Positions 1 through 42,399 of a stretch of 42,399 nt of DNA are shown piece by piece. A model generated the notes under the pieces. That model was not told the DNA's origin and did no database searches. It was given only the letters and a program-made list of their open reading frames with translations. Within the stretch, counting starts at the first letter, position 1. Every line of letters begins with the position of its first letter. The stretch comes from Flavobacteriales bacterium (GTDB lineage: Bacteria; Bacteroidota; Bacteroidia; Flavobacteriales_F; PHOS-HE28): positions 1 to 42,399 of the forward strand of contig JAGNUG010000022.1 of the NCBI GenBank assembly GCA_017987115.1, in the 5' to 3' direction. A program made the position numbers and the translations under genes.

Positions 1-656
1 GCGGTCTCTGTGCGTAGGCGCGCTGCACCTAGTTCGATGGCGTTGAAGCCTTGTGCACGCAGCAGCGCTGCTTCTTCCATTGAAAAATCGCCTTCTGGGC
101 CGATCAATAGCACTACATCATCAGTGGGTTCATAGATTGTCATCAAAGAACGGTGTTCGCCTTCACACCATCCAAAGTAGCGCTGCTGTGGCAGTGTTTC
201 CTGCAACAAGGTGTTCAATTTCATCGGTTCGGCAATCTGTGGTAGCCATGTCCGTTGACTTTGTTTCATGGCCGATACGGCTACGCGTTGCAAGCGGTCC
301 AACCGCAGTTTTGTCCGTTCGCTGTGGTGCGTGATCAACGGTGTAATACGATCCACGCCGATCTCAACTGCTTTCTCCACGAACCATTCATACCGATCGA
401 TCTGCTTGGTGGGTGCAACCGCCAAATGGATGGTCGCTTGGCGTTCGCGCGGATGTCGTGTGCGCGCTTCCACTTGGGCCACCACCCGCTTTTTCGAGAC
501 CTCCACAAGTGTTGCTTCTATTGAAAGTCCTTGGCCATTGAGCAAGCCTACCGCATTGCCCGCGACCAACCGCAACACACTGGCGGCATGGTGTGCTTCG
601 TCTTCTGGTAGCGTGATCAGTTCACCTTCAAGATCAGGACAATGAAAGAGGTGCAT
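1..656 (-). CDS. rsmE: 16S rRNA (uracil1498-N3)-methyltransferase RsmE, 3' truncated by window edge
   Basis: Minus-strand reading from ATG at 656 gives a protein starting MHLFHCPDLEGE and staying open to the window edge (218 codons seen). It carries the RsmE hallmarks GPEGDFS and, at the very end, LGAARLRTET, which matches the family's LGxRILRxET S-adenosylmethionine-binding knot. RsmE methylates N3 of U1498 in 16S rRNA and is a SPOUT methyltransferase with an N-terminal PUA-like domain, which fits the first ~70 residues. Only the last ~20 residues are missing. The ATG directly follows the TGA of the upstream membrane-protein gene (TGAATG), so the two are probably translationally coupled. No Shine-Dalgarno site is evident. 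Confidence 0.93.
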   Translation of the reverse strand, partial: MHLFHCPDLEGELITLPEDEAHHAASVLRLVAGNAVGLLNGQGLSIEATLVEVSKKRVVAQVEARTRHPRERQATIHLAVAPTKQIDRYEWFVEKAVEIGVDRITPLITHHSERTKLRLDRLQRVAVSAMKQSQRTWLPQIAEPMKLNTLLQETLPQQRYFGWCEGEHRSLMTIYEPTDDVVLLIGPEGDFSMEEAALLRAQGFNAIELGAARLRTET

Positions 657-2009
657 TCAGCGAGTTTCTGGTAAGTGATCAGGGACCTTCCGTTCCAACG
701 CGTACATGCCAAAGCACCCTACGATGAAGAGCGGGACGAACAACGCTGCCGCCAATTTCTTGGACATCATAAGGGTGTCAATGACCCAAAAACGATCACT
801 GAAGTCACCGGTCATCAAATTTGGCATTATGAGACTTGTAAGCGGTGAAGTTATGTCCGTCGGAAGGTCATACCACAACGTGCTTTTGGTGGCCAGCGCA
901 AAGACAAACCCAATGGCACTTGCAACGACCAATGCGTTCGACCACTTTGTATTTCGCGCAACCTTCGGGATACCTGCGTAGAGCAATAGAACAGTGCTGG
1001 CAGCCAAATGTCGCGGGCCAAAAGCCCAGCCGCCCCACCACATGGTATATCCCGCGATCACTAGAAAATGGATCAACACTAAAGGCAGGACAGGGTCTTT
1101 CAGGAATGACTTCGCCTGTTCGGTACGTAGCCAATGGGTCAGAACGATCAATACAGCAGGCGCGTAAATGAACAACCCGCGATAGGGGCTGAAGGTGAGT
1201 CCCCACAGTGCTTTGATGGAGGGTAGACCTAAGCCCATGCCTTCTTGCATGAACGCGTATTCCGGTACATGACGGTAAGCAAAGTCCAATGGTGAACGCG
1301 TGGTGAGCGTATTATAGCCGAGCAAGAGCGCAGCTGGTAATAGGCCGCCTTTGATCATGCCAATGGCGATCCGTTGGTCCTTCACAATGAAGCTTCTCAC
1401 CAGCCAGAATACCGGGAAAATGGCCAAGGTGTATTCCGTTAGCACAGCTGCGCCGCAGAAAAGGCCAGCTTCAAACCCACGTTGTTTTGTCAGGGACCGA
1501 TAGCCGAGCAGTACAAGCATTGCGCCGAGTACGTGGCTGTAGAAGGTACCACTGTACACGAATAGAAAAGACCCATAGATCGGCAAAGCGGAAAGCAGGA
1601 AAGCAGGCAATTTTTGCTTTCCGTTCTTTAGCACGTGCCACCAGAGCAGGGTAATGATCAAGGCAAGTGGGAGACTGGCACAGAGCAGGCCACCAATGCG
1701 GAGCAGACCACCTGTCAGCAACGAGCCATCAACGGCCTGCGCCAAGCCGGTTTGTACCAGAACACTATAGATCGGTGCAACAAGAAAAGCGGGTAGGGGT
1801 GCCTTATCCGAATATGCATGACCATTGATCACGGCTTTATCGCCCAGCCCTTCCGCATAGCGGTCTATGCACAACGATCCTTCACCGACCAATGCCGCAA
1901 CGGTCGCCGCTCGTGATGCACTGTTGTCATTGCGAGCATGGTCCAAATGCCATGCGCAGAGCAAGGTGTTGATCAGGAAGAAGAGGACGAGTTGCGTGCG
2001 GGTGGGCAT
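657..2009 (-). CDS. Multi-pass membrane protein, GT-C glycosyltransferase-like
   Basis: A 450-residue protein with about ten hydrophobic segments, beginning with a membrane segment at residues ~6-22. Residues 44-80 hold a lumenal-loop pattern (GSLCIDRY, then GHAYSDKAP) and residues ~275-290 hold SPYRGLFIYAP. Both resemble a family of bacterial membrane proteins related to GT-C/PMT-type glycosyltransferases that use polyprenyl-phosphate sugars. The acceptor and sugar cannot be told from sequence. The gene stops immediately before rsmE, so they are probably cotranscribed. Family assignment is from recalled motif similarity. It could also be an inactive relative. Confidence 0.6.
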   Translation of the reverse strand: MPTRTQLVLFFLINTLLCAWHLDHARNDNSASRAATVAALVGEGSLCIDRYAEGLGDKAVINGHAYSDKAPLPAFLVAPIYSVLVQTGLAQAVDGSLLTGGLLRIGGLLCASLPLALIITLLWWHVLKNGKQKLPAFLLSALPIYGSFLFVYSGTFYSHVLGAMLVLLGYRSLTKQRGFEAGLFCGAAVLTEYTLAIFPVFWLVRSFIVKDQRIAIGMIKGGLLPAALLLGYNTLTTRSPLDFAYRHVPEYAFMQEGMGLGLPSIKALWGLTFSPYRGLFIYAPAVLIVLTHWLRTEQAKSFLKDPVLPLVLIHFLVIAGYTMWWGGWAFGPRHLAASTVLLLYAGIPKVARNTKWSNALVVASAIGFVFALATKSTLWYDLPTDITSPLTSLIMPNLMTGDFSDRFWVIDTLMMSKKLAAALFVPLFIVGCFGMYALERKVPDHLPETR

Positions 2010-2082
2010 TTTCCGTTAAATGCTTGTCCGTTGTTCGTTGTAAGTGTGATCTGACAATGATCAAGGATCGAACAAACCTTAC

Positions 2083-3597
2083 TTACTCCTTCACCAGATC
2101 CAACTTATAAAAGTGGAAATCCGGGCTGTGCAGGTCGATCTTGAAGCCCTTCACGTTATGATCAGCATCGAAGTAGAAGGTGATGTACCCGGGCTCTAGG
2201 AATGGGTCGGCGTGGTTCCATTTGTAGGTGTCGTAGTGCCAGTGTTCCAAGTCGCCGGTAAAGAGTTCTTTGGCGCGCGGGAAGTTGAGCACGGGTTTAC
2301 CTGCAACTTCCTCGATCTGCACATCGCCATAGATCTTATCGGTGTAGTTGCCTACTATTTGACTTGTTGTTAGTGTGGGCTTGGTGCCTTTTGCACGTGC
2401 GTTCACGCGTTCAGCTACGCGCTTCGCCTCACGTTCATCGCGTCCTGCCAACCGTGGGATCATGTCCGCGACGGGATCTGCGCTGCCATCGCCCAGATAC
2501 ATGTTCAGGATCTTTGCAGTTATGGCGAATACACTGTAGCTCTCGCCATTGCCCAAGCAGATCACGGCAAGGTCCTTATCCGGCACAACGGCGTGGTTCA
2601 GAATGAAGCCGGGCATACCGCCACTGTGCGTGATCACTTTCTCACCATTGTTGTATTCAACGAACCAGCCCAAGGCAGCGCCATCACGGCGGCCACCCAT
2701 GGCCAGTTGCGCATTGGTGATCATGTTGAACGTGGCTTCGGTAATGAACGGCTCACCGTTGACCTTGCCCTCGTTGGCCCACATGGCATCCCACTTGGTC
2801 AGATCGTTAATGCAGCTGTTGATCCCACACGCACCATCTGCACCTTGCAGTGCTTGGTAAGGCATGCTTTTAAGTGGTGCATTGGGGTCTTGTCCTTTGC
2901 GGACATGGGGTAGGGCAACATTTTCGAACCTTGCAAGGTCTGCGGTTTCCACTGTCGTCCGTGTCATCTGCATCGGTTGCAGAATGCGTTCAGTAACGAA
3001 CTGGTCCCACGTTCTTCCGCTTACTGCTTCGATCAATTGCGCTGCGGCAATGAACATAATGTTACTGTACCCGAATTCATCACGGAATGCATACGAGAAG
3101 GGTTCTTTGCTGTGGCGATCCAAGATCTCGCGTTGGGTAAGATCCGTTCCATACCAAAGCAGGTCTCCATCGAAGGTGCCCCAACCACTGCGGTGACACA
3201 ACAAGTCCTTCACCATCATGTGTTCGGATACGTACGCATCCGGTGTACTGAACCATGGAAGGTGTTTTACTACTGGGTCGTTCCAATCTACTTTACCATC
3301 ATCCACGAGCAACCCCACCGCGCATGCCGTGAATGCTTTGCTCATGCTGGCAATAAAGAAGATGCTGTTGGTGTCCACTGGTTCGGGTTTGGCCAGATCC
3401 AACTTCCCGAAACCATTGCTATAGACGAGTTCGCCATCCTTCACAACACCCACCGCAAGGCCCGGTTGGTCGAATTTCTTTATTGCATCGGCGATGTAGG
3501 CATCCAGGGTGCTGAGGTCGGGGTTGTTTTTCTGGGCATTACTGCTGATGGTGAGTACTACCAATAGCAGCGTTGAGAATAGTTTTTGGGCTGGCAT
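2083..3597 (-). CDS. Secreted serine hydrolase, beta-lactamase/PBP4*-like (class C fold)
   Basis: A 504-residue protein with a signal peptide (residues 1-22, cleavage near SNAQ). The three active-site motifs of the class C beta-lactamase/D-Ala-D-Ala peptidase superfamily are all present: SMSK at 84-87 (nucleophile S84, base K87), YSN at 177-179 and HSGG at 324-327, which replaces KTG as usual in the PBP4*/esterase branch. Residues ~405-504 form a C-terminal beta-rich domain of the kind often annotated DUF3471. It probably acts in the periplasm on a peptide, amide or ester. The substrate is unknown and resistance to beta-lactams should not be assumed. It stands alone, with 73 bases to its downstream neighbour. 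Confidence 0.88.
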   Translation of the reverse strand: MPAQKLFSTLLLVVLTISSNAQKNNPDLSTLDAYIADAIKKFDQPGLAVGVVKDGELVYSNGFGKLDLAKPEPVDTNSIFFIASMSKAFTACAVGLLVDDGKVDWNDPVVKHLPWFSTPDAYVSEHMMVKDLLCHRSGWGTFDGDLLWYGTDLTQREILDRHSKEPFSYAFRDEFGYSNIMFIAAAQLIEAVSGRTWDQFVTERILQPMQMTRTTVETADLARFENVALPHVRKGQDPNAPLKSMPYQALQGADGACGINSCINDLTKWDAMWANEGKVNGEPFITEATFNMITNAQLAMGGRRDGAALGWFVEYNNGEKVITHSGGMPGFILNHAVVPDKDLAVICLGNGESYSVFAITAKILNMYLGDGSADPVADMIPRLAGRDEREAKRVAERVNARAKGTKPTLTTSQIVGNYTDKIYGDVQIEEVAGKPVLNFPRAKELFTGDLEHWHYDTYKWNHADPFLEPGYITFYFDADHNVKGFKIDLHSPDFHFYKLDLVKE

Positions 3598-3669
3598 AAA
3601 GTGCGGGTGGTTTTGTTGGCGGTGGCAATTTACGCACTATGTGTTCTTGGCAATAGGGCACTTCAACTA

Positions 3670-3703
3670 CGCAATAGGCGGCTCCGCTCGGCGACTTATT
3701 GCG
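3670..3703. repeat. Intergenic inverted repeat (CGCAATA ... TATTGCG)
   Basis: Perfect 7-bp arms at 3670-3676 and 3697-3703 enclose 20 bases that contain a further GC-rich fold (GCGG/CCGC). It lies between the LRR gene stop (3760) and the hydrolase start (3597). It has no T-run, so it is not a classical intrinsic terminator. A repeated extragenic palindrome or mRNA 3'-end structure is possible. Confidence 0.4.
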
Positions 3704-3759
3704 CGATGTAGGTCTTCGAACGGATCCAAGAAGCCGGAATAATAGCTAACGAGAAGCTC

Positions 3760-6294
3760 TTACTGCTTCACAAAGCGATGTGATACCCGTTCGCCATTCA
3801 CCTTGGTAATGCTGATCAGGTACATGCCTTGAACAAGCCCACTGATATCCAACGTGGTGCGGTCGTTGGTTACGCGTTCGTTATGAAGCAACCTTCCATC
3901 CAACGCTTGCAGCGTGAGCATGGCGTCCGGTTCATCCAGGAACACGTTCACTTCTTGGCTTGCCGGGTTCGGGTAGATGCTGAAACCATCCGTTTCCGTA
4001 GTTGCTATGCCCGTATTCACATCCACCGAGAAAATGCAAGGTTCCGTGATCACCGGCTCGTTGAAATCGAAGTAGATGTTCGCGGTATTCTCGATCTGTT
4101 CTCCATCCTGCAATGTGGTTTCAGGTTTGATCCTGAATTTAACGAAACCATGGCTGTTTGGCTCATCGCTTACGCTGTCCGGAAGGAAGATCGGGTCGAA
4201 AACGAAGACCAATAGTCCTTCATTCATATACCATGTGTTGGTGTGTGATCCGCTCAGGTATTCCATGGTGTGCCATTGGAGATCACTGCTCAGCGTATCG
4301 GTTATAACTACGCGCTCGGCAGGGTAGGTGCCAGTATTCTGGAACCGTATCGTGTACTCGATATATGCTCCGTTCTGGATCTGTACCGGCGACATTTCAG
4401 CAGGTGAAGCAGTCTTATCGTTCGGGTCAAAAGAACCAACGACCACACCTGTGTATGCACTGGAATTATCGGCAGGTGTAGTATCCGCAGCGGTGGGTAG
4501 TGCGCTGAACAAGTGATCCAATGGCGTTCCTAATGCAGTGCCGATCGGCGTAGTAAGTGTTACAACAACATCCCATTCATCGCCCGGCATCATCATTATG
4601 GACCAGGTTGCATCGGCAGCAGTGAGCGTAGCGGGGGCAATGGTGCTTGAATTCCAACTCTGGTCGCCATCGAATGTTAGGTTAACGTCTGCCATGGTAG
4701 CTTCGGTACCAATGTTCCTTACGCTCAAGTGCAGGTTGTTATCAAATCCAGGCCTTGCCTGTCCCGGATGAAATTGTACGACCAGATCATACACTCCTGG
4801 AATTTCTTGGTAGCCGATGTTGTTCAATGAGTCGATCTGCAAGGTCGATAGGGTAATTGTGCTTGCAGCAGTGGTGCGGTTATGATAAAGAACGTCTTGA
4901 CCATCCAATGTGAATGTGCCCACGTCCACTGGCAATACGTAATTGCCATTCGCATCCGGTGCGGTGAGGTAGTTTCCTGGAGTGGCCTCTACTGTTGCAT
5001 TCAAAAAAGGAACTTCGCCAGCGTCCATTGAACCGTTGCCATTCGCATCGTTGAAAACCATTCCTGATATTGCTTCTTGCATAATGGCACATGGTCCGGT
5101 GACCACATCACAGACCACAAGCGGAAATCCAAGTTCGCTCCATGCGGTATCCAACGCTGTTGGAATGTTCGGCAAGCAATTCAAATTATTGCCTGTGGTC
5201 TTGAGCTTGGCCATACCGTTCGGTAATGTGGGCAAACAGGAAAGAGCATTGTTCGCACACGTAAGCCAGTTCATGCTACTTGGCAAGGCGGGAATGGAAC
5301 CGAGTGCGTTATTGTCGCAATAGATGCGGTCCATGTTATTTGGCAGTGTTGGCAATGATGTGAGCTGGTTATGCGCACAGTTCAGAAAGTTCAACGAGTC
5401 GGGTAGTGCAGGCAATGATGTGAGGTTCAGGTAACCGCAGGAAAGACTTTCGATGGTGTTGGGAAGTGGAGGAAGGGCCGTGATATTGATCTCGTCACAC
5501 CATAACACTCTAAGTGCAGGGGGGAGTAGAGGAAGCACCAATGCTGGGTTCTCCCTGCAGTCCAATGAGACCATGCCAGTAGGCAAAGTTGGCAGAACGG
5601 AAAGATCATTGTTGATGCACATGAGATATTCCAATGTCGCTGGAAATGCTGGTAATGCAGTCAACTGATTGCTTGAGCATTCTATGGTCCAAATTGCGGG
5701 TGGTAGTGTCGGTAGAGCTGTTAGTGAATCGGAGGCACATCCCAATCGGCGTAAGGTCGAAGGGAGTGTCGGCAGTTGATGCAATGGGTTGATCGAGCAA
5801 TACAAAGCATCAAGGACAGGAGGCAAAGTGGGAAGACTGTCGATCTGGTTGGATGTACAATTGAGTTCGATCAAGCCTTGTGGTAGATCAGGGAGGCTGG
5901 TAATTGCATTTATCGAGCAGTCCAGGTCTTCCAAGGTGTTCGGCAAGGTGGGCAAGCTGGTGAGGTTATTGATCCGTAGATCCAAGATCTGTAAATTCGG
6001 TGGCAATTCGTTCAGCGTTGTTAAGGCGTTGTTGTTGGCTCTTAGTTCAACAAGACCGGTGAAATACTCCACACCGCTGAGGTCGACAATGCCCGCACAA
6101 CATATCGGCAGAACGGCAAGGTTCAGCACATCCGTATGGGTCGTATCCAGCACGTTACCGTTCATAGCGGCAGGTACGAAGAATTGGAGTTTGGTCACCA
6201 AGGCTGCATCAGGCACAACGAATTGTGCAACCGCTTGGTGTAATGAAAGAATGGAAAGAATGCAGGTGGCAAAAGCGGCTTTCAGCATGGACAT
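3760..6294 (-). CDS. Secreted leucine-rich-repeat protein with T9SS sorting domain
   Basis: An 844-residue protein taken from the ATG at 6294, because a good signal peptide starts there (MSMLKAAF..., cleavage near AVAQF). A longer start at 6345 would add 17 residues in front of it. Residues ~114-383 are fourteen 20-residue repeats of form LPxLPxxLxxLxCxxNxLxx, the short LRR type known from YopM/IpaH. Then come an SdrD-B-like segment (FNDANGNGSMDAGE), a beta-sandwich and a SFDPNDK...YTIRFQNTGT domain common in Bacteroidota surface proteins. The last ~75 residues are a type A T9SS sorting domain (SIYPNPA ... RFVKQ). It is expected at the cell surface or in the medium, likely in binding or adhesion. 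It follows the efflux operon by 58 bases. Confidence 0.9.
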   Translation of the reverse strand: MSMLKAAFATCILSILSLHQAVAQFVVPDAALVTKLQFFVPAAMNGNVLDTTHTDVLNLAVLPICCAGIVDLSGVEYFTGLVELRANNNALTTLNELPPNLQILDLRINNLTSLPTLPNTLEDLDCSINAITSLPDLPQGLIELNCTSNQIDSLPTLPPVLDALYCSINPLHQLPTLPSTLRRLGCASDSLTALPTLPPAIWTIECSSNQLTALPAFPATLEYLMCINNDLSVLPTLPTGMVSLDCRENPALVLPLLPPALRVLWCDEINITALPPLPNTIESLSCGYLNLTSLPALPDSLNFLNCAHNQLTSLPTLPNNMDRIYCDNNALGSIPALPSSMNWLTCANNALSCLPTLPNGMAKLKTTGNNLNCLPNIPTALDTAWSELGFPLVVCDVVTGPCAIMQEAISGMVFNDANGNGSMDAGEVPFLNATVEATPGNYLTAPDANGNYVLPVDVGTFTLDGQDVLYHNRTTAASTITLSTLQIDSLNNIGYQEIPGVYDLVVQFHPGQARPGFDNNLHLSVRNIGTEATMADVNLTFDGDQSWNSSTIAPATLTAADATWSIMMMPGDEWDVVVTLTTPIGTALGTPLDHLFSALPTAADTTPADNSSAYTGVVVGSFDPNDKTASPAEMSPVQIQNGAYIEYTIRFQNTGTYPAERVVITDTLSSDLQWHTMEYLSGSHTNTWYMNEGLLVFVFDPIFLPDSVSDEPNSHGFVKFRIKPETTLQDGEQIENTANIYFDFNEPVITEPCIFSVDVNTGIATTETDGFSIYPNPASQEVNVFLDEPDAMLTLQALDGRLLHNERVTNDRTTLDISGLVQGMYLISITKVNGERVSHRFVKQ
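5146..5955 (-). repeat. Fourteen exact 60-bp (20-residue) LRR units
   Basis: LPxLP begins every 20 residues without a single insertion or deletion across fourteen units. Cysteine occupies the same position in twelve successive units (the consensus LxC). DNA sequence differs between units while the period is kept, so the array is old and under length constraint rather than freshly duplicated. Confidence 0.9.
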
Positions 6295-6351
6295 TGTGTT
6301 CAGGGGTCGGGAAAGTGACGCGATCAACGCTGAATAGGTTGCCAAGGTGGG

Positions 6352-7467
6352 TCAATGCCCACCTTTTTGCACTTCCTCTTCCTCTTCTTCCATGATCACC
6401 GCTCCTTTCAATTCGGAACTATCAGATACGCCATCGAGCACTTCAATGTGGATCCCATCGCTTAAACCTGTCTTTACATACGTGCGTTTCCATTCTTCAC
6501 CAGCCTTCACCTCTACGAAAGCACTATCACCCTCGCTATTGAATTCGATCACGGATTCAGGAATGCTCAGTACGCTATCGCGCTCCTGTAGCACGATATC
6601 CGCGTTGGCACTGTATCCCGCACGCAACGTTTGGCCTTCATTCAGTTTTACAGCAGCTTTAATCTGGAATTGGATCGCGCCTTCTTCTTCTACTCCTTTC
6701 GGTGCGATGTATTCCACTTCGGCATCCCATTTCGCATCATCGATAGCACCAATGGTCAACACGATCGGCATGCCCAAACGGACTTTGCCCACCTCGCTTT
6801 CATCCAGATTCCCTTCGAAGATCAGGTCCTTCATATCAGCTACGGATGCGATCGTGGTGCCTTCGTTGAAATTGTTCCGCTCGATCACACTGTTGCCTTT
6901 TTCCACAGGCACGTCCAACACCATTCCATCAATGGTGCTGCGCACCAAGGTGTTGCTGCTGCTATTGCTGCTCTTGCTTATGCCCTCGCGCACTACGCTC
7001 AAATTGTCTTCTGCGCCCCGTAGGTCTTCTTTCGCATTGTCCAAAGCCAAACGGAACTGGTCCATTTCTGCTTGTGCGATAACTCCTTTGTCGAACAACG
7101 GTTTGTTGCGATCGAAATTCAACCGCGCATTCTCAACACTTATCTGCGCTTGCCGTACGCGACTTTCGGATGAACTAAGTGAGATCATGTCCGGTACGAT
7201 CTGGATCTTGGCCAGCACGTCGCCTTTTTTCACTAGATCTCCTGCTTCCACCATCAACTCCCGGATGATCCCGCTCACGGTCGGCTTTATCATGATCTCG
7301 AACCGAGGTACCACGCTACCGTTCGCAACAGTTTTTTTCTGGATCGTGCGCTTTTCCGGCTTCACGATCTCATGTACTTCCGGTGGTGTCATTTCCTTAC
7401 TGATCAACCAGCCCATCATGCCGATGAACGATAGTGCGAGGAGTGTCAAAAAGATCTTTCGTTTCAT
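6352..7467 (-). CDS. HlyD/MacA-type periplasmic adaptor of an ABC efflux system
   Basis: A 371-residue membrane-fusion protein with an N-terminal anchor (residues ~5-22), a half-lipoyl hairpin around residues 67-90 (VEAGDLVKKGDVLAKI), a helical hairpin at ~95-165, the second half-lipoyl region (DGMVLDVPVEKGNSV), and a beta-barrel plus membrane-proximal domain. It would join the inner-membrane ABC permeases to an outer-membrane factor, which is not encoded here. It is the last gene of a four-gene operon (ATPase, permease, permease, adaptor), 11 bases after the second permease. An odd feature is a run of six glutamates near the C terminus. The substrate is unknown. MacAB relatives export macrolides, lipoproteins or peptides. 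Confidence 0.9.
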   Translation of the reverse strand: MKRKIFLTLLALSFIGMMGWLISKEMTPPEVHEIVKPEKRTIQKKTVANGSVVPRFEIMIKPTVSGIIRELMVEAGDLVKKGDVLAKIQIVPDMISLSSSESRVRQAQISVENARLNFDRNKPLFDKGVIAQAEMDQFRLALDNAKEDLRGAEDNLSVVREGISKSSNSSSNTLVRSTIDGMVLDVPVEKGNSVIERNNFNEGTTIASVADMKDLIFEGNLDESEVGKVRLGMPIVLTIGAIDDAKWDAEVEYIAPKGVEEEGAIQFQIKAAVKLNEGQTLRAGYSANADIVLQERDSVLSIPESVIEFNSEGDSAFVEVKAGEEWKRTYVKTGLSDGIHIEVLDGVSDSSELKGAVIMEEEEEEVQKGGH

Positions 7468-7478
7468 GTATCTACTTC

Positions 7479-8732
7479 TTACTTATCCGTTCTTAAGGCA
7501 TCCACTGCTTTGATCTGTAGCGCGCGTTGTGCGGGTACAAGTCCAGCGAAAAGTCCGCATACGATCAAGATCACCAAGGCCACCGCCGCAACGGTAATGT
7601 TAGCACCAGGTGGAGAGAAAAAATCACTTTCGATCTCCAAGAGAACAACGCCCTCCAACACCAATGCACCGGCCATCATGCCCAGCACGCCAGCGAAAAA
7701 GGTGAGTGTTACGGCTTCCAGGATGATCTGGGTACGAATATTCGAAGGGCTGGCCCCGATACTGCTGCGGATGCCGATCTCCTTGGTACGCTCCTTTACG
7801 TTCACGAGCATGATATTGCTTATTCCGATAACCCCGGCCACCAACGTAAGTGTACCGACCAACCAACTGATGAACGCGATGGCAACGAACAGCATGTTCA
7901 TCATGCCAAAGGTCTCCTGCATGTTCCAACTACCGAATGCAAGTACATCATCCGGGTCCACTTTGTGGCGTTTGGCCATCAGTGCTTTTGCTTCCTTATC
8001 GATCTCCGAGACCTCCACACCCGGCTTGCCGGTTATACTGAACCAATGTACCTCGTCCATACTGTTGAAGGCTTTTTGGAATGTGTGGAAGGGAATATGG
8101 ATATTGGAATCCTTGTTCTCACCCATGTCTCCGCTAGCCTTGGGTTTGTATTCACCGATCACTTGGAAGTACACGCCCTGTATTTTAATGAAGCGCCCAA
8201 CGGGATCATCTCCTTCGAACAATACCTTGACCACTTCCGGACCAACGACGCACACCTTTCTGCTCTCATGGTTATCCTTGCTATTGATGAATCTACCGTG
8301 TGGCATGTCCACAGCTTCGATCTGCCGGATCTCCGGAACATCACCATAGATATTGAAAGCTCCCGTGCGGCCTTCGTAGGATACATTATTTGCGCCCTGC
8401 CAACCGCCGAGCTGTAACCGTGGTGCAACGATATCAGCTTTTGGAATATTGGCTTTGATGGCCTCAATATCGCTGTTGTTGAAGTTGAATCGGCGTCCGC
8501 GTTTGAAACCCGCATAGGGCATACTTGTACTCTGTGTCCATAGGAACATACTGTTGGTGGCCCACCCGTCGAATCCTTTTTGCACGCCGTTCTCCAACGC
8601 TTTGCCCATGCCCAACATCACCATGAGCATGAAGATCCCCCAAGACACGCCGAACATCGTAAGCGCACTCCTCAGCTTATTCCGGCTGATGGTGTTCCAT
8701 ATTTCGTTCCACCTGTCGCTATCGAACATCAC
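7479..8732 (-). CDS. ABC transporter permease, MacB/FtsX family (second copy)
   Basis: A 417-residue protein with the MacB layout: one N-terminal membrane helix (~22-45), a large periplasmic MacB-PCD domain (~50-275), and three C-terminal helices forming the FtsX domain (~285-400) with the conserved cytoplasmic stretch VKERTKEIGIRSSIGAS. It has no fused ATPase. Its ATG overlaps the TGA of the preceding permease by 4 bases (ATGA), a sign of coupled translation and 1:1 assembly. It is clearly diverged from that neighbour, so the transporter is predicted to be a heterodimer. Confidence 0.9.
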   Translation of the reverse strand: MMFDSDRWNEIWNTISRNKLRSALTMFGVSWGIFMLMVMLGMGKALENGVQKGFDGWATNSMFLWTQSTSMPYAGFKRGRRFNFNNSDIEAIKANIPKADIVAPRLQLGGWQGANNVSYEGRTGAFNIYGDVPEIRQIEAVDMPHGRFINSKDNHESRKVCVVGPEVVKVLFEGDDPVGRFIKIQGVYFQVIGEYKPKASGDMGENKDSNIHIPFHTFQKAFNSMDEVHWFSITGKPGVEVSEIDKEAKALMAKRHKVDPDDVLAFGSWNMQETFGMMNMLFVAIAFISWLVGTLTLVAGVIGISNIMLVNVKERTKEIGIRSSIGASPSNIRTQIILEAVTLTFFAGVLGMMAGALVLEGVVLLEIESDFFSPPGANITVAAVALVILIVCGLFAGLVPAQRALQIKAVDALRTDK

Positions 8733-9973
8733 TCATCTCTTAATGCTTCAATGGGACGAACGTTCGCTGCGAGCCGTGCAGGGATCCAGCCCGCTATGGC
8801 TCCGGCAATTACCAGCAATAACAATGCACCGATCGCTACGCTGAGCTTTACTTCGGGATCCCGGAACATTTCGCTGCCGGGGATGGCGGTCGCTAAGCCT
8901 TCGATCAGCATGAAGCCGAAGAACAGACCGAAGAATCCGAATACGCCTGTAACGAATATGGCTTCCATGATCACTTGGGAGATCACGTTCAGGGGCGTAG
9001 CTCCCAATGCTTTTCTGATGCCGATCTCCCGCGTGCGGTCCTTAACAACGATCAGCATGATGTTGCTCACGCCAACGATACCAGCAATGATGGTGCCCAG
9101 ACCAATGAAGATGGTGAACCAGTTTATACCACCGAAGATCTGGTTGAACATGGATAGGTTCTCAACGTTGTTGTTGATGTAAAGAGCGCGATCGTCCTTC
9201 GGGTCGAATTGGTGCCGTCCGGAGAGTACCGCAATGGCACGGCTTTCTGCTTGTTTGGATCCCAATTCCGAAGCATCCGCAAAACTGAAAACGATCCGAT
9301 CCACCTTGTCTTCCGCATGGAACACTTTCTGGGCTGCACTCAATGGTATGAATACTGCGCTGCTCTGGTTGCTTCCGCGCCCTTCACTTTCGAACTTGTA
9401 GATCCCAACTACTTCAAAGGGGATCCCATTCACTTGCACCCATTTGTGGATCGGATCTTCGTTCTTGAACAACGCTTCAACGGCGTCCTGTGCCATCACG
9501 ATCACTTTGCGTGTTTCTTTTTGATCCACTTCATTGATGAAACGTCCGCTGGTCACCACCTGACGTTCCAATGCTTGGTAATTCGGCTGGATGCCCTTAA
9601 TGGTGAAATTGCCATAGTTCTTATCATAGTTCAGTTGACTTCGTCCACGCCATAACCGGAATTCGCCGCTTACATCGATCACACCGGGCACACTATTCGT
9701 CAATGCACGGATATCGCCCATGTCCAACTGTATTTCCCGGTTCGGAGGAAGGCCTTTGTAAGGCTTGCTCGTTTCACCGCCCCAGAAGCTGATGGAGTTC
9801 ATGGCCGTATTTCGGAAGTTGTGGGAAAAGCCATTGCCAAGACCAGCCGCCAGACCAAGAAGCAGGACTAAAACCGCGATTCCCCAGAATACACTGAACC
9901 CGGTCAACACGGTGCGCAATTTGTTCTTGCTCATCGTGTCGAAGATCTCTTGCCACTTATCGTTGTCGAACAT
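8729..9973 (-). CDS. ABC transporter permease, MacB/FtsX family (first copy)
   Basis: A 414-residue protein with an N-terminal helix (~22-45), a periplasmic MacB-PCD domain and an FtsX domain with helices at ~280-305, ~330-355 and ~375-400. The loop VKDRTREIGIRKALGATP is the coupling motif typical of MacB/LolCE permeases. It begins 3 bases after the ATPase stop and overlaps the next permease by 4 bases. With that protein it should form the membrane channel/mechanotransmission unit driven by the ATPase encoded just upstream. Confidence 0.9.
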   Translation of the reverse strand: MFDNDKWQEIFDTMSKNKLRTVLTGFSVFWGIAVLVLLLGLAAGLGNGFSHNFRNTAMNSISFWGGETSKPYKGLPPNREIQLDMGDIRALTNSVPGVIDVSGEFRLWRGRSQLNYDKNYGNFTIKGIQPNYQALERQVVTSGRFINEVDQKETRKVIVMAQDAVEALFKNEDPIHKWVQVNGIPFEVVGIYKFESEGRGSNQSSAVFIPLSAAQKVFHAEDKVDRIVFSFADASELGSKQAESRAIAVLSGRHQFDPKDDRALYINNNVENLSMFNQIFGGINWFTIFIGLGTIIAGIVGVSNIMLIVVKDRTREIGIRKALGATPLNVISQVIMEAIFVTGVFGFFGLFFGFMLIEGLATAIPGSEMFRDPEVKLSVAIGALLLLVIAGAIAGWIPARLAANVRPIEALRDE

Positions 9974-9976
9974 GGC

Positions 9977-10660
9977 TTATTCGATCAATGCGTTCTGGCT
10001 TTCGATCAAGCCGTCCTTCAAATAGATCAAGCGATCCGTCATGTTCGCGATCTCGCGTTCATGGGTTACGATCACAACGGTGATTCCCAGTTCCTTGTTC
10101 ACACGTATCAATTGGGACATAACGTCCGAACTCGTGGTGCTATCCAATGCACCGGTAGGTTCGTCGGCCAGTATGAGCTTCGGGTCGCTGATCAACGCAC
10201 GTGCAATGGCAACGCGTTGTTTCTGACCGCCGCTCAATTCGTTAGGCATGTGCTCTGCCCATTCGCGTAGACCGACCTTCTCCAGCATATCATATGCTTT
10301 TTCTTGCCTGATCTTTCTGCTCACTTTCTGGTAATAGAGCGGCAAGGCAACATTTTCCCAAGCATTCTTGAATGCGATCAGGTTGAAGCTTTGGAATACG
10401 AATCCGATGTATTGGCTTCTGATCTGTGCGGCTCTGGTCTCTGAAAGATCCACGATCGGCATTCCGTCCAGCAAATAAGTGCCACTGTCCAAGTTATCCA
10501 GGATACCGATTATGTTCAGCAAGGTGCTTTTACCGGATCCGGAGCTGCCCATGATACTTACCAATTCACCCTTTTTGATGTGCAGGTCAATGCCCTTGAG
10601 TACCTCCAAGGTATTGTTGCCCATTTGGTAGGACTTTCGAATGCTGGTGAGCTTGATCAT
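9977..10660 (-). CDS. ABC transporter ATP-binding protein, MacB/LolD type
   Basis: A 227-residue nucleotide-binding protein with all motifs in place: Walker A GSSGSGKST (38-46), Q-loop Q90, signature LSGGQ (142-146), Walker B LILADEP (162-168) and H-loop H200. Its length and the sequence around LSGGQKQRVAIARAL match the LolD/MacB-N family that energises mechanotransmission transporters. It is the first gene of the operon running to the HlyD adaptor. About 120 bases separate it from the upstream gene. A TAATTTCG sequence ~30 bases before the start resembles the -7 element TAnnTTTG with one mismatch and is not called separately. Confidence 0.93.
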   Translation of the reverse strand: MIKLTSIRKSYQMGNNTLEVLKGIDLHIKKGELVSIMGSSGSGKSTLLNIIGILDNLDSGTYLLDGMPIVDLSETRAAQIRSQYIGFVFQSFNLIAFKNAWENVALPLYYQKVSRKIRQEKAYDMLEKVGLREWAEHMPNELSGGQKQRVAIARALISDPKLILADEPTGALDSTTSSDVMSQLIRVNKELGITVVIVTHEREIANMTDRLIYLKDGLIESQNALIE

Positions 10661-10779
10661 GTGTTAGTGAAGCGGGTACGAAATTACCGGATGCGCTTTG
10701 AGGGAGAATAGTGGTTACATGAACGGTGGGGGAGCGTTAGGAGCGGTGATAAGCCACCAACAGCCTAATAGCTGAGTTT

Positions 10780-11376
10780 TTATACCCTGCGGAAGACCAG
10801 GTCGAACATGGACCTCACGACCAACACCTCCTGAAGAACACCGCCTACATAAGTGTAGTGGTTCACTTTTCCTTCGGGTAAGGTAAGCTTATAAGTTCCT
10901 TTTCCGGTGGGCTCCATCGCACAATATCCCATCACGCTTTCAACAAAGATCCGTGTTTGTCCAATTGGTTCCTCGTAGTACATCCTAGCTGTTGTCCATT
11001 CAACGGGTTCGTTGTGTATGAAATTCTTCTCGGGGTGTACATAACAACGCGCCTCCGAACCTACCAGTGCCATATGGCTGCTATCGCGCATGTCACCATT
11101 AATGCGCATGTGTGCTCCGCAACTGGAGATCGTGTTCTTATGATACTCAGTGATCGTGGTGCTTTCCACGGTATTCTTCCAAAGAATGCTGAACTCGGAA
11201 TTGGAGACCATGCTATAGTAGATATTATCCCCGGACACTTTTCGGGTTGCTTGGATATTCCCGATGACATCGCCGCCTTTGAGGATGTTGTAGCTGGCGT
11301 TCTGGGCTTTCATTCCGCTAGTCGCGCACAACAGCGAGATAAGTAACGACAATGATCGGATGGGGATCTGAGGCAT
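10780..11376 (-). CDS. Secreted hypothetical protein (DUF6134-like)
   Basis: A 198-residue protein with a signal peptide (cleavage near MKAQN, residue ~25) followed by a predominantly beta-strand body. The start of the mature part, YNILKGGDVIGNIQATRK, resembles a Bacteroidota family of small exported proteins (DUF6134, from memory). No catalytic motif is visible. It is a single gene flanked by ~100-base gaps on both sides. A 6-bp inverted repeat (AGACCG/CGGTCT) lies directly upstream. Confidence 0.6.
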   Translation of the reverse strand: MPQIPIRSLSLLISLLCATSGMKAQNASYNILKGGDVIGNIQATRKVSGDNIYYSMVSNSEFSILWKNTVESTTITEYHKNTISSCGAHMRINGDMRDSSHMALVGSEARCYVHPEKNFIHNEPVEWTTARMYYEEPIGQTRIFVESVMGYCAMEPTGKGTYKLTLPEGKVNHYTYVGGVLQEVLVVRSMFDLVFRRV

Positions 11377-11478
11377 CAGTTAGACCGGCGTTATAGCGGT
11401 CTGGTCCGCAATTTAGGATGTATTGATCGTTCCTAGGAAATAGCGGCCAAGTACAACGAAATAGACGTTCCTCTCATG

Positions 11479-11874
11479 CTAAACAAGATCCCAGACAGAG
11501 TGCTTTTTGCTAGGTAGTAAAAAAAGTGCTACGGTGAACAACACATTGAGGAATGGAATACTGGAGATCAAGCCGCTCCAATGTACCCAGCCAATGTCCC
11601 TAGCGCGGTGTACGCCGTTCCAAATAAGACCGGAGAAGAATGCGAATGTGCTCAAGCAAAGTGCGAAGGGTACCACATTGGCCAGCCATGGACCTATCAA
11701 CGCATAGGGGTTGACCCAACTCACGATCACGTGGTGTATGCCAAGACCCGGGACCATTGCGACAATGAACAGGTCCGCAATGGCTTTGCCTAAGGCAAGC
11801 GTGGCGATGTTGCGCTGGTAGTGAAGTTTGTCCGTTCTTCCATCGCAGTGCAGAAGGTGTGAGATGGTGTTCAT
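11479..11874 (-). CDS. Small membrane protein, DUF805-like
   Basis: A 131-residue protein with four predicted membrane helices. The stretch VHRARDIGWVHWSGL followed by a helix and LLPSKK resembles the conserved RxxDIGxxxWxxL core of DUF805 membrane proteins. The function of that family is unknown. It lies 60 bases downstream of the GbsR-type regulator and reads the same way, so it is a likely target or partner in the same transcript. Confidence 0.55.
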   Translation of the reverse strand: MNTISHLLHCDGRTDKLHYQRNIATLALGKAIADLFIVAMVPGLGIHHVIVSWVNPYALIGPWLANVVPFALCLSTFAFFSGLIWNGVHRARDIGWVHWSGLISSIPFLNVLFTVALFLLPSKKHSVWDLV

Positions 11875-11934
11875 TTATTCTCGTTGTTTTCTAATTTTCA
11901 ATAAAATATGAAACTTTTTATCAAAAAAGCAGCA

Positions 11935-12435
11935 TCACCGGAGTAGGGTAGAAGCTGCTTTCAAGAACCATTGTACATCCTTGCGTGTGCTCTTTTCCAA
12001 GACAGCATCGATCCTGCCCGTTAGATCATGCAGGTCAGTCGTCATTTCGCGAAAGGCCTTTGCATCCTTCGTAGCCCCCTCTGTCTTCTTCAGTTCACTG
12101 AGGAGTTTTACCATGGGTTCCAACTCCCTTTTCTTGCGCTCCCGGGTTATGTGCGTAGCGATCTTCCACACGTCCTTTTCTGCTTGAAAGAATTCCCTTC
12201 GTTCCCCGCTCTTCAGCACTTTATCCACCAATTGCCAGTCGATCAGAGCGCGCAGGTTCATGTTGGCATTGCCACGACTGATGTTGAGCTGTTCCATGAC
12301 GTCCTCGGTACTTAGCGGATCAGCGCTGATCAATAACAAGGCGTGAACTTGCGCCATGCTCCTATTGATACCCCATTGCGTTGCAAATGTGCCCCATGCT
12401 TGGGTGAATTTGTCTTTGGCTTCGTGCAGTTCCAT
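11935..12435 (-). CDS. GbsR/MarR-family transcriptional regulator
   Basis: A 166-residue protein. Residues ~14-75 (WGINRSMAQVHALLLIS, then EDVMEQLNISRGNANMNLRALIDW) are a winged helix-turn-helix very close to the GbsR subfamily of MarR regulators. In Bacillus GbsR controls osmoprotectant (choline/betaine) genes. No such genes are nearby here, so the ligand is open. The C-terminal half is helical and would dimerise. A strong promoter is visible immediately upstream. The downstream DUF805-like membrane protein is probably cotranscribed. Confidence 0.85.
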   Translation of the reverse strand: MELHEAKDKFTQAWGTFATQWGINRSMAQVHALLLISADPLSTEDVMEQLNISRGNANMNLRALIDWQLVDKVLKSGERREFFQAEKDVWKIATHITRERKKRELEPMVKLLSELKKTEGATKDAKAFREMTTDLHDLTGRIDAVLEKSTRKDVQWFLKAASTLLR

Positions 12436-12447
12436 TGTTCAACGGTA

Positions 12448-12479
12448 CAAATTTAGGATGAAAGAACTGAACTTTCAAA
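12448..12479 (-). promoter_or_regulatory. Bacteroidota-type promoter for the GbsR-like gene
   Basis: On the minus strand TTTG (12479-12476), 20 bases, then TAAATTTG (12455-12448) match the -33/-7 consensus TTTG...TAnnTTTG perfectly, 12 bases before the start codon. An imperfect GAAAG...CTTTC repeat sits in the spacer. Two direct repeats TAGTATTG (12480-12487 and 12493-12500, 13-base period) lie just upstream and could be a binding site for autoregulation. Confidence 0.7.
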
Positions 12480-12547
12480 TAGTATTGAAAATTAGTATTG
12501 CATTCTTCAGGATCATCTATGGTATAAAAAAGTTCAACTGTTACCGA

Positions 12548-13339
12548 TCACCTTGCGCACAACACCGGAATTCCCGGTTCATTGGACATCATACGTTCTT
12601 TTTCCGCATCTGCGATGTACCGGTATTCATCAGACGCAATGGACATGATCGCAATGCAACCTGCGCCAATGCGATCCGAGTACGCGATCGTTTGAGCGGC
12701 AAAACCGACCGAGAAGGATGTTTCCGACTCTTCAACGAACTGATGCTTTACGCCGACCTTGGTCAGGTATTCGCCCATGTGCTTTTTGTTGGTCAGAAGT
12801 TCTTCACTGGGGTGCTCACCAGGCCGGTTCAATTGATAAATGTGCACTTCGCTTCCAAAGGCTGTGGCCAGCATCGAGACAGCGTTCAATAAATGATCGA
12901 TTCCTTTATGGCTCGCAACAGGCATTACGATCGTGCTGAGAGAATTGGGTAGCTTGCTGTGCGCTTGAACGACCAGGGACGGAATTTCCACGCGTCTGAC
13001 CAATTTCAGAATGTCGGTTCCGAACAGCGATTGACGCAGTCCGCGTGACCCATGAGTAGCACATACCATCATCGCGTGCCCATCCGTGCTTTCACGCGTG
13101 ATCTCTTCCATGAATTCTCCGTCGCGGAAATGACAGGTGATAGGCGCTTGTTGAACATGTGATACCTGATGGTCCATTTTCGTCTTTGCCGCGATCCGGG
13201 CTTCACCCTGCGAATCCGCCTTGTTTATTACATGCAACAGCGAGACCGATGAATTCAGGCCGGCGGCAAGCATATCGGCATATTGAACTCCTTTCAACGC
13301 TGTTTCGGATAGATCGGTGGGGCAGAGGATGTCTTTCAT
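12548..13339 (-). CDS. Universal stress protein, tandem UspA domains
   Basis: A 263-residue protein with two UspA-like alpha/beta domains (~1-130 and ~135-263). The first opens with MKDILCPTDLSETAL and has the nucleotide-site-like stretch GSRGLRQSLFGTD. The second lacks a clear G-x2-G-x9-G(S/T) motif and is probably non-binding. Usp proteins are cytoplasmic stress-survival factors, often induced by low oxygen or growth arrest. It diverges from recQ across a ~180-base gap. It is one of three tandem-domain Usp proteins in the window. Confidence 0.88.
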   Translation of the reverse strand: MKDILCPTDLSETALKGVQYADMLAAGLNSSVSLLHVINKADSQGEARIAAKTKMDHQVSHVQQAPITCHFRDGEFMEEITRESTDGHAMMVCATHGSRGLRQSLFGTDILKLVRRVEIPSLVVQAHSKLPNSLSTIVMPVASHKGIDHLLNAVSMLATAFGSEVHIYQLNRPGEHPSEELLTNKKHMGEYLTKVGVKHQFVEESETSFSVGFAAQTIAYSDRIGAGCIAIMSIASDEYRYIADAEKERMMSNEPGIPVLCAR

Positions 13340-13554
13340 TGAAATGGGGGGCGTGTGTGATATCGTCCAAGCGAATGTACGGAGCGCGGAATGGAACTGT
13401 GATATTTAGTACAGGTTCAGGGCCAAATTACCCGGAATTAGTTAGCCTTGGTCCATGGGCGTGTTGCGCAGTGTGGGCGTGGTTCATAACTCCTGAACTG
13501 TTTTCTTGTTGACCCATGGTCATCGTTCCTACATTGTCCGCTTGCTTTGATCGT

Positions 13555-15390
13555 ATGCCGAATTTTATTTCAGAACCAGCTAGCACGACATTGAACGTCG
13601 GTGATCTTCTCGAACGCCACTTTGGTTATAAGGCCTTTCGTCCTCAGCAGAAAGAGGTCATCGATCATGTTCTTGATCGTCACGATGCCATTGTTCTGAT
13701 GCCCACTGGAGGAGGAAAGAGCATTTGTTTCCAGCTTCCGGCATTAGCGTTCGATGGGCTGACCTTGGTAATATCGCCCTTGATCGCATTGATGAAGGAT
13801 CAGGTCCAGGCTCTTCAAGGAAATGGAATTGCCGCAGCATACCTGAACAGTTCTTTATCGTTCAATGAGGAACAGGAAATAAATCGCGAACTGCGCAGTG
13901 GTGGGTTGAAGTTGTTATACGTGTCTCCTGAACGTCTGTTCCAGCAGGGTTTCTTGGAACGATTGGAAGATCTTAACGTGAAACTATTCGCGATCGATGA
14001 AGCTCATTGCATTAGTTCATGGGGGCATCACTTCAGACCTGAGTACAAGCAGCTGCACGCGTTGAAAAAACGGTTTCCGGATGTTCCAGTGATCGCGCTA
14101 ACAGCGACTGCTGATAGAACCGTGCGCGGTGACATTGGTCATTGCCTTGGCCTTCGTGATCCGAAGATCTTTATAAGCAGTTTTGATCGCCCCAACCTTT
14201 CGCTCGCTGTGTTACCAGGACTGGATCGCTGGAAAGCGATACAGCGGATCATGACACGGCATATTGGGCATTGCGGGATCATTTATTGTAACAGCAGAGC
14301 AAGTACTGAAAAGATAGCGGCCAAGTTGCAGAAGATCGGGGTGAAGGCGGAGTTCTATCATGCGAAAATGAACCCCGACGAAAGGAGCCGGGTCCAAGAT
14401 GATTTCATTCAAGGCAAAACCCATGTGATCTGTGCTACGATCGCATTCGGTATGGGGATCGACAAGAGCGATGTACGGTTCGTGATCCATTATAACCTGC
14501 CCGGCACTGTTGAAGGATACTATCAGGAGATCGGACGCGCAGGGCGTGATGGAAAGCCTGCCGAAACGATCCTGTTCTATAGTTATGCCGATGTGCAGAC
14601 ACAGATGCACTTTGCTGATGAGATCGATGATCAGCGCTACAAGGAGGTCGTAATAGCCAAATTGGAACGTATGAAGGAGTTTGCCGAAGCACAAGTATGC
14701 CGGCGAACGATCCTGCTCAGCTATTTCAGTGAAGATAGCGCAGAGTCGTGTGGAAATTGTGATGTGTGCAAGGATCCGCCGAAATACTTTGATGGCACCA
14801 TTCTAGCGCAGAAGGCGTTGAGCGCAATAGTGCGCTGTGGACAGAAATTGCCAATGTCCGTGCTGGTGGATGTGTTGAAAGGATCCCACAGTCATGAAGT
14901 AACCGAGAAAGGTTGGGACCGGATCAGAACCTTCGGTGCAGGGAGCGATACGACCGCTTTTGCTTGGGTCCAGTTCATTCAGCAATTCTTGCATCTAGGC
15001 TTGATGGAAGTTGATTATCGTGACCATCATCACTTGGTCATTACAACGCCAGGAGAAGCGGTCCTGAAAGGCGAGCGACCCGTTCGATTGGTTAGTCCGG
15101 ATACAGTGAAAGAGCGTCAGGAACGGATCAAAAGCACACGGCAAGTTGTTGCCGAACCAAGCCCCGTAAGTGCTGGTCTACTTGGCGCATTGAAAGACCT
15201 ACGCCGTACGCTGGCGAAGGAGATGGGTAAACCCGCCTACGTCGTATTCAGCGATGCTTCGTTGATCGATATGGCAGAGAAAAGACCGACCAACCTATAC
15301 GAATTCCGATTGGTCAACGGTGTAGGCGATCACAAGGCCAGCCAGTTCGGTGAAGCGTTTTTGAAGGTTGTGAAGGAGAGGGTAGAGTAA
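13555..15390 (+). CDS. recQ: ATP-dependent DNA helicase RecQ
   Basis: A 611-residue superfamily 2 helicase. Walker A MPTGGGKS (49-56), DEAH (148-151), motif VI QEIGRAGRDG (325-334), a zinc site of four cysteines (382, 399, 402, 405), an RQC winged helix and a C-terminal HRDC domain (~530-605) give the full RecQ architecture. It unwinds forked and recombination DNA 3'-to-5'. The ATG at 13555 is chosen because family similarity begins just after it. An in-frame ATG at 13516 would add 13 unrelated residues. The usual SQWGHDFRPEY is SSWGHHFRPEY here, a mild variation. It is monocistronic and convergent with the next gene. Confidence 0.95.
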   Translation: MPNFISEPASTTLNVGDLLERHFGYKAFRPQQKEVIDHVLDRHDAIVLMPTGGGKSICFQLPALAFDGLTLVISPLIALMKDQVQALQGNGIAAAYLNSSLSFNEEQEINRELRSGGLKLLYVSPERLFQQGFLERLEDLNVKLFAIDEAHCISSWGHHFRPEYKQLHALKKRFPDVPVIALTATADRTVRGDIGHCLGLRDPKIFISSFDRPNLSLAVLPGLDRWKAIQRIMTRHIGHCGIIYCNSRASTEKIAAKLQKIGVKAEFYHAKMNPDERSRVQDDFIQGKTHVICATIAFGMGIDKSDVRFVIHYNLPGTVEGYYQEIGRAGRDGKPAETILFYSYADVQTQMHFADEIDDQRYKEVVIAKLERMKEFAEAQVCRRTILLSYFSEDSAESCGNCDVCKDPPKYFDGTILAQKALSAIVRCGQKLPMSVLVDVLKGSHSHEVTEKGWDRIRTFGAGSDTTAFAWVQFIQQFLHLGLMEVDYRDHHHLVITTPGEAVLKGERPVRLVSPDTVKERQERIKSTRQVVAEPSPVSAGLLGALKDLRRTLAKEMGKPAYVVFSDASLIDMAEKRPTNLYEFRLVNGVGDHKASQFGEAFLKVVKERVE

Positions 15391-15405
15391 AAGATGATCT
15401 CTTGC

Positions 15406-15425
15406 CTCGTTGGTCCTCGAACGAG
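15406..15425. terminator. Hairpin between convergent genes
   Basis: CTCGTT (15406-15411) and AACGAG (15420-15425) form a perfect 6-bp stem with an 8-base loop. It sits between the recQ stop (15390) and the stop of the opposing nucleotidyltransferase gene (15426). There is no T-run, so a bidirectional terminator or mRNA-end structure is only an inference. Confidence 0.4.
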
Positions 15426-15923
15426 TTACTGGCTCACAATTCCCCAGCTCGCAACTTCAACATGCACATCATGTAGGTCCTTTGCACGACCCGCTTTCAG
15501 TTTGCTTTCGATCAGGTCGGATCTTCCGATTACCAAATATTTCGTGATCGGTTGACCTAGGATCGTTGCCTCTATTCTGCGCGACCAAGCTTCCTCGAAC
15601 GTACAACCCGGGTTGAATCGAGTGATCAATTCCACCTCCATCATCGGCGAGATCTTGATCGACATATTCCGCTCCTGTGCCAAAACTTCGGTCGGGATCT
15701 TATCAACCTTGAAACCGATCGAACCTAAAGCCTCTATTAGGCGTTCGAAATTCGCTGGTGTCGGTTCTATCCAAAAATCCAAGGCGGCTGAATGACGCTG
15801 ATACCCGTGGAAATTCACGGCACCGCCACCAACCATCAACATGCGTACATGATGTGCGAAGGTAGCTTGCAGGAATAATAGTATCTCTTGGTCAAATGGC
15901 CGAATTGCGCCTTTGGATAACAA
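15426..15923 (-). CDS. Nucleotidyltransferase-like protein (DUF6036/AbiEii-like fold)
   Basis: A 165-residue protein. Residues ~28-55 read MLMVGGGAVNFHGYQRHSAALDFWI, the minimal nucleotidyltransferase pattern GGxA(V)xxHGYxR(x)TxDxD. The second acidic residue of the usual DxD pair is replaced (LDFW), so catalytic ability is doubtful. Residues ~90-135 contain the typical later elements. Such proteins occur in toxin-antitoxin or abortive-infection-like pairs and as stand-alone proteins. Its start overlaps the end of the small gene upstream by 32 bases, which suggests obligate coexpression. Confidence 0.65.
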   Translation of the reverse strand: MLSKGAIRPFDQEILLFLQATFAHHVRMLMVGGGAVNFHGYQRHSAALDFWIEPTPANFERLIEALGSIGFKVDKIPTEVLAQERNMSIKISPMMEVELITRFNPGCTFEEAWSRRIEATILGQPITKYLVIGRSDLIESKLKAGRAKDLHDVHVEVASWGIVSQ

Positions 15924-16113
15924 AATTGCGCTTCTCTTTCTCTACTTGTTCTGGACCTGGACCGCCGGCGTCCGGTAGTTTGGAGTAAAAGCTGTTCAAG
16001 AACCAAACGAAGCGCTCGTTCGGGGTCATAGCCATGAACTCACGCTGGCGGCGATCATTGCTCTCCTCCTTTGTTTCGAAACGGATCCTAGGGTCAGAAC
16101 TTTCCGAGGCCAT
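15892..16113 (-). CDS. Small charged protein paired with the nucleotidyltransferase
   Basis: A 73-residue hydrophilic protein with a central helix-like stretch REFMAMTPNERFVWFLNSFY. I recall a similar xxMTPxERFxxF motif in short proteins encoded before nucleotidyltransferase-like genes in Bacteroidota, so a partner role is an inference. No DNA-binding or catalytic motif is visible. The gene overlaps its downstream partner by 32 bases in another frame, which also argues that it is real. Confidence 0.6.
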   Translation of the reverse strand: MASESSDPRIRFETKEESNDRRQREFMAMTPNERFVWFLNSFYSKLPDAGGPGPEQVEKEKRNFVIQRRNSAI

Positions 16114-16198
16114 TGGGTAAAGTTAGAACGAGGCGATCAAAGAGCTTGTGTTCGATCACCGTGATCCAAGCAAGGATCGAGGGTCGGATACGTTTGGC

Positions 16199-16600
16199 TC
16201 ACTTCTTCAACAAGCGCTCCAATTGAGAAAGCCGACTTAACTCGGATTTGTTATTCCCGGAAAAGACACTTGCAATAGCAGCCGCAGTTTCGAAGGTCAA
16301 GCGCTTCATGGTATCATCATAGCGTGATCCATGCTCCTTGTAGTCGTCCACAAAACGCTCCCATGCCTGATCGGGACTTAATTCACTATCATTCGCAAAG
16401 TCGAAACTGATACTGATGTAATGCCCGGCATCCGTGCCGAATACATCACGACTTCCTTCCAACGGCAACCACTTTTCGGTGATCAATTCCTTCATCCGGT
16501 CAACCTCTATTTTGCGTACCGTACCGTCACTGATGGCAACGCTATAGAAAAGGTATCCAAGGCTTGCGTATATATCCTGATAGGTTGTGGTGCTTGTCAT
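16199..16600 (-). CDS. Hypothetical protein, TerB-like helical
   Basis: A 133-residue, mostly helical protein. The opening IYASLGYLFYSVAISDGTVRKIEVDRMKEL has the [helix]-ADG-x-[helix] pattern of TerB-like domains (tellurite-resistance/ion-sensing superfamily), in which an acidic DG loop follows the first helix. No function can be assigned. It is a single gene between the small-protein/nucleotidyltransferase pair and a divergent CoA-transferase. Confidence 0.5.
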   Translation of the reverse strand: MTSTTTYQDIYASLGYLFYSVAISDGTVRKIEVDRMKELITEKWLPLEGSRDVFGTDAGHYISISFDFANDSELSPDQAWERFVDDYKEHGSRYDDTMKRLTFETAAAIASVFSGNNKSELSRLSQLERLLKK

Positions 16601-16898
16601 GGTTTGTTTGCTTAGTGCGTTAGGATCCTATGAGCGTTTTATCCTTGATGTTTCCCGATCGACTTGTCTACTCCCGGAAGTTGGTCAGCAAGTCTACCAG
16701 GTCTTTGGCTTACTCAGCCTGACGATCGACAGGATTTATTGAATGGCTGCAAAATACTTTTAAGAAATTAATTGAGAAAACCTTTAGTTCCAATTTGAAC
16801 TGTTCGACCCTTGGATCCATGCAATCGGACATTTATACTCTCGCGTTATATTGTAACCGGTTGTCGGTATCGTGAATACTAATTTGTAGACGCTTTCA
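16601..16898. other. Divergent intergenic region (298 bp)
   Basis: Lies between two genes read outward. It holds an imperfect 16-bp palindrome CCTGACGATCGACAGG (16718-16733, one mismatched pair), an AT-rich stretch near 16760-16800, and a TAATTTG close to the CoA-transferase start that falls one base short of TAnnTTTG. No ORF is convincing. Confidence 0.5.
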
Positions 16899-18191
16899 AT
16901 GAAGCAAAGTGGTGTTTGGATGTCGGCCAGTGAAGCCGTTGGGTTGGTACGTTCAGGTCAACGTGTATTCGTTCATGGAAGCGCAGCAACACCGGTTACC
17001 CTGCTTAGAGCATTGCTCCAACGTGCAGGTGAATTGAAGAACGTGGAACTGGTGAGCATCAGCACGTTGGGCGATATTGGAGCGGATGACCCGATCGTTG
17101 GAGATAGCTTCTTCTTCAATTCGTTATTCGTATCGGAGAATGTTCGCTCCATCGTGAACAGTGCGAATGGCGATTACGTACCTGTCTTCCTGAGTGAGAT
17201 CCCACGCCTTTTTGAACAGGGTGTACTCCCGTTGGATGTTGCTATTCTGCATGTTTCCCCACCGGATCGTCATGGCTTCTGTTCGTTGGGAGTTTCCGTT
17301 GATGTGGCACGTTCGGCCGCTCGCAACGCCTCAATGTTGATCGCACAGGTAAACCCCAACATGCCTCGCACCCACGGCGAAGGGAACATTCATGTTGATC
17401 GGTTCGCTGCGTTGGTGGAAGTGAATGACCCGTTGCCTGAGGTGGATTATAGCGATGGTATTGGTGAATGCGAAGAAGCTATCGCTCGGAATTGCGCAGA
17501 ATTGATAGACAACGGGTCGACCTTGCAAATGGGGATCGGTGCTATACCTGATGCGATCCTCAATGCGCTGAAAGGGCACAAGGATCTTGGTGTACACACG
17601 GAGATGTGCTCGAACGGGATCATCCAGCTCGTCGAAAGCGGAGTGATCAATAACCGGTTCAAGAAAAAGCATCCGGGTAGGCTGGTCACGAGTTTTGCCA
17701 TCGGTACAAGACGCTTCTATGATCTGCTTCATGATAACCCACAGTTCGCATTTCTGGATGCGCAATATGTGAACGATGGAAAAGTGATCCGCGAGAATCC
17801 CAAAGTGGTGGCGATCAACAGCGCGATCGAAATGGATATGACCGGTCAGGTATGTGCGGATAGTATTGGTACTTACCAGTATTCCGGTGTTGGTGGGCAG
17901 CTTGATTTCATGCGCGGTGCAGCTCTTTCGAAAGAAGGAAAACCCATTATAGCAATGGGATCGGTGACGAGGAAGGGTAAAAGCAAGATCGTGCCATTCC
18001 TCAAAGATGGAGCAGGTGTTGTGACCACGAGAGCGCATATGCATTACGTGGTCACTGAATACGGTGTGGCCTATTTGTATGGGAAAAATTTACGACAACG
18101 CGCGGAAGCATTGATCGCAGTGGCTCACCCGGATCATCGCGAGGCGTTGGAAATGGCGGTCATTGGGAGGTTCGGAAGCAAGTTCCGCTGA
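16899..18191 (+). CDS. Acetyl-CoA hydrolase/4-hydroxybutyrate CoA-transferase family protein
   Basis: A 430-residue, full-length family I-like CoA-transferase. The catalytic glutamate lies in GVHTEMCSNG (E235), and the CoA-loop motif GVGGQLDFMRGA is at ~330-341. Relatives move CoA between acyl-CoA and acetate (for example 4-hydroxybutyrate or butyrate CoA-transferases) or hydrolyse acetyl-CoA. The usual HTEMFSDG is HTEMCSNG here, so substrate range cannot be fixed. It acts in the cytoplasm. Two universal stress protein genes follow in the same direction (gaps of ~118 and ~104 bases), which suggests a stress- or oxygen-limited fermentative role. Confidence 0.88.
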   Translation: MKQSGVWMSASEAVGLVRSGQRVFVHGSAATPVTLLRALLQRAGELKNVELVSISTLGDIGADDPIVGDSFFFNSLFVSENVRSIVNSANGDYVPVFLSEIPRLFEQGVLPLDVAILHVSPPDRHGFCSLGVSVDVARSAARNASMLIAQVNPNMPRTHGEGNIHVDRFAALVEVNDPLPEVDYSDGIGECEEAIARNCAELIDNGSTLQMGIGAIPDAILNALKGHKDLGVHTEMCSNGIIQLVESGVINNRFKKKHPGRLVTSFAIGTRRFYDLLHDNPQFAFLDAQYVNDGKVIRENPKVVAINSAIEMDMTGQVCADSIGTYQYSGVGGQLDFMRGAALSKEGKPIIAMGSVTRKGKSKIVPFLKDGAGVVTTRAHMHYVVTEYGVAYLYGKNLRQRAEALIAVAHPDHREALEMAVIGRFGSKFR

Positions 18192-18309
18192 ATCAATATC
18201 CATAGTAATAGGATACTTAGCTGCGAAAATGACATGTGTCAGTTCTGTTATGTTCACGAGTTTCTACCTTTTCACTGGCTAAAGTTCTTGGCTGCAAAGT
18301 GAATTGAAA

Positions 18310-19119
18310 ATGGCAACTATCCTTCTTCCTACGGACTTCAGTGATACGGCTTTGAACGCAGCAAAATTTGCGATCGAGTTGTATGGCACTGAAGGTAATA
18401 AATTCGTATTGGTGCATTCCTTCCTGAAACCATCTTACGATAATGTGCTGTTACCCGGCTTAGGGGATATCCCCCAGCGTGAAGCGATCAACCGAACGCG
18501 TAGGGTAGAGCGAATACTCCGCAAATTCGCCAAGAATGTGAGTCTTGGCCGTAAGGTTTCCAGTATTGGATTGGTGAAATTGCTTAACGATCTCGACAAA
18601 CGTAAAGGTGTGGAAATGGTCGTGATGGGCACCCAAGGAGAAGGAAACTTTGGATTAGTAGGTAGGAACGCGAGATCGGTCGTGTCGGACAGCACAGCTC
18701 CGGTGATCACTGTGCCTGCACAATGGAGCTCGCAACCCGTAGAGCGCATTATGTTGGCCTATGATGGCAAGGAACTGGATCGGTACACGCTGAAACCTTT
18801 ATTGGATCTCGCCGGAAGACGGAATGCTGAGGTTGTTATCACACATGTGCGGTACACGGTGCCGGGTTTGGAAGTGCTTCCTGAGCGTGAAAAGGTTGAA
18901 GGGTTGTTTACCGGAGTGAAGGATTCTTACCTGACTGTGCAAGGAAACGACGTGATCGCGACCATCGATGAACTGGCCACCAATGGACGGATACAACTTG
19001 TTGCTGTGATACACCGTCAGATGGGATTCTGGAAAGGATTGTTCCATGCGAGCACCGCGAAGCGTATGGCACTGCATACCTCATTACCCATGCTGGTCCT
19101 GCCGGAACGCCCGCGATAG
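18310..19119 (+). CDS. Universal stress protein, tandem UspA domains
   Basis: A 269-residue protein starting MATILLPTDFSDTAL at the ATG at 18310. An in-frame TTG two codons upstream is unlikely. There are two UspA domains. The first has GTQGEGNFGLVGRNARSVV, close to the ATP-binding G-x2-G-x9-G pattern. The second is degenerate. It follows the CoA-transferase and precedes another Usp, with about 104 bases before the next start. Expected to be a cytoplasmic stress protein. No signal or membrane segments. Confidence 0.87.
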   Translation: MATILLPTDFSDTALNAAKFAIELYGTEGNKFVLVHSFLKPSYDNVLLPGLGDIPQREAINRTRRVERILRKFAKNVSLGRKVSSIGLVKLLNDLDKRKGVEMVVMGTQGEGNFGLVGRNARSVVSDSTAPVITVPAQWSSQPVERIMLAYDGKELDRYTLKPLLDLAGRRNAEVVITHVRYTVPGLEVLPEREKVEGLFTGVKDSYLTVQGNDVIATIDELATNGRIQLVAVIHRQMGFWKGLFHASTAKRMALHTSLPMLVLPERPR

Positions 19120-19183
19120 AGGTATCGGGACATGAACTTCAAACCTTAGCGTTTTACAGAACTACATTTTCGTTGAACGAATT

Positions 19184-19200
19184 TCGACCGTTCCGGTCGA
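19184..19200. promoter_or_regulatory. Inverted repeat upstream of third Usp gene
   Basis: TCGACCG-TTC-CGGTCGA, perfect 7-bp arms, ends 23 bases before the start codon at 19224. The position suits an operator or a 5'-leader hairpin. No matching copy was seen elsewhere in the window. Confidence 0.4.
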
Positions 19201-19223
19201 GATGAATGAAATAAACAAGATCA

Positions 19224-20045
19224 ATGCAACACATACTGTTACCTACCGATTTCAGCGACAACTCTTTGAATGCTGCGCTCTATGCAATGGATCTTTTTCT
19301 CCAGAATGTTCACCAATACACGGTGATCAATTGTTATAGCCTACCGGCATATGGCGATAGCGCAATGGTCGATGTCACCGAGCACTTGCAGTATGCATCC
19401 CAGGAGGGCTTGGACGACTTTCAGCTAAGACTCCTGAAGGTACTTCCGAATAAAGACCTTAGGGTCGATTTCATCAGTGAACACGGCCGACTGGAGCGAG
19501 TCGTTCATAAATATGGACGAAGAGTGAATGGGCCGGAACTCATTGTTATGGGAACACAGGGTGCATCCGGCATGAAAGCTGTTTTCATGGGAACGAATAC
19601 CGCTGATGTGATCAAGCATTCCGCACTACCCGTTCTCGCGATACCAGAGCAAGCAAGGTTCACTGGACTAAAGCGGATAGTCCTTGCCGACGATGGTGGA
19701 GAAGTGGACCCGAAAGTGTTGGATATTCTGATCCAGATCGTTATGCACACCAACGCTGAACTGATCGTGACCCGCGTGGTGAATGAGAATACGAAGGTTG
19801 AAGATCCTGCTCAGACCAAAGGAATAGCCACGGCCTTGCGCAATGTGCCACATACCACGGTCCATCTTAGCGGCGATGATATCATGCATGAACTCAACGA
19901 GGAGGTTGTTCGGAGCAATGCGGACCTATTGGCATTGGTGCATCGCGAACGCGGGATCTTTGATCGCCTGTTCCATCGAAGCATAGCATCCAACATCGTC
20001 ATGCATACAAGAACGCCGATGCTCGTGTTGCAGAGCGGAATATGA
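19224..20045 (+). CDS. Universal stress protein, tandem UspA domains
   Basis: A 273-residue protein starting MQHILLPTDFSDNSLNAALY. The first UspA domain carries GTQGASGMKAVFMGTNTADVI, a good nucleotide-binding-type loop. The second domain (~145-273) is less conserved but ends with HTRTPMLVL, parallel to the end of the preceding Usp (HTSLPMLVL), so the two genes are probably paralogues by duplication. It converges with the gene on the opposite strand across only 31 bases. Confidence 0.87.
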   Translation: MQHILLPTDFSDNSLNAALYAMDLFLQNVHQYTVINCYSLPAYGDSAMVDVTEHLQYASQEGLDDFQLRLLKVLPNKDLRVDFISEHGRLERVVHKYGRRVNGPELIVMGTQGASGMKAVFMGTNTADVIKHSALPVLAIPEQARFTGLKRIVLADDGGEVDPKVLDILIQIVMHTNAELIVTRVVNENTKVEDPAQTKGIATALRNVPHTTVHLSGDDIMHELNEEVVRSNADLLALVHRERGIFDRLFHRSIASNIVMHTRTPMLVLQSGI

Positions 20046-20076
20046 TAGCGGAACGGTGCCGAAACGTTCACCACAC

Positions 20077-20484
20077 CTACTTCGCCTTCATCTTATTGTT
20101 GCGTGCGTCGTGGGTGATCTCCGCCAACCCCAACGCTTCCATCAATGGCGGTAGATACACTCCGAAACGGCCACGTAGGCCTTTCTTCAACCCGTACCAT
20201 CCTTTTACCGGGTTTTTCGGTGAGCGTCCCCAATCTTCAACAGTTCCTTCTTTGGTCGTCTTCTGTTCGTCGGCACTGCCCATGTCCATCCAATCGCCAT
20301 GCTTCTTCAACATGGTATGCAGGTCGTCTATACAACGGGCATCATAGTGCAGAACCGTCTTGCCGACAGTACATACGAGTATTTCATTTCCGTCCTTTTC
20401 ATCCACGTGCATGGTATACGCCGATGAGCCCGGAGGGGTCTTCAAGGCCATGGGCTTTTCCTTGGTTCCGATCTTGTATTTCAT
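20077..20484 (-). CDS. Conserved hypothetical protein
   Basis: A 135-residue basic, soluble protein. The C-terminal half (NPVKGWYGLKKGLRGRFGVYLPPLMEALGLAE) is distinctive and, from memory, conserved in small proteins of Bacteroidota and other environmental bacteria. No catalytic residues, membrane segments or metal motifs are seen. The gene is isolated and I make no functional claim. Confidence 0.6.
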   Translation of the reverse strand: MKYKIGTKEKPMALKTPPGSSAYTMHVDEKDGNEILVCTVGKTVLHYDARCIDDLHTMLKKHGDWMDMGSADEQKTTKEGTVEDWGRSPKNPVKGWYGLKKGLRGRFGVYLPPLMEALGLAEITHDARNNKMKAK

Positions 20485-20645
20485 TGTTCGTCGTGTTCTA
20501 AATGTGTTGGAAGATACAGCTTAACACGGTTCATTATCCCAACGCAGCACTTCGGATACGCCTTGATCTCTGAGTTCCTGAATGCAGTTGATCGAGCGGA
20601 ACGTGTTGCGGATCAGAGGCTGTTCTTATGGGTGTTGAAATTCAA

Positions 20646-20678
20646 TTTGCATATAGTTAGTAATCCTAACTATATTTG
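20646..20678 (+). promoter_or_regulatory. Promoter fully covered by a perfect palindromic operator
   Basis: TTTG (20646-20649), 21 bases, then TATATTTG (20671-20678) match the Bacteroidota -33/-7 consensus. The spacer and the start of the -7 box are occupied by ATATAGTTAG-TAATC-CTAACTATAT (20651-20675), a perfect inverted repeat with 10-bp arms and a 5-base centre, the size of a MarR-family site. Binding there would block RNA polymerase. The natural candidate repressor is the MarR protein encoded at 21112. Confidence 0.72.
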
Positions 20679-20706
20679 TCCCCGAACCAATTCGAACCAT
20701 AACAAA

Positions 20707-20943
20707 ATGAACAAAGCAGTTTTCTATCACGCCGGTTGCCCAGTATGTGTAAATGCCGAAGAGCGCATAACTGAATTGGTCGACCGGAACAAGTACGATG
20801 TGGAGATCGTTCACCTAGGGACAGCCAAGAACCGGATCGCCGAAGCGGAATCCGCAGGTGTTAAGAGCGTCCCCGCTTTGGTGCTCGGTAGCGACGTGCT
20901 GCACATCAATTTTGGTGCGAGCATGGCGGATGTAAAGGGGTAG
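20707..20943 (+). CDS. Thioredoxin/glutaredoxin-like protein with CPVC site
   Basis: A 78-residue protein starting MNKAVFYHAGCPVC. The redox motif C11-P-V-C14 follows the first beta strand, and SVPAL supplies the cis-proline of the thioredoxin fold. It is short like glutaredoxins. No signal peptide, so cytoplasmic. The start at 20707 is chosen because the fold begins there and the promoter lies 29 bases upstream. A longer in-frame start would run through that promoter. It is a single-gene transcript ending at the hairpin at 21062 or at the palindrome at 20951. Confidence 0.82.
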   Translation: MNKAVFYHAGCPVCVNAEERITELVDRNKYDVEIVHLGTAKNRIAEAESAGVKSVPALVLGSDVLHINFGASMADVKG

Positions 20944-20950
20944 TATGGGC

Positions 20951-20982
20951 GGTATGGGGCGCAAGATCTTGCGCCCTATGCC
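20951..20982. repeat. REP-like long palindrome
   Basis: A 16-bp-arm inverted repeat with no loop. Its central 20 bases (20957-20976, GGGCGCAAGA/TCTTGCGCCC) are perfect, and the outer pairs include two G-T wobbles that would still pair in RNA. It starts 8 bases after the stop of the thioredoxin-like gene. Its form fits a repetitive extragenic palindrome rather than a terminator, as it lacks a T-run. No second copy occurs in this window. Confidence 0.55.
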
Positions 20983-21061
20983 AACCCGAATAACACGTAT
21001 CAACCGGACGATCGTCCACCCGCTAATGGTGGAAACGCGAGGAAATGAACGAAAAGTGAAT

Positions 21062-21084
21062 GCCCGGTGTTTTGCCGGGCTTTT
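21062..21084 (+). terminator. Rho-independent terminator
   Basis: GCCCGG (21062-21067), loop TGTTTTG, CCGGGC (21075-21080), then TTTT. It lies between the thioredoxin-like gene and the MarR gene, so the latter needs its own promoter. TTTG in the terminator loop, 18 bases, then TACCTTTC gives a weak candidate. Confidence 0.8.
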
Positions 21085-21111
21085 ACTTGAATTACCTTTC
21101 ACACCGTAAGA

Positions 21112-21684
21112 ATGGCAACGGAAGATCTGGATACACATTTAGCGCAGGTGCTTGAACGCGTCGGCGAGATCTCACGCGCGTTGCGCTGGAAACAGGCCAC
21201 GGAAAGTGATCTGAGTCCTTTGCAATTGCGGATCCTTGGTTTTGTCAATGATCACGCACCGGAACCCGTGGGTGTTGCCCGCTTGGCGGAAGAACTTCAG
21301 ATCAGTAAACCCACTATCAGCGACAGTGTAAAGGTGTTGGCCGAGAGAAATTTGCTTGCTCGGAAACCGGATAAGTTAGATGGACGCAGCCATACACTGA
21401 AACTTACGACAGCTGGGCGAAAGTGCTTAACAGGTGCGTCTCCACTGGATATTGCCGTGACCGATCTTCCGAACGCAGCCAAGGAGGCTTTGCTTCTGGC
21501 ATTGATGGGTATCCTTGAGACGCTCTTTGAGAACGGTGGTGTTCAAGTGCAGCGCATGTGTTGGACCTGCCAACACTACAAAGGAGATCGGAAAGGTCAA
21601 CATCGCTGTCGTTTGCTGGAGAAGACATTAGCGATCGCAGAGCTGCGGACGGATTGTCCGGAGCATGTGGTGGCTACCATGTAA
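21112..21684 (+). CDS. MarR-family regulator with C-terminal four-cysteine motif
   Basis: A 190-residue protein. Residues ~35-105 form the MarR winged helix (ARLAEELQISKPTISDSVKVL as helix-turn-helix; DGRSHTLKLTTAGR as wing). The C-terminal ~45 residues carry C150-x2-C153-x12-C166-x15-C182 and end with LRTDCPEH. This is a likely zinc or iron-sulfur site or a thiol switch and is not part of ordinary MarR proteins. The combination suggests a redox or metal sensor. The nearby palindromic operator over the promoter of a CPVC thioredoxin-like gene fits a role as its repressor. That link is inference. Confidence 0.83.
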   Translation: MATEDLDTHLAQVLERVGEISRALRWKQATESDLSPLQLRILGFVNDHAPEPVGVARLAEELQISKPTISDSVKVLAERNLLARKPDKLDGRSHTLKLTTAGRKCLTGASPLDIAVTDLPNAAKEALLLALMGILETLFENGGVQVQRMCWTCQHYKGDRKGQHRCRLLEKTLAIAELRTDCPEHVVATM

Positions 21685-21704
21685 AGAATTCTATCACATG
21701 TGAA

Positions 21705-22625
21705 TCACTTATTGTAAGTAAACCGTAACAACGTCGGCTTTGCGTCCTGTCCCTCGTTGGTGATCAACATATCTCCGTTCTCCATGAAGGTTATGCCTTC
21801 GGCTTTGTTGAATACATGCGGATCCAATGGCTCCAGATCCAGGAGCTTGCCTTCCAGATCAAAGATGAAGAACAGATGGTCTGCTGCGGAGAGTATGTAA
21901 AGTTGCTTGCGGATAGGATGAACCCCGATCGCAGATGCTCGGAATTTCAGGATCGGCTCTTCGATGCCTCCGTCCTTACCTTTTTTACGGGTGGGTAGAT
22001 CGATCTTCTGGCCCTTGGCGAATTCACGCATTGTCTGCACATCGAACTCGAATACTGGGTCATCGCTCAATTTCTTGGTCTTCAGGTCGAAAGCATATAT
22101 GGCCCGTTTGTCTTTGAATTCCGGACCCTTGCCCAGTTTGCTTTTGCAAGCTATCAATAGGCGGTTGTTCACTGGGTCATGGCACAGGCCTTCATTGTTT
22201 GCGGCGGGGATCCCTGTAGTGTAAGTGTGCAGTATGAAATTTAGATCTTCATAGTTCTCAACCCCGTACACTATACCATCGCTCCGAAGGATGTAGATCA
22301 CATTACCGATGCGCGTGATTCCTTCATAATCACCATCCAAATGGAACTGGAATTGTCGAACGATCTCTCGCTTTTCGAGATCATAGAAGAAGATCACACC
22401 ATTTTCATCCTGCACACAGGCTACGGTGCGGCTATCGATATCGGTCAGGCCTGATACTTCGTGCAAGGTGTCAGGTAAAATGTCCGTACTTGTGGGTTGC
22501 TCAAGGTCGTATCCGGATGTGGTTTGCGCCGATGTTTTCTGCGTTGTGGTAGTGTTGCCGTTTACCAGGCATCCAACCAGGAAAGTAGACAACAGGATCG
22601 CAAAGAGCCAAGAAGGTGTTCTCAT
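21705..22625 (-). CDS. SdiA-regulated/YjiK-like lipoprotein, beta-propeller
   Basis: A 306-residue protein from the ATG at 22625, which gives a lipoprotein signal (MRTPSWLFAILLSTFLVGC, lipobox LVGC, Cys20 or so). A longer in-frame start would add 16 residues. The mature part has repeated strands such as HEVSGLTDID, DGDYEGITRIG, NNEGLCHDP and KAEGITFMENGDMLITNEG, the pattern of the SdiA-regulated (YjiK) beta-propeller family of unknown function. It is probably anchored to a membrane facing the periplasm. It lies 66 bases downstream of the Rnk-like gene and may be the tail of the same long operon. Confidence 0.78.
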   Translation of the reverse strand: MRTPSWLFAILLSTFLVGCLVNGNTTTTQKTSAQTTSGYDLEQPTSTDILPDTLHEVSGLTDIDSRTVACVQDENGVIFFYDLEKREIVRQFQFHLDGDYEGITRIGNVIYILRSDGIVYGVENYEDLNFILHTYTTGIPAANNEGLCHDPVNNRLLIACKSKLGKGPEFKDKRAIYAFDLKTKKLSDDPVFEFDVQTMREFAKGQKIDLPTRKKGKDGGIEEPILKFRASAIGVHPIRKQLYILSAADHLFFIFDLEGKLLDLEPLDPHVFNKAEGITFMENGDMLITNEGQDAKPTLLRFTYNK

Positions 22626-22691
22626 GTGTTCGATGCCGCAAAAGTAGTCCCTGAACAATAGGCCAAGTCGCACTTACGAATATCCAATTGC

Positions 22692-23111
22692 TCAGCTTTT
22701 CAAGCTGCTGATCTGGTTCTTAACCTTGGAGTTGTCCACCTTCTCCAAATAAATGACCTCTTCACCCTTGGGTAGTTTCCAATTGATAGTAGTGCCTTCA
22801 CGATAGCCCACTAAAGCAGACCCCATTACCGTGAATACGGAAAGTCTATTCGCCTTCAGGTCGGCCTCCAAAGGCATTACCAACTGGAGCCCTTCTCTAC
22901 GGCCTGAAGGAGATTGGATCGTAACAATGCTGTTCACTCGGACCACATCGTTCGGCAGGTCATCCGCTGCCCGGATCTCTGCCTGCTCAAGCTCGCCATA
23001 GAGCTTGTCCAAACTTTCGCGGATGGTGACATCGGCCGGAGTGGACCCTATGATCCATGACATGATGAGATCGCGCTCCTTAACGCAGATGATCAAACGT
23101 GGGTTTTCCAT
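22692..23111 (-). CDS. GreA/GreB-family (Rnk-like) RNA polymerase-binding factor
   Basis: A 139-residue protein. Residues ~55-130 (VVRVNSIVTIQ, then MGSALVGYREGTTINWKLPKGE) are the C-terminal FKBP-like domain shared by GreA/GreB and Rnk. The N-terminal region is short and helical, as in Rnk, rather than the long coiled coil of GreA. Such proteins bind the RNA polymerase secondary channel. It starts one base after the pntB stop, so it is cotranscribed with transhydrogenase. That is an unexpected partner for a transcription factor. Confidence 0.8.
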   Translation of the reverse strand: MENPRLIICVKERDLIMSWIIGSTPADVTIRESLDKLYGELEQAEIRAADDLPNDVVRVNSIVTIQSPSGRREGLQLVMPLEADLKANRLSVFTVMGSALVGYREGTTINWKLPKGEEVIYLEKVDNSKVKNQISSLKS

Positions 23112-23112
23112 T

Positions 23113-24492
23113 TCAAATGCGTTTTAGTTCTGAGATGATCTGCTCAAGACTTTCTTTGGCATCACCAAAAAGGACCTTGCAGTTCTGTCGGTCGAAAAGT
23201 GTGTTAGTTTCTCCGGAATAACCCTTGGCCATACCGCGTTTCATTACAATGACCTGTTTGGCCTTGTATGCACGAATGATGGGCATGCCATGAATGCTGC
23301 TGGTAGGATCGTTCTCAGCAGCAGGGTTCACCACATCGTTAGCGCCGATCACCAACACGGCATCATAATGTTCCATGGTGTCGTTCACTTGGGTTATGTC
23401 CAGCACTGCTGCGTAAGGGATGTTCGCTTCGGCAAGCAACACGTTCATATGTCCCGGCATACGACCCGCAACTGGGTGAATGATGAAGTGCAGTTGCACT
23501 CCGCTTTGCTTGAGCACCTCTTGCAAGGCAAAACATTCACGTTGCGCCTGTGCCACAGCCATGCCGTAACCTGGTACCACGGCCACGTGTTTGCTGAATG
23601 CTAGGAGGGATGCTGTTTCCACTGCAGTGATGCTTCGTATATCCTGTTCCACTTCGGTGGCGTTGGTTGGCACTCCTTTGGTGGCGCCAGCTAATACGCT
23701 CGCGAGGGAACGGTTCATCGCTGCACACATCTGCAGTGTAAGGATCAAGCCGGTAGCACCCACCAACACACCACCGATGATCATCACAGGTTCCCGGAAA
23801 AGTAGTCCGGCCATCAATGTGGCCACTCCGGTCAAAGCATTGAGAATAGAGATCAATACAGGCATGTCCGCACCACCGATAGGCAGAGTGAGGAAAATGC
23901 CATACGCCAATGCGGTCACGGATATGGCTAGTAACAAAGGAGGAAAATGCATTGGCTCAATAGGCACTAATAGGAAACACCCTGCCGCGATAACGATCAC
24001 AGCCAAAAGGGTCCGTGCTATGTATTTCTGAAAGTTCGAAGGACGCGGAGTCCGGTGCCCATCCAATTTCATGAATGCGACCATGCTGCCGCTGAAGGCC
24101 ACCGCACCGAAAATATTGGCTACGATCAGAACGGTCCCCAGTAATTTTTCGTCCACTGCGGTGCCTATTCCATATACTGTATTGAGGCCAAGCAACACCG
24201 CACAAATACCGCCTAGCGCGTTGAATATGCTCACAACCTGTGGTATGGAGGTCATAGCTACGCGTGCACTCCATATTTTTCCGATGATGGTCCCAATGGC
24301 TACCAATACGAGTAGGAGTACGACATTCGCTGACCCGGTCCAACCCGTGGCAATGCTAACAGTGGTCAGTGCGATGATCACGCTCGCAGCAGCTACCATA
24401 TTGCCCAAACGGGCTTTGGCAGGCCGCCCCATGAACTTAAGGCCTTGTACAAGACCTATGGCCGCGATCAAGTATGCGATCTCCAACTTCAT
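23113..24492 (-). CDS. pntB: NAD(P) transhydrogenase subunit beta
   Basis: A 459-residue protein of usual length. About nine membrane helices fill residues 1-270. The soluble NADP(H)-binding domain III (~285-459) has VVPGYGMAVAQAQ, IHPVAGRMPGHMNVLLAEA and VIGANDVVNPAA, the classic PntB motifs. With PntAA and PntAB it uses the proton-motive force to make NADPH from NADH. It follows pntAB by 2 bases and precedes the Rnk-like gene by 1 base. Confidence 0.96.
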   Translation of the reverse strand: MKLEIAYLIAAIGLVQGLKFMGRPAKARLGNMVAAASVIIALTTVSIATGWTGSANVVLLLVLVAIGTIIGKIWSARVAMTSIPQVVSIFNALGGICAVLLGLNTVYGIGTAVDEKLLGTVLIVANIFGAVAFSGSMVAFMKLDGHRTPRPSNFQKYIARTLLAVIVIAAGCFLLVPIEPMHFPPLLLAISVTALAYGIFLTLPIGGADMPVLISILNALTGVATLMAGLLFREPVMIIGGVLVGATGLILTLQMCAAMNRSLASVLAGATKGVPTNATEVEQDIRSITAVETASLLAFSKHVAVVPGYGMAVAQAQRECFALQEVLKQSGVQLHFIIHPVAGRMPGHMNVLLAEANIPYAAVLDITQVNDTMEHYDAVLVIGANDVVNPAAENDPTSSIHGMPIIRAYKAKQVIVMKRGMAKGYSGETNTLFDRQNCKVLFGDAKESLEQIISELKRI

Positions 24493-24494
24493 AC

Positions 24495-24815
24495 TTACTT
24501 TTTTGGTTGAGTCTTGCGTTTCCCGACGAACATGGCAAGCATGCGGTCGGTAATGAAGAAGCCTCCAGAAATGTTGACTGCACCAAGCACGACCGCGATG
24601 GATGCAACGATAACGGTGCCATAGTGGTCCATGGGCGTGCTCAGCAATTGGATGATACCGCCAATGAGGATGATCCCGCTGATCGCATTCGATCCCGACA
24701 TGAGCGGTGTATGCAGTACTGCGGGGATATTCTTGATCACCTCAAAGCCTAAGAGGAGGCTTAGTGCCAAGACGAAATGACCGTCGATAGTGGTTATGCT
24801 GTAAGCCCAGTTCAT
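24495..24815 (-). CDS. pntAB: NAD(P) transhydrogenase subunit alpha, part 2 (membrane)
   Basis: A 106-residue membrane protein with about three helices matching the C-terminal membrane domain of PntA as a separate subunit (the three-gene arrangement known from alphaproteobacteria and others). It contains HTPLMSGSNAISGIILIGG, a typical conserved stretch. Its start overlaps the end of pntAA by 4 bases. Confidence 0.95.
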   Translation of the reverse strand: MNWAYSITTIDGHFVLALSLLLGFEVIKNIPAVLHTPLMSGSNAISGIILIGGIIQLLSTPMDHYGTVIVASIAVVLGAVNISGGFFITDRMLAMFVGKRKTQPKK

Positions 24816-25942
24816 GATCGAATAGTTTGCATGGTTTGCAGAGATCGAATGCGCTCATGTACTATTTGACCATGCTCCACGACCAGCGTGGAACTGAGGA
24901 TCGGGTCTTGCTTCGGATCCAGATGATGCTTTAGAAAGTGCTCGATGAACGTGCTGTAGTTGTTCGAGAGCAGGAACGAAGTGCTGTGGGCGCAACTGCA
25001 TTCAATGGAAGTAGGCCCTAGTATGGTGACTTCGTTGTGCATTACTGTTTTGTCGGCTTGTGTTAGCGCGCAATTCCCTCCCGAAGCGGCAGCCAGGTCA
25101 ACGATCACGGCTCCAGGCTTCATGTCCAATACCATTTCCTCGGTGATCAATAGGGGAGCCTTTTTACCAGGTATGCGTGCGGTCGTGATGATCACATCGG
25201 CCATTTTCGTTTCCTGATGGATCCGTTCACGTACTCGAGCTAAAAAGGCTTCGGGTTGTTCAATGGCGTAGCCGCCCGCACTGCGATCATTCACTGCACC
25301 ATCCACCTCGATGAATTCAGCACCCAAACTTTCCACCTCCTCCTTGGATGCAGTGCGGACGTCATACGCCTTTACCACGGCGCCCAATCGACGGGCTGTA
25401 GCAATGGCTTGTAGACCAGCGACCCCGGCGCCCATGATCAGGAAGTTCGCCGGTCGCAACGTGCCGCCTGCACTGCTGATCATGGGCACAGTGGCCAAGG
25501 ATCGCTCTGCGGCCAAGAGTACTGCTTGGTAGCCACCTATGGAGGCGACGGAAGAAAGCACGTCCATGGCCTGGGCCAACGAGGTTCGAGGGATCAGGTC
25601 CAAACTGTAGGCCGTGACATTGCGTTTCAAATAATCCGCTAACCGTGCAGGGACGCTCAGAAAATTGAAGAAGCCTATGAACGTTTTATCGGCAAATAGT
25701 GGATCACCCGTGTAGTGATGGTCGTAGCTCAGCAGGATATTCGCTTTGGTCACCACATCCGCCGCATGGTCAAACACTTGCGCACCGGCCTGTTCGTAGG
25801 CTTCGTTAGTGAAGCCTGCTGCACGGCCTGCATCGCGCTGCGCGATGATCTCGGCCTTGCCTGCAAGACGCGCAACCCCAACGGGAGATAGCACCACCAC
25901 ACGGCGATCCGCACGTTCTTTCAATATGCCAATGCGTTCCAT
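24812..25942 (-). CDS. pntAA: NAD(P) transhydrogenase subunit alpha, part 1 (NAD-binding)
   Basis: A 376-residue soluble domain I related to alanine dehydrogenase. The Rossmann motif GAGVAG is at 171-176, followed by ATARRLGAVVKAYDVR. The stretch GGYAIEQPEAFLARVRE is the mobile-loop region. It binds NAD(H) for hydride transfer to PntB-bound NADP. It begins 3 bases after the glutamate dehydrogenase stop and overlaps pntAB by 4 bases. The operon pairing of an NAD(P)-using dehydrogenase with transhydrogenase is a plausible redox-balancing unit. Confidence 0.95.
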   Translation of the reverse strand: MERIGILKERADRRVVVLSPVGVARLAGKAEIIAQRDAGRAAGFTNEAYEQAGAQVFDHAADVVTKANILLSYDHHYTGDPLFADKTFIGFFNFLSVPARLADYLKRNVTAYSLDLIPRTSLAQAMDVLSSVASIGGYQAVLLAAERSLATVPMISSAGGTLRPANFLIMGAGVAGLQAIATARRLGAVVKAYDVRTASKEEVESLGAEFIEVDGAVNDRSAGGYAIEQPEAFLARVRERIHQETKMADVIITTARIPGKKAPLLITEEMVLDMKPGAVIVDLAAASGGNCALTQADKTVMHNEVTILGPTSIECSCAHSTSFLLSNNYSTFIEHFLKHHLDPKQDPILSSTLVVEHGQIVHERIRSLQTMQTIRS

Positions 25943-25945
25943 GAT

Positions 25946-27235
25946 CTACGGGAAAATGCCGCGTTCCTTATAGGTTTTCTCCAAACGGCGTAGCGCAACG
26001 ATGTAGGCGCTGGTCCGCCAATCCACCTTGAATTCGGCCGCCGTATCCGCCACTTTCGTAAAGGCATCATCCAGTTTCTCCTGTAGCATTTCCAACACTT
26101 CCTCGATCTTCCAGATCTCGCTGCGTTTGTTCTGCAACCACTCGTAATAGCTTCCGATCACACCACCGGAATTGCATAGGATATCCGGAATGATATCGAT
26201 GTTCTTATCGCGCAGGATCCGTTCGCCCTCGGTATTCGTGGGCCCGTTGGCACCTTCTGCAACGACCATGGCTTTGATACTACCGGCATTTTCACCGGTG
26301 ATCTGGTTACCCAATGCTGCAGGCACTACGATGTCGCAATCCAGTGCGAAGAATTCCGTTGGTTCCATTTCCTTGGCCCCGCTGAAGCCTTTAATTGTGC
26401 GACCGTATGTATCGCTATGCACAAGTAGTGCTTCGATGTCGATACCATTCGTGTTGTAGAGCGTGGCGGTCGCATCTTGTACGGCGATCAATGTGGCCCC
26501 TTCCTTCTGTAGGAAATGCGATGTCCAATATCCAACATTACCAAAGCCTTGTACGATGAAACGCATGCCTTTCAACGGTTTCTTACGGCGTTCGGACCAG
26601 GACTTCAATGTGGCTACCACACCGAATCCGGTCGCGCGGTCACGGCCCTCCAGACCGCCTGCTCCCAATGGCTTACCGGTAACAACGTGCAAGTTGCTGA
26701 AGCGTGTCGCTGGTGATTTCGTGGACGAATACGTGTCCGCGATCCACGCCATGATCTGCGCGTTGGTGTTCACGTCCGGTGCAGGAATGTCAAGTTCAGG
26801 GCCGATATTATCACCAAGGGCATAAGTGAATCGACGTGTGATGCGTTCCAGTTCACCTTGCGAATAGACCTTCGGGTCGATCTGGATCCCGCCTTTGCCA
26901 CCACCGTAAGGCAGACCGGCCAATGAGGTCTTCCAGGTCATCCAGATCGCCAACGCGCGTGCCGAGTCAATGTCTACAGTGGGGTGGTAACGTAAACCAC
27001 CTTTGTAGGGCCCAAGCGCGTTGTTATGCTGCACGCGATATCCGGTGAAGACCTCGATCTTGCCACTGTCCAAGCGTACCGGGAAGTGAACTACGATCTC
27101 GCTGTTGGTCTTTGCCAGGATCTTGCGGACTCCGGGATCCAGGTCCATGATGTCCGCAGCGTGGGCGAATTGTTCCATCACCACTTCGTACATGCCTTGC
27201 TTGCGCTCGGGCTCTTTTACTGTCGTTGTTGTCAT
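25946..27235 (-). CDS. Glu/Leu/Phe/Val dehydrogenase (glutamate dehydrogenase type)
   Basis: A 429-residue enzyme from the ATG at 27235. Upstream in-frame sequence belongs to the preceding gene read in another frame. Motifs present: GPYKGGLRYHP (K78), PYGGGKGGIQ (catalytic K114), PAPDVNT (D154) and the nucleotide-binding VQGFGNVGYWTSHFL. It interconverts glutamate and 2-oxoglutarate + ammonium. Length and motifs match the ~410-430-residue hexameric class (GdhA/GudB/RocG-like). Coenzyme preference is not determined. It begins 8 bases after the small Cys-rich gene and is followed by pntAA after 3 bases. Confidence 0.93.
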   Translation of the reverse strand: MTTTTVKEPERKQGMYEVVMEQFAHAADIMDLDPGVRKILAKTNSEIVVHFPVRLDSGKIEVFTGYRVQHNNALGPYKGGLRYHPTVDIDSARALAIWMTWKTSLAGLPYGGGKGGIQIDPKVYSQGELERITRRFTYALGDNIGPELDIPAPDVNTNAQIMAWIADTYSSTKSPATRFSNLHVVTGKPLGAGGLEGRDRATGFGVVATLKSWSERRKKPLKGMRFIVQGFGNVGYWTSHFLQKEGATLIAVQDATATLYNTNGIDIEALLVHSDTYGRTIKGFSGAKEMEPTEFFALDCDIVVPAALGNQITGENAGSIKAMVVAEGANGPTNTEGERILRDKNIDIIPDILCNSGGVIGSYYEWLQNKRSEIWKIEEVLEMLQEKLDDAFTKVADTAAEFKVDWRTSAYIVALRRLEKTYKERGIFP

Positions 27236-27243
27236 TTGAATGT

Positions 27244-27531
27244 TCAGCTGTAATGTTCGCAGTGGTAAATGATGTGCTCTTTTGATCGAAGCACGCAGGT
27301 TTTCACATGGTCGCAAGTGCCGCACAATCCAGGTACGGCAAGTGTTTTCATAACCTGAGGAACGGTGATGCGGGTCGGTTCCAGCACCGTCTCGGTCTCG
27401 TGTTCCTCGCACCAGGTGATCGGGGTGGGAGAATACTGCTGGAACACGCAATGATCGTCGTGTACGCAGTTGCCGCAGACCCCCGTTGAAGGGTGGTCCT
27501 GTTTTTTGGTCCGAGTAGTTGGCACTGACAT
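27244..27531 (-). CDS. Small protein with two four-cysteine motifs
   Basis: A 95-residue protein with an internal duplication: C19-x2-C22-x5-C28-x12-C41-E and C70-x2-C73-x5-C79-x11-C91-E, each introduced by G(V/L)CG. Short proteins with this GLCxxCxxxxxC...CE motif are, from memory, scattered through environmental bacteria, usually as single motifs and of unknown function. Metal (zinc or Fe-S) binding is the natural inference. It is the first gene of the glutamate dehydrogenase-transhydrogenase operon (8 bases before the next start). A sigma-54-like promoter lies immediately before its ATG, which would leave almost no leader. Confidence 0.75.
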   Translation of the reverse strand: MSVPTTRTKKQDHPSTGVCGNCVHDDHCVFQQYSPTPITWCEEHETETVLEPTRITVPQVMKTLAVPGLCGTCDHVKTCVLRSKEHIIYHCEHYS

Positions 27532-27544
27532 GGACCAACCGTTG

Positions 27545-27559
27545 CCAATGGCCGTGCCA
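27545..27559 (-). promoter_or_regulatory. Candidate sigma-54 (-24/-12) promoter
   Basis: On the minus strand TGGCACG-GCCA-TTGG matches TGGCACG-N4-TTGC with the full -24 box and one mismatch in the -12 box. The gene for a sigma-54-dependent activator ends about 165 bases upstream. A caution: the implied transcript start (~27533) is 2 bases before the ATG at 27531, so the first gene would be leaderless or the site is fortuitous. Confidence 0.4.
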
Positions 27560-27686
27560 AGAGGTTGACCCTTCGTTCCAAGAGAAGGCCTAGATCATCC
27601 GGAAAGGTCCGCCCTTATTGATGAGATCGATATTCACGGCGCGACGATCAGCAGCCGTGCTAAAGAAAATAAGGGAGAAAAAGCGG

Positions 27687-27718
27687 GGAGAAATTCTCCG
27701 GTTGGTACAAAATGTACC
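27687..27718. promoter_or_regulatory. Two adjacent inverted repeats: candidate activator site or terminator
   Basis: GGAGAA-A-TTCTCC (27687-27699) and GGTACA-AAA-TGTACC (27704-27718) lie side by side between the regulator stop and the sigma-54-like promoter. They are ~135-155 bases upstream of its -24 box, the usual distance of an upstream activator site. Alternatively, read on the minus strand, the GGAGA/TCTCC stem followed by CCGCTTTTT resembles an intrinsic terminator of the regulator gene. Both may apply. Confidence 0.45.
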
Positions 27719-27722
27719 GGTG

Positions 27723-29045
27723 TTATTTCAGCTTTTCGCGCAATGTTTTGCGGTCGATCCCGAGGATCTCGGCTGCCTTGGTCTTGTTCTGACCAACGCT
27801 CTCAAGCACGCGTTGAATATGCAGTTTTTCGACCTGGGCCAAGGAAAGTGTGGGGCTGCTCTCAGCACGTTCCGGACTTTCCATCTTCATGGTAAGAGGC
27901 AGGTCTTCCATGGACATCGCCGCATCTTTCATGATCACTAAGCGATGCACGAAATTTTCCAGTTCGCGCACATTCCCCGGCCAGTGGTAGGTCGTCATTG
28001 CATCCATTACGCGTGCAGGTATGCGCAGCAGTTTCTTGCTCATATCCTTGCTGTACTTGGCATTGAAATGGTTGATCAACATCGGGATGTCCTCCGTGCG
28101 GTCGCGCAATGGCGGCAAGTGGATATTGATCACGTTAAGGCGATAGTAGAGGTCCTCTCGAAAGGTACCGGTGCGTACCATTTCGTTCAGGTCCGAATTG
28201 CTTGCTGAGATCAGTCTTACGTTGATCCGCTGGGGCTTTGTTCCACCCAACATGGTAACCTCTTTTTCCTGTACGGCTCGCAACAACTTGGCTTGTACCG
28301 CCGCTGTGGCGTTGCCGATCTCGTCCAGGAAAAGGGTGCCGCCGTCCGCCGCTTGAAAGAAACCAACGCGATTAGTTGCGGCCCCGGTGAATGCGCCTTT
28401 CGTGTGGCCGAACAGTTCGCTCTCCAGCAGTTGATCCGGGATGGCCCCGCAATTCACCGCAAGGAACGGTGCGGTGGAGCGGTCACTGTTGTAATGGATG
28501 GCGCGTGCGATCACTTCCTTTCCCGTGCCACTTTCGCCGCTCACCAAAATCGTTGCGCTGTTGTTGCGTGTGCGTTCGATGATCCGGTACACCTCCTGCA
28601 TTCCCGGGGATCGGCCGATGACCCCATGGACCACGGTTGGCGGTGTCTCGGTAGTGGCATCAGCCACATCCACCGTGTTCATGCCCAGTACTTTTTCCAC
28701 CGTTGTGCGTAATTCCGCCTCCGTAACAGGCTTCACCAAGAACTCCACAGCGCCCTGCTTCATGACTTCCACCGCTACTTGCACATCCGGGAAACCGGTG
28801 ATCACCAACACCGGCACCTTGGGAAAATGTTGTGTGATGTAGCGGACCAGTTGCGTGCCGCTCACCTCGGGCATGTTGAGGTCGGTGATCACGAGGTCCA
28901 CAGGACTTTGCTCAAGCACGGCGATCGCATCCACTACATTGTTGGTGGTGAAGGGCGTGAGGCCCATGCCGTTCATGTAGCGCCGCAGCAGTTCCAGCAT
29001 ATCGCGGGAATCGTCCACCAACAGCACCGAGAGTTGTTTCTTCAT
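27723..29045 (-). CDS. Sigma-54-dependent response regulator (NtrC/AtoC type)
   Basis: A 440-residue protein with receiver (1-120, phospho-acceptor D55 in VITDLNMPE, K105 in LVKPV), AAA+ sigma-54 interaction domain (~140-370) and Fis-type helix-turn-helix (~400-440, NKTKAAEILGIDRKTLREKLK). Walker A GESGTGKE (170-177) and the sigma-54 contact loop GAFTGA (217-222) are intact, so it should open sigma-54 promoters. Its ATG overlaps the kinase stop by one base (TAATG), making a cognate pair. Targets probably include the adjacent operon starting at 27531. Confidence 0.95.
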   Translation of the reverse strand: MKKQLSVLLVDDSRDMLELLRRYMNGMGLTPFTTNNVVDAIAVLEQSPVDLVITDLNMPEVSGTQLVRYITQHFPKVPVLVITGFPDVQVAVEVMKQGAVEFLVKPVTEAELRTTVEKVLGMNTVDVADATTETPPTVVHGVIGRSPGMQEVYRIIERTRNNSATILVSGESGTGKEVIARAIHYNSDRSTAPFLAVNCGAIPDQLLESELFGHTKGAFTGAATNRVGFFQAADGGTLFLDEIGNATAAVQAKLLRAVQEKEVTMLGGTKPQRINVRLISASNSDLNEMVRTGTFREDLYYRLNVINIHLPPLRDRTEDIPMLINHFNAKYSKDMSKKLLRIPARVMDAMTTYHWPGNVRELENFVHRLVIMKDAAMSMEDLPLTMKMESPERAESSPTLSLAQVEKLHIQRVLESVGQNKTKAAEILGIDRKTLREKLK

Positions 29046-30139
29046 TAGGAAGGTACCGGAAATGAAAGGGTAAAGGTCGTGCCTTTGCCCACCGTGGACT
29101 CCACGGATACGTTGCCGCCGTGGCCCTTGATCATGCCATGCACTACCGCAAGCCCAAGCCCGGTTCCCTCGCCGGTGGGCTTCGTGGTAAAGAAGGGTTG
29201 AAAGATCTTTTTGAGGTGTTCCGCGTCAATACCGGTGCCGGTGTCCGCAATGGTGATCGTTACCGCAGTGGGGGTGTGATCCGAGGCAATGGCGATGGTG
29301 CCGCCTCTGGGCATCGCCGCCGCCGCATTCAGCACTAGGTTGGAGACCACCTGCGCGAATTGCACTTGGTCGATGCGTAGCATGGGTGGTGTTCTGGACA
29401 AGCTCCACTGGACCGATACCCGTTGTTGCTCCAACCGTTGCGCCAGCAAGTGTACAGTGTCCCGCAGCGCTTTGTTGGCATCGGCGATCAGGAATTGAGC
29501 GGGCATTTCGCAGGAGAAGTACATCAGCTTTTTCACGATCTCCCGGCCGATCAACGCTGAATCGATGATGCGCTGAAGATCGCTGCGGCGCTCGCGTTCC
29601 GTTTCATCCTTCTTTAGCAGCTCCGCATAACCCAACACGTTTCCGAGCGGTGTGTTCAGTTCGTGCGCGATGCCTGCGGTGATCTCCGCGAGAATGGTGA
29701 GTCGGTCGTTGCTGCGCATGCGGACCTCCAACAACGCTTGCCGCTCACGACGTTCGTGCCGTTCAACGATCAAGGAAATGTCCGCTGCGATCTTGTCCAA
29801 GAGCTGCTCCTCCTCTGGAAGAAAAAGCGCATCCTCACCGGCGATCGTCGCATCCTCGTAAGTGACTCTGACCTCGCCACGGACCTGCTTGTCCATGATC
29901 ATGGTGGATTGTATGGAAAATTCACTACGATCCACGGCTCCGAATTCCTGGTCGTCCAATCGCAAATGAACCACTGCCGCTTCTGGAAATTGCCAGCCTT
30001 GCGGGATCACTTCTACCACACGCTTTAAGAATAGCGATAAGTCGCCGTCGTGTGTTTGTGCGATCCGCGCGATCGCATATAGGCAGCTCAGCTCCTTTAC
30101 CCGTTCCGTTAACCTTCTTTGGTTGATGCGCGTTTCCAT
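29045..30139 (-). CDS. Soluble sensor histidine kinase with GAF-like input domain
   Basis: A 364-residue kinase without membrane segments. Residues ~1-130 are a GAF-like sensor region with a short coiled coil at its end. HisKA has the phospho-acceptor in AGIAHELNTPLGNVLGY (H159). The HATPase domain (~240-364) has the N box VVSNLVLNAAAAM, DTGTGID and GEGTGLGLAVVHGM. Signal perception is therefore cytoplasmic. It follows the hemerythrin-like gene by 44 bases and precedes its response regulator with a one-base overlap, so the three probably form one operon. The ligand is unknown. Confidence 0.92.
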   Translation of the reverse strand: METRINQRRLTERVKELSCLYAIARIAQTHDGDLSLFLKRVVEVIPQGWQFPEAAVVHLRLDDQEFGAVDRSEFSIQSTMIMDKQVRGEVRVTYEDATIAGEDALFLPEEEQLLDKIAADISLIVERHERRERQALLEVRMRSNDRLTILAEITAGIAHELNTPLGNVLGYAELLKKDETERERRSDLQRIIDSALIGREIVKKLMYFSCEMPAQFLIADANKALRDTVHLLAQRLEQQRVSVQWSLSRTPPMLRIDQVQFAQVVSNLVLNAAAAMPRGGTIAIASDHTPTAVTITIADTGTGIDAEHLKKIFQPFFTTKPTGEGTGLGLAVVHGMIKGHGGNVSVESTVGKGTTFTLSFPVPS

Positions 30140-30183
30140 CTTAAGGTGGTAAAGCTAGAACGCCACTTGACCTTTGATAGCCA

Positions 30184-30651
30184 TTACTCCCAGAACGCAT
30201 CTTCCGACCCCACAGCTTCTGGCTGTGCAGGTTCCAACGATCCATGCAATCGGTCAATGCGATCAAGGTCGGACGGTGTGGCCACTGCCTCGATCTCGTT
30301 GAACAAGACCCGTTCCTCAAACCGGATATGTGCTTCCAGGTCCTCTTTGATCCGTGCAAGTCGGGTCAGAGGGTCATCGGATCCGGTGAAAAGATGAGAG
30401 AGCTTGCGGTGATCAGCCAAGGCGCGTTTTACCAGCTCATGGTCATTGCCAAGGATCGGGAAGATCGCCTCTTCTTCCAACGCGAAGTGAGGGAGCAACT
30501 GCCGTGTGTAGAAGTTCGTACAGTAGACCAGCATGCGCTGCGGATCCACTTTTAGTTGAATGCCCTGTCGCAATTTCCAGCAAAGCTGTAGCCCAAGGTG
30601 ATGATCTCGGCTTAGCGGTTTCAGGGTTTCATTTCTCTTGATGGGTGGCAT
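30184..30651 (-). CDS. Hemerythrin-like (HHE) domain protein
   Basis: A 155-residue four-helix protein with the di-iron ligand pattern: H18, H55-x3-E59, H81 and H108-x3-E112. Such proteins bind oxygen or NO, or act as iron-dependent oxidoreductases or sensors. It is the first gene of an operon with a soluble histidine kinase and a sigma-54 response regulator, so it may deliver or buffer the signal (oxygen, NO or iron) those proteins respond to. That is inference from context. A good -7 box lies 16 bases upstream of its start. Confidence 0.85.
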   Translation of the reverse strand: MPPIKRNETLKPLSRDHHLGLQLCWKLRQGIQLKVDPQRMLVYCTNFYTRQLLPHFALEEEAIFPILGNDHELVKRALADHRKLSHLFTGSDDPLTRLARIKEDLEAHIRFEERVLFNEIEAVATPSDLDRIDRLHGSLEPAQPEAVGSEDAFWE

Positions 30652-30667
30652 GGTGTAATTCTTCTTT

Positions 30668-30675
30668 CAAAGATA
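30668..30675 (-). promoter_or_regulatory. -7 promoter element of the hemerythrin-kinase-regulator operon
   Basis: TATCTTTG on the minus strand (30675-30668) matches TAnnTTTG exactly, ending 16 bases before the start codon. No clear TTTG is found at -33, so the promoter is weak or activator-dependent. Confidence 0.45.
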
Positions 30676-30841
30676 TGACTGGAGGAATATAGGATGTTGG
30701 TAAGGAAGTACGAAATGGTGTTGTTGATGTATCTGCGATCAACGCGTCCTGTCAAGACCCCTTGTGATGAACGAATTTTATTTCACAACCTTGCACCTAT
30801 CAAGCTCCGATGTTGAACCGTGCTGAATCTGATTTTGTGAG

Positions 30842-31894
30842 ATGAATGATCTAGGTACTACCAATAGGCTACTGCTCATCATTGTAATTCCGTTGATCTT
30901 TTATCTGTTGAAGGAGCTTTCATTTATTTTCGTTCCGTTGTTCTTCTCCATGTTCATTGCACTGCTTTTTCTTCCGCTCATGCGGTGGCTGAAGAAGAAG
31001 AACGTACCCAATGCACTTAGCGTTGTTGCTGTTCTTGGCATCATCGCCTCCATGTTATATCTCAGTGGTCGCTTGATCAGGCTCTCTACCAGCGAATTGC
31101 TCTCTGTAAATAGCTCTTTTGTGGCATTGGCAGAGATCAAATTGCTTGGCTTGGTTGTGTCGATCGAATCGTTCATAGGTATCGAGCGTATTGCCGGCGT
31201 ACAAGTGATCGATCATTACCTCAAGGAATTCAATGTATTCGACAACCTTGGCCCTTCGGTTGGAATGGTCGGTGACACACTTACAATGATCTTGATGACG
31301 ACCTTCTTCGTAGTGCTCCTATTGGCGGGTTCCATCAATCTTCAGGATGTGATGCAGGTCGTGATATTTCGCAAGAAATACGCTTCGGTAAAGGTGTTCA
31401 GGAGGGTAGAGAAGGACATCATCAAATTCATTCGGGTCAAATTCATCATTAGCTTTTTTACCGGTGTCGGTTTCACCTTGGCTTGCCTGTTTTTTGATGT
31501 GAACTTCCCGATCTTCTGGGGGCTTTTTGCTTTCCTGATCAACTTCGTGCAGATGGTAGGCTCCATTGTTTCGGTCATTTTGCTGAGCCTCTTTGCAATG
31601 GTGGAGATCGACCCATCGGGTACATTACTGGCCTTTGTCCTTGTGATCATTGGCGTACAGGTGCTCATGGGTTCCATTCTCGAACCGATCTTCCTTGGCA
31701 AAACGTTTTCCATCAACGTGATCACCGTGTTGGTGATGCTGATGCTTTGGGGATATATCTGGGGTGTGCCCGGCTTGATAATGGCCATACCCATCACCGT
31801 ATTCATCAAGATCATCTTGGAGCAATTTCCAGGAACCAAGGTCATCGCCCGATTGATGTCGGGTGCAACGGTGGTGGCTGTGGATCCGCGGTAG
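30842..31894 (+). CDS. AI-2E family transporter (PerM/YdiK-like membrane protein)
   Basis: A 350-residue protein with about eight membrane helices and a central soluble segment (~90-160). The late loop FLINFVQMVGSIVSVILLS and the C-terminal WGVPGLIMAIPITVFIKIILE are typical of the AI-2E (formerly UPF0118) family. Members include TqsA, linked to autoinducer-2 export, and Na+/H+ antiporter-like proteins. Substrate cannot be assigned. It is a single gene divergent from the hemerythrin operon and convergent with ric. Confidence 0.9.
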   Translation: MNDLGTTNRLLLIIVIPLIFYLLKELSFIFVPLFFSMFIALLFLPLMRWLKKKNVPNALSVVAVLGIIASMLYLSGRLIRLSTSELLSVNSSFVALAEIKLLGLVVSIESFIGIERIAGVQVIDHYLKEFNVFDNLGPSVGMVGDTLTMILMTTFFVVLLLAGSINLQDVMQVVIFRKKYASVKVFRRVEKDIIKFIRVKFIISFFTGVGFTLACLFFDVNFPIFWGLFAFLINFVQMVGSIVSVILLSLFAMVEIDPSGTLLAFVLVIIGVQVLMGSILEPIFLGKTFSINVITVLVMLMLWGYIWGVPGLIMAIPITVFIKIILEQFPGTKVIARLMSGATVVAVDPR

Positions 31895-32075
31895 ATCCGG
31901 TTGTGCTGTACGAAGGTTATTATACACTTGGATACCTGCGGAAGGTTGGTCGATATGAAAGATCCTGTCGTTGAGCGTGTGCCCCGTAACACCCATACAC
32001 CGCATATTTTTAAGGTGCTTCGGTGATACGTCTTTTCATTTATTGTGTAGTGGTCTTCCCTAGGCCGCAAGATGA

Positions 32076-32810
32076 TCAGTTTGTGGAAGACCGAAGCTCC
32101 GTCTCCAACGCCACTGAGCGCGGAAAGAGAATGTTGTTCTCCAAATGGATATGCCGATGCAGGTCCTGCTCAAACTCGCTGAGGAAACGGAATGCCGCAT
32201 TGTAGGTGGCACAACCGTCCGCGGGCATGGTGTAATTGTTGGTAAGCATGGCAATACGGCGGAAGCGTTCTCCCTCAGCATCGTGGTCGTCCATCATCAT
32301 CCGTACCGGGTTGTTCACCGTACCGAAATGCGGTGCGGGTGCCGTGCTTCCATCGGTCGCTGCTTTTTCCAATTGTTTAATGAAGGGGAAAAGTACCAGC
32401 TCTTCCTTCTTCATGTGAGTGGCCATAGCACCCGCACATTCGTTGAATTCGCGGGTTATGTCGAATAGTTCCGGGTGACGCTCGCCGTGCACCTTGCAGA
32501 GTTTGTCCAAGTACTGTTGCAGTACCGGTACGCGTTGGTTCACATATCCGTGGTGTACGGTTTCGATGTGATCGGCAAGTTTGGCAAGCGGCCATGTTTT
32601 CGGGTCGTCGCCTGTCGCTGCATCCCGTGCCAATGCCGCTTTGATCTCGTTCTCCAAGGTAGCGGGATCGATGTTCTTCTTCTTGCAAACTTCTTCTATG
32701 CTGCGTCCTCCCCGGCAACAAAAGTCTATGCCATGGGTGGTGAATACAGCGGCTGCGCGGTAATCGTCGGCTACTATGGAACCGATCGTTCTGTCTTTGG
32801 TGATGTTCAT
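32076..32810 (-). CDS. ric: Iron-sulfur cluster repair di-iron protein (RIC/YtfE/ScdA)
   Basis: A 244-residue, full-length RIC protein. Residues 1-60 are the ScdA-N/DUF542 domain (TIGSIVADDYRAAAVF, then FCCRGG with C31-C32). The rest is a hemerythrin-like domain with HHGYV, THMKKEELVLFP, DDHDAEGERF and HIHLENNILFP supplying the di-iron ligands. RIC restores Fe-S clusters damaged by NO and oxidants. It ends the rrf2-cbb3-globin gene cluster, 48 bases after the truncated haemoglobin, with a small hairpin in that gap. Confidence 0.95.
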   Translation of the reverse strand: MNITKDRTIGSIVADDYRAAAVFTTHGIDFCCRGGRSIEEVCKKKNIDPATLENEIKAALARDAATGDDPKTWPLAKLADHIETVHHGYVNQRVPVLQQYLDKLCKVHGERHPELFDITREFNECAGAMATHMKKEELVLFPFIKQLEKAATDGSTAPAPHFGTVNNPVRMMMDDHDAEGERFRRIAMLTNNYTMPADGCATYNAAFRFLSEFEQDLHRHIHLENNILFPRSVALETELRSSTN

Positions 32811-32830
32811 TTGTTTGTGTGTTAAGTACT

Positions 32831-32845
32831 ATCGCCAGCGGCGAT
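32831..32845. repeat. Small hairpin between globin and ric genes
   Basis: ATCGCC-AGC-GGCGAT, a perfect 6-bp stem with a 3-base loop, lies in the 48-base gap. It could reduce or process transcription into ric. There is no T-run. Confidence 0.4.
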
Positions 32846-32858
32846 CCGATGTGTAGTG

Positions 32859-33257
32859 TTACTGTATGAATTTGTCCGGGCGTTCACGTAGCATAGTGAT
32901 CTTCGACATGAACATTGCTGCCATGCGGTCCGCGTTCATATGTGCAAGATCCGCCACGAGGCCTTCGAAGTGTTCACTCACCGTGGCATGAAAAAGCATT
33001 AGCCACCGATCGAAGTGCTTTTGTTCCAACGGCATGGTGGCATGTGGCCGAAAAGGTGCACCGTTGTATGATCCTTCGTTCAGTAGCACCGTTCCCCAAA
33101 AACGGTACATCTTCTCTAAATGCTCGGGCCAACGATCGCCTATTGCACCGTTGAACACCCCTCCAAGTAATGGGTCTATTCGCACCTGGGCGTAAAAGCC
33201 ATCCACCAGTTTCTCGATGTGTTCTCGGGTGGTTATGTCGGTCCGTTTGGATCTCAT
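32859..33257 (-). CDS. Group III truncated haemoglobin
   Basis: A 132-residue protein from the ATG at 33257. Longer in-frame starts lie inside the upstream gene. The core FYAQVRIDPLLGGVF, WPEHLEKMYRFWGTVLL and KHFDRWLMLFHATVSEHF is diagnostic of group III (trHbP). The histidine of KHFDRWL is the expected proximal haem ligand. It is a cytoplasmic oxygen/NO-binding haem protein, commonly linked to microaerobic metabolism and NO detoxification. The ATG overlaps the preceding stop by 4 bases (ATGA). The operon context with an Rrf2 regulator, cbb3 oxidase and ric supports the NO/low-oxygen role. Confidence 0.93.
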   Translation of the reverse strand: MRSKRTDITTREHIEKLVDGFYAQVRIDPLLGGVFNGAIGDRWPEHLEKMYRFWGTVLLNEGSYNGAPFRPHATMPLEQKHFDRWLMLFHATVSEHFEGLVADLAHMNADRMAAMFMSKITMLRERPDKFIQ

Positions 33258-33661
33258 GATGTTTGTTCCCAAAAGAGAGTGAAGTAGAACGCGGCGAAGC
33301 CAACGAAAGCGATCAGTAGGACCCAGACCCAAGAAGGGACGGCTTTCGGGGTTTCCGATCCAGTGATCATGAACACGTCGTTGCGTTCGCTGCCATATGC
33401 GTTGATGGTTATGGGGATCCGGTCATCTATCACTTCGTTCGGCTTCAGTCCCAATACGGTTATGGATGGTCCGTTACGCACCTCGAAGGGAATGGTGCGC
33501 ACGCCTTCAACACCGTTCGTACTGCGCGCAACTATGCGTAAGGTATGCGGGCCGTCCGGGAGTTTCGTGGTGTCGAACAGGAACTTCACTGGTGGCGCGA
33601 ATGAGGCGAATGGCTTGGGGTCTTCATCGAGGAAGAGCTTGATGCTTCTGTCTTCAGCCAT
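33254..33661 (-). CDS. Membrane-anchored Ig-like protein of the cbb3 oxidase cluster
   Basis: A 135-residue protein from the ATG at 33661, which overlaps the preceding gene by 8 bases. A further-upstream start would extend deep into that gene. A beta-sandwich-like domain (~10-90, with KLPDGPHTLRIVARS and IPFEVRNGPSITV) precedes a C-terminal membrane helix (~108-130, VPSWVWVLLIAFVGF). I recall close relatives beside cbb3-type oxidase genes in many Bacteroidota, sometimes mislabelled cytochrome c. There is no CxxCH here. Probably an accessory or assembly factor of the oxidase. Confidence 0.75.
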   Translation of the reverse strand: MAEDRSIKLFLDEDPKPFASFAPPVKFLFDTTKLPDGPHTLRIVARSTNGVEGVRTIPFEVRNGPSITVLGLKPNEVIDDRIPITINAYGSERNDVFMITGSETPKAVPSWVWVLLIAFVGFAAFYFTLFWEQTS

Positions 33662-33920
33662 GATCAGGTTCGTTAAGGATCGTGCGTTTGATGTGGTCCG
33701 CGTTCCGTTCATTCGGCTTTACCAAAAATTTAAGCGCGAGTGCAAATGTTACCAGTACGATAAGTGCAGAGGCCCAAATGATGGGCATGTCCCAATCACT
33801 CTGTGGCCCCGTGCCATGGCTAATACCCTTAAGTACCTTGGGTTGCTGTTTCTGACATACATCGCAGGCCCATGTGGCCATTGATAGTAAGGTCAAACCG
33901 AAAGTAAGTAGCGTTCTCAT
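33654..33920 (-). CDS. Small membrane protein of the cbb3 oxidase cluster (CxxC)
   Basis: An 88-residue protein with a signal-peptide-like N terminus ending at WACDVC (C19, C22), a conserved loop QKQQPKVLKGISHGTGPQSDWD, and one membrane helix (~46-68). The same layout recurs, from memory, next to Bacteroidota cbb3 oxidases. The CxxC could bind copper or act as a thiol pair in oxidase maturation. It overlaps the CcoO gene by 4 bases and the next gene by 8 bases. Confidence 0.78.
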   Translation of the reverse strand: MRTLLTFGLTLLSMATWACDVCQKQQPKVLKGISHGTGPQSDWDMPIIWASALIVLVTFALALKFLVKPNERNADHIKRTILNEPDHG

Positions 33921-34933
33921 TGTGCCAGTGCTGTTTCCGGTGATACGGTGAAACGGATTCCTTTCACGACATCCTCGGTCGTTGCAGGAGCATCGTTACC
34001 GAAATTGGAGCGTACATAGTTCACTACAGCAGTGACCTGTGCATCCGTAAGTGTCTCGGCTTGGGGAGGCATCACGCCAAAGTCAGCACGTGCATCGTAT
34101 CCGCCAAGTATAATGCTGATCATCTGCGAAGGATCTTCATTGTTCACTATTACGCTCCCGGCCAACGGTGGGAATGCCCCGGCCAGCCCCTTGCCATCGC
34201 GCTGATGACATGCAGCACAGACCTGCGAGAAGATTGCACTTCCGTCCGGTAGACCAGCGGCTTCGGTGAGTTTCACCGCCTTTCCATCCGCACCAGGTGA
34301 GGGAAGAAATACTCCAGGTTCAACTCCAGTGGGCAACGGTGCCTGTTTCAAAGAAGTGAGGTAGGCCACGAGGTCATTCGCAGCGGTGGTGGCGATCAGT
34401 TTCCGTCCTGGTTTGCTTAAGCGGTCGGCAGGCACTGGAATAACGGTTTTACCATCCGTAGCTGATGAATCCACTTCCTCAAAGAGCCAACCGTACCGCG
34501 GCATGATAGATTCCTTCACCACCATGCGCGGATCATATAAATGTAATAGATGCCACTGCGCCCCTGGCTGCCGTTGGCCAATGTTCGTGAGGTCCGGACC
34601 CGTGCGTTCGCTGCCCAACAATGAGGGCGATTGCTGCCATACATTGAGTCGCTCCTTGCTGTAGTGGTAGTCGCTTGGCACCGATGGGCGCGATCCCCAG
34701 GTCTTGTCCATTTCAATATTCCGTACTTGCTGGGTGTGGCAAGCCACGCAACCTTCGGCGACATAAATGGCCAAGCCGCGTCGTTCAGCCTCGGTCATTT
34801 TCGGCATGTCCGGTAAGGGGTCCGTGTGTTGCATGCTGTCGGCAGGTGCTACAGCGATCGCTGTGCTTAGTACTACGAATACGATCAGGGAGATATTCAC
34901 CAAACTCGCGTGGTCTTTATGGAAATTGATCAT
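33917..34933 (-). CDS. ccoO: cbb3-type oxidase dihaem cytochrome c subunit: CcoO with fused cytochrome c domain
   Basis: A 338-residue protein with an N-terminal membrane anchor (~10-30), a CcoO-type domain (C62-V-A-C65-H66, TGPDLTNIG, axial SIMPRYGWL M144) and a second class I cytochrome c domain (C239-A-A-C242-H243, axial FGVMPPQ M288). The first half corresponds to FixO/CcoO and the second to one domain of CcoP. No separate ccoP is present. It passes electrons from the quinol-cytochrome c complex to CcoN and faces the periplasm. It starts 4 bases after ccoN. Confidence 0.92.
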   Translation of the reverse strand: MINFHKDHASLVNISLIVFVVLSTAIAVAPADSMQHTDPLPDMPKMTEAERRGLAIYVAEGCVACHTQQVRNIEMDKTWGSRPSVPSDYHYSKERLNVWQQSPSLLGSERTGPDLTNIGQRQPGAQWHLLHLYDPRMVVKESIMPRYGWLFEEVDSSATDGKTVIPVPADRLSKPGRKLIATTAANDLVAYLTSLKQAPLPTGVEPGVFLPSPGADGKAVKLTEAAGLPDGSAIFSQVCAACHQRDGKGLAGAFPPLAGSVIVNNEDPSQMISIILGGYDARADFGVMPPQAETLTDAQVTAVVNYVRSNFGNDAPATTEDVVKGIRFTVSPETALAQ

Positions 34934-34937
34934 GGCA

Positions 34938-36764
34938 TCAATAAGTTTGCATGTTCAATGCAGGTGAAGGTGCTTCGTTTTCCCGCCGGGACATTGTGTA
35001 GAAATTCCAAGCAAAAAGAAGGTGCGAAATGAACATCAACGTACCACCGATAGCGCGCCAGGTCCAGTAGCCTCGTGTGTTCACCACCGTTTCAATGAAT
35101 GGAACATCATTGATCCATGATATGCCTTTCATTGTACCGCCTGCCATAAGGGAAACGGTGTAGGCGAACAGACCGATGAAGGCCAGCCAAAAGTGTGCTC
35201 CCACCATCATCTGCGATGGTTCGCGCCCCGTGATCTTCGGTACGATGGCGTAAATGCAGGCCCACAGGATGAAGGTGATGATGCCATACATGGTCATATG
35301 TGAGTGTGCCACGTTGAAATCCGTGAAATGCCAAACGTGGTTAGTGAAACGGAAAGCTTGCAAACTGCCTTGCGAACTACCGACGAAGTAGTAGATGACA
35401 CCCACCAAGAAGAAGGGTAGCACGTAGCTGCGTCCGATCGCGCTCCAACTTCCGCGCATGGTCATAAGGAAGTTGGTCGTACCCGCGATAACCGGAATGA
35501 ACATGCCCACACTGAAGACGATCGCTACTGTTTGCATCCACCAAGGCAATGGTGAGAATACGAAATGGTGGGTGCCGATCAACGTGTAGAACAGCATTTG
35601 CGTCCAGAACGCAAGAACACCGAGAGAGTAGGAGTAGATCGGTTTGTTCAAGGCCGAAGGGAGGTAGTAGTAGATCAAGCCCAACGTAAAGGTCATGAAC
35701 CACATGCCAACACCTTGGTGCATGTAATAACCTTGAATGATCGTTTCTCCAAGGCCATTCTGGTACCAAGGCATATAACCGATGGTGGCCAGCACAATGG
35801 TCCAGACCAACGATGCAAGGATATACCAGTTGCTAACATAGATCTCTGCGATCTTGCGCCGTTTCACCGTTGCATAAAAGTTATTGAACGTGAGAATGAG
35901 CCCCAACGCGAAGAGCAAAGCGACCGGCCAGATGTATTCGCGGTATTCGCCACCACCGTTGTTGATGCCGGCCATTAAGCAAATGTTGCCGACAGCAACG
36001 GAAAGGTTGATCAGCCACCACGCGCGCCAAGCGTTCTTGTAATTGTGGATCACGGTATTTGACGTGCGTGCGATCACGAAGTAACCCAGCCCGATCATGG
36101 CCAGCGAGGCCCAACCCCAGAACACTGTATTGGTGTGTACGGGCCGCAATCTTCCGAAGGACAACCAAGACACTTCATCCAGATCCGGCCACACGAACTT
36201 CATGCCCAAGTACTGTCCCACCAATGTGCCGAAGACCAACCAGAAAGTTGCTGCACCAATGTACCATAACACGATCTTTCTTAGTTCCGGTTTTATTTCC
36301 AAAGTGGAACGGGCGTAGATCTTCTCGTCCACTAAAGGGTTGTCCGGCTCGCTGGTTGAACCAGAGATCAGCGCGCGAGCATCAAAAGCAAGTGCGTTTC
36401 CTCCGAGTTCATCGCCTTGTAATTTGAAACGTAATGCGGCTTGTCGTTGGGCTTGTTCGCTGGTCAATTCATCCACGTCCAAGGCTAATAATACATGATC
36501 CGGGATGGAATTGCGATTGGCCTTTTTCAATTTGTTCTGTTTCAGGATACGATCCAACTTGGCCGATAGGATGATCATGGCAATGAACATTACTACCAAG
36601 AGTAGACCAAGGGTTCCTATAACACCAGGGCTGGTCAGCCACCCCTCGGTCTTCGCGGTTTGTGCCAGTGCATCTTTGGCCGTTAAAAGAATCCCTGCAA
36701 CCAAAAAAGAACTTCTCGTTCCTTGTTGTGGATATGAATATCCGAAATAGGTGTACATTTTCAT
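34938..36764 (-). CDS. ccoN: cbb3-type cytochrome c oxidase catalytic subunit CcoN, N-terminally extended
   Basis: A 608-residue haem-copper oxidase. Low-spin haem ligands H210 (RPVHTNTVFWGW) and H489, high-spin haem ligand H487 (NVAHSHMTMYG), CuB ligands H349, H399 and H400, and the catalytic tyrosine Y393 in LFYTLIGTHH are all present, the last distinguishing it from nitric oxide reductase. The core begins near residue 160. Residues 1-155 add a signal-like start, one membrane helix (~47-68) and a long polar linker. Its start overlaps the Rrf2 stop by 4 bases. It reduces oxygen to water with high affinity. Genes ccoG, ccoI, ccoS and ccoH are not in the window. Confidence 0.94.
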   Translation of the reverse strand: MKMYTYFGYSYPQQGTRSSFLVAGILLTAKDALAQTAKTEGWLTSPGVIGTLGLLLVVMFIAMIILSAKLDRILKQNKLKKANRNSIPDHVLLALDVDELTSEQAQRQAALRFKLQGDELGGNALAFDARALISGSTSEPDNPLVDEKIYARSTLEIKPELRKIVLWYIGAATFWLVFGTLVGQYLGMKFVWPDLDEVSWLSFGRLRPVHTNTVFWGWASLAMIGLGYFVIARTSNTVIHNYKNAWRAWWLINLSVAVGNICLMAGINNGGGEYREYIWPVALLFALGLILTFNNFYATVKRRKIAEIYVSNWYILASLVWTIVLATIGYMPWYQNGLGETIIQGYYMHQGVGMWFMTFTLGLIYYYLPSALNKPIYSYSLGVLAFWTQMLFYTLIGTHHFVFSPLPWWMQTVAIVFSVGMFIPVIAGTTNFLMTMRGSWSAIGRSYVLPFFLVGVIYYFVGSSQGSLQAFRFTNHVWHFTDFNVAHSHMTMYGIITFILWACIYAIVPKITGREPSQMMVGAHFWLAFIGLFAYTVSLMAGGTMKGISWINDVPFIETVVNTRGYWTWRAIGGTLMFISHLLFAWNFYTMSRRENEAPSPALNMQTY

Positions 36765-37195
36765 CGTTTCAGATATGTTACACCGTTCATCGACCCTTCC
36801 GTTAAGGTGTGTATAGTTGTTTCCTCTAACATGGTGCGCAGATCTTCGCGGATCTTTTTAAAATGAGAGTGCATCGGACATGGTTTTAACGCATTGCAAC
36901 CCTTCAGTCCCATGCCGCAACCTCGATATACGGTATCATCATCGATCGCTTTTACAATGTGGCTCAATTTCACTTTTTTGGCCAAGTAAGGCGGTAGGTC
37001 GAAGCCGCCGGAGGGGCCTTTGTACGATGATACAATGCCTGCCCGTGCCAATTGTTGCAACACTTTAGCCGTGAATGCCTTAGGAGAGTCAGTCCGTTCA
37101 GCGATCGCGTCCAGGCTTAACCGTTCGCCTTTGGAACTAGCTGTGGCGATGACCGCAGTTGCCCTGAATGCGTATTGGCAGGTCTTGGAGAACAT
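36761..37195 (-). CDS. Rrf2-family regulator, NsrR/IscR-like, with Fe-S cysteines
   Basis: A 144-residue protein with the Rrf2 winged helix (LSLDAIAERTDSPKAFTAKVLQQLARAGIV, then YKGPSGGFDL) and three cysteines C93-x6-C100-x5-C106, the Fe-S site typical of NsrR/IscR members. NsrR senses NO by loss of its cluster. The genes behind it (oxidase, truncated haemoglobin, ric) suit that role, so I read it as an NO- or oxygen-responsive repressor of its own operon. The 4-base overlap with ccoN shows cotranscription. A palindrome lies upstream. Confidence 0.9.
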   Translation of the reverse strand: MFSKTCQYAFRATAVIATASSKGERLSLDAIAERTDSPKAFTAKVLQQLARAGIVSSYKGPSGGFDLPPYLAKKVKLSHIVKAIDDDTVYRGCGMGLKGCNALKPCPMHSHFKKIREDLRTMLEETTIHTLTEGSMNGVTYLKR

Positions 37196-37203
37196 TGAGA
37201 TGA

Positions 37204-37244
37204 CAAAGGTAGAACGGAAATAATAATAAAGGATATTTATATCC
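37204..37244 (-). promoter_or_regulatory. Promoter and palindromic operator of the rrf2-cco operon
   Basis: On the minus strand a -7 box TACCTTTG (37211-37204) matches TAnnTTTG. GGATAT-AA-ATATCC (37244-37231, perfect palindrome with 6-bp arms) lies at the -33 region. A TTTA rather than TTTG is at -33. The implied start of transcription is only a few bases before the ATG at 37195. The palindrome placement suits autorepression by the Rrf2 protein. Confidence 0.5.
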
Positions 37245-37464
37245 GAATATAGAAGAATTTTGTTCTTTGGAAGGAGGAGGTAGGTGGAAGTGCTTTGGAT
37301 CCGATTTGAAATGGACCTGCCGTCGCGAACTGATTAATGTCACCTTACTAACCAAGCGTATATACCGAACTTAGCATGCAAGTGACTTTTCACGGTATTC
37401 GTATCCTTTTTGGAAAGTCTACCTTGTTCAGGTTGGCGATCCTTAGTCTTTTATTGTAAGCTCC

Positions 37465-38376
37465 ATGAACTTCATATCAACCATCCAGGAGTGGTTGGTC
37501 GAACACCCGACCTCCTTCAGTCTCTTCAAGTATGGAGCACTGGTTATTGTGGTGATCGTGTTCATCCACTACCTGCGTATTTCACTGAAGCGCATCATTC
37601 CGGACACCACCGTACGCTATCGCTCGCAAAAAGGGATCGAGGTCATCGGATATGTCCTCATCATCCTTCTGACCATCACTTATTTCACCGGCAACGTGCA
37701 GGATTTCACCCTGGCGCTTGGATTATTCTCTGCAGGTGTCGCGTTCACATTACAAGAGCTGATCTTGAGCATTGCGGGGTCGCTTTACATATTCGCAGTA
37801 AAGGTGTATGCTCCTGGTGATCGCGTGGAGATCCATGGGATCAAGGGCGACATCATCGATATCGATAGCATCTACACTACGCTTATGGAGATCGGCGAAT
37901 GGGTGAGTACCGATAATTACAGTGGCCGTATCGTGAAACTCAGCAACGCATTTGTCTTCAAAGGACCGATCTATAATTACTCTCAGGATTTTCCTTTCAT
38001 CTGGGATGAGTTCAACATCATGATCCGCTATGGCTCTGATATGGACATGGCAAAGGCCATGATGATCAAAGTAGCCCAGGAGACGTTGGCCGATTACACC
38101 GCGAGCTCGAAGACCAAATGGCAGCAAGTGGTGAAGAAGTACTACATCGAGGATGCTGTCGTGGACCCTACATTGGCAATGACCCTCACCGATAATTGGG
38201 TGCAGTTCAACCTGCGGTACATCGTGGATTACAAGAAAAGAAGAGCAACCAAGCACTTGCTGAACGAGGCCATCGGAAAAGAGATCGAAGCCTCGAACGG
38301 AAAGATCGTGCTTGCCTCCTCAACTATTGAAGTGGTGCGGGTTCCTGAGATGAAGGTGGATATGCACAAGGGCTAG
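37465..38376 (+). CDS. MscS-family mechanosensitive channel
   Basis: A 303-residue protein with three membrane helices (~20-40, ~62-80, ~85-115). The pore-lining part LGLFSAGVAFTLQELILSIAGSLYIF is followed by the beta domain (VKVYAPGDRVEIHGIKGDIIDIDSIYTTL) and a C-terminal alpha/beta domain. It resembles MscS/YbdG-like small channels that open under membrane tension or on hypo-osmotic shock. Start at 37465 gives a complete first helix. It stands alone, divergent from the rrf2-cco operon. Confidence 0.9.
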   Translation: MNFISTIQEWLVEHPTSFSLFKYGALVIVVIVFIHYLRISLKRIIPDTTVRYRSQKGIEVIGYVLIILLTITYFTGNVQDFTLALGLFSAGVAFTLQELILSIAGSLYIFAVKVYAPGDRVEIHGIKGDIIDIDSIYTTLMEIGEWVSTDNYSGRIVKLSNAFVFKGPIYNYSQDFPFIWDEFNIMIRYGSDMDMAKAMMIKVAQETLADYTASSKTKWQQVVKKYYIEDAVVDPTLAMTLTDNWVQFNLRYIVDYKKRRATKHLLNEAIGKEIEASNGKIVLASSTIEVVRVPEMKVDMHKG

Positions 38377-38983
38377 GGGTTCATGGTCAAGTAACTCAAT
38401 CAATTCTAGCTGAACGTCGAATTCATGGATAGAAAATGAATTGGTATTGTTCATCTTAGGTTGAATAAACACTGAGGATATCATGGGTTTGAATTGCCCG
38501 GTTTTATCCGATTTCTGGAACCTCGTTGGCATTGATCGACCTCTGCTGAATGATCATTGAGTCAGTTCCCTGGTCCGTAATCGAAGATACGCTCTTTCAG
38601 GCCCTGCATATGGAATGTGATCCAATGGAGGAAATCGGGTCGACTTGAATACCTAAGGTCCTGGAATCCCAATAGCGCTTTTTTGAGCAAGTATCATCGG
38701 CTACATCGACGTCCAGGGAGTGATGAACGGATCATTCGGTTCTCACTGAACGTTCAACCATTTGATCAAAGCTCGGACGGATGGTTAAAGCCATCAAAGA
38801 GTGCTTGTAACTCTTTGAGGCTCTATGAGGTATAAAGGTGTACACGTCGACATTATTGGTCTGTTGGTCGACGGAAAGTAAACATCCGATACCATGCCTT
38901 CCGGTCATTTGTATTTAGTTGATAGGCTGATCCATTGCGTCGTTGGGGCCGCTAAGGCAGCGGGACGATCCTGGGTGCAGTTA
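38377..38983. other. Long intergenic region without a clear gene (~600 bp)
   Basis: No reading frame with convincing coding character is found on either strand; the longest are short and unrelated to known motifs. Two GTCGAC hexamers frame a 15-base stretch near 38848-38874. From 38894 an in-frame extension of the giant repeat protein is open, but sequence before 38984 looks non-coding. No promoter could be chosen with confidence. Confidence 0.5.
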
Positions 38984-41900
38984 ATGAAGCATCCCTTGAA
39001 ACTGCGTGCACTGGGCCCGGTACTTGTACTCGTGTCGATCAGTGTAGCAGCTCAAACCACGTACACTTGGACAGGAGCAACAAATACAGCATGGAACAAC
39101 AACGCGAATTGGAGCCCTGCAACAGGATTCCCCAATGGCGCTGATAATGCTGTGATCGTGACTGCTTCGAATCTTCCTGTTCTCGATGCGAATAGGATAG
39201 TGAACAGCCTTATCGTGAGTTCCGGAATCCTCGACCTGAATGTACGGTCGCTTACTCTAACAGGTACGAGTAATTTCAACGGAGGTGCAGTGAACAATGG
39301 AACGCTTGTTCCGAATGTAACCGCGGGTGCCATCACGTTCGCGGGAACATCCTTTACATGTGCTATCACCGGTGCAACGGATATTGTCTATTTCAACGGT
39401 TCTGTCTTCAATGGTCCTGTGACCTTAACAAAGACCAATGGTGGTAACAACTACAGCAACGGCGGAAACACGTTCAATAATACATTGACGCTTACAGCTA
39501 CGGCAGGTCGTCAATACATGTACAATACTTCGAACGATGTGTACAACGGTAATGTCGTGCTCAATAGTTCGGGAACAAGTGGCGGGATCTGGCTAGGACA
39601 AAATACGGGATCCGCTACGTTAGCTTCCGGAATGACATTGAGTATCGGTGGTGGCGGTTTCAGTACTGGTTCGTTGGTTATCGGAAGATTGACCCAGCTT
39701 GGCGCAACCCCACAGAGCATTATTACGACAGGTACATCAACGTTGCACTTCAGGGATGGATCGATGTTCAACGGAGCAGTCACGGGAAGTGCGCCAGGTC
39801 TCTATATTCAGAACACGACATTCAATGCGAATGCAACGTTCAATAAGACCGGAAATACGAATGAATACAGCTCCGGTGGTTGTGTATTCAATGGAACCAC
39901 GGAGTTCTCGAATTCCGGAGTCGGCTTTCTCGCCCTTAATAATACCGGGGTAGATACCTTCAACGGTGATGTGAAATTCAATAGTTCGGGACCCGGTGGG
40001 TTCCGTTTTGGTTTTAGCGGTGGATCCTGGACGCAAGCATCGGGGTACACGATCATGATCGGTGCTGGTGGCTTTAGCGCAGGGGCACTTGGCCTTGGAC
40101 GTTTCACCCAAATAGGGCCGTCGAACATCACACTCGTAACGACCGGTACATCCAGCTTTTTCTATAGCCCGGGAACGATCTTTCTCGGTAATGTGGATGT
40201 TACTGCACCAACGGTCTTTCTGAATGGAGCAACCTTTTTCGGTAGTGCGAAATTCACCAAGACCGGAACCACTAATGATTACAGCACTGGTGGAAATGTA
40301 TTCAACGGTTCAATGGAATTCCTCAACTCCAGTAGCGCGCTCTTTTGTCCGAACTACACTGGGAATGATGTGTTCAACGGACCTTTATTGGTCAATAACA
40401 TCGGTACTGGCAGCATCCGCTTCGGATTGAACGGTGGAACCAGTACGTTGGCAACGGGCAACACCATCAACGTAGGGTCATCCGGATTCAATTCCGGACA
40501 ATTGTTCATCAATGGACTAACCCAGTTGGGGGCCACGCCACAAAATATTTCATTTACCGGGTCAGCAGGAATTCACTTTGGTCTTGGTACCATTTTCAAC
40601 GGCCCGCTTACGGTTGTTTCACCCTCGATAGGCCTCAACGGGTCAACGTTCAATGCGGACATCAACCTCACCAAGACAGGTTCATTGAACGATGTCTGTA
40701 CCGGAGGAAATACGTTCAACGGCACGCTCGATCTGACCAATACATCAACCGGTGCGATCTATTTATATCATTTCGCGAACGACAGCTTCAATGGTAATAT
40801 GCGTTTCGGCAGTACGTCCACAGGGCAGATACTTCTTGGGCAGTCCGCTGGAACCGCGACGCTTGCAGCAGGTTACACCATTGCAGTAGGAGCTTCTGGT
40901 TTCGTGGCCGGTATCCTCAACATTGGAAAATTGGACCAGATAGGTGGTACGGCCCAGGCTCTATCGCTGGGCAATAACGCATCATTGATCTTCAACGCGG
41001 GTACTGTCTTCAGCGGAAATGTAACAGCAAGCACCGGTAGGATCTATCTCAATGGCGCTACGTTCAACGGCAAGTTAACTGCGATCAAGACGGGACCTGG
41101 TAGTGATGCAAGCAATGGAGGGAACGTCTTCAATAACATCGTTGATATCACGAATACGTCCAACGGAATACTTTACCTGTACCATTATTATGACGACACA
41201 TACAGTAATGATATCCTGCTGAGCAATACGTCCGGTGGTCAGATCCTTATGGGGCAGAATACCGGTACGGCCACGTTGGCAGCAACGCGCGTAATTTCCG
41301 TTGGCGCTTCCGGGTTTGCCAGTGGAGTCCTAAGTATCGCACGATTGACACAAATAGGGGCAACAGCCCAGAATTTCGTGCTTGGCAGCCTTGCAACTTT
41401 GACCTTCGGTTTAGGGAATACGTTCAACGGGACAGTATCCAGTACTTCCGGTAGGCTCTATCTGAACGGCACTACGTTCAATGATTCATTCACTGCAGTA
41501 AAGACCGGTTTTGGAAGCGATGCAAGTAATGGTGGGAATACGTTCAATGGTCCAACCGAGATCACGCTTGCCTCAGCGGGGATCATGTACTTGTATCACT
41601 ATTCGGACGATGCATTCAACGACAACCTTCTTTTCAATAACACATCCACGGGGCAGATCCTCATGGGACAGTTTACCGGAAACGCGGTACTAGCAGCGGA
41701 TAAAGTGATCGCAATTGGAGCCGGTGGCTTCACTAATGGAATGCTGAACATTGGTCGATTTACACAAGTCGGACCTACGCCACAGAACCTTTCTTTGGGT
41801 AATGGTGCTGCGCTGGCATTTGGGACGGGTAGTGTGTTCAATGGCAATGTGATCTCCAATTCCGGGTCCTTGTTCTTTCATGGCACCACCTTCAATGGTA

Positions 41901-42399
41901 CAGTAAAATCCACCAAGAATGGTACAGGGAATGACACCAGCCGTGGTGGTAATGTTTTCAATGGACACACGGACATTACAATGACTGCTGCGGGCTTCAT
42001 TAACCTCTATTACACCGTGAATGATATCTATAATGCTGATCTCCGCTTGAGCAACACCTCATTCGGTCAGTTCCGGTTGGGACTTTCTACGGGTACTGCG
42101 ATACTGGCCGCGGGCTACACGATCGCTGTTGGTCCATCAGGATTCGCGCAGGGTGTACTTTCCATTGAGGAAATGACTCAGATCGGTTCGACACCGCAAT
42201 CACTTTCGTTGGGTAATTCCGCCTCCTTGACATACGGTGCCGGTACGACCTTCAACGGCGATGTAGTTTCAACATCGGGTTCGCTTTTCTTTGCCGGTGC
42301 CACTTTTAACGGCACATTATCGGCCACCAAAACAGGGGTCTCGAATGATTCCAGTCCGGGTGGAAATACCTTCAATGGCCTAACAGTGCTCACACAGAC
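38984..42399 (+). CDS. Giant secreted repeat protein (5' part), predicted beta-solenoid
   Basis: Open to the window end (1138 codons seen). The ATG at 38984 is preferred because it gives a compact signal peptide (MKHPLKLRALGPVLVLVSISVAAQ|TTYTW, written here as its ends). An in-frame ATG at 38894 would add 30 residues before it. After the signal comes a WTGATNTAWNNNANWSPA module common at the N terminus of Bacteroidota surface proteins. From residue ~164 a 138-residue unit repeats, rich in FNG, GG, T and N, as expected for parallel beta-helix adhesins. The C terminus, probably with a T9SS signal, lies outside the window. Role inferred: cell-surface or extracellular adhesin. Confidence 0.85.
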   Translation, partial: MKHPLKLRALGPVLVLVSISVAAQTTYTWTGATNTAWNNNANWSPATGFPNGADNAVIVTASNLPVLDANRIVNSLIVSSGILDLNVRSLTLTGTSNFNGGAVNNGTLVPNVTAGAITFAGTSFTCAITGATDIVYFNGSVFNGPVTLTKTNGGNNYSNGGNTFNNTLTLTATAGRQYMYNTSNDVYNGNVVLNSSGTSGGIWLGQNTGSATLASGMTLSIGGGGFSTGSLVIGRLTQLGATPQSIITTGTSTLHFRDGSMFNGAVTGSAPGLYIQNTTFNANATFNKTGNTNEYSSGGCVFNGTTEFSNSGVGFLALNNTGVDTFNGDVKFNSSGPGGFRFGFSGGSWTQASGYTIMIGAGGFSAGALGLGRFTQIGPSNITLVTTGTSSFFYSPGTIFLGNVDVTAPTVFLNGATFFGSAKFTKTGTTNDYSTGGNVFNGSMEFLNSSSALFCPNYTGNDVFNGPLLVNNIGTGSIRFGLNGGTSTLATGNTINVGSSGFNSGQLFINGLTQLGATPQNISFTGSAGIHFGLGTIFNGPLTVVSPSIGLNGSTFNADINLTKTGSLNDVCTGGNTFNGTLDLTNTSTGAIYLYHFANDSFNGNMRFGSTSTGQILLGQSAGTATLAAGYTIAVGASGFVAGILNIGKLDQIGGTAQALSLGNNASLIFNAGTVFSGNVTASTGRIYLNGATFNGKLTAIKTGPGSDASNGGNVFNNIVDITNTSNGILYLYHYYDDTYSNDILLSNTSGGQILMGQNTGTATLAATRVISVGASGFASGVLSIARLTQIGATAQNFVLGSLATLTFGLGNTFNGTVSSTSGRLYLNGTTFNDSFTAVKTGFGSDASNGGNTFNGPTEITLASAGIMYLYHYSDDAFNDNLLFNNTSTGQILMGQFTGNAVLAADKVIAIGAGGFTNGMLNIGRFTQVGPTPQNLSLGNGAALAFGTGSVFNGNVISNSGSLFFHGTTFNGTVKSTKNGTGNDTSRGGNVFNGHTDITMTAAGFINLYYTVNDIYNADLRLSNTSFGQFRLGLSTGTAILAAGYTIAVGPSGFAQGVLSIEEMTQIGSTPQSLSLGNSASLTYGAGTTFNGDVVSTSGSLFFAGATFNGTLSATKTGVSNDSSPGGNTFNGLTVLTQ
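39473..42399 (+). repeat. Exact 414-bp (138-residue) tandem repeats
   Basis: The GG-N-x-F-N marker phenylalanine codon falls at 39473, 39887, 40301, 40715, 41129, 41543, 41957 and 42371: seven consecutive intervals of exactly 414 bases. Each unit also keeps LxIGRLTQxGxTPQ and two later FNG sites. DNA sequence differs between units, so length is conserved while sequence drifts. The array continues beyond the window. Confidence 0.95.

Follow-up and report, generated by a model that had tools for sequence, protein, structure and literature searches.

Diverged 138-residue repeats in a Flavobacteriales protein are predicted to form a beta-solenoid and point to a family of T9SS-exported surface proteins

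The right-hand end of a 42,399-bp contig from a Flavobacteriales bacterium (G000:C97; the entire contig was analysed and is called the window here) carries a gene for a long repetitive protein, and it raises the question of what a protein built from units of exactly 138 residues is, and of what holds its units to that length. The open reading frame (38894–42397, forward strand) stays open up to the contig end, so that the gene runs off the window and is truncated. The in-frame ATG at 38984 is a likelier start than the upstream ATG at 38894; the residues after it read, as judged by eye, as a typical signal peptide (MKHPLKLRALGPVLVLVSISVAAQ, 38984–39055, forward strand), and homologues share this layout. 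The following stretch (39056–39301, forward strand) encodes an N-terminal cap, TYTWTG..AW....NWSP..GFP..ADNAVI, and then the first beta repeats, which do not follow the 138-residue period. Nearly all homologues have a W...W..NW(S/T) motif of this kind at their start, and the cap has no match in Pfam or NCBIfam.

To delimit the repeats we used a unit profile built from six units, which matches the open reading frame eight times, as six full units and one partial unit at either end. All lie on the forward strand: a partial first unit (39302–39610; profile positions 36–138, E 1.4e-20), the full units 1 (39611–40024), 2 (40025–40438), 3 (40439–40852), 4 (40853–41266), 5 (41267–41680) and 6 (41681–42094), all six backed by unit alignment and profile and the last three also modelled, and finally unit 7 (42095–42397; profile positions 1–100), which is cut by the contig end. 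The profile anchors are spaced exactly 138 residues (414 bp) apart in 7/7 consecutive distances, which bears out the seven exact 414-bp distances described in the earlier note, as well as its remark that the units differ at many bases: identity among the full units is 36–59% for protein and ~47–62% for DNA. Divergence on this scale argues that the array does not reflect recent copying or amplification, and it also accounts for the failure of Tandem Repeats Finder to detect the 138-residue array. The periodicity is far from chance, with autocorrelation peaks at lags 138, 276 and 414 only (mean BLOSUM scores of 2.07, 1.92 and 1.54) and values below -0.3 at all other lags. Within the unit, FN(G/D) sites fall at positions 93, 117, 53 and 71, which are exactly the relative residues 1, 25, 99 and 117 listed earlier. 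The solenoid is rich in G, T, N and S and contains 6.3% charged residues; despite this, a Lys at unit position 79 and an Asp at position 115 (e.g. window positions 41087–41089 and 41195–41197) are retained in 90% or more of the 57 aligned rows.

To predict the fold, units 4–6 were modelled with AlphaFold2 using an MSA of 56 aligned windows from the window gene and related loci, an alignment made from shifted repeat windows that may favour a regular solenoid. The prediction is confident (mean pLDDT 96.7, pTM 0.92) and consists of beta structure only, and the five models are alike in confidence. Strands start at unit positions 2, 19, 35, 57, 75, 97 and 121, giving seven rungs of 16, 17, 19, 18, 22, 24 and 22 residues with one rung counted for each strand that comes after an F-N-G-like position. 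The description of the 138-residue unit as seven stacked turns of a parallel beta-solenoid is therefore well supported by the model; the earlier proposal of beta-helix coils rather than disorder agrees with it, while the estimate of six or so coils per unit gives way to seven. A Foldseek search with this model gave no match below E 0.001, and its weaker matches, once realigned with VIA-align, are mostly parallel beta-helices. On VIA Z values, which are based on 41 chains of mostly one fold class, the nearest solved fold is EtpA (PDB 8vbb; Z 21.9 over 391 residues, rmsd 6.4); the HMW1 secretion domain (HMW1-PP, Z 19.1) and pertactin (Z 17.9 and 16.7, rmsd 3.8) also rank near the top, and UpaB, HxuA and Ag43 are further neighbours. 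The shared fold alone shows no function.

Next, we asked whether the repeat is catalogued. It has no match in Pfam, NCBIfam, PHROG or PDB sequences, in keeping with the earlier note, which had recognised no named domain; antibody matches at E 0.05 and PHROG matches at E >=0.09 were taken as chance. A literature search likewise found no description of this repeat. The unit profile finds homologues in many Bacteroidota. In a class-wide sample the family is present in 48/395 genomes and 35/196 genera, and a genome scan places a member in the cultured Ohtaekwangia koreensis (L070). Within the genus its presence is patchy, with strong matches in 2/35 genomes. Full-length homologues from the genus are L035/L045, with 2174 residues, 11 units and a TIGR04183 tail that scores 26.5 bits against a cut-off of 23, and L046, with 10 units. 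Two records titled Beijerinckiaceae (L056) and Chryseobacterium gleum (L049) also carry members with T9SS tails; these names look like mislabelled metagenome bins, and the L049 frame length, 1613, is also that of a genome placed with the L048 genus in the class-wide sample.

The architecture of the homologues is near-constant, with a probable signal peptide, a W..W...NW cap, the solenoid, a linker and a type A CTD. The type A T9SS sorting domain TIGR04183 is found in 38/38 homologues with a complete 3′ end (E up to 0.01), and the host genome (G000) has a SprA_N match (E 2.6e-159) and at least 150 T9SS sorting domains. T9SS export is well supported for the family and would presumably extend to the truncated window copy. 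The earlier description of a giant secreted protein is thus supported, and the T9SS C-terminal domain it anticipated is present in every homologue whose 3′ end is complete; the end of the window copy itself lies off the contig, and its continuation was not found when we searched the host assembly. Host contigs C196 and C65 were considered as the missing 3′ end and rejected: their C-terminal modules are similar but the preceding sequence differs, and C65 carries a separate complete gene. Otherwise differing T9SS proteins of the host (G000:C196:3-1139; G000:C65, L097:2196-6074; G000:C136, L099:1201-6795) have in common a module before the CTD, SYV.GP..K.G...F.FP.GKG...R...I, which gave no Pfam or NCBIfam match in the homologues scanned. 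The window also encodes a further T9SS sorting-domain protein of ~860 residues (3760–6345, reverse strand; CTD 3763–3978, 40.3 bits).

The homologues allow a second look at the constancy of unit length. The earlier note read the exact spacing as absolute length keeping and suggested a fixed superhelical turn as the constraint; neither holds across the family. Exact 138-residue spacing is local to the window fragment, since units vary from 136 to 139 residues in the same-genus homologues L045 and L046 and reach 257 in other Bacteroidota. Across Bacteroidota, 200 unit-to-unit distances fall into five classes of 136–147 (35 distances), 159–170 (95), 184–194 (42), 217–227 (10) and 248–257 (18) residues, with 0/200 in the gaps, which make up about half of the range; the count runs to a distance of 260 and takes loci that share one distance pattern only once, and it draws on related loci with class limits chosen post hoc. 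In the 164-residue units, profile positions ~90–138 match twice consecutively, so the added segment is similar to the rung beside it. Consistent with this, in a model of an L048 stretch with units of 164, 163 and 138 residues (pLDDT 96.4) each longer unit keeps the seven strand positions and adds an eighth strand 25 residues past the seventh, and the 138-residue unit shows seven strands only. The discrete classes are best explained by the gain of whole rungs, and their spacing suggests that the classes beyond 164 residues would also consist of whole rungs. Since the classes fit whole-rung steps, what is constrained is the length of the rung, not that of a 138-residue superhelical turn. The original observation is confirmed and its interpretation partly supported.

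Unit identity across species indicates how the arrays may have evolved. The best matches of window unit 1 (W1) are the first units of L045 (A1) and L046 (B1), with identities of 53% for W1-A1, 54% for W1-B1 and 62% for A1-B1. Simple colinear orthology of units was rejected: a counterpart is clear for the first unit and weak for the last, and most middle units have none. The start of the array looks stable, and its middle units appear to have turned over through unit duplication. Divergence between units is alike within and between species, which argues that the units are old. In both same-genus homologues a recQ-like helicase gene (75–77% identity) directly precedes the solenoid gene (L045 2–1720; L046 4502–6328), and in the window it lies on the same contig at 13516–15390, 23 kb from the solenoid gene, which suggests a local rearrangement or gene relocation.

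The closest analogue in build is EtpA, a two-partner secreted TpsA adhesin of enterotoxigenic E. coli, in which three repeats of 228 residues plus a partial repeat, of nine turns each, form an unbroken beta-helix, and which needs its repeat modules to bind blood-group A glycan (PMC11463764, PMC10284417). Both proteins build a continuous beta-helix from long, equal-length, multi-turn repeats. However, we detected no sequence relationship (16% identity in the structural alignment), and 228 residues in nine turns behind TPS secretion stand against 138 residues in seven rungs behind the T9SS. Pfam searches found no TPS (haemagglutination activity) domain in the window protein (E up to 1) or in four homologues (E 0.1), so the protein is not a TpsA, though it would work in an EtpA-like way; the long multi-rung-repeat beta-helix shared with FHA, HMW1 and EtpA is a likeness of fold, not membership. 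Pertactin and other type V autotransporter passengers (UpaB, Ag43; Z 12–18) likewise have parallel beta-helix passengers, but the repeats of the present family are much more regular and long-period; four full-length homologues scanned for a translocator barrel had none, their sole match being the T9SS sorting domain. With T9SS type A cargo (TIGR04183 / PF18962) the family shares the probable signal peptide and the type A CTD of all complete-3′-end homologues, but that class is defined by its sorting tail alone, whereas the repeat that makes up the passenger here has no match among catalogued families. Like the gliding adhesins SprB and RemA of Flavobacterium, its members would be large T9SS-exported surface proteins (PMC10202324); a Pfam search found no SprB repeats in the window protein.

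Collectively, we regard it as likely that the gene product is a T9SS-exported, surface-anchored beta-helix rod that probably serves as an adhesin or surface fibre. After T9SS export, the units would join unbroken into a single continuous helix at the cell surface, capped at its N terminus by the W..NW region; its fold neighbours suggest that it would be right-handed, with Phe and Asn of the F-N-G motifs, which recur at equivalent rung positions, probably stacking internally. At the C terminus, the linker and type A CTD would allow the PorU sortase to cut and anchor the protein. Such a rod would repeatedly display long, polar, charge-poor faces and loops along its length. Beta-helices rise 4.8 Angstrom per rung, so the rod of the 11-unit homologue would measure ~37 nm. 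Its reach may grow through unit duplication or, in other lineages, through duplication of single rungs, and by analogy with EtpA the repeated faces would give avidity and reach. A role in adhesion would follow from fold and architecture, and the patchy presence of the gene in the genus counts against an essential one.

Beta-helices also act as enzymes, ice-binding proteins and S-layers, and each of these offers another reading. The protein might be a carbohydrate-active, lyase- or glycosidase-like beta-helix or a polysaccharide-binding solenoid on the cell surface: its structural neighbours include PL6 alginate lyase, GH136 and phage tailspikes, many carbohydrate enzymes leave through the T9SS, and K79 and D115 stand out in an otherwise charge-poor protein. 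We consider this unlikely, because no lyase or hydrolase family matched the window protein or the homologues scanned at E 1 or 0.1, and the seven or more like units include no apparent specialised catalytic unit. Equally doubtful is a structural coat, S-layer-like or a gliding-related filament, rather than a specific adhesin. A regular rod with few charges would suit it, the structural neighbours include S-layer RsaA and curli CsgA, and S-layer and gliding proteins are T9SS-exported (PMC10202324); yet the distribution within the genus is patchy, and SprB-type adhesins have a type B CTD as against the type A of the homologues, although RemA is type A (PMC10202324). An ice-binding or otherwise water-ordering solenoid, to which a bacterial Flavobacteriaceae ice-binding protein and a Ca-dependent antifreeze solenoid among the weak matches might point, is highly improbable and was rejected, since the stacked T-x-T ladder is missing (in each column pair TxT occurs in three or fewer of the six units); Pfam gave no match to an ice-binding family.

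Returning to the anchored surface rod, its repeat family is uncatalogued among the libraries searched, while the kind of protein, a surface beta-helix, is already known; the family is a solid find and no new principle. More tentatively, with somewhat less than an even chance of being right, we propose a Bacteroidota-wide family of T9SS surface rods whose module is a stack of rungs, and in which whole rungs added or removed at a preferred site in the module would tune reach and display, giving quantised lengths (seven rungs as 138 residues, eight as 164, and more). Since a family model is missing among the libraries searched, such long surface proteins stand in many genomes without domain annotation. 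The family seems to be to the T9SS what the long-repeat adhesins are to TPS, and its quantised unit lengths would offer a natural series for testing the gain and loss of beta-helix rungs and the relation of surface reach to attachment.
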